44,140 bases of DNA from an uncultured Prochlorococcus sp. (GTDB lineage: Bacteria > Cyanobacteriota > Cyanobacteriia > PCC-6307 > Cyanobiaceae): assembly GCA_902591275.1 (NCBI GenBank), contig CACJAC010000007.1, positions 1 through 44,140 of the forward strand. The letters are read 5' to 3'. Within the stretch, counting starts at the first letter, position 1. Each line of letters opens with the position of its first letter. The notes under the pieces are model-generated. The model worked only from the letters and a program-made list of their open reading frames with translations, had not been told where the DNA came from and did not search any database. Shown piece by piece: positions 1 through 44,140 of the stretch. The translations under genes and the position numbers were made by a program.

Positions 1-851
1 ATTTTTATCTGACTCATTACTTGAGCTAGACGATCATGAGAGGCCATGATAGAAAAATTATTTTTTGATTTATAGAACATTAGATTAGTATCATCGGAAA
101 TTAATTTTATAGACTCTTCACAAAATCCTTTTGGACAATTAATCCCTGTGCCGACTGCAGTTCCTCCCAGAGGTAAGAAATACAATTCATTCAAACTCAT
201 AATAATTGCATTCTCAGCATCTTTAAGTTGCTCTGACCATCCTGATATTTCTTGCCCAAAAGTAAGGGGAACTGCATCTTGAAAATGGGTTCTTCCTATC
301 TTTATAAGGTATTTCCATTCTTCACTTTTTTTATCAAGGATCATAGTAAGTTCCCTGATCGTTGGGACTAAATTTTTGATTATTTCATTAACAACAGATA
401 TTTGAATAGCGGCAGGAAAAGTGTCATTAGTTGACTGAGATTTATTTACATCATCATTCGGATGAATTGGTTGATGGCAACCAAGCTCTGAATTGGTTTT
501 TAAAGCTGCAATATTTGAAATTACCTCATTAACATTCATATTTGTTTGCGTACCACTACCTGTTTGCCAAACCTTTAAGGGAAACTGTGAATCGTGAAGC
601 CCATCAAGTATTTCCGTACATGCCTCTACAATTAAATCTTTTTTCCTTTTATCTATTAAACCTAAATTGAAATTCGCAATTGAAGCAGCTTTTTTTATGA
701 GGGTGAGTGAATAAATTAACTCAATTGGAATTAATTCTTCTCCAATAGAAAAATTTATTATCGATCTTTGTGTTTGAGCACCCCACAAAGCTTCCATGGG
801 AACCTCTATTGTTCCCATACTATCTTTTTCAATCCTAAAGTTTTTTGTCAT
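1..851 (-). CDS. fumC: Fumarate hydratase class II, N-terminal part (cut by window start)
   Basis: Interconverts fumarate and malate in the cytosol. Only about the first 283 codons are in the window; the C-terminus, with the GSS-x-MP signature, lies beyond base 1. Reading the complement from ATG at 851 gives the family blocks in order: KIGRTHFQDAVP, HPNDDVNKSQSTNDTFP and SGTQTNMNVNEV, all active-site segments of class II fumarases. It runs in the same direction as purB, which ends 48 bases upstream, so the two may share transcripts. Both belong to the aspartase/fumarase superfamily. No sign of damage in the visible part. Confidence 0.95.
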   Translation of the reverse strand, partial: MTKNFRIEKDSMGTIEVPMEALWGAQTQRSIINFSIGEELIPIELIYSLTLIKKAASIANFNLGLIDKRKKDLIVEACTEILDGLHDSQFPLKVWQTGSGTQTNMNVNEVISNIAALKTNSELGCHQPIHPNDDVNKSQSTNDTFPAAIQISVVNEIIKNLVPTIRELTMILDKKSEEWKYLIKIGRTHFQDAVPLTFGQEISGWSEQLKDAENAIIMSLNELYFLPLGGTAVGTGINCPKGFCEESIKLISDDTNLMFYKSKNNFSIMASHDRLAQVMSQIK

Positions 852-899
852 TATTCCTCTGAAAACACTGGTTTAACTTAGATAAGGTTTTCAGTAATC

Positions 900-2195
900 C
901 TAGATACCTAACTTCTCCCATATTACACTTAAATTATTCAGGTGAATTGAAGGATTAAAACATTCTTCTAAGTCACTTTGATCAATAAAATTCATTATTT
1001 CCTTATCTCTCTCTATATTTTGTTTGAAATTCCCATTCTGAGTATTCCAGGCTTGATGCGCATTTTTTTGTACTAAGCTATAAGCTTTTTCTCTTGAAAA
1101 GCCCTTCTCTACAAGCAAAAGTAAAACTTTCTGACTAAAGATTACACCACCATATATATTTAAATTTTTGAGCATATTCTTTGGATAAACTTCCAAATTG
1201 CTTACTATATCTTTCATTTCCCTGAGCATAAAATGCAAGCAGATTGATACGTCAGGTAGCATGATACGTTCATTTGAGCTATGGCTTATATCTCTTTCGT
1301 GCCAAAGTGGAACATTTTCCAGTGCTGTTAAGACGTAACTCCTCAAAATTCTTGCTAAACCACTTACTCTTTCACTTCGAATAGGATTTCTTTTATGAGG
1401 CATGGCAGAACTTCCTTTTTGCCCTTTTGTAAAGCCCTCCTCAACTTCTAAAACATCAGTTCTTTGTAAATTTCTTATTTCAGTTGCGAATCTATCTAAA
1501 GAAGCGCCTACTAATGCAATAGTTTGCACATATTCTGCATGTCTGTCTCTCGATATAACCTGCGTACTTGCTGTATCTGGTTTTAAGCCTAGTAAATCAC
1601 AAGTTATTTGTTCTACTTTGGGATTCGTATTAGCGTAAGTTCCCATTGCACCACTGATTTGCCCAATTGCTACAGATTCTTTCAGTGTTAACAATCTTTT
1701 TTTGTTCCTTATTATTTCTGCTAACCATCCAGCAAGTTTAAACCCGAAGGAAATTGGCTCCCCATGAATTGCATGTGATCTGCCAATCATTAATGTATTT
1801 TTATGCTTCCTTGCTAATAATCTGACTTCATTTTCTAATTTCTCAATTTCTTCTAATAACAATTCGCAAGAGTCTTTTAACTGAAGAGATAAGCCAGTAT
1901 CAAGTACATCACTACTGGTCATGCCAACATGTATGTATCTTCCAGAATCTCCTACAAATTCATTAACACTAGTAAGAAATGCTATGACATCATGTTTAAC
2001 TTCTTTCTCAATTTCTGTAATTCTATATTCATCAAACTTTGCATTTGAACGTATCTCTTTCATGGCATTCTCAGGAATTTTCCCCAGGGAAAAATTTGCT
2101 TCACATGCAGCTATTTCAACTTTAAGCCAACTCTGGAATTTTGCGCTATCAGTCCAGATTTTCCCCATTTCGGGTAATGTGTAACGCTCGATCAC
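900..2195 (-). CDS. purB: Adenylosuccinate lyase
   Basis: Cleaves SAICAR and adenylosuccinate, releasing fumarate, in purine synthesis. It has 431 residues, the usual length. The superfamily signature GSSAMPHKRNP is near residue 265 (flexible signature loop), HVGMTSSDVLDT near 90 and GRSHAIHGEP near 140 (catalytic His region). The start is GTG at 2195 (MIERYTLPEMG), the normal N-terminus of short purB proteins. The fumarate it releases is the substrate of the FumC encoded next downstream on the same strand; that functional link is inference. Confidence 0.96.
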   Translation of the reverse strand: MIERYTLPEMGKIWTDSAKFQSWLKVEIAACEANFSLGKIPENAMKEIRSNAKFDEYRITEIEKEVKHDVIAFLTSVNEFVGDSGRYIHVGMTSSDVLDTGLSLQLKDSCELLLEEIEKLENEVRLLARKHKNTLMIGRSHAIHGEPISFGFKLAGWLAEIIRNKKRLLTLKESVAIGQISGAMGTYANTNPKVEQITCDLLGLKPDTASTQVISRDRHAEYVQTIALVGASLDRFATEIRNLQRTDVLEVEEGFTKGQKGSSAMPHKRNPIRSERVSGLARILRSYVLTALENVPLWHERDISHSSNERIMLPDVSICLHFMLREMKDIVSNLEVYPKNMLKNLNIYGGVIFSQKVLLLLVEKGFSREKAYSLVQKNAHQAWNTQNGNFKQNIERDKEIMNFIDQSDLEECFNPSIHLNNLSVIWEKLGI

Positions 2196-2260
2196 AATTT
2201 TTATTAATTATCAATTTAAACTTTATAACCAAAATCGAATTATTGCTCTATACCTTAAAG

Positions 2261-2338
2261 ATGTACTTGCCATTGAACATATTTGCCTGGCTATTATTTT
2301 CTTATGTAACATTTTTCTGGCTGATTAAGAAAGCTTAA
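2261..2338 (+). CDS. Possible 25-aa single-span membrane peptide
   Basis: An ATG at 2261 opens a 25-codon frame (MYLPLNIFAWLLF...), almost entirely one hydrophobic segment ending in KKA. The frame can be read further upstream to 2141, but that part is antisense to purB and looks non-coding. No strong Shine-Dalgarno is visible. Size and layout resemble the tiny subunits of cyanobacterial photosynthetic complexes, but no specific family is recognised. It could be chance in AT-rich DNA. Confidence 0.25.
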   Translation: MYLPLNIFAWLLFSYVTFFWLIKKA

Positions 2339-2477
2339 ATATAAAAATGTTTTCATTTATTCCTTTCGTTAATAACGGGTAATTTTTTAGTTTTTATTTA
2401 AAATTGGAAGGTATAAAAGAATTTGGATCTTAATCTTGTAGAAGTTCATTATTCAGTCTTTTTTTATTGATTAATAA

Positions 2478-3282
2478 ATGATTAAAAAAAGTAGATTAGA
2501 CCTTTATCTTCTAAATAAAGGTTTATGTGAAACTCGTCAAAAAGCCCAAGGTTTAATTCTTGCGGGCAAGGTTAGAGATATCAATGGAAAAGTATTGGAT
2601 AAACCTGGACAACAAGTCTTAATTGGATCTGAATTTTTTATTGATTCCGAACCTATGTTTGTATCAAGGGGCGGCGAAAAATTATTGGAGGCATTTAAAA
2701 AACTTGAAATTAAAGTAAAAGATAAAATATGTATTGACGCAGGAATCTCTACTGGGGGATTTACTGATTGCTTATTGCAACAAGGAGCAAAGTTAGTTTA
2801 TGGGATTGATGTTGGTTATGGACAGACTGCATGGAAGATTAGAAATAATCCCAAAGTCATACTTTTTGAACGAACTAATATTCGAAATTTAAAACCTGCT
2901 GATCTTTTATCTAGAAGTAATGAATTACCAAATTTTGTGGTTGCTGATTTGTCTTTTATTTCATTAAAGTTAGTTTTTAAATCTATTGGTACCTTATTAG
3001 AAGGTGATTGTATTGAGGGAATATTTTTAATTAAACCCCAATTTGAGGTGGGTAAAGAAAAAGTCAGTAAAGGTGGTGTTGTTCGCAATCCTAAATTCCA
3101 TACTGAGGCTATAGAGTCTGTAATTTGTGCTGCTGAGAATTTTCAATGGACCATAAAGAATTTGATAGCTTCTCCTCTAGTAGGTCCTGCTGGAAATCAT
3201 GAATATCTAGCCTGGATGACCTTAGGAAGTCAATCAAATAAAAGGATTGATAGTGAATATATAAAAAAATTAGTAAAAGAAA

Positions 3283-3290
<8 letters not shown>
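2478..3290 (+). CDS. tlyA: TlyA-family rRNA 2'-O-methyltransferase (S4 + FtsJ-like domains)
   Basis: Predicted SAM-dependent rRNA ribose methyltransferase, often labelled hemolysin A. It has 270 residues. An N-terminal S4 RNA-binding domain covers about 1-60 (SRLDLYLLNKGL, then AGKVRDINGK). A Rossmann methyltransferase domain follows: VSRGGEKLLEAF, then the SAM-binding DAGISTGGFTDCLLQ, then VADLSFISLK and LIKPQFEVGK, which contain the D and K of the FtsJ-type catalytic set. It is convergent with glnB, and the two stop codons lie inside one palindrome. Classical TlyA acts on 16S and 23S rRNA; the target here is not determined. Confidence 0.9.
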
Positions 3291-3654
<364 letters not shown>

Positions 3655-3900
3655 TTAATTGTTTTTTGGGAAAACATCCAACATTGAAATATCAGAAAAA
3701 CATTTAATATCAAGGCCTGCATTGGTGGCGTCTTCAATTAATAGTTGAGAATTTTCTTTAGAAATTATTACTGTACTATTTGACAAAGCTTCCCACTGAT
3801 CATCCTCAAAGTGTGTTTGAAGCCATAACATTCCAAATGCGCTTTTTGGTTGAAGGGATTTATTTAAATTGTTATCGATAGTTATTAAACAAATGTCCAT
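3655..3900 (-). CDS. Conserved small protein, unknown, upstream of glnB
   Basis: 81 residues (MDICLITIDNNLNKSLQPKS...), no membrane segment, no recognised motif; Trp-rich in the middle (MLWLQTHFEDDQWEAL). ATG start. It sits 24 bases upstream of glnB on the same strand with no visible terminator between, so it is likely co-transcribed. I do not recognise the family; the context suggests, without proving, a nitrogen-related role. Confidence 0.75.
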   Translation of the reverse strand: MDICLITIDNNLNKSLQPKSAFGMLWLQTHFEDDQWEALSNSTVIISKENSQLLIEDATNAGLDIKCFSDISMLDVFPKNN

Positions 3901-3952
3901 TAATTTTACATTTAACTAAACACATATAACCCCTTTAACCGACATTATGAAT

Positions 3953-3966
3953 GTTATAGATGATAC
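3953..3966 (-). promoter_or_regulatory. Candidate NtcA-binding site ahead of the 81-aa gene and glnB
   Basis: On the complement the sequence reads GTATCATCTATAAC, i.e. GTA-N8-AAC, one mismatch from the NtcA consensus GTA-N8-TAC. About 23 bases further on is TTATAT, a plausible -10 in the spacing used at class II NtcA-activated promoters. The gene start at 3900 follows. Seen: motif and spacing. Inferred: NtcA control. Confidence 0.4.
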
Positions 3967-4078
3967 AAAAATAAAATTTAAAGGCTTTTGACTTATTCAA
4001 TTGTAATACTTAAGCTTTTTGAGGTTTTTGCAGATTTTGATCTTTTTATATAGGTTTAATAAATATGTTCTTTTAAAA

Positions 4079-4489
4079 ATGAGTATAGCTAAATCAGATG
4101 ATTCTACGCAAAGACCTCTTTATGGTGAGAGAATTATAGATGAATCAAAAATAATTTGTTTCGAGAATCCGAATAAGAAAAGAATTTATGAAATTTCTAT
4201 CCAATTACCTGAATTTACCTGTAAATGCCCTTTTTCTGGTTATCCAGATTTTGCAAAGCTAAATATTATTTATCAACCTAATTTGAGGGTCTATGAGTTG
4301 AAGTCTTTAAAGCTATATATTAATAATTTTAGAGATATAAAGATATCACATGAGGAAGTTGTTAATAGAATTATGGATGATTTAGTGAATGAGGGCTCGC
4401 CTCACTGGATACATTTAAATGCTGCATTTAACCCCAGAGGAAATGTTTCTATGCAGTTAGATATTTTTAGCGGACAGAAAAAAAATTAA
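4079..4489 (+). CDS. queF: NADPH-dependent 7-cyano-7-deazaguanine reductase (QueF, type I)
   Basis: Reduces preQ0 to preQ1 in queuosine synthesis. It has 136 residues from ATG at 4079 ([16 protein letters not shown]), the length of unimodular QueF; a longer frame from 4019 exists but its extra 20 residues are hydrophobic filler. The catalytic Cys is C50 in [15 protein letters not shown] and the partner Asp is D57. The QueF substrate motif appears as [15 protein letters not shown]. The C-terminal part shows [16 protein letters not shown]. It converges with ccs1, overlapping its stop by 4 bases. Confidence 0.93.
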
Positions 4490-5772
4490 AAATTTTTTAT
4501 TTCTTCTGATAATTTAAAAAATTCTTTTTTGAAACCAACTAGATTTTTATTGCTAAGACCTCCAATGAATAGCTTTTGTGATTCATTATCTACAAGAATC
4601 CATAATTGGGTTGTCGGAATAAGACTTATTATTGTTCCAAAAATTATTAAAATAAATGAAAAGTATATAAACGGTATAGAAGGATCATTTTTTATTATTA
4701 ATCCACTACTGGGGATTATTTTTTTCAGAGAGACTTTTGAAGAGTTAACTTCTAAAGGATTGTCATTAATATATAGATTATTACCGGAAAAATTTTCTGT
4801 ATTGGAAATTTTAAGTGGACCATTTTCATTATCTATTGTTAAAAGGAAATTTTTTTTAGTCTCTGATCCTAATTCAACTAAAACTCCCCAAACTTGATTG
4901 CCGATTTCGGGAATCAACTTTAATTGTAATTGATAAAGGATATTATCTATTTCTAAAACAACATTAGATATTGCCCAATCAGCTTGATAAATAGTTAATC
5001 CTTTAAACCTAATTGGGTGATTAACTTTAGCGGTTTTTATTTCATTTAAATTTAGATCTTCAGAAGAAAAAATTAACTTTGAAATAAATTGTTTTGGTAT
5101 ACCATCACTTTCTCTTTTTATAGAAAAATCGCCTAATTTTATATTGGTTTTTGAGTTTGTGCTCTCATTAACAAGATCCAAACTTTCTCCAGGCAGTAAA
5201 TATTGTTCTTTTGATTGACTTGTAAAACTTCCATATGCTGAACCTATAAGTAAGACTATTAATCCTATATGTACAACTAAAGGTCCTATTTTTCCAATTA
5301 AACCTCTTCTTGCAGAGATGTGACTTTTAAATTTGTATGTTTTCCATCCTTTTTTTTTAAGTAATAAATCTACTTTTGATATATGGTCTCCATCTTGATT
5401 GAGTGGGTGACTTGAAGTTAATTGCAGATTGCTGAATTTTTTTTTGCTCTTGTATTCGATCCACTTTAACGAAGCTTTTAATGAAGGGATTTGCCTCCTG
5501 AAACTACAAGCTGCTAGGGAAACGCAAAGAAGAATTAATGTAAGTAAAAACCAAAAGCTTGTATATATATGATCCAATTGAAGTTTTAAGACTTTTTCTC
5601 CATCTAAAAATCCAAAAATGGGAGAATTATCGAAATTATCAATGTAGAATTTATTATTACTACCTTGAGGTATAAAAGTACCTATGCCACTGGTAATAGC
5701 TATGAAAATAATCAGTGATATTGCGAATCTTAAACTTGATATTTTTAAAATTAGACTCTTAAAAATAATCAT
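4486..5772 (-). CDS. ccs1: Cytochrome c biogenesis protein Ccs1/ResB
   Basis: Membrane part of the system II cytochrome c maturation machinery; with CcsA it carries haem to apocytochromes on the lumen side. It has 428 residues. Hydrophobic segments lie near 10-30, 70-95 and 160-185 ([20 protein letters not shown]), then a long soluble lumenal domain of about 180 residues, then a last span near 365-390. This topology is that of Ccs1/ResB. It starts immediately after the ccdA stop codon, so the two are translationally linked. Confidence 0.93.
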
Positions 5773-6429
5773 TTAAATCCAATTTGAAAATAAATTTAAT
5801 AATCCTAGTGCGACTAAAAATATCCCACTTAAGGTGGGAATTATTTGACTAAATTTTCTAAGCTCTAAAAATTTTTTTAAGTTTTCTGCAGTGGCTCCCG
5901 CAATGATTAATGGAGTAACCTGGCCTATTCCAAAGAAAAATAAAAAAATAATTGAGATTACAGGGTTTTTAGCTTGCGATACCCAAGCCAGAAGAGTTGC
6001 TAAAACTGGAGTAATGCAAGGTGAAGAGGCTAGTCCAAAAGTAGTCCCTATTGTAAAAGGTGCTATTAGGGATGGTATTTTGTCTTCTATTAATTTTAGA
6101 TCAGGTCCATTCGGAAACTGAAACTTTAGAATTCCTAATAAATTTAAACCCATTATAATTGCTATTAGGGCAACAATTGAAGTGTAATAAGATGGAATTT
6201 GCCCATATATTTTTCCTAAGAATCCACTCGCAGCACCCAATGCTACCAGCGAAAAAACTACTCCTCCTGAAAAACTAATAAGTTTAAATTTATTTTTCTC
6301 TGTTCCTCCTATATAAGCAATTGTTACTGGAAGTAATGATAATGAGCATGGTCCAAGACTTGTTAAAAGTCCTGCGCTAAAAACCAAAAATATAGTAAGT
6401 GGACCAGGACTATTAAGACCATTCTGCAT
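5773..6429 (-). CDS. ccdA: Thiol-disulfide transporter CcdA
   Basis: Moves reducing equivalents across the thylakoid or plasma membrane to keep apocytochrome c cysteines reduced. It has 218 residues and about six membrane spans. The redox pair is C28 (TSLGPCSLSLLPV) and C138 (LASSPCITPVLAT), each in the proline-flanked setting of the DsbD/CcdA core. Start ATG at 6429. The stop codon abuts the ATG of ccs1, giving a ccdA-ccs1 unit, as is common in cyanobacteria. Confidence 0.95.
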   Translation of the reverse strand: MQNGLNSPGPLTIFLVFSAGLLTSLGPCSLSLLPVTIAYIGGTEKNKFKLISFSGGVVFSLVALGAASGFLGKIYGQIPSYYTSIVALIAIIMGLNLLGILKFQFPNGPDLKLIEDKIPSLIAPFTIGTTFGLASSPCITPVLATLLAWVSQAKNPVISIIFLFFFGIGQVTPLIIAGATAENLKKFLELRKFSQIIPTLSGIFLVALGLLNLFSNWI

Positions 6430-6511
6430 GAGAAGATTACCCTTTTGAGATAATTCTGAAATAACTAAATTAAATGATTCGATAGCTTGACTTAGATCTT
6501 TTAAATTCTAA

Positions 6512-7747
6512 CTAATTAAGAGTCTTTCGTGTACTAATCATACCAACGAATCCTGTTGACTCTAATGAACATCTCACTAGCATCCCTGCAATAAAAAAAG
6601 ACGCTACTAAAGAATTACCACCATAACTAATGAAAGGTAGTGGTAAGCCTGTAGTAGGCATTGAACCTGTTGCTACAGCAATATGCATTATTGATTGACC
6701 TGTCAACAATACACCACATCCGATAGCAACTAATTTTGTATAGTTGTTCCTGCACTTAATGCTAATTCTTAGACATATATTAGAAAATACTGCTAAAAAT
6801 CCTAAAAATAAAGTACACCCCAACAAACCAAATTCTTCCGCAAAAATGGCAAAAATAAAATCTGTATACATGAACGGCAGATACTGTAATTTTTGTATGG
6901 AGAGTCCAAAACCTTGGCCAAATAGACCACCTGAACCTATTGCTAACAAACTCTGAACCAATTGAAATCCACTTTCCTGTTGATCGTTCCAAGGATTAAT
7001 AAATGAAGTAACTCTAAGTTTCTGATATTCGTTATTAAGGATGCTAATACATCCAGTAATAAATCCTATTGAAGCAAATGAGCAAAGAGAGCTAAGTTTT
7101 ATACCTCCACATAAACCCATTACCCAAAGAAGAATTCCGGTTAATGATGCAGTACTTAAATTAGGCTGTTTTAGTATTAATAAAATCAATAAACCAAAAG
7201 ATATTATTGAAATTAATTTTTTATCATTCTTTACTAGATTCCAATGAGCGAAAAGGTTAGAAGCTTCTAGAATTAGAAAGGGTTTAATTAATTCAGATGG
7301 CTGCAGACGTAAATTGCCAAGCACTAGCCATCTTGAAGATCCATTAACTGTAATTCCCGCAAAATTGGTAAGGAAAATCAAAAAGAATAAAATATAAAAA
7401 ATAATTTTTGAAAACTTTAATAGATTTCTAATATTTGTATTAAGAACGAAATAAAAGAGACCTATTCCTGGAATTGACCAAATAATTTGTTTTTTTAAGA
7501 AGTAAGCCCAATTGCCCATTTCCCTACTAGCAACCCACCAACTTGATGATCCTAGAATGCATATTCCTAATATTGACCAAATTCCAATGAGGACAACCAG
7601 AATTTTTGCCTCATTAGGCCATATCGTCCAAGGCAAGGGCAATATAGACTCTGTTAAATTGTTTAGATTTTTTATGTAATTAGAACTAAAGGTTTTTTTT
7701 CTTTTAGAAATTCTTTTATATTTTATTTTTTCTTGACTTATCTCCAA
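6512..7747 (-). CDS. ftsW: Septal peptidoglycan polymerase FtsW (SEDS family)
   Basis: SEDS glycosyltransferase that polymerises lipid II at the division site. It has 411 residues, a cytosolic basic N-terminus of about 45 residues and about ten membrane spans. Signature blocks: GSSRWLVLGNLRLQPSELIK, then NPWNDQQESGFQLVQSL and PTTGLPLPFISYGGNSL near the C-terminus. The last block and the extended N-terminus favour FtsW over RodA. It is divergent from the ATPase operon, with 267 bases between. Confidence 0.93.
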   Translation of the reverse strand: MEISQEKIKYKRISKRKKTFSSNYIKNLNNLTESILPLPWTIWPNEAKILVVLIGIWSILGICILGSSSWWVASREMGNWAYFLKKQIIWSIPGIGLFYFVLNTNIRNLLKFSKIIFYILFFLIFLTNFAGITVNGSSRWLVLGNLRLQPSELIKPFLILEASNLFAHWNLVKNDKKLISIISFGLLILLILKQPNLSTASLTGILLWVMGLCGGIKLSSLCSFASIGFITGCISILNNEYQKLRVTSFINPWNDQQESGFQLVQSLLAIGSGGLFGQGFGLSIQKLQYLPFMYTDFIFAIFAEEFGLLGCTLFLGFLAVFSNICLRISIKCRNNYTKLVAIGCGVLLTGQSIMHIAVATGSMPTTGLPLPFISYGGNSLVASFFIAGMLVRCSLESTGFVGMISTRKTLN

Positions 7748-7946
7748 TTTTTTAGATGTATATGTACTATTGAGACGTTGAATTGAGATTTTGCCAAGTC
7801 TTTTATTAACGTTTTAAAGTGTTAAAGCAATTAAAAAGATGACTTTTCATAAATTTTATTTTTGAAGAATAAAGTAAAAAATGGTCTGAAGATTCATCAT
7901 AAATCTTAAGAATTAATTTTTTATAGAAAAAAACTAGCTAAAAGGC

Positions 7947-8004
7947 CCCTCTCCGTGATAGATTCCGTGAGTTTATATACTTACTTCAAATCATTCAGAG
8001 AGGG
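7947..8004 (+). promoter_or_regulatory. ATPase operon promoter/leader region with a long-range stem
   Basis: CCCTCTC (7947-7953) is complementary to GAGAGGG (7998-8004), 44 bases apart; the 3' arm is the purine-rich stretch just upstream of the atp1 ATG at 8015 and would serve as its Shine-Dalgarno. A TATATAC hexamer (7975-7981) lies between the arms and could be a -10. If transcription starts there, the 5' arm is not in the mRNA, so the stem is meaningful only for an upstream start. Confidence 0.3.
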
Positions 8005-8014
8005 TTTCTAAACT

Positions 8015-8491
8015 ATGTTCACATCAGTGGACTCAAATAGAAAAAAAATTGAGCATCCCTCTAATGAGAATGTTCAATTTCCTCAATCCCTGAATAATTC
8101 GATCATCAAAGAGAGTAAATCTGGCATTGCCAATCAAATATATAATTTGCTTTCTCAAAATGATGAATACACAAAATTGCAATTAACAATTTTTGGAATT
8201 ACTTTTATTGTTTCTATTTTATTAGCATCAATAACTGGGATTTTTCTAGGATTCACTTTTGGTTTTAGTATTTTTATAGGTGCAATTGCTGGCATTTTTT
8301 ATCTACGTTTGCTTGCCAAAAGTATAGGGAAACTTGGTAAAGAATCATCAGGTGTATCAAAATTGCAACTATTGGTTCCAGTTTGCCTCTTTATTGTTGC
8401 GAGCAAGCTAGGATCTTTGGATATTTTTCCTGCAATGATGGGTTTTTTCATTTATAAGCCATCACTCATTTTTTATTTTTCACGTTCTTAA
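8015..8491 (+). CDS. atp1: ATP synthase protein I
   Basis: First gene of the operon; a membrane assembly factor for the c-ring or Mg2+ handling, not part of the final complex. It has 158 residues: a polar N-terminus of about 60, then hydrophobic segments near 65-105 (IFGITFIVSILLASI, then FTFGFSIFIGAIAGIFY) and near 120-155. The family is recognised by position and hydrophobic pattern more than by motif. The stop is 21 bases before atpB. Confidence 0.88.
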   Translation: MFTSVDSNRKKIEHPSNENVQFPQSLNNSIIKESKSGIANQIYNLLSQNDEYTKLQLTIFGITFIVSILLASITGIFLGFTFGFSIFIGAIAGIFYLRLLAKSIGKLGKESSGVSKLQLLVPVCLFIVASKLGSLDIFPAMMGFFIYKPSLIFYFSRS

Positions 8492-8512
8492 GTAAATTTT
8501 TATTCAAAACAA

Positions 8513-9238
8513 ATGTTTTTTAATTCCTTGCTAACAAATTTTGCAGCATTAGAAGTTGGTCAACATCTTTATTGGAAAATTGGAAATATCAGACTTCATG
8601 GGCAGGTATTTTTAACATCTTGGATTTTATTAGGAGCGTTATTAGTTTTTATTTCTTTAGGAACTAAAAAAATGGAAAATGATCCTAAAGGTCTTCAAAA
8701 CTTGCTTGAGTTCCTTTGGGATTACATAAGAGATCTTGCTAGGACGCAAATAGGTGAAAAAGTTTATAGAGATTGGATGCCATTTATAGGTACTTTATTT
8801 TTATTCGTCTTTGTTAGTAATTGGGGAGGGGCTTTAATTCCTTGGAGATTGATTAAGTTACCAAGTGGAGAATTAGGAGCACCTACTGCAGATATCAATA
8901 CAACTATAGCTTTGGCTTTATTGGTTTCACTTTCTTATTTTTATGCAGGTTTAAGTAATAAGGGTTGGAGATACTTCGAATATTATGTTCACCCAACTCC
9001 GATTATGCTTCCTTTCAAGATTTTAGAGGACTTTACGAAACCTTTATCACTTTCTTTCAGGCTATTTGGAAATATTTTGGCTGATGAACTTGTTGTCGGT
9101 GTTCTAGTGTTTTTAGTTCCGCTAATTCTCCCAATCCCCGTTATGTTCCTAGGGTTATTTACTAGTGCAATTCAGGCATTGATTTTCGCAACTTTAGCGG
9201 CCTACTACATTGGAGAAGCTGTTGAAGAACATCATTAG
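8513..9238 (+). CDS. atpB: ATP synthase subunit a (Fo)
   Basis: Proton half-channel subunit of Fo, called atpI in cyanobacterial nomenclature. It has 241 residues and five to six spans. The essential arginine is in the [19 protein letters not shown] block near residue 186, and the last helix carries [21 protein letters not shown]. The N-terminus faces the lumen. A 164-base spacer with two hairpins follows before the c-subunit gene, longer than any other gap in this operon. Confidence 0.97.
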
Positions 9239-9255
9239 CAGTCTTCTAATACATT

Positions 9256-9324
9256 CAGACGCTTTTACAAAGGGTCTGTAATCTGGCAAAATATCTAATC
9301 GCGTAGGTCTGAAAATATCAGACC
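9256..9324 (+). promoter_or_regulatory. Two hairpins between atpB and atpE with interchangeable arms
   Basis: Hairpin 1 (9256-9278): CAGAC-G-CTTT / AAAG-G-GTCTG with a 3-base loop and one G-G mismatch. Hairpin 2 (9306-9324): GGTCTGA / TCAGACC with a 5-base loop. Arms CAGAC and GTCTG recur in both, so arms of hairpin 1 could pair with those of hairpin 2 instead. Neither has a T-run. Likely roles are mRNA processing or protection of the c-subunit message; this is inference. Confidence 0.5.
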
Positions 9325-9384
9325 CATTCTTAAAGTAAAGGATGTCCAAGCGTGTATGACAACAAAGATTATCACAAGTATTAA

Positions 9385-9648
<264 letters not shown>

Positions 9649-9654
9649 AAGTTC

Positions 9655-9683
9655 ATATTGCTTCTTATCCTTATTAGCAATAT
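9655..9683 (+). terminator. Hairpin with T-rich tail after the c-subunit gene
   Basis: ATATTGCT pairs with AGCAATAT (8 bp, 13-base loop), followed by TTTAATTTAATTTTTT. It starts 7 bases after the atpE stop and 34 bases before atpF2. The AT-rich stem and broken T-tract suggest a partial terminator or 3' end stabiliser rather than a full stop. Confidence 0.5.
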
Positions 9684-9716
9684 TTTAATTTAATTTTTTA
9701 ACTTCAACTGAATCAT

Positions 9717-10178
9717 ATGTTGGCCTTTAATTTTTTTTGTGCTACAGAAGGTGGATTATTTGATATAAATGCCACTTTGCCACTTATGGCGATACAAGTA
9801 GTTGCGCTTACTTACATATTAAATTCTCTCTTTTTTAAGCCTGTTGGCAAAGTTGTAGAAAAAAGAGAAAAGTTTGTAAGTAATAATATTATTGAGGCCA
9901 AAAATAAACTCTCTGAGGTTAAAAAATTAGAAGCTGATTTATTAACTCAGCTTCAAAGCGCTCGTACAGAAGCCCAAAGAATTGTGAGCGAAGCTGAGAA
10001 TGAGTCTGACAAGCTTTATAAAGAAGCACTAGAACTTGCTAACAATGAAGCAAATGCTTCAAAAGAAAAAGCAAGACTAGAAATTGAAAGTCAGACGTCT
10101 GCTGCTCGTGATCAACTTTCTAAACAGGCTGATGATCTAAGCGAACTTATTGTTAATAGATTGATTCTAGAAAAATGA
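9717..10178 (+). CDS. atpF2: ATP synthase subunit b' (Fo stator)
   Basis: One of the two unlike b subunits of photosynthetic ATP synthases (atpG in cyanobacterial usage). It has 153 residues: a single membrane span near 20-40 ([20 protein letters not shown]), then a long charged coiled coil to the C-terminus rich in Ala, Glu and Lys. There is no cleavable-looking signal. The gene overlaps atpF by 4 bases (ATGA), which fits paired synthesis of the b/b' heterodimer. Confidence 0.95.
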
Positions 10179-10687
10179 ATTTAACTCTTTTAGCTACAGA
10201 AGGTTTTGGATTGAACTTTAATTTATTCGAAACTAATATCCTTAATTGGGCTGTAGTAATTTTTGGTCTTTATAAATTTTTGCCTGGTTTCCTAGGTAAA
10301 ATGCTTCAAAAGAGGAGAGAAGGAATCCTTCTTGAATTAAAAGATGCTGAAGATCGACTCCTAAATGCAACTCAAGCTTTAGAAAAGGCGAAGAAAGATT
10401 TATCTTCAGCAGAAGAAAAAGCTTCTCAAATAAAAGCAGATTCTCTTAAAAGATCTGAATCAATCAGAATGGAAAGTGAGAAAAAAGCGATAGAGGAGAT
10501 GGCACGCATTAAACAAAGCGCAATCTCTGATGAGAGCTCTGAAGCATCCAGAGCAATTTCTCAACTTCGAAAAGAAGCTGTTGAACTGGCAATTAAGAAA
10601 GCTTTAGATTCTCTCCCAAATCGACTTGATAAAACAACACAAGAAAATTTGGTAACTCAATCAATTAACAATATTGAGGTGAACTAA
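10175..10687 (+). CDS. atpF: ATP synthase subunit b (Fo stator)
   Basis: Partner of b' in the peripheral stalk. It has 170 residues: a membrane span near 20-40 ([16 protein letters not shown]), then coiled coil ([19 protein letters not shown] and on) to about 150. Its ATG overlaps the stop of the b' gene, and its stop overlaps the ATG of atpH (TAATG). Confidence 0.95.
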
Positions 10688-11229
10688 TGCCACTTTTAAA
10701 TTCAGTAACTACACCATACGCAGAGGCATTACTTCAAGTTGTGAATGAAAATTCTCAGACTGAAGAGATGGTTTCTGAGGTTAAACAACTCTTGGAATTA
10801 ATAAATGATTCCCCTGAATTGGAGAAGGCCCTATCCTCTCCTATTTTAGAGACAGATGCTAAGAAGAAAATCATTATTGAAATTTTTTCGAATAAGGTTA
10901 ATTCTTCTTTACTAAATTTCTTGAAATTATTGGCCGATAGGCAAAGAATTGGAATCCTTACTTCAATTCTTGATAGGTTTTTAGAGATTTACCGAGAAAA
11001 TAGTAATATTGCTTTGGCAACTGTTACTTCTGCAGTCGAGCTTACTGATGAACAGAAAGGTTTAATTACCAAAAAGATCATCAATATTGCTGGAACAGAA
11101 AAATTAGAACTTGTAACTAAAATCGACCCATCTCTTATTGGTGGTTTCGTCGCCAGTGTAGGATCAAAAGTAATTGATGCTTCCCTTGCTTCACAAATAA
11201 GAAAACTTGGTTTATCTCTTTCCAAGTAA
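10687..11229 (+). CDS. atpH: ATP synthase subunit delta (F1 stator contact)
   Basis: Joins the top of F1 to the b/b' stalk (OSCP equivalent; atpD in cyanobacterial usage). It has 180 residues: a helical N-terminal domain (PYAEALLQVV near residue 10, which binds alpha), LLNFLKLLADRQRIGIL at about 75-91, and the conserved C-terminal block KIDPSLIGGFVASVGSKVID. Its start overlaps the atpF stop by one base. Confidence 0.95.
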   Translation: MPLLNSVTTPYAEALLQVVNENSQTEEMVSEVKQLLELINDSPELEKALSSPILETDAKKKIIIEIFSNKVNSSLLNFLKLLADRQRIGILTSILDRFLEIYRENSNIALATVTSAVELTDEQKGLITKKIINIAGTEKLELVTKIDPSLIGGFVASVGSKVIDASLASQIRKLGLSLSK

Positions 11230-11247
11230 CTTTTAAATCAACCTTAA

Positions 11248-12777
<1,530 letters not shown>

Positions 12778-12795
12778 ATTTATTTAGGAGATACC

Positions 12796-13746
12796 ATGGC
12801 AAATCTTAAAGAGATTAGAGATCGAATAGTTTCCGTTAAAAATACAAGAAAAATAACGGAGGCCATGAGACTTGTTGCAGCTGCAAAAGTTAGGAGAGCT
12901 CAAGATCAAGTTCTTAAAAGTAGGCCTTTTGCAGATAAACTTGCAAGAGTCTTAGAAAATATTCAATCTAGAGTACAATTTGAGGCTGTAGACTCACCTC
13001 TTTTATCCAAGAGAGAAGTAAGGAGTATCACCTTGGTATGCATCACTGCGGATAGAGGTTTATGCGGGGGGTACAACACAAATATTATTAAAAAGGTCGA
13101 AATAAGATATTCAGAATTAGTCAAACAAGGGTATCAGCCAAATTTAATTTTGGTAGGTAAGAAAGCTATTGGATATTTTCAAAATAGAAAGGATAGATAT
13201 GTAATTAAAAGTACTTTCAAAGAACTTGAACAGGTACCCACAGTCAAGGACTCTGAAGGAGTTACAAATGAGATTTTAGCTGAATTTCTTTCAGAAAATT
13301 CTGATAGGGTGGAAATTATTTACACGAAATTCATCACTTTAGTTAGCTGCGCCCCTGTCGTTCAAACACTATTGCCACTTGACCCTCAAGGAATTGCTGA
13401 GGAAAACGATGAAATTTTTAGGTTGACTACAAAAGATAGCAAGTTAATTGTTGAAAAATCAAATGTTGAAAAAAGTGATTCAGAGAAATTACCATCAGAT
13501 ATTGTTTTTGAACAAAGTCCTGATCAACTATTAGATTCATTATTACCATTATATTTACAAAATCAGGTACTAAGAGCTCTTCAAGAGTCGGCAGCTTCAG
13601 AACTCGCTTGCAGGATGACTGCTATGAATAATGCAAGTGATAATGCTAAAGAATTAGCAAGTACATTGAATCTAACCTATAACAAAGCTAGACAAGCAGC
13701 TATTACGCAAGAAATATTAGAAGTTGTAGGAGGTTCTGCAGTTTAG
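12796..13746 (+). CDS. atpG: ATP synthase subunit gamma (F1 rotor)
   Basis: Central rotor shaft of F1 (atpC in cyanobacterial usage). It has 316 residues, longer than the roughly 286 of non-photosynthetic bacteria, because of an insertion at about 200-235 ([18 protein letters not shown] and following), the loop typical of cyanobacteria and chloroplasts. The redox cysteine pair of plant gamma is absent from this loop. The N-terminal helix has [20 protein letters not shown]; the C-terminal helix ends in the usual [20 protein letters not shown] Shine-Dalgarno lies a few bases upstream of ATG. Confidence 0.97.
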
Positions 13747-13762
13747 CAAAAAGATTTAGGAT

Positions 13763-14089
13763 ATGCCTGAATACAATATCAAAGTTCAATTTGAGCAAAA
13801 GACTTTTAGTTTTTTTTGTTCTGAAGATCAAGATATTATTTCAGCGGCAAAAATGAATGGAATAGATTTACCGAGTAGTTGTTGTTCAGGAGTTTGTACA
13901 GATTGTGCATCTATGATATTGGAAGGATCCGTAGATCAAGAGGATGCTATGGGATTAAATGATGATTTGAGAGAAAAGGGCTTTGCGCTTTTGTGTGTAG
14001 CATATCCCAAGTCAGATTTGAATATTGTTATTGGTAAAGAAGTCGAAGATGATTTATATAATGATCAATTTGGTAAATATCAAAAATGA
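13763..14089 (+). CDS. [2Fe-2S] plant-type ferredoxin
   Basis: Soluble one-electron carrier. It has 108 residues. The ligands are in the plant-type order C-x4-C-x2-C near residues 39-47 (SSCCSGVCTDCA), with the fourth Cys in ALLCVAYP about 30 residues later. The extra Cys next to the first ligand, replacing the usual Arg or Lys, is unusual. A tail of about 25 acidic residues follows the fold. It lies 16 bases after atpG and overlaps the next gene by 4 bases, so it looks like part of the ATPase operon read-through. It is not the main PetF by sequence; its partner is unknown. Confidence 0.88.
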   Translation: MPEYNIKVQFEQKTFSFFCSEDQDIISAAKMNGIDLPSSCCSGVCTDCASMILEGSVDQEDAMGLNDDLREKGFALLCVAYPKSDLNIVIGKEVEDDLYNDQFGKYQK

Positions 14090-14277
14090 AATTAAGTTCA
14101 GTTGATTATTATTTAGATTGGCCAGTTTCAATAAAATTAAAAAATTTGAGGGAATTTATTATTGTAAATTTAGAAAAAAAAGGTGATTTAATTAGATGGT
14201 CAATTGTTGATATTCAAAATTCTATTGACTCTTTTGGAACAAAAAAACTTAAAATTAGAGCTGTATTAGCTAATTAA
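14086..14277 (+). CDS. Small unknown protein coupled to the ferredoxin gene
   Basis: 63 residues (MKLSSVDYYLDWPVSIKLKN...), mixed alpha/beta character, no cysteines, no membrane segment. Its ATG overlaps the ferredoxin stop (ATGA), which suggests coupled translation and possibly a functional partnership. I do not recognise a family. Confidence 0.7.
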   Translation: MKLSSVDYYLDWPVSIKLKNLREFIIVNLEKKGDLIRWSIVDIQNSIDSFGTKKLKIRAVLAN

Positions 14278-14304
14278 AAAATATAAATTGAAATATTTTT
14301 AATA

Positions 14305-15363
14305 ATGGAAAATTCACCAACAATATTCATTATTCCAACTGGTATTGGTTGTGAAGTAGGAGGTTTTGCTGGGGATGCACTTCCTACCGCTAAATTATTA
14401 GCATCTGCAAGCGGATGTTTAATTACTCATCCAAATGTTATGAATGGCGGTACTCTTTCTGAAAAAGATAAAAATATTTTTTATGTTGAGGGTTATAGTT
14501 TAGACCGACTTGCTAAAGGAGAAATCGCTTTAAAAAGAGTAAAGCAACAGAAAATTGGGATAATTTTTGATTCAGCCATTGGAAAAGAAATATTAGTAAG
14601 ACATTTACAAGTTGCTGATGCATGTATTTCTACTTTAGGGATTAATGTTCATTCTTATGTGATTACGAAAAAGCCATTAAACATAATTATTGATTCTGAT
14701 TCTTCAAAAATCAGTGGTGGCACAATTGAAAATCCTGATACTCTTATTGATGCTGGACAATATTTAATAGAAAAAGGAGTTACGGCAATAGCAATTGTGG
14801 CAAAATTCCCAGACGATTCTGATTCTTTAGAAACAAATATCTATCGAGAGGGGAAAGGGGTTGATCCTATTTCTGGAGTCGAAGCAGTTATAAGTCATTT
14901 AATAAGCAAATTTTTAAAAGTTCCCTGTGCTCACGCACCTGCTTTAAATCCAATTGAATTGAATGAAAATTTAGATCCTCGTGCAGCTGCAGAAGAAATA
15001 GGATACACATTTTTACCATCAGTACTGATTGGGTTAAGCAATGCACCTGACATTGTTGAATTGCCTGCTAAAAATGAATCAATCTCACTACACCCTGATC
15101 AGATTGAAACTATTGTTGTTCCTAATGGGGCGCTAGGTGGAGAAGCAGTACTAGCAGGGATTGAAAAAGGTTTAAATATTATCTCTGTAAAAAATCAAAA
15201 TACATTAAAAGTGACAAATGAGTTTTATGATTATCCTAATCTTTTTGAAGTGGATAATTATTTAGAAGCTGCAGGCATAATTCTTGCTATCAAAAAAGGT
15301 ATTAACTTTAAGTCAATTAGACGGCCTTTAAAAAAAATCCAAAAATGTATTTTTAGCGATTAA
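14305..15363 (+). CDS. DUF3326 family protein
   Basis: 352 residues, unknown function, found widely in cyanobacteria and plastid-bearing organisms. Recognisable blocks: IIPTGIGCEVGGFAGDALP at the N-terminus, THPNVMNGGTLSE, and VVPNGALGGEAVLAGIEKG towards the C-terminus. No membrane span. The Gly-rich N-terminal segment suggests a phosphate or nucleotide binding loop, but that is guesswork. It follows the ferredoxin pair on the same strand and overlaps the nadE stop by 4 bases from the other side. Confidence 0.85.
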   Translation: MENSPTIFIIPTGIGCEVGGFAGDALPTAKLLASASGCLITHPNVMNGGTLSEKDKNIFYVEGYSLDRLAKGEIALKRVKQQKIGIIFDSAIGKEILVRHLQVADACISTLGINVHSYVITKKPLNIIIDSDSSKISGGTIENPDTLIDAGQYLIEKGVTAIAIVAKFPDDSDSLETNIYREGKGVDPISGVEAVISHLISKFLKVPCAHAPALNPIELNENLDPRAAAEEIGYTFLPSVLIGLSNAPDIVELPAKNESISLHPDQIETIVVPNGALGGEAVLAGIEKGLNIISVKNQNTLKVTNEFYDYPNLFEVDNYLEAAGIILAIKKGINFKSIRRPLKKIQKCIFSD

Positions 15364-17057
15364 TAAGATATTGCTATGGGAACTCTCCAGTCACTTCCTA
15401 ATGATTGACTGCTTAGTTTTAGGATTGGAGGGGCCTGCTTTCTTTTAAATTCCGCTTTTTTTATGAGCAATATAATCTTTAAAATTAAATCTTTTTTATA
15501 ACCATCTTCTTCTAATTGTTGTAAATCTTTTTTCTCTTCGATAATTCCTTTAAGAATATTATCTAAAATAGAATAAGGCGGGAGAGAATCAGTATCTAAT
15601 TGATCAGGACCTAATTCGGCACTTGGAGCTTTAGTAAGTATATTTTCCCCAATTATATTTATATTGGTATCTAACATATATGACTTTCTACGATTAATTG
15701 AATCTTCACTATCAAGCCAATTGCATAATTTAAAAACATTAGTTTTATATAAATCCCCAATTACCGATAATCCCCCATTCATATCCCCATAAAGTGTGCA
15801 ATATCCCACGGCCAGCTCTGACTTATTGCCTGTTGAAAGTAACAAATGCTTTTCTTGATTTGCTAAAGCCATAAGAAGTGTGCCTCTTATCCTTGATTGA
15901 ATATTTTGATTTGTTATTTCAGCCATTTCGAAACCTATGGTTTTTATAAATGATTCTTCAAAAGAGGTCATCAAATTTTCAATTGGAATGCTCTTGAAAC
16001 TTATCTTTAATCTTCTTGCTAAATCTTTAGCATCACTCTTTGAATGAGATGAGCTCCACTTAGAGGGCATTGAAACGCAATAAACATTATCACTTCCTAA
16101 AGCCGCTGTAGCAATTGCTGAGACAAGTGCTGAATCAATTCCACCACTTAATCCAACTAAAGCTGTTTTAAATCCACATTTTCTTGCATAATCTTTAACA
16201 CCAAGAACTAATGCATCAAAAATTGATGACATTTCGGAGTTTGCAAATTCATTTTTTTCAGGTTTTGTTTGCTCAATTTCCCAGCTGGAGAGATCTTCCG
16301 AAAAAGATTTTAATTGCTTAATTTTAGATCCATTCTTATCAAGAATAAAACTATTTCCATCAAAAATTAAATTATCATTTGCTCCAATCTGGTTGACATA
16401 AATCAACGGTACTTGCAGATATTGTGCAGCAAAACTGGAAACCTTGGATCTTAGCTCTAACTTTTTTAGAGTATATGGGGATGCTGATAAATTTACTAAA
16501 AGATCAACTTTTTTTTTCTTTAAATCAATAATGGGGTTTTTTCTATGAATTCCTCTACCTTCTATATCTTTGTTGACCCATAAATCCTCACATATAGTAA
16601 AGCCAAGTCGCCAAGTTTTATTTTTAATTTGTTTAATCAATACGGATACTTTTTTTTCTGATCTAAAATATCTTTTCTCATCAAATACTTCATAAGTGGG
16701 AAGAATAATTTTACGAGCAATTATTTTCCATTCACCGCCCTCAATCAACACAATAGAATTATAAAGATTAGGAAAAAAAGAATCATTTATTACCTCAGCT
16801 ATTCCCACTGAGATACTTAAGTTACCATATTTTTTACTAATATCTAAAGCTAATTGATCAAGAATTTGGTATTGATTTTTGATTAAATTTTTTTTAAAAA
16901 GTAAGTCATTTGCAGGATATCCCCATAATGACAATTCTGGAGTAAGAACAAAATCAGCAGAAATTGAACTTGCTTTCGAAGCAATATTAAGTATTTTTTT
17001 TGAATTGCCCTCTAAATCTCCAACAACTGGATTTATTTGGGCAAGTAAAAACTTCAT
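15360..17057 (-). CDS. nadE: Glutamine-dependent NAD+ synthetase
   Basis: Final step of NAD synthesis: amidates nicotinate adenine dinucleotide using glutamine. It has 565 residues in two domains. The N-terminal nitrilase-type glutaminase has the triad Glu41 (LTPELSLWGYP), a Lys near 115 (RKIILPTYEVFDEKRYF) and a Cys near 155 (GFTICEDLW). The C-terminal synthetase has the PP-loop LVGLSGGIDSALVSAIA near 300 and LSTGNKSELAVGY near 410. Its ATG overlaps the nadD stop by 4 bases, so consecutive pathway steps are translationally coupled. Confidence 0.96.
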   Translation of the reverse strand: MKFLLAQINPVVGDLEGNSKKILNIASKASSISADFVLTPELSLWGYPANDLLFKKNLIKNQYQILDQLALDISKKYGNLSISVGIAEVINDSFFPNLYNSIVLIEGGEWKIIARKIILPTYEVFDEKRYFRSEKKVSVLIKQIKNKTWRLGFTICEDLWVNKDIEGRGIHRKNPIIDLKKKKVDLLVNLSASPYTLKKLELRSKVSSFAAQYLQVPLIYVNQIGANDNLIFDGNSFILDKNGSKIKQLKSFSEDLSSWEIEQTKPEKNEFANSEMSSIFDALVLGVKDYARKCGFKTALVGLSGGIDSALVSAIATAALGSDNVYCVSMPSKWSSSHSKSDAKDLARRLKISFKSIPIENLMTSFEESFIKTIGFEMAEITNQNIQSRIRGTLLMALANQEKHLLLSTGNKSELAVGYCTLYGDMNGGLSVIGDLYKTNVFKLCNWLDSEDSINRRKSYMLDTNINIIGENILTKAPSAELGPDQLDTDSLPPYSILDNILKGIIEEKKDLQQLEEDGYKKDLILKIILLIKKAEFKRKQAPPILKLSSQSLGSDWRVPIAISY

Positions 17058-17632
17058 TCAACTAATTTGATGGATTCATATAAATTATTCTTCTTAACTA
17101 TATCTATTAACGATGACGGTAAATTAGCCAAATTAAAATTTAATCTAAACTTAGAACTTGAAATGTTTGGGGTTTTGATGGTAGAAATCTTAAATTTAAC
17201 TTTATAAGTTTCTAACATTTTAAGAGTATTTGATTCAACAGGATATCCCTCTCTTAAAATTATAAAAAAACTTACCTCCGAAATAATTTTGTCAAAATCT
17301 TTCCAGTAGAAAATATCTTTAATCAAATCACTCCCAATAACAAAATCTAAATTATTAATTTTATAAATTTCTTTACATTTTTTGATTGACTCTATTGCCC
17401 ATTTGCTACTCATTTTTTGATTAAATAAAATTTTTGGATCATCTAAATCATCAATAAGAGTTTTTAATAAATGGCTTCGAATGGAGATATCCTCTATATG
17501 CTTTTTTTTTGGGTTGTTGCTCACATAGCTAATGGATAAAGCATAAATTTTGGATAATTCTTCAAGAATTTTTTTGTGTCCAATTGTAGGTGGATCAGCA
17601 CTAGTACCAAATAAAGCAACGCTTTTTCCCAT
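17054..17632 (-). CDS. nadD: Nicotinate-nucleotide adenylyltransferase
   Basis: Transfers AMP from ATP to nicotinate mononucleotide, the step before NadE. It has 192 residues. The nucleotidyltransferase motif GTSADPPTIGH is at 9-19 (GxxxxPPxxGH form), and the second motif appears as ISSSKFR near 155, where ISSTxIR is usual. It sits 8 bases after the GTPase gene and overlaps nadE, forming the end of a four-gene minus-strand operon. Confidence 0.93.
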   Translation of the reverse strand: MGKSVALFGTSADPPTIGHKKILEELSKIYALSISYVSNNPKKKHIEDISIRSHLLKTLIDDLDDPKILFNQKMSSKWAIESIKKCKEIYKINNLDFVIGSDLIKDIFYWKDFDKIISEVSFFIILREGYPVESNTLKMLETYKVKFKISTIKTPNISSSKFRLNFNLANLPSSLIDIVKKNNLYESIKLVE

Positions 17633-17640
17633 TTTGTGTT

Positions 17641-18882
17641 TTAAGGTAGAAAACTAACAAAATTATTTTTTAAATTTCTTTTTGATAAATAGATATTTAT
17701 GTGTTTAAAAATCTCTGGTTCATTGAAATTAATATTTTGAATCATAATATAGGGTTCTATAAAAGAAGCTTTGTTTCTTTTAAATATTTCTTTTGCTGCT
17801 AATTTCCCAAGGATTTTTGTAGATTGAATTGCTATTGCTGCTTGAATAATTGCTATGGGTCCATAGGGTAATAATGATAGCCCGTTAGTGAAAGGCGCGG
17901 TTAATACAATTACTTTCCTAATAAGGTTGAAGGATGTATTGACTCCGACTTGAGTGACGCCTAAAAATAAATTATTAATAGATATGTTTTTGAATATTTT
18001 TCTTGTAGATTCTCCCTTTAAATTTAATCCGTAAATCTTACTTAATTCGCTAATCAATGCAGTATCTAGTGCAAAACTACTAGCAATATCAAATAAAATA
18101 AAAGGGTTAAGAGCTACCGTTGATGCCTTTATGGTAGAAAATTTACCAATAGTTGACTGAGCTAATTTCTGCCTTCTTTTCAATCTTTGCTCTTTTATCA
18201 TTAGAAACAATTTGTCAGCTGATTGAAGAGAATTAAGTGTTAAAAATATTTCACCATGTTGATTGATTATTTTTGTCATGTAATTTTTTAGATTATTTTC
18301 ATGATTAATAATTATGGGAATATTTAAATCTTTTGGTAGTTTAAATTTTATATTTTCTATTATTTCTTTTAACTCAATTTTATTAAAAAGATCGATTTTA
18401 TTTAAAATTAAAATAATTTTTTTCCCATCTTGAATAAAGGAACTGATTTGCTTTAATTCATTTCTATTTAGATCTCCCGAAATTATAAATAAAATAAGAT
18501 CTGAGTGATTTATAGAGGAATAAAATTTATCTGGGAATTTAATATCGCAGAAATCAAATCCTGGAGAATCAAGTAACTCTACACAGTTGAGTTTTTGATT
18601 TTTAAATTTCCATTCTTCAGTTTGTATTTCTCTTGTAGTCCCATTAATAATATCTGTTTTAAATATATCTTTTTTTAATAAAGAATTTAAAACAGAGGAT
18701 TTTCCTACGCCTGATTTACCATATGAGCCAATTCTTATTTTTTTTTCTTTTAGCCTAAAAAGTTGTTGATTAAAAGAAATTATTTCTCTATTAAAATAAC
18801 TTTTTTCATAGTTGGTAAGATCAATATTCTCCCACCAATTTTTTAAAAGTAAATAATTTTTATTAATTTTCAAATTTTTCAT
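17641..18882 (-). CDS. Era-like GTPase with hydrophobic C-terminal domain
   Basis: 413 residues. G1 is GKSGVGKSS at 55-63, G3 DSPG near 111 and G4 NKID near 163, giving a complete TrmE-Era-type G domain. The C-terminal half has hydrophobic helices (NPFILFDIASSFALDTAL, then VLTAPFTNGLSLLPYGPIA), as in the DUF697-type cyanobacterial GTPases thought to act at membranes. AT-richer and more Lys-rich than the neighbouring enzymes. It lies 3 bases after the CNNM gene and 8 before nadD. Precise role unknown. Confidence 0.82.
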   Translation of the reverse strand: MKNLKINKNYLLLKNWWENIDLTNYEKSYFNREIISFNQQLFRLKEKKIRIGSYGKSGVGKSSVLNSLLKKDIFKTDIINGTTREIQTEEWKFKNQKLNCVELLDSPGFDFCDIKFPDKFYSSINHSDLILFIISGDLNRNELKQISSFIQDGKKIILILNKIDLFNKIELKEIIENIKFKLPKDLNIPIIINHENNLKNYMTKIINQHGEIFLTLNSLQSADKLFLMIKEQRLKRRQKLAQSTIGKFSTIKASTVALNPFILFDIASSFALDTALISELSKIYGLNLKGESTRKIFKNISINNLFLGVTQVGVNTSFNLIRKVIVLTAPFTNGLSLLPYGPIAIIQAAIAIQSTKILGKLAAKEIFKRNKASFIEPYIMIQNINFNEPEIFKHINIYLSKRNLKNNFVSFLP

Positions 18883-18885
18883 GAT

Positions 18886-19863
18886 TTATTTTTTCCACCA
18901 GCCAGCTAAGACAGATAACACAGCTTCTGCACCAATAATGCCCACGAATCCACCAAATTCATCTACTACTACTTTCACTCCTTTATGATTCTTGTCAAAT
19001 CTTGTTAATAATTGATCTGCCTTAATCATTTCGGGAATATAGTCCACAGGTTCGCAAATTTCTGACAGTAATTTTTTATTTTCTCCATTTATTAATTCTG
19101 CTAACACTCTCTCACGGGGAACCACTCCCTGTATTTTGTCAACTTTATCACCCAAAATAACCCACCATGGAGAGTTGTCAGCCATTATGAGTTTTGCAAT
19201 TTCTTCTAGATTCGAAGACCCATCAAGACAGGGTGCAGATACTCTAGGGATCATTAAATCCTTGGCTTTTAAATCATTTAATTGAAAAACCTTAAATATC
19301 ATTGCTGCCTCATCAGCTTCTATCAAACCTTTTTGGCTCCCAATTTTTGCCATTTGTCTGATTTCTTCTTCATCAGTTGAAATTTCATTTTCTGCAGTAA
19401 TAACTGGAAATATTTGTTCTATTAATACTAAGAATGGTCTCATTAAAGTATGCAAAATTCCCAATATAGGAACTGATAATAATGCTATTTGAACTGAGAA
19501 TCTTGTACCAAGAGCTTTAGGTAATACTTCTCCTACTAAGACAACTAGTATATAAAAAGCAATTGAAAAAAAGGTTAAGCCATAACTACTATTAATTACC
19601 AATGCTCCATATACACCTAAAATAAGACTTCCAATTATGTTAAATCCATTATTAGTAATAGTAATTACAGTTAATGTCCTACCAAGATGTTTTCTAAGTT
19701 TAAGAAGTTGATTTGCTGAACTCTTTGGTTTTTGCTTAGAAGCTATCTCTAGAATTCGAATTGAATTTACAGCTAAAAAAGCGGCTTCTACTCCCGAACA
19801 ACATGCTGACCCAATTAAAATAATAACTATAAGAACAACTAAACCGTAAACACTTGGTTCCAT
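18886..19863 (-). CDS. CNNM/CorC-type membrane protein with CBS domains
   Basis: 325 residues. The DUF21 transmembrane domain covers about 1-150 (start SVYGLVVLIVIILIGSACCS; LVGEVLPKALGTRFSVQI), then a tandem CBS region at about 195-310 (LKAKDLMIPRVSAPCLDG, then VKVVVDEFGGFVGIIGAEAVL). Proteins of this layout are Mg2+/Co2+ transporters or their regulators. It lacks the C-terminal CorC_HlyC domain present in longer members and ends at GWWKK. First gene of the minus operon leading to nadD-nadE; divergent from pepP. Confidence 0.87.
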   Translation of the reverse strand: MEPSVYGLVVLIVIILIGSACCSGVEAAFLAVNSIRILEIASKQKPKSSANQLLKLRKHLGRTLTVITITNNGFNIIGSLILGVYGALVINSSYGLTFFSIAFYILVVLVGEVLPKALGTRFSVQIALLSVPILGILHTLMRPFLVLIEQIFPVITAENEISTDEEEIRQMAKIGSQKGLIEADEAAMIFKVFQLNDLKAKDLMIPRVSAPCLDGSSNLEEIAKLIMADNSPWWVILGDKVDKIQGVVPRERVLAELINGENKKLLSEICEPVDYIPEMIKADQLLTRFDKNHKGVKVVVDEFGGFVGIIGAEAVLSVLAGWWKK

Positions 19864-19937
19864 TAAAATAGATCAGGTACTAAATCTGTATTAATTCATT
19901 CTTCCATTTTTTTTAAAAACACGCCAATACACAATCT

Positions 19938-21263
19938 ATGTTTAAACCTGAAAATAAAATTTTTGAAGATAGAAGAGAAATTTTCCTCAATAAATTAAAT
20001 GGAAAAGCTGCTATCATTCCTGGGGCTAATCTCGTAAAGCATCATGCTGATTGTGAATATCCTTTTAGACAAGATAGTAATTTTTGGTATTTAACTGGTT
20101 TCGATGAGCCAGATGCAATCGCTCTTTTCTTATCGCATAAGCCAAAGGGAGAGAGATTTATTATGTTTGTTTCTCCTAAAGATGTTATAAGCGAAGTCTG
20201 GCATGGCTTTAGATGGGGTTTAGAAGGCGCTGAAAAAGATTTTAATGCAGATAAGGCTCATTCAATAAACGAATTAAGAGACTTACTCCCAGCCTATATA
20301 AATGGTTCTGATGAACTTGTCTTTTCTATTGGTAAGCATCCATCAGTTGAGAAAATAATACTGGAGATTTTTTCACAACAACTTGAAAATCGCTCAAGAT
20401 TAGGGATGGGTGGAAATTCTATAAAATCTCCAGAAATTTATTTAAATGAGATGAGATTAATTAAAAGTGAATTTGAAATTAAAAGAATGAGAGAGGCCAT
20501 ACAAATCTCAGCCGAAGCTCATGAGTTAGTTAGAGAATCTATCTCATCAAAGAAAAATGAAAGACAAATTCAGGGTCTTCTGGAGGGATTCTTTTTGGAA
20601 AAAGGGGCGAGAGGACCAGCTTATAACTCAATTGTTGCATCAGGAGATAATGCCTGCATTTTACATTACACTTCAAATAACTCACCTTTGAAGAAGGAAG
20701 ATTTATTGTTGGTTGATGCTGGCTGCTCACTAATTGATTATTACAATGGAGACATTACAAGAACTATTCCAATAGGAGGTAAATTTTCTAATGAGCAAAA
20801 AGTTATCTATGAAATTGTATTGAGTGCGCAGAAAAACGCAATTAAAAGTGCTATAAAAGGATCGAATTCTAGTACTGTTCACCATGTTGCTTTAAACATT
20901 CTTATAGAAGGATTAAAAGAAATTGGTTTATTGTCGGGCAGTACTGAAGAGATAATTGATAATCAATCTTATAAACATCTTTACATGCATAGAACTGGAC
21001 ATTGGCTCGGCTTAGATGTTCATGATGTTGGAGCATACAGAATGGGGGACTATGAAGTGCCATTACAGAATGGAATGATTCTTACGGTAGAACCTGGGAT
21101 TTACATAAGTGATAGGATCCCAGTCCCTGCAGGACAACCCCCTATAGATGAGAAATGGAAAGGTATAGGGATAAGAATAGAAGATGATGTCCTCGTCACA
21201 GATACAAATCCAGAAGTTTTAAGTATTGCTGCACTTAAAGAAATTTCTGATTTGGAATTTTAA
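19938..21263 (+). CDS. pepP: Xaa-Pro aminopeptidase (aminopeptidase P)
   Basis: Dinuclear-metal peptidase releasing N-terminal residues next to proline. It has 441 residues: a creatinase-like N-terminal domain (CEYPFRQDSNFWYLTGFDEP) and a pita-bread C-terminal domain. Metal ligands are visible as LVDAGCSLIDYYNGDITRT (two Asp), HRTGHWLGLDVHDVG (His), LTVEPGIYIS (Glu) and GIRIEDDVL (Glu). Complete and ordinary. Confidence 0.95.
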   Translation: MFKPENKIFEDRREIFLNKLNGKAAIIPGANLVKHHADCEYPFRQDSNFWYLTGFDEPDAIALFLSHKPKGERFIMFVSPKDVISEVWHGFRWGLEGAEKDFNADKAHSINELRDLLPAYINGSDELVFSIGKHPSVEKIILEIFSQQLENRSRLGMGGNSIKSPEIYLNEMRLIKSEFEIKRMREAIQISAEAHELVRESISSKKNERQIQGLLEGFFLEKGARGPAYNSIVASGDNACILHYTSNNSPLKKEDLLLVDAGCSLIDYYNGDITRTIPIGGKFSNEQKVIYEIVLSAQKNAIKSAIKGSNSSTVHHVALNILIEGLKEIGLLSGSTEEIIDNQSYKHLYMHRTGHWLGLDVHDVGAYRMGDYEVPLQNGMILTVEPGIYISDRIPVPAGQPPIDEKWKGIGIRIEDDVLVTDTNPEVLSIAALKEISDLEF

Positions 21264-21317
21264 AATTTGACTTATTTAGTTAATAGATTTATTTTTTACT
21301 AAGTTTAAATCTCAAAA

Positions 21318-21476
21318 ATGAATAAGTCCGCTTCATATGATTCGAAACTCTCTCAAGCGAGAGGCTTAGCTAGTCAGCTGGGCATGTTCGCAGAAGAAAA
21401 CGATATCCCCAAAGATCTTTGGGATTCATTGGAAGCTACTATTTATGATTTTTATGAAGTGTCTCATGATAGATAG
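21318..21476 (+). CDS. 52-aa acidic small protein, unknown
   Basis: ATG at 21318 to TAG at 21476: MNKSASYDSKLSQARGLA..., rich in acidic and helix-forming residues, no cysteines, no membrane span. It follows pepP by 54 bases on the same strand and precedes the PSRP-3 gene. Base composition and codon use look coding. I do not recognise a family. Confidence 0.6.
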   Translation: MNKSASYDSKLSQARGLASQLGMFAEENDIPKDLWDSLEATIYDFYEVSHDR

Positions 21477-21581
21477 AATCCTGTTTAGAAGTTGTCAATT
21501 ACTAAAATCAAGCAATTTTGAATAAATCAATCAAAATGTGACCATAAACTGATAAATTATTTATTAAACATCAATAAGTGA

Positions 21582-22058
21582 ATGACCTCATCAGATAAGT
21601 TAAATCAAAATTTAACAGAAAAAAAAGAAAAAAAAAGTGATGCACCAAACTTTAAAAATTCTTCTCCTAACTCAGGAATGATGGGCGCCTCAGCTGTATT
21701 AGCGTCTGCTACTATTGATGAAGATGGAGTACCTACTGGATACACTCCTAAACCTGATGAAGGAAGGTTCATAATTAAAGTATTGTGGTTATTTGATAAT
21801 GTGGCTTTAGCAGTGGATCAAATAGTAGGTGGAGGTCCAAGCCCTCTTACTGCTTATTATTTTTGGCCAAGAGATGATGCTTGGGAAAAATTAAAAAGTG
21901 AACTTGAGAATAAAGGTTGGATTACAGATAACGAAAGAGTAGAGATATTGAATAAAGCTACTGAAGTGATAAATTATTGGCAAGAAGAAGGTAAAACAAA
22001 AAAATTAGAAGAAGCCAAATTAAAGTTTCCAGAAGTAACTTTTTGTGGAACCGCTTAA
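21582..22058 (+). CDS. Ribosomal protein PSRP-3/Ycf65
   Basis: Small-subunit ribosomal protein specific to cyanobacteria and plastids (also cS23), probably stabilising the 30S region near protein S1. It has 158 residues. The conserved domain begins at about residue 62 ([20 protein letters not shown]) and continues with [18 protein letters not shown] and INYWQEEGK to the end. The first 60 residues are a Ser/Lys/Asn-rich extension not needed for the fold; an internal Met at 33-34 could be an alternative start. It converges with atpC with 3 bases between. Confidence 0.93.
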
Positions 22059-22061
22059 ATA

Positions 22062-22466
22062 TTAGTTCTTTGCAGCTTGAATCCTAGCCTCAGCCTTTGA
22101 AACTTCTTTCAAGGCTTTAATTTTCTCTGGATTTTTTTCATTTTCAGAAAATTTGCTAATTGCTAATTTTGCTTCTTGAAGATCTTGTTCAGCATTTTGA
22201 ACATTAATTTCAGAACCAATTTCAGCGTTATTTACTAAAACGATGACTTCATCTGATTCAATTTCAGCGAAGCCTCCCATTAGAGCTATTGATTTCCACT
22301 GGGAATTCATTCTTAGCCTTAAAACGCCAATATCTATAGCAGTAACTAAAGAGATGTGTCCTGGTAATATACCAAGTTGACCAGTAGTACTAGGAAGGAT
22401 TACTTCTTCAGCTTCGCCTTGATAAACATTTTTATTAGGAGCTAAAACTTTTAGAGAAATTGCCAT
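22062..22466 (-). CDS. atpC: ATP synthase subunit epsilon (F1)
   Basis: Rotor-associated regulatory subunit (atpE in cyanobacterial usage). It has 134 residues: a beta-sandwich domain at about 1-85 ([21 protein letters not shown]) and a C-terminal helical hairpin at about 88-134. It is the second gene of the beta-epsilon operon, 42 bases after atpD. Confidence 0.96.
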
Positions 22467-22508
22467 TAATTTAAAATTATAGAAGGTTAAATATATGTAT
22501 TCAAATAT

Positions 22509-23972
<1,464 letters not shown>

Positions 23973-24054
23973 TTATTGATTGGTGATGATTAGCTGATTT
24001 AAACAGCTCATAATCCGAAAATACTACCACCTCATGGGTAAATTCGTTAAATGG

Positions 24055-24070
24055 GTTCGGCCACCCGCAC
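24055..24070 (+). promoter_or_regulatory. K-box of the groESL1 promoter
   Basis: GTTCGG-CCAC-CCGCAC fits every specified base of the cyanobacterial K-box, GTTCGG-NNAN-CCNNAC, reported upstream of groESL1 genes. It lies 118 bases before the groES ATG, in the divergent atpD-groES spacer. No CIRCE element (TTAGCACTC-N9-GAGTGCTAA) is present. Confidence 0.7.
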
Positions 24071-24150
24071 AGTTTAAGTATGGTTTAATTGCCGCTTTGC
24101 AGATTATGTTGTTGATGATACGGATGGAGAACTTCTCTTTCCAATTTTAT

Positions 24151-24163
24151 GACGCAAAGCGTC
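24151..24163 (+). promoter_or_regulatory. Inverted repeat in the groES leader
   Basis: GACGC-AAA-GCGTC is a perfect 5-bp inverted repeat with a 3-base spacer, 24 bases before the groES ATG. It could be an operator or, if transcribed, a small leader hairpin. No regulator is assigned. Confidence 0.35.
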
Positions 24164-24187
24164 TCAATCATGATACTCCATTAATCT

Positions 24188-24499
24188 ATGGCAGCTGTTT
24201 CTCTTACAGTCTCTACAGTAAAACCACTGGGAGATAGAATATTTATTAAAGTTTCCGCATCTGAGGAAAAAACTGCTGGGGGCATCCTTTTGCCTGATTC
24301 AGCTAAAGAAAAACCACAGGTTGGAGAAGTTGCTCAGGTAGGCCCTGGTAAACTTAATGACGATGGTTCTCGACAAACTCCAGAAGTGAGTATTGGCGAT
24401 AAAGTTCTGTATAGCAAATATGCTGGCACAGACATTAAATTGGGAGGAGATGAATATGTCTTGCTCTCAGAAAAGGATATCTTAGCTGTAGTAGGCTAA
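24188..24499 (+). CDS. groES: Co-chaperonin GroES
   Basis: Heptameric lid of the GroEL chamber. It has 103 residues, including a short N-terminal extension ([10 protein letters not shown]) before the usual [12 protein letters not shown]. The mobile loop is near [19 protein letters not shown], and the dome and C-terminal strand end in [12 protein letters not shown]. It is 51 bases upstream of groEL in one operon under the K-box promoter. Confidence 0.97.
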
Positions 24500-24523
24500 A
24501 ATATTTGTTTCAAAAATTATTAA

Positions 24524-26188
<1,665 letters not shown>

Positions 26189-26217
26189 TTAAACAATAGT
26201 ATTTAATTAAATTTTTT

Positions 26218-26248
26218 AAAAGGGATCATTGAAAATGGTCCCTTTTTT
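26218..26248. terminator. Bidirectional intrinsic terminator between groEL and secG
   Basis: AAAAGGGATCAT pairs with ATGGTCCCTTTT around a 5-base loop (12 pairs, one G-T), followed by T residues on plus; on minus the A-tract before the stem gives a U-run too. It lies between convergent groEL (stop 26188) and secG (stop 26258), so it can serve both. Confidence 0.85.
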
Positions 26249-26257
26249 ATTCAACTT

Positions 26258-26485
26258 TTATGAAATCCAACCAGCGCTAAGAATAATTGCGAGAGACAAA
26301 AATATCACTAAAAAAGTCCAAGTTATTTTGTTTAGAGAAGCTTCTGCACTACTTGCGCTGTTGAACATAGAGCTTCCACTGGCGGCTATCCCTCCCATTC
26401 CATCACCTTTGGGACTATGAAGTAGGACTAAGAGTATGAGAAGAACTCCAGAAGATACCCAAATCCAACTAATAATTTGAACCAT
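26258..26485 (-). CDS. secG: Preprotein translocase subunit SecG
   Basis: Accessory subunit of SecYEG. It has 75 residues: two membrane spans at about 3-22 (IISWIWVSSGVLLILLVLL) and 51-72, with the conserved cytosolic loop HSPKGDGMGGIAASG between. It lies 22 bases downstream of pgmI on the same strand. Confidence 0.93.
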   Translation of the reverse strand: MVQIISWIWVSSGVLLILLVLLHSPKGDGMGGIAASGSSMFNSASSAEASLNKITWTFLVIFLSLAIILSAGWIS

Positions 26486-26507
26486 TTCTTAAAAACTTTT
26501 ATTAACT

Positions 26508-28130
26508 TTAAACGTGTTGAACAACCTTATTATAACCTTTTAATTCAATTTCTTGAATGAGAGATTTGCCTGTCATTTCTCTTGGTATTGGGAGATTTAA
26601 TAATTGCAATAAAGTGGGAGCAATATCTGCTAAGCCCGCGTTTTCTCTTAAATTAATTTCATTACCCATATTTGGTATTTTTCTTTTTTCACCTTCAATC
26701 AAAATTAATGGAACTTTATTTGTTGTGTGTGCTGTCCATGGTTCTCCTTCAGATCCTTTCATTACCTCTGCGTTACCATGATCAGCTGTAATAACAATGC
26801 TTCCGCCCATTTCTCCGGTAGCATTAACTATTTGACCTACACATTTATCTACTTTTTCTACAGCTTTAATTGTTGCATCCATGTTGCCTGTATGACCAAC
26901 CATATCAGGATTGGCAAAATTGATTACAATAAAAGCATAATTCCCACTTTTAATTGCTTGAGAGCAACTAATAGTTAATTCCTCTGCAGACATTTCGGGT
27001 TCCATATCATAAGTTGCGACTCTTGGAGATGGAATCAAATGTCTCTCTTCTCCAGGTAGAGGAATTTCAACTCCTCCATTGAAAAAGTATGTTACGTGAG
27101 GATATTTTTCAGTTTCCGCGGTTCTATATTGTTTAAGTCCGTTTTCTGACACTATTTGGCCTATGAAGTTATTGAGTGATTCAGGAGGAAATGCAACTTT
27201 AACGGGGAAGTTGGGATCATATTGAGTAAAAGTGACAAAATCTAGATTTGGATAATTTTTTCTTTCAAAGTCTGAGAATTTACTGTCTGAGAGGGATTTA
27301 ACTATTTGTCTTGCTCTGTCTGGACGAAAGTTAAAGCAAATCAAACTATCCCCATCTTTAAGATAGTTTTCAGACATTCGTATGGGCTCTATAAATTCAT
27401 CAGTTATGTTTTTGGAATAACTTTTTTTTATATAATCATTGGGAGAAATATTTGTTATTTGAATATCTGGATCAGTCAGATTAGAATATGCCTTTTCTGT
27501 TCTATCCCATAAAAGATTTCTATCCATTATCCAGTATCTTCCGCAGATGGAAGCTATTTCGCCTACGTTAAATTTTTTTATACATGACTCTATTTGATTA
27601 AGATATTTCGAGGCACTTTTTGCAGGAGTATCTCTTCCATCGGTAATAATATGGATTGCAACTTTTTTAATTTCATTATCAGATGCCCATTTTATTAAAC
27701 CTAATAGATGATCGATATGACTATGAACTCCGCCATCAGAACATAATCCCGTGATATGCAAAGTAGAATTATTTTTCTTTAATGAATCAGCCATCTCTTT
27801 TAACTCATTTACCAAGCCTAATTGATTATTTTTTACAATATTCGAAATCCTTACAAGTTCTTGTTGTATTATTCTGCCAGAACCAATGGTGAGGTGCCCC
27901 ACCTCAGAATTACCCATTTGACCATCTGGGAGGCCTACATCAGATCCACTAGCACTTATTAAGGTGTGAGGGTAAGCATGCCAGAGTGAGTCCATAATTG
28001 GCGTACTGGCATTTTTTATTGCATTATGCGATTTTTCTGTTCGATATCCCCATCCATCTAGTATTGCAAGAACTACAGGGCTCTGAGGAACACTTAATCT
28101 TTTTATATTTTTGCTGCTAATTTTTGACAT
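26508..28130 (-). CDS. gpmI: 2,3-bisphosphoglycerate-independent phosphoglycerate mutase
   Basis: Mn-dependent glycolytic mutase (also pgmI). It has 540 residues. Metal and catalytic sites: [10 protein letters not shown] near 22 (first Asp), [15 protein letters not shown] with the phosphoserine at about 73, [21 protein letters not shown], and the C-terminal ADHGNAE with VGHTGN. Complete. Divergent from pyrR by 138 bases; probably co-transcribed with secG. Confidence 0.96.
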
Positions 28131-28268
28131 ATTTAGATCAAATTCATTTTTAACTGATCCAACCTTAAATCTAGCTTCAAACGTTACTCTTTAACAATTT
28201 ATATTTAACATAGTTAGCTTTTGCTAATTTTATGAAAACATTAGATGAATTTTATTTCTTGATAAATC

Positions 28269-28805
28269 ATGTCCAAAAAGACAAAAAAGATCATAATACT
28301 TACTGAAGTTGAGCTTAGAAAAACTATTTCGCGTTTAGCTTCCGAAATTATCGAAAAAGTAAAAAAATTGGATAACCTTCTATTGGTCGGTATCCCGACT
28401 AGAGGAATTGAGTTGGCCGAAGTGCTAGAAAAAGAATTATATTCGAGAACAGGTTTAAGAGTTAGAAAAGGAACAATTGATCCAACTTTTTATAGAGATG
28501 ACCAAAATAGAGTTGGAACTCGCCTAATACAAGCTGCAGATATTCCAACCCCTATTGAGAAACAAGAAATTCTTTTAATAGATGATGTAATTTACACGGG
28601 TAGAACAATTAGAGCTGCAATGGATGCTTTATATTCATGGGGCAGACCTCAAAGAGTGATGTTATTAGTAATGGTAGATAGAGGTCACAGAGAATTACCA
28701 ATTCAACCAGATTTTTGTGGTAAGAAAGTGCCAACTAGTAAATTTGAAAGTATTAGTTTACGTTTAAATAATGTTGATAAAGAAGAAGGAGTTTTTCTTG
28801 AATAG
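28269..28805 (+). CDS. pyrR: PyrR bifunctional pyrimidine regulator / uracil phosphoribosyltransferase
   Basis: In Firmicutes PyrR binds pyr mRNA to attenuate transcription; in cyanobacteria it may act mainly as an uracil phosphoribosyltransferase. It has 178 residues. The PRPP loop is ILLIDDVIYTGRTIRAAMDAL at about 100-120; GIPTRGIELAEVL near 42 and LVMVDRGHRELPIQPDFCGK near 140 are family blocks. No pyr gene adjoins it and no PyrR-binding hairpin was recognised upstream. Confidence 0.92.
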   Translation: MSKKTKKIIILTEVELRKTISRLASEIIEKVKKLDNLLLVGIPTRGIELAEVLEKELYSRTGLRVRKGTIDPTFYRDDQNRVGTRLIQAADIPTPIEKQEILLIDDVIYTGRTIRAAMDALYSWGRPQRVMLLVMVDRGHRELPIQPDFCGKKVPTSKFESISLRLNNVDKEEGVFLE

Positions 28806-28812
28806 CTTGCTT

Positions 28813-30381
28813 TCAGAAGATATTTCCTAAATTATATTCTCCCAAAAATTCATCATTAATATCAAAACACTTAACTAATAAATCAGCATTTTTGGTAAGT
28901 TTAAAAAATAGTTTTAAATTGTCTTCTCCAATATTAGATTTATTTTTTAATACTATTTTTAAAGGTTTTTTGTCCCATTTTATAATTTCTTCTTCATTTT
29001 GAATCTCTGATAACTTTGGTAATCCATTTTCGAAAATAACATCATATGCTCTTTCTTTTTGTGTTTCTCCAATTATTATTTCGAATATTTTCTGATTCTT
29101 TTGACTGGCTTGAAGGATCAGTTTAAAGGGGGTTTCTGTTGGCCATGTTTGCCCTTTGCAAAAAATAGGATGCCAAAAGTGTTTTTGCAGTCTTTTATTA
29201 AATAATCTTATAGATAATCCTTTGTTTAATATGTCTTTAATTTTTACCCCTGGTGTCATTGCTAAAGCTCCCAAAGCTATTGATTCAATAGGAGGTGGCG
29301 ACTTTATTTGGATTTTTGAAATTTTTTTTGTTATCCATTCTTTAATCAAAGGTATTTGAGTTCCTCCACCAACCAAAACAATTGCATTTAAATCATCAAC
29401 TGTGCAAAATTTGCCTCTTGCTTGATTTAATAAATCTTTGAGTAAAGAGTTAAGGTGATTAAGAAGATTATTTTCAATGAGTATTTTCTCAAATATTTCT
29501 TTACTTAGGTAAAATTCATTTTCTTTATTTTGTTCAGTAAATAATTTTATTGGATATTTATTTTCATATTTGATAACAGATGAGCTTAGTTTACATTTTA
29601 TTTCTTCTGCCTTTAAAAGATTATTAATATGATTATTACCTGGAATAAAATAATCAACTATCCATTGATCAAAATCTTTCCCACCAATTTTTGAGCCTGT
29701 TTTCCCAATTATTTCAGCACACCTTATTTTTTGTTTTGAAAATGAGCTTACATCATTCCCTTTAAATTTTAATAGCTCAGCTATTGGATCAGATTTCCCC
29801 TCTCCTCCTTCTATTTTGACTATATTCATATCGACTGTACTTCCTCCGATATCTAATGTCATGATTTTTGAGCCAAATGGTACATTGATTCCTAAACTTG
29901 CCGCAGTAGGCTCATCAACAAGGGCTATTTCATCTACATATATTTCCTTGCAAAGGTTAACTAACCATTCTCTATATCCCTTGTATGTATCTATGGGAGC
30001 AGTTAAAACAAGTCTTTTGATCTCATACTTGTGCGGAATGTTTGCCCACAAAATTTGAAAAAATTTTTCGCCACATTCATTTGGGTTTAAAATATTTCTC
30101 TGGTTAATTTTTTCATGAGAATTTCCAATTAATCTTTTAAAGTTCGAATGAAAACATAAATCAGAATTTGAGTTATCCCTCATCTTTAAAGCACTAATAC
30201 CAATTTTAGGAATCATTGAAGGTTTCTCGAACCAAACTGCTGTAGGAATAACTCCTGGAGATGATGTAATATTAGGAATTTCTACTAAAACAGAATTAAT
30301 ATCTTTTTGATCTTGAAAAGCTATAACAGTATTTGTGTTGCCTAAATCAATAGCAAGTGTTCCAGATAAACTTTGTTCCAT
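28813..30381 (-). CDS. Hsp70-like protein (divergent DnaK family)
   Basis: 522 residues, shorter than DnaK (about 630). The actin-like ATPase domain is clear: LAIDLGNTNTVIAF near 9 (phosphate 1), ALVDEPTAASLGI near 155, MTLDIGGSTVDMNIV near 175 (phosphate 2) and AIVLVGGGTQIPLI near 338 (adenosine). After about 390 the substrate-binding part is abbreviated and not well conserved, and the helical lid is missing. It is likely a specialised cyanobacterial Hsp70 relative, not a general chaperone. Divergent from rpoZ. Confidence 0.82.
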   Translation of the reverse strand: MEQSLSGTLAIDLGNTNTVIAFQDQKDINSVLVEIPNITSSPGVIPTAVWFEKPSMIPKIGISALKMRDNSNSDLCFHSNFKRLIGNSHEKINQRNILNPNECGEKFFQILWANIPHKYEIKRLVLTAPIDTYKGYREWLVNLCKEIYVDEIALVDEPTAASLGINVPFGSKIMTLDIGGSTVDMNIVKIEGGEGKSDPIAELLKFKGNDVSSFSKQKIRCAEIIGKTGSKIGGKDFDQWIVDYFIPGNNHINNLLKAEEIKCKLSSSVIKYENKYPIKLFTEQNKENEFYLSKEIFEKILIENNLLNHLNSLLKDLLNQARGKFCTVDDLNAIVLVGGGTQIPLIKEWITKKISKIQIKSPPPIESIALGALAMTPGVKIKDILNKGLSIRLFNKRLQKHFWHPIFCKGQTWPTETPFKLILQASQKNQKIFEIIIGETQKERAYDVIFENGLPKLSEIQNEEEIIKWDKKPLKIVLKNKSNIGEDNLKLFFKLTKNADLLVKCFDINDEFLGEYNLGNIF

Positions 30382-30479
30382 AAGAAAATATTTGAATCAA
30401 TTAAGTTCTTTTTGTAATTTATGTTTTGAAACGGTCGAATAAATTGTAAAATATATTTTATAGTAAAAATTTTTTTTTA

Positions 30480-30716
30480 ATGAACATATCAAATAATGCA
30501 GGCCTAAATTCTAATGATCTTGCAAAGAGAGGCGAGAGCTTGATAAGAAATTCAACTAACAGATATCTAACTACGGTGAAAATTGCTTTCAGAGCTAAAC
30601 AAAGACGTTTTGATGATTTTGATGGTTTGTTAGAAGAGTCAACTATTAAACCCGTTCAAAGGTCAATTATTGAACTAAGCGATGAACAAGATCAACCAGA
30701 TTTACTTCCAGGCTAA
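30480..30716 (+). CDS. rpoZ: RNA polymerase omega subunit
   Basis: 78 residues. It has the cyanobacterial omega pattern: [19 protein letters not shown] at about 14-32 and [16 protein letters not shown] following, with an acidic C-terminus ([11 protein letters not shown]). No strong Shine-Dalgarno; a run of T precedes the ATG. The DUF1818 gene begins 2 bases after its stop. Confidence 0.92.
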
Positions 30717-30718
30717 TT

Positions 30719-31090
30719 TTGGTAAAAGACAGGAAAGGATGGAAATTACTTAGAGATTTTAAAAAAGGTAAATACTGCTTTTTGATTGGTGTTGATAATT
30801 GGTCAATTGAGTTGCAAAAAAGTGAATTCCATTCACTTTACCTTCTACTATTAAGAATTAATGAACAATTATTAGTTATCAAGGATGAACTAATGGATGA
30901 AGAATCTATTACTTTAGAATTAGAACAACTTCCTTGGTATATTCATTTAGAGGGGAAAAAGAATGAATGGAGTTTAAGGTTTGTTTTTGAAAGCCAAGAA
31001 AAAACAAGATCCTTCGAAATGTATTGGCCGATACCAATAGCACAAAATTTATTTTTTGAAATAAAAAAAATGTGGGAATCAATGGATTAA
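30719..31090 (+). CDS. DUF1818 family protein
   Basis: 123 residues with a TTG start at 30719 (reads VKDRKGWKLLRDFKKG after the initiator); no ATG is available nearby upstream, and the TTG lies 2 bases after the rpoZ stop, so coupled translation is likely. DUF1818 members are cyanobacterial and of unknown function. Features: GWKLLRD and YCFLIGVDNWSIELQ near the N-terminus, EMYWPIPIAQNLFFEIK at the C-terminus. No membrane segment. Confidence 0.82.
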   Translation: MVKDRKGWKLLRDFKKGKYCFLIGVDNWSIELQKSEFHSLYLLLLRINEQLLVIKDELMDEESITLELEQLPWYIHLEGKKNEWSLRFVFESQEKTRSFEMYWPIPIAQNLFFEIKKMWESMD

Positions 31091-31400
31091 AAGATAAATA
31101 AAATTGGAAATTTTACGAAATATTTCCCCCTCCATAAAAAAATTTTTCACAACTTTTCCACAGTATTTTTTAAAAAAATATCTGATTATCTAAAGCATGT
31201 GGAAAAATTCTGATTTTATATAAATCTTTATATTTAAATAAGGTTTAGTATTACAAAATTAATTTTGATGCCCCCCCCTCTTTATGACTGAATTCTTATT
31301 ATTCTATAACCTGAGACTGTCTCTTAATAATGCTTGTTGACGATTTATTAATTTTGGAGAAAACTAAATCTTGTAGATTAAATTCCAAAAATTTTTCAAT
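31091..31400. other. Non-coding spacer with DnaA-like boxes, palindromes and a C8 tract
   Basis: This 310-base stretch holds no convincing gene. Visible: a GGAAAT...ATTTCC hairpin at about 31107-31128; DnaA-box-like 9-mers at 31143-31206 (separate entry); an eight-C tract at about 31271-31278; the palindrome GAGAC-T-GTCTC at 31313-31323; and a possible promoter for the DUF2811 gene (TTGACG at about 31336). Confidence 0.5.
31143..31206. promoter_or_regulatory. Cluster of DnaA-box-like sites
   Basis: TTTTCCACA at 31154-31162 and its complement TGTGGAAAA at 31198-31206 match the DnaA box used at cyanobacterial origins; TTTTTCACA at 31143-31151 differs by one base. Three sites in 64 bases, in AT-rich DNA. 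The genes around (rpoZ, DUF1818, DUF2811) are not the usual dnaN neighbourhood of cyanobacterial oriC, so a titration or regulatory site is more likely than the origin. Confidence 0.4.
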
Positions 31401-31652
31401 ATGCAAGATTTAAATTATCACGAAAATTCAATAGTATTAAATCATAAAGATGAAGTAATAAGTTTCAAATGTGAACTTCAAGAAAATCTTCAAAAGGCTA
31501 TGAAAGAATTTGTTGAAGAGCATCCTAACTGGGATCAATACAGGATACTGCAAGCCGCTATTGCAGGATTTTTGATGCAAAAAGGATTTCAAAATAGGGA
31601 TTTAACGAGACTGTATATTGGGAATATGTTTTCAATGAATTTTAAGGACTAA
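31401..31652 (+). CDS. DUF2811 family protein
   Basis: 83 residues, cyanobacterial family of unknown function. Recognised by CELQENLQKAMKEFVEEHPNWDQYR (seen at about 25-50; quoted in part), then ILQAAIAGFLMQKGFQNR and a C-terminal LYIGNMF. It looks like a compact helical protein. It converges with the EVE-domain gene, 6 bases between stops. Confidence 0.8.
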   Translation: MQDLNYHENSIVLNHKDEVISFKCELQENLQKAMKEFVEEHPNWDQYRILQAAIAGFLMQKGFQNRDLTRLYIGNMFSMNFKD

Positions 31653-31658
31653 AAATTT

Positions 31659-32117
31659 TTATATTTTTTCTAATAGTATTTTTGCAATATCATTTCTGAC
31701 GGGTAATATAGATAACCTATTTCCTTTTTTAACAACTAATAACTCATCCTCATTAAATAAAATCTTTAATTCAGGTAAACTTAAAATCTTATCTGACTTA
31801 GATTTATATTTTACTTTTACACAATCCCATCTCGGATTATCAGGTTTCGATTTTGGATCAAAATATTTTGAATCTTGCTCAAATTGAGTAGGATCAACAA
31901 TATTTAGATCTATTACCTCCATAAGTCCTACAATACCTGGTGGTTTACAATTCGAATGATAAAAAAAAACTTTATCTCCTTTATTCATTTTTCTCATAAA
32001 ATTTCGAGCCTGATAATTTCTTATTCCGTCCCATAGAGTTACACCGTCATTTTTTAAAGTATCTATGCTGTAAGCATCAGGCTCACTTTTCATTAGCCAG
32101 AACTTTTCTTGAGTCAT
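31659..32117 (-). CDS. EVE-domain protein
   Basis: 152 residues covering one EVE domain, a PUA-like fold that binds modified bases in RNA or DNA. Characteristic blocks: WLMKSEPDAYSIDTL at the N-terminus, LWDGIRNYQARNFMR, KGDKVFFYHSNCKPPGIVG, and PDNPRWDCVKVKY. The aromatic cage residues and the family length are intact. Such proteins are often single-gene units, as here. Confidence 0.92.
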   Translation of the reverse strand: MTQEKFWLMKSEPDAYSIDTLKNDGVTLWDGIRNYQARNFMRKMNKGDKVFFYHSNCKPPGIVGLMEVIDLNIVDPTQFEQDSKYFDPKSKPDNPRWDCVKVKYKSKSDKILSLPELKILFNEDELLVVKKGNRLSILPVRNDIAKILLEKI

Positions 32118-32364
32118 ATCAATAGGTTTTTGAAAAAAATAGTTGTTAGTCGCATGATTTGCTAGTCAAAGTGAAAATTTACAGAGTGATCTGCGCAATT
32201 AATAACTATAAATTTATTATCCATCAAATATAATATTTTGAAAGGGAGACAGATGGTATGTGGTAAATAGTATTGGTGTTGCATACATAAGTCCTAAATC
32301 CAGACTTTTTATTTTTGGAATAATTGACAGTTGGTCTAAAATTGGAATGGTAATTAAGTCTTAA

Positions 32365-32460
32365 ATGATTGGAAGTTTACCAAAATTAATTGCACTTCTT
32401 ATGGTCTTGCTTCTTGTAGGAAGTACTTTTGTAGGTGGGATTTTTTACTTTCTAAAATGA
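32365..32460 (+). CDS. 31-aa single-span membrane peptide
   Basis: ATG at 32365 to TGA at 32460: starts MIGSLPKLIALLMV and ends GGIFYFLK. One membrane helix with a basic C-terminal end. Its stop overlaps the ATG of the next gene (ATGA), which argues that it is translated. A damaged paralogue exists on minus at 39547-39635, sharing KLIALL, LVGS and IFYF. Family not recognised. Confidence 0.65.
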   Translation: MIGSLPKLIALLMVLLLVGSTFVGGIFYFLK

Positions 32461-32645
32461 TGGCGAATACAGATCAGAAAACAATATTGCTTGAGCAAGC
32501 TTATGAGGAAGTTAAGGTCATTTGCACGAAGTTTCAAGATCAATCAGGAGCTACAGATATGGAGGTGAAAACCTTACTAAGAGAACTTGCTAGGGTTTGG
32601 GAAAAAAATATTGATGAAGATCATGACATAGATTGGGAAGTTTAA
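32457..32645 (+). CDS. 62-aa acidic protein coupled to the membrane peptide
   Basis: 62 residues (MMANTDQKTILLEQAYEE...), predicted helical, strongly acidic C-terminus (NIDEDHDIDWEV). Its ATG overlaps the stop of the 31-aa membrane peptide by 4 bases, so the two form a mini-operon; a peripheral partner of the membrane peptide is possible. Its stop overlaps that of the convergent DUF1651-like gene. Confidence 0.65.
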   Translation: MMANTDQKTILLEQAYEEVKVICTKFQDQSGATDMEVKTLLRELARVWEKNIDEDHDIDWEV

Positions 32646-32890
32646 AAAGAACTTCTAAAAATACTGTTCTTTTTCCAACCCTGCTCTAATAGTTTCTTAT
32701 ATTGCTTTCTCGCATTTTCTATAGTCTCAACCCTGCTACCTTTTACAACTGGTTTGTTACTTCTCTTATAAACACATCCATAGGAGATCATCATTGCATT
32801 AATACAAAGACTAGGCTTAGATAAATCTTCAAATGGTTCAAAGACTTTTATCCTAATTCTGTTCTTATTTATAAGAGTAAATTTCTTCAT
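32642..32890 (-). CDS. DUF1651-like small protein
   Basis: 82 residues. The end of the protein (ARKQYKKLLEQGWKKN) resembles the R-x-x-W/Y-x-x-L-x-x-x-GW ending of DUF1651, a family restricted to marine picocyanobacteria; the assignment is by eye and tentative. The N-terminus is basic (MKKFTLINKNRIRIKVF). Its ATG overlaps the stop of the upstream membrane-protein gene (TAATG). Confidence 0.6.
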   Translation of the reverse strand: MKKFTLINKNRIRIKVFEPFEDLSKPSLCINAMMISYGCVYKRSNKPVVKGSRVETIENARKQYKKLLEQGWKKNSIFRSSF

Positions 32891-33111
32891 TACTTACCTT
32901 TGGATAAAAGATAATTTAAAAATACACCTCCAAAAACTAATAAACCACCCATAGCTACAAATTCAAGTAAATCTAATATTGATTTATCAGTATTTATTTT
33001 CAGAAAAGTTAAAGCAAAAGCTATTGGAGGGAATAATAATATTGCTTTTGGAATAAGTGCCTGATTCCATTTCTTTGTAACAGTATCTTCTTCATTGAGT
33101 TCTTGATACAA
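32890..33111 (-). CDS. Two-span small membrane protein (5' end uncertain)
   Basis: At least 73 residues: an acidic N-terminus (QELNEEDTVTKKW), spans near 24-40 (IPKAILLFPPIAFALTFL) and 50-68, ending LSKGK. The only initiator near this end is TTG at 33111. The frame stays open further upstream to about 33180 and reads convincingly as protein (VLKKLFAYLFFNGRSKKKL), but no ATG, GTG or TTG is found there. Either the start is non-standard or the original start codon has been lost. Function unknown. Confidence 0.55.
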   Translation of the reverse strand: MYQELNEEDTVTKKWNQALIPKAILLFPPIAFALTFLKINTDKSILDLLEFVAMGGLLVFGGVFLNYLLSKGK

Positions 33112-33180
33112 CTTTTCTAATTTTTTTTTGCTTCTTCCATTAAAAAATAAATAAGCGAATAATTTTTTTAATACTAAAAA

Positions 33181-33437
33181 TTAAGCTTAATCACTGCGAG
33201 TTAATAGTTATTCAAAATACTATTTCCCCCTTCAACTAATTGGGACAACTTTGCCATTTTACTAATACCTATTTAAGTATGAAAATTTCTTGATAAATAA
33301 AAAAACATCAAATAATTACGTTTTATTGAGCGTTATAGGTCTAATCCCTTTTAAATCAACAAATAAAAAAGGCAAAGCTAATTGATCCTTATTGTAGTTT
33401 GACTGAAAATCAAAAATAATTGATTCAACGTTAAAAT
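33181..33437. other. Intergenic region without recognisable feature
   Basis: Between the small membrane protein and the cupin gene (both on minus). Very AT-rich, stop codons in all frames, no strong hairpin with T-run and no recognisable promoter pair. Confidence 0.4.
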
Positions 33438-33869
33438 TTATCCCTCAGCGGGAATTAAAATTGGAACATCTTTTGCTCCTATTGCTGCAAACCAAACTAT
33501 TGCACTATCAGTTTTTGCATTACCCATTGTATGTTTTGGTGTCTTTGGACCAACTATAAAAGTATCCCCTGCTGAATAGATGAGATCTTCCATCCCTTGT
33601 CTTTTGACAATAATCGTACCTTGCTCAACATTGCCTAATAATGGAATTGGATGAGAGTGGAGAGGAACTGTCCCTCCTTCAGCTAACTCGACTCTTTGTA
33701 ATCTTATTTCTGCTTTTCCTTTTGGGTATTTAAGAGCATCTCCATCCATAGTCTCAGAACCTACAAAGACTTCTTGTACATCAACGGGAGATTCTGCAGC
33801 TATTGAAATACTAGGGTTGATAAGCATTAATCCAAAAAAGAATGCTATGAATAAATTTTTCATCATCAA
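33438..33869 (-). CDS. Secreted single-domain cupin protein
   Basis: 143 residues. Signal peptide of about 24 residues (MMMKNLFIAFFFGLMLI, cleavage probably after SIAA). The mature part is one cupin barrel: motif 1 appears as VPLHSHPIPLLGNVEQG (two His and a Glu as metal ligands), motif 2 around GDTFIVGPKTPKHTMGN with the third His. Substrate unknown; periplasmic by the signal. A separate transcription unit with an AT-rich upstream region. Confidence 0.8.
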   Translation of the reverse strand: MMMKNLFIAFFFGLMLINPSISIAAESPVDVQEVFVGSETMDGDALKYPKGKAEIRLQRVELAEGGTVPLHSHPIPLLGNVEQGTIIVKRQGMEDLIYSAGDTFIVGPKTPKHTMGNAKTDSAIVWFAAIGAKDVPILIPAEG

Positions 33870-34009
33870 TTTGAATTTCTAGAAAATTATTTAGACATAT
33901 AGTATTTATTTTTTTCTTTTTTGTCAGGACTTGATTTGACTTTTCAAGTTATTTAATCTTTATAAATTATTATTGCAGACACTGATCAAAATCATACTTT
34001 TGGATTTTA

Positions 34010-34738
34010 TTAATTTAATTCTTTCATCAATAAATTCCAACCTATTAATGATGCATCCTTATGGAAGGATTCTCTTTCCTCGCACATAAAACCATGATCA
34101 GCTCCTTTAACTTCGACATAAATAAATCTCTCATTTAACGGATCAAGTTTTTTAAATCTTTTTTTTATTTCTAATCTATCTTGTAAGGGAATTAAATCAT
34201 CTGAAGACCCGCATATGAAGTTTAATTTGCCGGAAACTTTTTCCAGTAAATCTATAGGTGCAAAATTAGTATCCTTTCTTGGCGCAGTTACCCCTGCCCC
34301 ATAAAAACAAAATGTACTATCTATTCCTTTTAACGAAGAAGCTATGACTGCTGCATGACCCCCAAAACAAAATCCAATAATTGAAATTTTCTTTTTTGGA
34401 TATTTTTCTTTAACCCAATTTAGAGCTGCAGAAATATCTTTAATAATATTTTTTGAAGTGGTTAAATTTTTATGATGCCTTCCTAATTTCAAATCTTCTT
34501 CTCTGTATGTTAAATCTAATTTTGGAGCTGTTCTACCATAAAGAGGTAAGGCTAATACAGGTACATTTTGTTTAGCTAATTTTTCACAAAAACTCCTTAT
34601 CCAGTGATTTATCCCAAACACCTCTGGTAAAACTATAGATATATATTCACACTCACTATCTGAATCTACCCACCAAGATCTAAGAGGTAAATCACCACTA
34701 TAAACGTTTGTCCATTGACCTTTCATTTGTGAGTACAT
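34010..34738 (-). CDS. Dienelactone hydrolase family protein
   Basis: Alpha/beta hydrolase, 242 residues. Nucleophile elbow GFCFGGHA near 120 with Cys as nucleophile, as in true dienelactone hydrolases; the Asp is probably in CGSSDDLIPL near 178 and the His in VKGADHGFMCEER near 215. No signal peptide. In Prochlorococcus the natural substrate is unknown; chlorocatechol breakdown is unlikely since no pathway genes accompany it. Confidence 0.85.
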   Translation of the reverse strand: MYSQMKGQWTNVYSGDLPLRSWWVDSDSECEYISIVLPEVFGINHWIRSFCEKLAKQNVPVLALPLYGRTAPKLDLTYREEDLKLGRHHKNLTTSKNIIKDISAALNWVKEKYPKKKISIIGFCFGGHAAVIASSLKGIDSTFCFYGAGVTAPRKDTNFAPIDLLEKVSGKLNFICGSSDDLIPLQDRLEIKKRFKKLDPLNERFIYVEVKGADHGFMCEERESFHKDASLIGWNLLMKELN

Positions 34739-35043
34739 AAAAAGTTTTTGTCAAAAAAAGAGTAATTTTACTCTTAGTTTAGATCGATAGTAATTGTAAA
34801 TTTTCCTTATTCTATTTTATAAATTAAATCTTAAATTTATGTAGAGAAACTTATATTGAACTCATTTTTATATAAGTTTTATAAATCGAATTAAGTAGTC
34901 TTTTTTACCAATTAAATACACCTGTTGTTAAATAAATATATTTGTCCTTGAAAAGCTCCTAAAAAATACTTTTTCTTGAAATAAAGATTGACAAGACATT
35001 CATAAAAAAAACTTTTATAAAACATTAGCTTCTTTTATGCATT
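34739..35043. other. AT-rich divergent spacer with a minus-strand hairpin
   Basis: 305 bases between divergent genes (34738 minus, 35044 plus). At 34758-34775 AAGAGTAA-TT-TTACTCTT is a perfect inverted repeat which, read on minus, is followed by seven T, i.e. an intrinsic-terminator shape lying only 20 bases before the hydrolase ATG. No gene is visible upstream on minus to terminate, so it may be an attenuator. No other feature recognised. Confidence 0.4.
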
Positions 35044-35352
35044 ATGTTTCTAACCAAAAAGACTCGTTTAAAAATTAAGGATATCTTAAAGAGGATTTCA
35101 TTAGATGAACATGTTGCATTAGAAGAAAGAATTTATGTAGAAAAGTTTGCAAAACATAATTCAACTATATGGACATGGCTTAAGAAAGCTAATAGCTTGA
35201 GGAGATATGGCAAACAAAAATCAGATGGAATAAATGGACTTATACAGAATCTTGGCCTTGATGGTTTAGAAACTGAAAATCATTTTGATCCCAAAAATGA
35301 TGATCTTGCTGATTGGTTTAGTGGATCTCCTGATTGGGTGAGGAGGAGCTAA
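35044..35352 (+). CDS. 102-aa basic protein, unknown
   Basis: 102 residues. Lys/Arg-rich N-terminal two thirds (TKKTRLKIKDILKRISLDEH, then TWLKKANSLRRYGKQKSD) and an acidic, Trp-containing end (LADWFSGSPDWVRRS). Predicted soluble and helical. ATG start with weak Shine-Dalgarno. It could bind nucleic acid because of its charge, but no domain is recognised. Confidence 0.65.
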   Translation: MFLTKKTRLKIKDILKRISLDEHVALEERIYVEKFAKHNSTIWTWLKKANSLRRYGKQKSDGINGLIQNLGLDGLETENHFDPKNDDLADWFSGSPDWVRRS

Positions 35353-35379
35353 TCGAACTTCGTTTCAAATAAATTTAAA

Positions 35380-35550
35380 TTAATAATGAAAAAAGGGAAC
35401 TTCCTCAACTTGTCTTGGAGCACAATCACAAATTCCGAATTGCATACATTCCATTTGAGCATCAGTTAGTTTTCTCTCAATTGATAACGTATCAAACAAA
35501 CCACCAAATCCATGTTGAATTTTATTTTTAATTAGATTTCCAGAAGTCAT
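35380..35550 (-). CDS. 56-aa cysteine-containing protein
   Basis: ATG at 35550 to TAA at 35380. It starts MTSGNLIKNKIQHG and has three Cys, C35, C41 and C43 (MECMQFGICDCAPR), in a C-x5-C-x-C spacing that could bind a metal. A good Shine-Dalgarno (AGAGGG) lies 7 bases before the ATG, supporting the gene. No family recognised. Confidence 0.6.
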   Translation of the reverse strand: MTSGNLIKNKIQHGFGGLFDTLSIERKLTDAQMECMQFGICDCAPRQVEEVPFFHY

Positions 35551-35740
35551 AATTAACCCTCTTTCTTAGAAGTTATTTAGTATTAGTTATATAAAAGAAT
35601 CAAGAGTTTTAATACCTAAAATACAAACTATAAATTAATCGGTTTTAAAATATTTCACTAAATTCATAACCAGTATTTTTGCTCTAGGAAATATGACGCA
35701 TCACCTTTAAATTAGACCCACTGATTAGAGGTTTCACTTC

Positions 35741-35848
35741 ATGAGTACTTACAAAACGAAATACTTTAAAAACAAAAAAAAGATCAATAATACTCTTTGG
35801 TTGGATAAATTAATTAATCAACTTGAAAAAAAATCTAAGGGAATTTGA
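35741..35848 (+). CDS. 35-aa basic peptide ahead of the twin-CX3C gene
   Basis: ATG at 35741 to TGA at 35848; begins MSTYKTKYFKNKKKIN, 11 Lys in 35 residues. AGAGG lies 9 bases before the ATG. The next gene starts 2 bases after its stop, so the two form a mini-operon. Function unknown. Confidence 0.5.
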   Translation: MSTYKTKYFKNKKKINNTLWLDKLINQLEKKSKGI

Positions 35849-35850
35849 TC

Positions 35851-36015
35851 ATGAATACATTTAGAAATAAACAATTCAAAAATAAATTAGGTCCCAAGTA
35901 TGCATTCTATGATTGTCTTCGTAGTTGCGAAATTAAGAGTAATTCTGAAAAGTCTTTAGAAAAATGTGTCGAAAATTGTGAACCTGGTCCAGTACCAAAA
36001 AATCTCGATGGCTAA
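35851..36015 (+). CDS. 54-aa twin CX3C mini-protein
   Basis: ATG at 35851 to TAA at 36015. Four cysteines in the pattern C22-x3-C26-x12-C39-x3-C43 (DCLRSC, then KCVENC), the spacing of helical-hairpin twin-CX3C proteins such as the small Tim chaperones of mitochondria; similarity is to the pattern only. No signal peptide. Shine-Dalgarno AAGGGA lies 8 bases upstream. It might bind a metal or form two disulfides. Translation is probably coupled to the 35-aa gene. Confidence 0.6.
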   Translation: MNTFRNKQFKNKLGPKYAFYDCLRSCEIKSNSEKSLEKCVENCEPGPVPKNLDG

Positions 36016-36150
36016 AAATAGGAATTCAACGTAAGAGATTATTTTGTAGTGAATCTATAAGTAACCCATATTGTATTTTTTGATAAATTAATTCCAAACT
36101 AATAACTCTTAAACTAGAGATTTAATATTAAAAATTAAGGTCCACCAAAA

Positions 36151-36366
36151 CTAAAAATAAGGTGTATATGGTACTTCTGTTTTTAATGAATCTCCGTAGT
36201 AACTTTCAGCTGACTTAACTAAGATCCAATAAATAAAATTCAGAAATGATTTTTCCATAGGAATATCTATACCCTTTCCTAATTCAAATAAGAATTTCAA
36301 ATAAAAACATCGTAGAAAATACTTAACTGCAGAGATTAAGATTTTCTTAGTTATGCTAAGTGCTAT
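36151..36366 (-). CDS. SAES-x-YG-x-S family small protein, copy A (start uncertain)
   Basis: The frame from ATG at 36258 encodes 35 residues (MEKSFLNFIYWILVKSAES...), but it continues open upstream with protein-like sequence (KKILISAVKYFLRCFYLKF) to an ATA at 36366 that overlaps the stop of the preceding mini-gene (ATAG). The longer reading gives 71 residues and aligns over its length with copy B at 38098-38336. Three possibilities: a non-AUG start at ATA, the TTG at 36300, or a lost start with residual translation from 36258. Function unknown. Confidence 0.5.
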   Translation of the reverse strand: MALSITKKILISAVKYFLRCFYLKFLFELGKGIDIPMEKSFLNFIYWILVKSAESYYGDSLKTEVPYTPYF

Positions 36367-36497
36367 TGTTCATTTAATTTATCTGCATATTCTCTTAAAA
36401 TCTCAGCTATCTTTTGAGGTGGAATTTCTTGTTGATATTCACTACATAAATAAAAAAATTTATCTAAGAAATCTTTCTTTGAAGAGGATATAAAAAT
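36363..36497 (-). CDS. 44-aa mini-gene with apparent ATT start
   Basis: The frame reads SSSKKDFLDKFFYLCSEY, then QQEIPPQKIAEILREYADKL, clearly protein-like and helical. No ATG, GTG or TTG opens it: the first possible initiator is ATT at 36497, which overlaps the stop of the 31-aa gene as TAATT, just where TAATG would be expected. An alternative is a lost C in the CCC run near 36501-36503, which would once have fused it in frame with MKP of the preceding gene. Confidence 0.4.
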   Translation of the reverse strand: MFISSSKKDFLDKFFYLCSEYQQEIPPQKIAEILREYADKLNEQ

Positions 36498-36592
36498 TAG
36501 GGTTTCATTTTAAAAATAAAGTATGCAAACCCACCAAGCAATAAAAAACTCACAACCCCATAAGTAATCGCTATGCCGTATGTGGATGTCAT
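36497..36592 (-). CDS. 31-aa membrane mini-protein of the minus-strand micro-operon
   Basis: ATG at 36592 to TAA at 36497: MTSTYGIAITYGVVSFLLLG, then GFAYFIFKMKP. One membrane span with a basic end. Its ATG overlaps the stop of the 46-aa gene (ATGA). No family recognised; size and topology resemble photosystem or cytochrome b6f small subunits without matching any I know. Confidence 0.6.
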   Translation of the reverse strand: MTSTYGIAITYGVVSFLLLGGFAYFIFKMKP

Positions 36593-36729
36593 TTATTTAT
36601 AAATACATAAGCAGAATATAAATAAACTAAGAAAACTCCAATAGCTAAGGAACTTACATAAATAAGAAAGTTCCAAAATTTATTTAGTTTAGGTTTTTTA
36701 AATTCTTTTTCTTCTTCTTTAATAATCAT
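36589..36729 (-). CDS. 46-aa membrane mini-protein of the micro-operon
   Basis: ATG at 36729 to TGA at 36589. A charged N-terminus (MIIKEEEKEFKKPKLNKFW) and one membrane span (LIYVSSLAIGVFLVYLYSAY). Both ends overlap neighbours by 4 bases (ATGA), a layout that supports real coupled translation. Unknown function. Confidence 0.62.
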   Translation of the reverse strand: MIIKEEEKEFKKPKLNKFWNFLIYVSSLAIGVFLVYLYSAYVFINK

Positions 36730-36842
36730 TTATTTTCTTTTTCTTTTCTGGCAGCATTACCTTTTGCTCTTAATACCAAAGTTATAATAAGGGCAGTGCT
36801 TAATATCACAGCATCAATTAATAGGTGCGGGGAAATATTCAT
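36726..36842 (-). CDS. 38-aa membrane mini-protein of the micro-operon
   Basis: ATG at 36842 to TGA at 36726. MNISPHLLIDAVILSTALII forms one span, followed by a highly basic tail (LRAKGNAARKEKENK). Start overlaps a 19-codon frame (TAATG), stop overlaps the 46-aa gene (ATGA). No independent Shine-Dalgarno, consistent with coupling. Confidence 0.58.
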   Translation of the reverse strand: MNISPHLLIDAVILSTALIITLVLRAKGNAARKEKENK

Positions 36843-36901
36843 TAGCTGAAAAGAGAAATAAGAGGAGTCATTATCTTTTCAGCAATAAACCTATTAATCA
36901 T
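36842..36901 (-). CDS. Possible 19-aa leader peptide of the micro-operon
   Basis: ATG at 36901 to TAA at 36842 (MINRFIAEKIMTPLISLFS). Its stop overlaps the ATG of the 38-aa gene by one base. It begins directly after the T-run of a terminator-like hairpin at 36903-36925, so it could be a leader peptide in an attenuation arrangement, or chance. Confidence 0.35.
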   Translation of the reverse strand: MINRFIAEKIMTPLISLFS

Positions 36902-36902
36902 T

Positions 36903-36925
36903 AAAAAGAGGGGTTTAATACCTCT
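36903..36925 (-). terminator. Terminator-like hairpin before the micro-operon
   Basis: On minus: AGAGG pairs with CCTCT around a 9-base loop, followed by TTTTT. It lies between the 51-aa gene (stop 36995) and the micro-operon (first ATG 36901). It may end the upstream message, with partial read-through into the mini-genes. Confidence 0.5.
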
Positions 36926-36994
36926 AAGTTTAGATCGAATGTCAATCAGTGTCTATTTTAGCTTTTTAGTTTCTTTTGAAAAACAGTATTTTAT

Positions 36995-37150
36995 TTAGCC
37001 AGAGCAAGAGAAGGCACCTGCAAGAATATTTTTAAAAATTGGTGCTTGACCCAATGCATATAAAAAGAAAGTTGATGATGCTAGAGTAATAGCTATTTTG
37101 GAAAGTTTATTAAGTTTTAAATTTGATACTTTTGAAAATGCAGAGTTCAT
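36995..37150 (-). CDS. 51-aa membrane mini-protein
   Basis: From ATG at 37150: MNSAFSKVSNLKLNKLSKIA, then one membrane span (ITLASSTFFLYALG) and a short end AGAFSCSG with one Cys. The frame is open to 37207 but the extra residues look non-coding. No family recognised. A terminator-like hairpin follows at 36903-36925. Confidence 0.5.
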   Translation of the reverse strand: MNSAFSKVSNLKLNKLSKIAITLASSTFFLYALGQAPIFKNILAGAFSCSG

Positions 37151-37226
37151 TTTTCTATTTATGTACTGAAAATATATTAGCTGAATAGTTAAAATGTTCA
37201 GCATCAATATTTACCAAAGAATAATT

Positions 37227-37430
37227 TTATTGCTCCTTTTTCTCAGCTTGAATTTTTACTAGTTCAAATTCTTTTTTTGAAACTATTCTGATTTTGTATG
37301 CTGGATATCTTGTCTTCCACCATTTATTGATCGAAATAGCTACTCCTTCTAAATCTTGAGCACAAATATTTACCCATAGAATCTTAGTTTCAACTTCTTT
37401 GTAGAATTCCCAACTTGTAGGTGAAGCCAT
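37227..37430 (-). CDS. 67-aa soluble protein, unknown
   Basis: ATG at 37430 (a TTG four codons upstream is less likely). MASPTSWEFYKEVETKILWV, then WWKTRYPAYKIRIVSKKEFE; aromatic-rich, mixed charge, no span. Composition looks like a folded alpha/beta mini-domain. Seventy-six bases separate it from the 51-aa gene on the same strand. Unknown function. Confidence 0.6.
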   Translation of the reverse strand: MASPTSWEFYKEVETKILWVNICAQDLEGVAISINKWWKTRYPAYKIRIVSKKEFELVKIQAEKKEQ

Positions 37431-37663
37431 TAAAAATCGCAAATGAAAAAATTTATAATTGTTGAAAAAATTCTATAATTTTTGGTAAATGGTCCATGAG
37501 CTAAAACTTTTGTTTTTTTTAAAGTGGATTTAGTTAAAGATATAGGATTTGCATTTAGTAGTAATGAAAACTTTAAAACAAAATATTTAAATCACTTTCG
37601 CTTTCTAGGAAATTATTACTTTTATATTAGAACGAGTTTCAATTAAAAAAATATCTCCGCAAA

Positions 37664-37688
37664 GAAGGGGCCAAAAATTGACCCCTCT
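37664..37688 (-). terminator. Strong hairpin, probably a minus-strand terminator
   Basis: GGGGCCAA-AAA-TTGACCCC: seven pairs with one C-A mismatch, the most GC-rich stem in this stretch. On minus it is followed by TTCTTT. It lies 31 bases after the stop of the 39-codon frame at 37719-37838. Confidence 0.45.
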
Positions 37689-37718
37689 TGGTGAAACTCT
37701 TCCAAAGAAACACCCTTA

Positions 37719-37838
37719 TCATTTTACTCTGAAAGATGCAAAGTTATAGAAATTAAGAAAATCAAAAATAACAATTAATGCGACCTTTTTAAAAGGGTTC
37801 ATATTCCTTAAAAAGTTTTTACCTTTGCGGGTACTCAT
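37719..37838 (-). CDS. Possible 39-aa basic peptide
   Basis: ATG at 37838 to TGA at 37719: basic N-terminus (MSTRKGKNFLRNMNPFKK) followed by a hydrophobic stretch (VALIVIFDFLNFYNF). A hairpin that could end its message follows. No Shine-Dalgarno and no family; tentative. Confidence 0.35.
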   Translation of the reverse strand: MSTRKGKNFLRNMNPFKKVALIVIFDFLNFYNFASFRVK

Positions 37839-37907
37839 TTTTCTATATCTTTTATTTATATCCAGGATTTATTATAATTAAAGGCTTTCTTATTATTTTA
37901 AATTTTT

Positions 37908-37985
37908 TTAAAGACGTGAAGCCCTTAAATCTTCAATTGAAATGAGGCCATCATCTGCATTGAAATTCAAATGATCAAATTGCAT
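37908..37985 (-). pseudogene. Possible EF-hand-like fragment (25 codons)
   Basis: The frame from ATG at 37985 reads MQFDHLNFNADDGLISIEDL, then RASRL. The DDGLISIEDL part resembles the second half of an EF-hand loop and its exit helix, but the first loop ligands are missing and a stop lies four to five codons upstream. Looks like a remnant of a longer calcium-binding-type protein; weak evidence. Confidence 0.25.
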
Positions 37986-38097
37986 CAGTTTAAGAATTTA
38001 AGTTTCTTCTTTAAGTGCAAGATTAAAACCTTATCTTTATTTGCAATAGATATAATTAACCAACTTAACTGAAATTAGTTATTAAATGTTCATAAAG

Positions 38098-38336
38098 CTA
38101 TGAATTTAAATATTTAGAGCTAAAAAAACTTTTGATTGAATTAGATGGAAATTCTACAGATAAAAATGATTCTCCATAATGAGATTCGGCTGATCTTATT
38201 AGTAACAAGTAAAAGAAATTTACTAAAGCTTTCTCCACGAGGATTTAGTAACTAATTTAAATAAACTCATAATTTTTGTAATAGCAATATACAAAATAAA
38301 TTTATAAGCAATCAAGATATTTATCTCATAAAGCAT
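38098..38336 (-). pseudogene. SAES-x-YG-x-S family, copy B, single-base frameshift
   Basis: From ATG at 38336 the frame reads MLYEINILIAYKFILYIAIT, then KIMSLFKLVTKSS, and stops after seven out-of-family residues. The -1 frame picks up at the same place (GTG at 38238): EKALVNFFYLLLIRSAESHY, then GESFLSVEF to a stop at 38098. Joined, it would be 79 residues in 240 bases; the sequence has 239, i.e. one base lost near 38239. It is homologous to copy A over the full length. The 46-codon part from GTG could still be translated. Confidence 0.6.
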
Positions 38337-38381
38337 GGTTTCATAATAGTTAAGAAAAATTTGCAATTTACGCTTTAAGCA

Positions 38382-38420
38382 GCGGACTAAATCCTCGCGG
38401 ATTATTGTACTTTAGCCCGC
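38382..38420 (+). ncRNA. Structured element, possible small RNA
   Basis: GCGG-A-CTAAA (38382-38391) pairs with TTTAG-C-CCGC (38411-38420), 9 pairs with one mismatch; inside, ATCC-TCGC-GGAT forms a second hairpin with a 4-base loop. GC-rich compared with its surroundings. No clear promoter or T-run, so strand and nature are uncertain; it could also be an attachment site or terminator remnant. Confidence 0.35.
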
Positions 38421-38582
38421 TCTATTTTGTAGCAAAAGGAAAAATAGGAATGGTAGGTAACTAGAACACCAATTATTACATTCATTCTGAATGAACCTTT
38501 ATTGGTTAATTGATGAATAGTATTTGAGCATATGTCGGTGTTGTTTATTGTATAAATATGCTACAAAACTTTAGTTATATCA

Positions 38583-38756
38583 ATGGATTCAGTATTTTTG
38601 CTCATTGATATATTTATTCTTAGAATAATATTATTATTAATGCATAAAAAAGGTTTAATTTTGAAAAAAATAATTAAATTTTTTAAACTACTTAAGAGAA
38701 GAATTGACATTCAGAATGCAGAGGCTGAATTGAAATTTATATTGGAAAATAAATAA
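38583..38756 (+). CDS. 57-aa basic protein with hydrophobic N-terminus
   Basis: ATG at 38583: MDSVFLLIDIFILRIILLL is a membrane-like segment, followed by MHKKGLILKKIIKFFKLLKR and an acidic-amphipathic end (NAEAELKFILENK). A second ATG at 38640 would give a 38-aa cationic peptide. Its TAA overlaps the next ATG (TAATG), which supports translation. Unknown. Confidence 0.45.
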   Translation: MDSVFLLIDIFILRIILLLMHKKGLILKKIIKFFKLLKRRIDIQNAEAELKFILENK

Positions 38757-38902
38757 TGGGATTCCCTCATTGCCCCATTTGTGTAGTTCTGGCATTTGTT
38801 TCGGTTTTTATGGGATTTACTCGTAGTTATATGTTCAATATTCTTTTTAGGGAGTTTTTGAGAGCAGAATCTAATTTTAAATTGAGGTTTAGTTTCTATT
38901 AA
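38756..38902 (+). CDS. 48-aa membrane mini-protein with CPIC motif
   Basis: ATG at 38756 overlaps the previous stop; TAA at 38902. MGFPHCPICVVLAFVSVFMG combines an HCPIC cysteine pair with a membrane span; the rest is basic (FREFLRAESNFKLRF). The promoter of the next unit begins 4 bases after its stop. Unknown function. Confidence 0.45.
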   Translation: MGFPHCPICVVLAFVSVFMGFTRSYMFNILFREFLRAESNFKLRFSFY

Positions 38903-38905
38903 TTG

Positions 38906-38934
38906 TTGACATCTAAGTATAAATACTTTATTAA
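38906..38934 (+). promoter_or_regulatory. Sigma70-type promoter of the DUF4278-like mini-gene
   Basis: TTGACA (38906-38911) and TATTAA (38929-38934) are separated by 17 bases, a near-consensus pair in a region where such pairs are rare. Expected transcription start is at about 38940-38942, giving a leader of about 98 nt before the ATG at 39039. Confidence 0.65.
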
Positions 38935-38940
38935 TAGATT

Positions 38941-39038
38941 GTAGTGAATACTACAAAATCGTCCGATCTACCATCTGATAGACCGCAGTACGACTTAAGC
39001 CATAGGACGGGGACTTGAGCAAGTTTAGGAGCTGCATC
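38941..39038 (+). promoter_or_regulatory. Structured 5' leader, candidate riboswitch or attenuator
   Basis: The leader is far more GC-rich than its surroundings. Visible pairing: GTAGT-GAAT-ACTAC at the very 5' end (38941-38954); CGTCC (38960-38964) with GGACG (39005-39009) closing a multi-element loop that contains UCUA/UAGA; ACUU-GAGC-AAGU at about 39013-39024 just before the Shine-Dalgarno AGGAG (39027-39031). UACCAU (38969-38974) is complementary to the start region AUGGUA (39039-39044). No T-run, so control would be translational. It is not the canonical glutamine aptamer: the GACGGAAGUAGG core is missing. Confidence 0.5.
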
Positions 39039-39140
39039 ATGGTAAACATGTATTTCAATGGAACATCATTCGTATATTGTAGAAAACAAGAAGAAAAGGT
39101 TATACAGCTTACTTATAGAGGATCTATTTACTTGAAATAA
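39039..39140 (+). CDS. 33-aa DUF4278-like peptide
   Basis: ATG at 39039 to TAA at 39140; MVNMYFNGTSFVYCRKQE, then VIQLTYRGSIYLK. The LTYRG-x-x-Y motif is the hallmark of DUF4278, the family of PirA, a small PII-interacting protein of cyanobacteria; assignment is by motif only. One of the best Shine-Dalgarno sequences in the window (AGGAG, 7 bases before ATG). Preceded by a strong promoter and structured leader, it looks like a stand-alone regulated unit. Confidence 0.6.
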   Translation: MVNMYFNGTSFVYCRKQEEKVIQLTYRGSIYLK

Positions 39141-39334
39141 GATTATTAATTTCTTTTATAAAAAAGTTAGGACATCTATTGATTTTTTTTGAACTCAGTA
39201 TTTATTAATACTTTATAAGAAAAACTTATTATGATTATATTTTTTGCCTATTAAAAAATTCATATATTCGTATATTTAGTAACGAGAAATTAATTTAGAA
39301 ATAACTAAATTTGTAATTAGATTTTTAAAAGGTT
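39141..39334. other. AT-rich spacer, nothing recognised
   Basis: Stops in every frame, no clear hairpin or promoter pair. It lies between the DUF4278-like peptide and the next pair of micro-frames. Confidence 0.4.
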
Positions 39335-39391
39335 ATGCAACCTATTTCAGAAGAACTTTACAAAAAAATAGTTGAGAGTTCTAAAAAATGA
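39335..39391 (+). CDS. Possible 18-aa peptide
   Basis: ATG at 39335 to TGA at 39391 (MQPISEELYKKIVESSKK), a typical amphipathic helix sequence. Its stop overlaps the ATG of the next frame (ATGA). It might be the surviving start of a longer gene. Low confidence. Confidence 0.3.
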   Translation: MQPISEELYKKIVESSKK

Positions 39392-39462
39392 GTAAGTTAC
39401 TAATTGCTTTATTAGCATTAGATATAGGCGTTAGTCTTTCTAAAGTTTTTATTTTTACCTGA
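39388..39462 (+). CDS. Possible 24-aa hydrophobic peptide
   Basis: ATG at 39388 (overlapping the preceding stop) to TGA at 39462: MSKLLIALLALDIGVSLSKV, then FIFT. One short hydrophobic helix. The overlap is the main argument for it. Confidence 0.3.
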   Translation: MSKLLIALLALDIGVSLSKVFIFT

Positions 39463-39546
39463 AAATCAAATTACTTAACAAAAGAAGCAATTGTTTTCTA
39501 AAAAAAGAAATATTTACTGGGCATTAGTATTATTTATTTGAAATAT

Positions 39547-39635
39547 TTATTTTATAAAATAAAAAATTAAACCAATAAAATAACTACCTACAAGTATTAG
39601 CATCGTTAAAGAGCTATTAACTTTGCTAATCCCAT
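39547..39635 (-). pseudogene. Frameshifted paralogue of the 31-aa membrane peptide
   Basis: From ATG at 39635 the frame reads MGLAKLIAL and hits TAA; the next frame continues TMLILVGSYFIGLIFYFIK to TAA at 39547. With one T restored after CTT the product would be 29 residues and aligns from end to end with the intact peptide at 32365-32460 (KLIALL, LVGS, IFYF). The length, 89 bases, is one short of 30 codons. A 47-codon frame from 39690 crosses this region, but its N-terminal part is an out-of-frame reading of the upstream pseudogene. Confidence 0.6.
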
Positions 39636-39640
39636 AAAGA

Positions 39641-40006
39641 TTAATCCGTACTTCCTGTAGATCTTTGCATCCAGTTAATTTTCCAAACATTATTTACTTT
39701 TTTAAAAACTGATGTAACTGTTTTTAAGTCATCATTAGGTGTCCCTTTATAAGTAAATTTTGGACCTAGTGTAATAGTACATATTACTTTAATTTCGCTT
39801 AAAAATCAGAATCGTTGAATTTTGGTTATTTCTGCCTTTTTTTAAACTATATCATCAGTATCATTTGTTCAAACCCTTTCGCATCTATTGGATTACGACT
39901 GGATCAAATGAATAAAAATCTTGTTTTGCATTGTCGATACAATGAAGCCATTTTTTGGATTAGCAAACTCATTAAATAATGACATAATTGTTTCTTTATT
40001 GCTCAT
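39641..40006 (-). pseudogene. Decayed NTF2/SnoaL-like gene
   Basis: Family-like sequence appears in pieces in three frames: from ATG at 40006 MSNKETIMSLFNEFANPKNG; then (next frame) AKQDFYSFDPVVIQ; then DAKGFEQMILMI; finally, in the first frame again, FTYKGTPNDDLKTVTSVFKK and VNNVWKINWMQRSTGSTD to TAA at 39641. At least two frameshifts and several stops. The final block (strand - VFKKV - WKI) is typical of SnoaL-like/NTF2-like small proteins. Total length is right for a protein of about 120 residues. Confidence 0.6.
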
Positions 40007-40131
40007 AAAAAAATAAGGGTTTTTTCCCCTACTAATTTGGATCTACTATTTTAAATTTATAAATCGAACTTGGATAGTTTTAAAAAAAATTAGTTAGGAT
40101 GTCTAGAAGTATTAGATTTGTAATGTAAACC

Positions 40132-40254
40132 ATGATGAATTCATTAAACAAATTATTGCCCGTTAGCAAAAAAGTTAAAAAATATTTGCCTTTCTTTATT
40201 GGATTTAAGTTACTTACATTTACTGGCTTTCTTACTTATTTAATGAATCGCTAA
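40132..40254 (+). CDS. 40-aa membrane mini-protein
   Basis: Tandem ATG at 40132 and 40135, TAA at 40254. A basic N-terminus (LNKLLPVSKKVKKYL) and one membrane span (PFFIGFKLLTFTGFLTYLMN). No family recognised. A GTG-started gene follows 46 bases downstream. Confidence 0.45.
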   Translation: MMNSLNKLLPVSKKVKKYLPFFIGFKLLTFTGFLTYLMNR

Positions 40255-40300
40255 ATTAGACAACCTTAACAAGAATAAAGTTTAACTAAATTAAGATCTA

Positions 40301-40495
40301 GTGAATAAAGAAGAACGAATAAAAAGATTTAAGTCTATGTCTAGTAAACAAAGACAAGAATTGATATTAAAAAAGATGAAAGAGAAAGGAATAAAAATAG
40401 GAAGTGGAATTCCTAATAAAAAATATGATAGCCAAGAGGTTTTTGAATTAATTCATATTGCAAATTGCTTCCCAGAATTAAGAAAGAAAAAATAG
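40301..40495 (+). CDS. 64-aa very basic protein (GTG start)
   Basis: GTG at 40301. MNKEERIKRFKSMSSKQRQE, then LILKKMKEKGIKIGSG, ending in ELRKKK; about a third of residues are Lys or Arg. Predicted helical N-terminal half. Possibly nucleic-acid binding because of its charge. Unknown family. Confidence 0.55.
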   Translation: MNKEERIKRFKSMSSKQRQELILKKMKEKGIKIGSGIPNKKYDSQEVFELIHIANCFPELRKKK

Positions 40496-40647
40496 CAAAA
40501 TATTTGGTTTTCTTAAGTTACGCTATTTATTTCACATCCCTTAAGGCATCAATATTTAATTCTCCTATCAATCCTAGATTCATAAATACTGCTTTTTGAT
40601 ATAAAGGGAATATATGAAAAACTATTTTTGTTGGAATAAGAAAACTA
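40496..40647. other. Short spacer with a possible coding remnant
   Basis: On minus, an 18-codon frame (40527-40583, MNLGLIGELNIDALRDVK) has protein-like composition, and the same frame is open upstream into the next pseudogene (LYQKAVF). It may be the tail of a lost gene. Nothing else recognised. Confidence 0.25.
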
Positions 40648-40802
40648 CTATAGATACAGAACCGATTTTTTATTGTATTTAAAAATTTTTAAAAATCCCG
40701 AACCTAAGATAAGAAATATAATCCCTCCTATCAGAAGAATAGATGATAATTGATCGGGAATAACTTTTTAAGAAATATATTTAACTGTTCTTTTGAAATC
40801 AT
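40648..40802 (-). pseudogene. Small membrane protein gene with one-base deletion in an A tract
   Basis: From ATG at 40802 the frame reads MISKEQLNIFLKK and then runs into an early stop. In the -1 frame the sequence goes on as VIPDQLSSILLIGGIIFLIL, then GSGFLKIFKYNKKSVLYL to TAG at 40648. The break is at CTTAAAAAG; one more A restores a 51-residue protein with a single membrane span. The length, 155 bases, is 52 codons minus one base. Alternatives are slippage-dependent expression or a sequencing error in the homopolymer. Confidence 0.5.
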
Positions 40803-41020
40803 TTTTTTTTTCCTGTTGTGGTCAAGAAAACTATTTCAGATATTTATACTCATGAAAAAAATTTAAAAATATTTGATGATTTAATTTTTAAAAAAGAATT
40901 TTTCACAAATTCAATATAATAAAAACTTTATTCGTTTAATAAATACTTAATTAGTTCAAAATATTTTTCAAATTATTAACAAAGATTTAGCTCAATATAA
41001 TAAAATTCGATTTAATTGAT
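40803..41020. other. Very AT-rich spacer
   Basis: No gene, hairpin or promoter recognised with confidence; long A and T tracts only. Confidence 0.4.
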
Positions 41021-41101
41021 ATGAACCTTTTAAAGGAAATTAAGAGTAATTTATCAATTTTCTTATTATTTTTATTTTATAATCAACTTAACTTAAATTA
41101 A
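41021..41101 (+). CDS. Possible 26-aa hydrophobic peptide
   Basis: ATG at 41021 to TAA at 41101 (MNLLKEIKSNLSIFLLFLFY, then NQLNLN). It ends 2 bases before the next gene, so it might be a leader peptide. Composition is also what random AT-rich DNA gives. Confidence 0.25.
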   Translation: MNLLKEIKSNLSIFLLFLFYNQLNLN

Positions 41102-41103
41102 AA

Positions 41104-41580
41104 ATGCTTAAGAAATTTTTTTTAACTTCTTTTTTACTTTTTAGTTCCCTAATAACTATATATCCTTCAAAAAAAGAAAATACTAATTTTTTCGATTATT
41201 GTTATTCTCTAGAAAAAATAATTTCTAGAAATGCAGTAGAAATAAGTAATAATCTATCGAAGAATTTTAAGCCTTTAGCAAAAGATATTACTCTATTTGG
41301 GACTAACAAAACTAAAGGTGCTTTTGCTAGTAAGATAATCAATCAATACAAAGATTCCAAGAAATTATTTATTGTAACTTTTGTTCCAAACCAAATTTAT
41401 TGTTTAGCAGGATATTGGATTGAGGTAGCAATTCCAGGAAAATTTGAATCTATTTTGTATAATAAAAGCAAACAAAAAATAAATGAATATAAAAATATAA
41501 AAAAAGAAATAGACGAATTTATTAAAGACTTTAATCTCGAATATAAATCTATAAAAAAAGAAATTAAAGATTTTTTTTAG
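41104..41580 (+). CDS. Secreted or periplasmic 158-aa protein, unknown
   Basis: Signal-peptide-like N-terminus (MLKKFFLTSFLLFSSLITIY). The mature part has two Cys (FDYCYSLEK and NQIYCLAGYW), possibly a disulfide, and a charged helical C-terminal tail with an approximate repeat of NIKKEIDEF / SIKKEIKDF. Lys-rich, as are other island genes. No family recognised. Convergent with the next gene. Confidence 0.6.
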   Translation: MLKKFFLTSFLLFSSLITIYPSKKENTNFFDYCYSLEKIISRNAVEISNNLSKNFKPLAKDITLFGTNKTKGAFASKIINQYKDSKKLFIVTFVPNQIYCLAGYWIEVAIPGKFESILYNKSKQKINEYKNIKKEIDEFIKDFNLEYKSIKKEIKDFF

Positions 41581-41584
41581 AAAA

Positions 41585-42064
41585 TTAAAATCCTTTTTCT
41601 AAAATAATTGGTTTATTTGTTATTTTTGATTCATTGGTTTTAGATTGCAAAATAAAAAACAATTGAAATCCTACAATGAACACAACCCCAAAAATTGATA
41701 AAGAATAAATAATTTTTTTCGTGAGATTAAATTTAAGCTTGCTTTTGGTAAGTTTTTCAAACAAACGAAATTTTTTAATTGATAATTGAGCATCTTTATT
41801 TAAAGTATTTTCAAGATGATTTTTGTTAATTAGTTCTTTTTTATTAAATTTTATATTTAATTGCATGCTATTTTCTGAAGCACCAACTTTGTAATTTGAT
41901 TTCTCATAAAAGAATTCATGAATATTTGAAATAGTTTTTATTTTTTTATTCTTAAAATCAAGCTTTGTTTTTTCTAAATTATAATCAAACCATTCGTCAT
42001 AACTAATGAAGTTGGGCTTTGCAAAATAAGACAAAATTCTTTTAAAAAAGTACATTAAAAACAT
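41585..42064 (-). CDS. 159-aa protein with C-terminal membrane anchor, unknown
   Basis: ATG at 42064 (an alternative at codon 4). A basic soluble part of about 120 residues (FISYDEWFDYNLEKTK, then KKFRLFEKLTKSKLKFNL) and a single span near 125-145 (IIYSLSIFGVVFIVGFQLFF). Very Lys/Asn-rich. No domain recognised. Confidence 0.55.
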   Translation of the reverse strand: MFLMYFFKRILSYFAKPNFISYDEWFDYNLEKTKLDFKNKKIKTISNIHEFFYEKSNYKVGASENSMQLNIKFNKKELINKNHLENTLNKDAQLSIKKFRLFEKLTKSKLKFNLTKKIIYSLSIFGVVFIVGFQLFFILQSKTNESKITNKPIILEKGF

Positions 42065-42225
42065 AAGATAAATAAAAAAAGAAAGTTATTTTTGTTCGCA
42101 AATTTAATTAAACATGTTTTTAAATCATCATTTATTTTTAACTTCTTATTTAAGAAAATTTGACAAATTTACTAGCTTCTAATTATTTGATTATTTTTTT
42201 GTGAGTAATTTTTCTGGAAAATTAA

Positions 42226-42381
42226 TTATTTTGATTTTCTAGTTCCACCATAGGAATAATTTGTATGTCTAGAAATTTGATTCCAGCATTCTTTACAACA
42301 AAAAATCCATTCCGTATGAATTATGGATTTCACTCTGTAATGAGTTTTATCTGGCTTATTACATAAATCACATTTTTTCAT
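42226..42381 (-). CDS. 51-aa zinc-ribbon-like protein
   Basis: ATG at 42381 to TAA at 42226. MKKCDLCNKPDKTHYRVKS gives CxxC; the second half has WIFCCKECWNQIS, giving CCxxC, and the C-terminus is YGGTRKSK. A four-cysteine zinc site is likely. Small zinc-ribbon proteins of this kind occur in picocyanobacteria; role unknown. Confidence 0.65.
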   Translation of the reverse strand: MKKCDLCNKPDKTHYRVKSIIHTEWIFCCKECWNQISRHTNYSYGGTRKSK

Positions 42382-42430
42382 TTATCAATTAATTTTTTTA
42401 GATATACAAAATTTCGATTTTTAAAAGATT

Positions 42431-42451
42431 CACGAAAAATATTTTATCGTG
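42431..42451. promoter_or_regulatory. Palindrome upstream of the candidate sRNA
   Basis: CACGA...TCGTG with an internal AAAA/TTTT, 21 bases, nearly perfect. It overlaps the expected -35/spacer region of the small RNA promoter, so it could be an operator. Confidence 0.3.
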
Positions 42452-42460
42452 TAATTATAA

Positions 42461-42525
42461 AGAAGCACTCCACACATCCTGAAGCAAAGCAGTGGTTTTG
42501 TTGAGTGCAAAAATTTTTATTTTAT
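42461..42525 (+). ncRNA. Candidate small RNA of about 60 nt
   Basis: GCACTC (42465-42470) pairs with GAGTGC (42503-42508); within the loop CCAC/GTGG and CTG/CAG can form a second helix. A T-rich tract (TTTTTATTTT) follows from 42514. TAATTA, 17 bases after TTCACG, is a plausible promoter just upstream. No coding frame. Lies alone between two divergent mini-genes. Not matched to a known Yfr RNA. Confidence 0.45.
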
Positions 42526-42646
42526 AATGCATTTTATTTATCCTTAATAAAAAATATTTTATTATACATCGAAATTAGAACTTTAAAAAGAAACTCACGA
42601 ATCTTATTTAATTGAATTTAATATAATTCCATTAGACTTAGAAACT

Positions 42647-42790
42647 ATGAACATTTATCTTTTTTGGATACTATTTTTAGCATTATGGGCAATAGTTCCC
42701 TTAATGATTATTAAAGGTAGAGTAGACGAAGAGCCTAAGATCCAGACTTCCCCAAAAGTTAAAGAAAAGAAAAAAGGTTGGTTCAATTAA
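42647..42790 (+). CDS. 47-aa membrane-anchored basic protein
   Basis: ATG at 42647 to TAA at 42790. One N-terminal span (MNIYLFWILFLALWAIVPLM) followed by a charged tail ending KEKKKGWFN. Looks like a real small membrane protein of photosynthetic-membrane type, but no family is recognised. Precedes the DUF1543 gene by 81 bases. Confidence 0.55.
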   Translation: MNIYLFWILFLALWAIVPLMIIKGRVDEEPKIQTSPKVKEKKKGWFN

Positions 42791-42871
42791 GGGAATCTCT
42801 AATTTAGTAAAAATAATCTCCAAGTTAATACTTGATAATTTAGATTAAACTCGGAGTAAACTTTATTAAAA

Positions 42872-43456
42872 GTGGAACAATTAGAAAATAATTTTCTTTA
42901 TCTGGTTGTACTTGGAGGTAGAGCAAAAAAATCTAATATTGAACTACACGACGTTAGATGGGTTGTTGGATCTAAAATTGAAGATACATATGATACTTTA
43001 AGAAAGGACTGGTTTGGATCTTCAAGAGGGTTGCATATTGATAGCTATAAAAAAATAAAATATATAGATGGTTATAAGATTAATTTAATAAATTTTGAAA
43101 AGGATAAAATTAAAAAAAATCAATTAGTTAAAAAAAATAAGGACAAAAAATATTTATGGTTTGTCAATATTGGAGGCTATAGTCCAACTTCTATGCAGGA
43201 AAAACATGAGTTTGGATTAATTACAGCTTCAACTAAATTAGAGGCAAAAAATCTAGCTAAATCTAAATGGCTTATTGGCTGTAAAATGAAGCATAACGAT
43301 GATATTGCTTCTCTAGAAATTTTATTTAGTTGCGATGATTGCAAAGTAATAAAAAAGATAGGTAAATGGGAAATTGAATTAACACCAGATAATAATTTAA
43401 TTGAAGAAAATAATTATCCCGATTGGTATGGTTATCAAAAACTTGATGCGATATAA
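42872..43456 (+). CDS. DUF1543 family protein (two repeats)
   Basis: 194 residues with a GTG start. Two similar halves: LYLVVLGGRAKKSNIELHDV near 9 and LWFVNIGGYSPTSMQEKHEF near 95, each followed by a D/K-rich segment and a W (DWFGSSRG; KWLIGCKM). DUF1543 members have unknown function. Base composition is like the island. Convergent with the lptF/G gene. Confidence 0.75.
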   Translation: MEQLENNFLYLVVLGGRAKKSNIELHDVRWVVGSKIEDTYDTLRKDWFGSSRGLHIDSYKKIKYIDGYKINLINFEKDKIKKNQLVKKNKDKKYLWFVNIGGYSPTSMQEKHEFGLITASTKLEAKNLAKSKWLIGCKMKHNDDIASLEILFSCDDCKVIKKIGKWEIELTPDNNLIEENNYPDWYGYQKLDAI

Positions 43457-43526
43457 AGATCTTAGAATCTTATAAATTCAAAAGAATTTTGCTAACTGGT
43501 TATATTAACATTCATTTATAAAAATT

Positions 43527-44140
43527 TTAAAAAGAACTTGATTTTTTCAATAAATAAACTCCACCCGCCAGAGAAATTATTACAGGTAACCATGCAGCAA
43601 AAATAGGATGTAAAATGCCTTTAACCCCAAAGGAACTAAATACGAAAGACATTACATAATAAATTAATATAAGGATTACGCTTAATCCAAATCCCTGACT
43701 TTTTGAAGATCTCAAATTTGATTTAGATCCTAAACTGCTTCCTATTAAACCAAAGACCAAGCATGCAAAAGGTAGAGTAAATTTTTCCTGAATGCGGACT
43801 TTAATTCTTCTGAGCTCCTTAAAGTTTCTAGTTTTTTTATAAATCTTTTCTGCTTTTATGGCCTGCTTTAAAGTCATTTCATTGGCATCTTTTGGTACTT
43901 TTGCTAATTCCAAGGGTCCTTCTATAAATGGGTATGTATATCTTTTAAATTGAATATTGCCTGTTTGACCATTTCGATCGATTGATACAAGACTTCCATT
44001 TAAAAAAGTCCAAGAAGAATTTTTTTTATCAAATATTGCACTTTCTGCTTTTAAAATTTGTTCTATATCTTTTCTAGATAAATCTAAAACAGTAACTTCT
44101 TTCATAATATTATTTTCAAATCTTGATGCATAAAATATAT
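43527..44140 (-). CDS. LptF/LptG-type permease, C-terminal part (runs off window)
   Basis: Inner-membrane subunit of the lipopolysaccharide export ABC complex (YjgP/YjgQ family). The frame is open to the window end, so the in-frame ATG at 44105 is internal. Visible: the end of the periplasmic domain (GNIQFKRYTYPFIEGPLELA), the linker IKVRIQEKFTLPFACLVFG, and three C-terminal spans (FGLSVILILIYYVMSFVFSS and on). The choice between LptF and LptG cannot be made from this part. Confidence 0.85.
   Translation of the reverse strand, partial: IFYASRFENNIMKEVTVLDLSRKDIEQILKAESAIFDKKNSSWTFLNGSLVSIDRNGQTGNIQFKRYTYPFIEGPLELAKVPKDANEMTLKQAIKAEKIYKKTRNFKELRRIKVRIQEKFTLPFACLVFGLIGSSLGSKSNLRSSKSQGFGLSVILILIYYVMSFVFSSFGVKGILHPIFAAWLPVIISLAGGVYLLKKSSSF

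Follow-up and report, generated by a model that had tools for sequence, protein, structure and literature searches.

The minus strand of the Prochlorococcus stretch analysed here (contig CACJAC010000007.1, 44,140 nucleotides, hereafter the window) carries a chain of four very short frames, namely a 19-codon leader followed by three predicted single-span membrane peptides of 38, 46 and 31 amino acids, in which each stop codon overlaps the next start codon, and both the frames and these overlaps are conserved among relatives. The 19-aa leader and the 31-aa gene, which we call the tail, also attach to other genes, and the chain thus looks more like a mosaic built of reusable parts than like one fixed machine. 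This swapping of parts is the most interesting result of the present work. We consider it moderately probable, from comparison of sequences, that the chain is a conserved mini-operon read by termination-reinitiation, yielding a leader peptide and three membrane micro-proteins; the putative coupling of the first four frames is well supported, while the reading of an earlier note on this DNA, six subunits of one assembly, is not supported. More tentatively, Prochlorococcus may possess a combinatorial mini-gene system, in which a portable leader cassette, made of a repeated 5' element and the 19-aa leader, would load ribosomes onto any short gene placed behind it, and a portable 31-aa tail would be appended by stop-start contact to a dozen genes.

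Organization and conservation of the chain

Read directly from the sequence of the minus strand, the leader (MINRFIAEKIMTPLISLFS, 36901-36842), the 38-aa frame (36842-36726), the 46-aa frame (36729-36589) and the 31-aa frame (36592-36497) are joined, in this order, by TAATG, where the leader stop TAA overlaps the next ATG, then by ATGA and again by ATGA. By eye, no Shine-Dalgarno-like sequence lies just upstream of the three internal starts. Hydropathy maxima of the 38-, 46- and 31-aa products reach 2.31, 1.97 and 1.92 over a 19-residue span which, together with the purifying selection described below, agrees with the earlier proposal that three consecutive products are intact, predicted single-span membrane peptides.

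The 46-aa gene found matches in 25 of the 60 genomes of the "relatives" set (own genome counted, and one, G031, only weak) and in 60 of 400 family genomes, 58 of them in the genus of the window and the other two weak. Of the 299 genomes of the order, 99 had a match to the 38-aa gene; 92 of them belong to the genus, and the other seven, with weak matches, to another genus. Relatives of the 38-aa protein were encoded on 154 stretches of the named genome collection; the 80 kept of these bear Prochlorococcus titles, except for two "Synechococcaceae" cells and one Crocinitomicaceae-titled MAG, the latter probably mislabelled. Loci chosen for holding the 38- or the 46-aa gene numbered 163 as fetched and 117 when distinct, and 114, window included, once three with an unclear 38-aa match had been dropped.

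Among these 114 loci, the junction between the leader and the 38-aa gene is a one-nucleotide overlap in 92, with ATG as start codon in 83 of them. Seven further loci have lost the first stop (to TTA in five) and show an ATGA overlap, so that the next in-frame stop still overlaps the ATG of the 38-aa gene. The junction from 38 to 46 is ATGA in 92 loci, has another spacing in nine, and an intact 46-aa ORF is missing in 13; downstream of the 46-aa gene, the corresponding counts are 81 for ATGA, 12 for TAATG, four for other spacings and 17 for none. The complete 19-38-46-31 set, in which the starts are ATG and each of the three junctions overlaps, was found in 63 of the 114 loci, the 38-46-31 series with both ATGA overlaps in 73, and a 19-38-46-DUF1651 arrangement in six. 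The cultured strain MIT 9107 (L106) is among those that carry the chain intact. The most constant part is the 38-46 pair (101/114); at least seven loci hold the 38-aa gene without the 46-aa gene (L092, L097, L101, L112, L131, L134, L143). The gene that follows the 46-aa gene is the 31-aa gene in most genomes and a DUF1651 gene in others: the 12 TAATG cases, which include a genome of 1,657,990 bp, lead into a 78-aa protein, one copy of which was tested and belongs to DUF1651 (PF07864, E 4.7e-13). Alignment of the locus across Prochlorococcus relatives, proposed earlier as a check, thus found the first four frames conserved and their three junctions kept as stop/start overlaps of 4 or 1 nt.

Selection on the frames

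Substitutions were counted on a tree of 85 loci, restricted to those with intact 38- and 46-aa genes, of which 68 served for the 31-aa frame and 69 for the leader. Constraint was clear in the three membrane frames, with 142 synonymous and 85 nonsynonymous changes in the 38-aa frame (ratio 0.21, P 2e-31), 100 and 131 in the 46-aa frame (ratio 0.31, P 8e-17), and 100 and 129 in the 31-aa frame (ratio 0.37, P 7e-13). Shifted forward frames of the same genes gave ratios of 0.73-1.76, with a single weak synonymous excess, in frame 1 of the 46-aa gene (P 0.034). Pairwise ratios of 0.13, 0.24 and 0.32 for the 38-, 46- and 31-aa frames agree with the tree; one reverse-strand frame of each also fell below 0.5 in the pairwise comparison, as is usual where codon positions line up. 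The 38-, 46- and 31-aa frames are therefore coding and under purifying selection, and the overlaps are maintained while third positions change.

The leader showed no such signature on the same tree, with 22 synonymous and 101 nonsynonymous changes (ratio 1.24, P 0.84; 0.76 pairwise), an ATG missing in 7 of 79 loci and an internal stop in 4 of 79. The chain-loci tree thus suggested a non-coding leader, which is countered by comparison of distant versions, or module groups, of the 19-aa sequence: in-frame pN/pS was 0.20-0.46, against 0.63-3.18 in shifted frames, apart from one shifted comparison at 0.43, level with its in-frame value of 0.44. The 19-codon frame probably encodes a genuine short peptide, under relaxed constraint in the clade of the window; this assignment is less secure than that of the three membrane frames.

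A reused leader and its repeated 5' element

Upstream of the leader lies a repeated element of about 45 nt (36945-36907, minus strand), composed of a box, TTGACATTCGATCTAAA (36945-36929), and a hairpin with the stem AGAGG/CCTCT at 36925-36907; a U-run then leads to the ATG at 36901. Each of eight genomes contains 7-17 copies of the box (TTGACAGTCGATCTAAA, at most two mismatches) and 0-1 of the reversed pattern. Outside the chain, 69 of 92 copies are followed by an ATG at 35-54 nt from the box start (at 41-48 nt in 65 of them), 59 of these 69 ATGs open an ORF of at least 25 codons, and a five-T run is present in 63 of the 92. Of 91 copies outside the chain, 49 have a hairpin (shuffle mean 8.4, maximum 18), as do 44 of the 57 copies in the chain (shuffle mean 5.2, maximum 11), and its stems vary on both sides (AAGGAGC/GCTCCTT, AAGAAGC/GCTTCTT, AGAGGG/CCCTCT, AGGGGG/CCCCCT). 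An ORF of at least 40 codons ends within 25 nt upstream of the box in 14 of 45 cases, compared with 22 of 225 random positions. The element may act as a promoter joined to the terminator of the upstream gene, as an attenuator leader or as a recombination repeat. A promoter placed just upstream of the box is not supported: among 47 cluster representatives, a -10-like TANNNT hexamer ends 4-11 nt ahead of the box in 16, with no enrichment over shuffles (14.3 +/- 3.1). The copy in the window had no Rfam match at gathering score, and a permissive scan of the locus gave scores far below it. A "48-bp island repeat" was reportedly described by Coleman in 2006.

Matches to the 19-aa leader sequence were found in 45 of 61 genus genomes and, in 28 of the 30 leader places that were read, the element lies at most 120 nt upstream (at most four mismatches). 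In 21 of these 30 places, window included, the leader is followed by the 38-aa gene. Elsewhere, the leader end meets or overlaps the start codons of other genes: the 31-aa tail in two places (L324 and, by sequence, L326), membrane-like proteins of 101 aa (L302) and 204 aa (L307), and a mini-frame starting MKRLL (L303). Four places have no gene in contact with the leader (L304, L308, L318, L321).

Several further observations concern the element. It heads many short genes (L164, L174, L192, L194, L195, L197 and others), of which one was tested and is a DUF3764 gene. In the 1,657,990-bp genome, copies cluster at 358-360 kb and 1,347-1,365 kb, in places about 350 bp apart. Some copies (L169 16506 +, L180 1501 +, L191 527 +, L198 1270 -) appear, by eye, to face the 3' end of a convergent gene and not an ATG, as if used there as terminators. 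The window also contains a second chain of like design on the plus strand (32324-32645), where an element copy with two mismatches precedes a 31-codon membrane-like ORF (32365-32460, MIGSLPKLIALLMVLLLVGSTFVGGIFYFLK) that runs by ATGA into a 62-codon ORF (32457-32645).

The tail gene, the 38-aa gene and their other partners

The 31-aa gene was matched in 76 of 101 genus genomes, and 18 of these 76 gave two or more matches. Forty tail places were fetched, two of which are chain copies, and ten more were added, giving 48 places outside the chain; 43 of these have a start and at least 25 aa. A head ORF of at least 19 codons ended between -4 and +5 nt of the tail start in 25 of the 43, two of these assignments being weak (L213, L229), compared with 38 of 151 control short ORFs from the same stretches, in counts where many places are homologous to each other and thus not independent events. 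By this test 18 of the 43 are headless. A 129-aa protein, which is DUF3804 in the copy tested (L223), ends about 22 nt upstream of headless tails in L223, L227, L239, L241, L242 and L296, and also in L238, whose tail lacks a start codon.

About twelve kinds of head were recognized in two genera, counting the 46-aa head of the chain; they differ by eye and may still be distantly akin. They comprise a 34-aa coiled-coil-like peptide (junction GTGA; also L099, L108, L128), the 19-aa leader (TAAGTG), an 82-aa DUF1651-like protein (19.2 bits in Pfam, under the 22-bit cut-off), and proteins of 37, 95, 33-43, 127, 89 (gap 4) and 61 aa (gap 2). In a second genus, the heads are a Nif11-like protein, so named by eye, and a 38-40-aa membrane peptide, both joined by TAATG. 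A 10-13-codon frame starting MK[RQ][LF]L also recurs, by eye, directly 5' of tails or right behind the 19-aa leader (L213, L222, L244, L303).

The 38-aa gene likewise has relatives in the second genus, where MDINYHLLIDIVLVSGALSFVLIARKLKK was read in six loci, one of them in a genome of 1,842,899 bp. A 41-aa membrane peptide ends 2 nt upstream of this relative in L285-L288. In L288 the relative runs by ATGA into a 53-aa membrane peptide and then, by an 8-nt overlap, into a 67-aa DUF3104 protein; an open downstream frame is absent from L285 and L287, and L286 has an 8-nt gap. In L284 the relative starts 2 nt past a DnaB_C gene and overlaps a 50-aa ORF, while L283 shows no chain and neither of these two neighbours. 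A complete overlapped chain was therefore found in one of the six loci, L288.

The tail and the leader thus occur without the other members of the chain, and the 38-aa gene without the 46-aa gene. One alternative explanation is that the peptides share no complex and have landed repeatedly and independently behind genes whose ribosomes they use, the chain being a stable stack of such opportunistic tails. The dozen heads and the excess over control ORFs speak for this view, as do the 38-aa relative behind a DnaB_C gene and the two alternative followers of the 46-aa gene. Against it stand the retention of the 38-46 pair in the great majority of loci, purifying selection on all three membrane frames in chain order, and the partial homology of the counted loci, so that there were fewer separate landings than the counts suggest. 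We judge this explanation rather unlikely. The same data bear on the earlier claim of co-translated subunits of one small membrane assembly: the overlaps are conserved and suited to co-translation, but the case for a single assembly is weaker, since the parts recombine: there are two followers of the 46-aa gene, many heads of the tail and several other genes behind the leader. Module swapping calls for caution about one fixed complex.

Chance and genome compaction

Overlaps could also result simply from the loss of intergenic bases in a streamlined, AT-rich genome, with no role in translation. The window has a GC content of 31% and, in 200 windows simulated with a first-order Markov model (ATG-started ORFs of 18-80 codons joined by ATGA or T[AG]ATG), short chains arose readily: 10.2 two-ORF chains were expected per simulated window, compared with 8 in the real one, and chains of at least three ORFs were present in 55 of the 200. 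Chains of at least four ORFs were nevertheless rare, at 0.025 per simulated window (5/200), compared with one in the real window. Pairs in the real window are not in excess. Compaction is further opposed by the persistence of the overlaps despite third-position changes, by apparently non-coding stretches that adjoin the chain (by eye), and by the figures in an excerpt of PMC6728339, where overlapping pairs make up less than 10% in cyanobacteria and near 15% in most groups. As the sole explanation, it appears improbable.

Proposed expression of the chain

The abstract of PMC10666635 states that overlaps of 4 or 1 nt give translational coupling, that termination-reinitiation needs genes which overlap or lie very close together, and that heteromeric complexes show an enrichment of overlaps; we therefore favour a coupled micro-operon made of a leader and three membrane peptides. 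From a mechanistic point of view, one mRNA would start at or near the repeated 5' element, ribosomes would read the 19-codon leader and stop at the TAA within TAATG, and they would restart at once on the 38-aa frame and then, via ATGA, on the 46- and 31-aa frames. The product would be a roughly matched set of three single-span membrane peptides, with the positive C-end of the 38-aa peptide, the charged N-end of the 46-aa peptide and the positive C-end of the 31-aa peptide probably inside. The three peptides probably cooperate, as small accessory subunits, in a membrane process. The operon would have been assembled from recurring modules (element plus leader, 38-46 core, 31-aa or DUF1651 end), and may sit in a flexible part of the genome that perhaps responds to stress or phage.

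The 4-nt (ATGA) and 1-nt (TAATG/TGATG) overlaps, the shared strand and the tight order are those of the overlapping pairs with termination-reinitiation described in excerpts of PMC6728339 and PMC10666635; the chain differs from such pairs in having four frames in a row, all very short and three of them single-span membrane frames, and in that its members recombine between operons.

The bicistronic-design leaders of synthetic biology are short frames placed ahead of the gene of interest so that their stop overlaps its start codon (TAATG). The 19-codon leader resembles them in its stop overlapping the next start, and differs in being natural, in its conserved 19-aa sequence, in its repeated 5' element and in preceding several different genes. 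Although usual gene calling can miss frames this short, the chain frames are conserved, and so are their junctions. If the combinatorial reading is true, new small operons would arise through shuffling of modules at stop/start junctions, and a natural counterpart of the engineered bicistronic leaders would be at hand. If the module reading holds, it would show concretely how streamlined ocean genomes can build and express new micro-protein operons, and would offer defined leader-head-tail combinations for measuring translational coupling where overlaps are otherwise scarce.

Relation to known families

Searches of Pfam, NCBIfam and PHROG with the 38-, 46- and 31-aa peptides gave no match at E 0.01 or better, the best scores being those of NDUF_B12 for the 46-aa peptide (E 0.019; 15.2 bits, cut-off 22.7) and phrog_33583 for the 38-aa peptide (E 0.017); the DUF1651 profile (PF07864) did not match any of the three. 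In size and in their one predicted membrane span, these peptides are like the small subunits of photosynthetic and respiratory complexes. They differ from them in sequence, as no solved chain scored below E 0.28: the 46- and 38-aa peptides gave weak matches over short aligned stretches, and the 31-aa peptide none. Identity with a known photosystem, cytochrome or NDH small subunit was rejected, as none of the solved chains is related in sequence. A viral origin was likewise rejected for the 46- and 31-aa genes, as viral contigs and phage records contained no relatives of these two. In the literature searched, at the level of titles and abstract openings, no description of the chain or of the repeated element was found.

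The DUF1651 family offers another comparison, since the 46-aa gene of one genome group runs by TAATG into a DUF1651 gene; the window differs in carrying the 31-aa gene in that place. According to an excerpt of PMC5490813, other marine cyanobacterial DUF1651 genes rise during phage infection, among them PMM0684 and PMM0819 of MED4, and part of PMC2518516 places the phage-induced PMM0684-0686 in genomic island 2. We judge the DUF1651 gene of the chain to be probably distinct from PMM0684 and PMM0819, because PMM0856 is counted among peroxiredoxin-type genes in a portion of PMC3441193 and, in the 1,657,990-bp genome, an ORF that looks peroxiredoxin-like by eye is located about 3 kb ahead of the chain.

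Neighbouring genes

The earlier note had extended the chain to six frames, the last two starting with ATT and ATA. Four frames and three overlaps proved real; the fifth and sixth lie outside the chain. Gene 5 (36363-36491, minus strand) is a remnant of 42 codons counted from ATA. In relatives it encodes 41 aa and starts with an ATG located 5 nt past the TAA of gene 4 (TAATTTTTATG), following TAATTTTT, and the window reads ATA at this position. It is often broken among relatives: it was scored as intact (at least 38 codons) in 29 of the 84 loci with a 31-aa or shortened 28-aa gene, which is a minimum, since the scan used the first ATG. Elsewhere, for instance in the 1,657,990-bp genome, relatives of gene 5 sit behind their own copy of the 5' element. 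Gene 6 (36151-36258, minus strand) is a separate 35-aa gene, beginning MEKSFLNFIYWILVKSAESYYGD, with a conserved internal start. Of its 24 copies, counting that of the window, 23 start with ATG and one with GTG. The frame upstream of this start closes within 6-10 codons in 21 of the 24, the exceptions being the window (37), L102 (26) and L109 (30), and the gene lies 0.6-3.6 kb from the 38-aa start where present in the fetched stretch. The ATT and ATA junctions are therefore accidental, and one co-translated set of six, for which the open frames of the window speak, is scarcely credible given the ATG of gene 5 after the stop, its low intact count, and the internal start and distance of gene 6.

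Gene 6 has a paralogue in the window at 38098-38238 (minus strand), both being small proteins with the motif KSAESYYGDS / RSAESHYGES, and many relatives have a copy resembling this paralogue some 1.4 kb ahead of the chain. Downstream of the chain (L002-L016) and of the DUF1651 gene (L018-L024), a conserved stretch (GATCCTTAATCCGTACAA; near reverse complement TTTGTACGGGTTAAGGAAC) was seen by eye, in opposite orientations in the two groups, and possibly represents a non-coding RNA. Two known RNA motifs of the window, a glutamine-II riboswitch (38957-39019, plus strand) and an ATPC RNA motif (9264-9354, plus strand), scored above their Rfam gathering scores.
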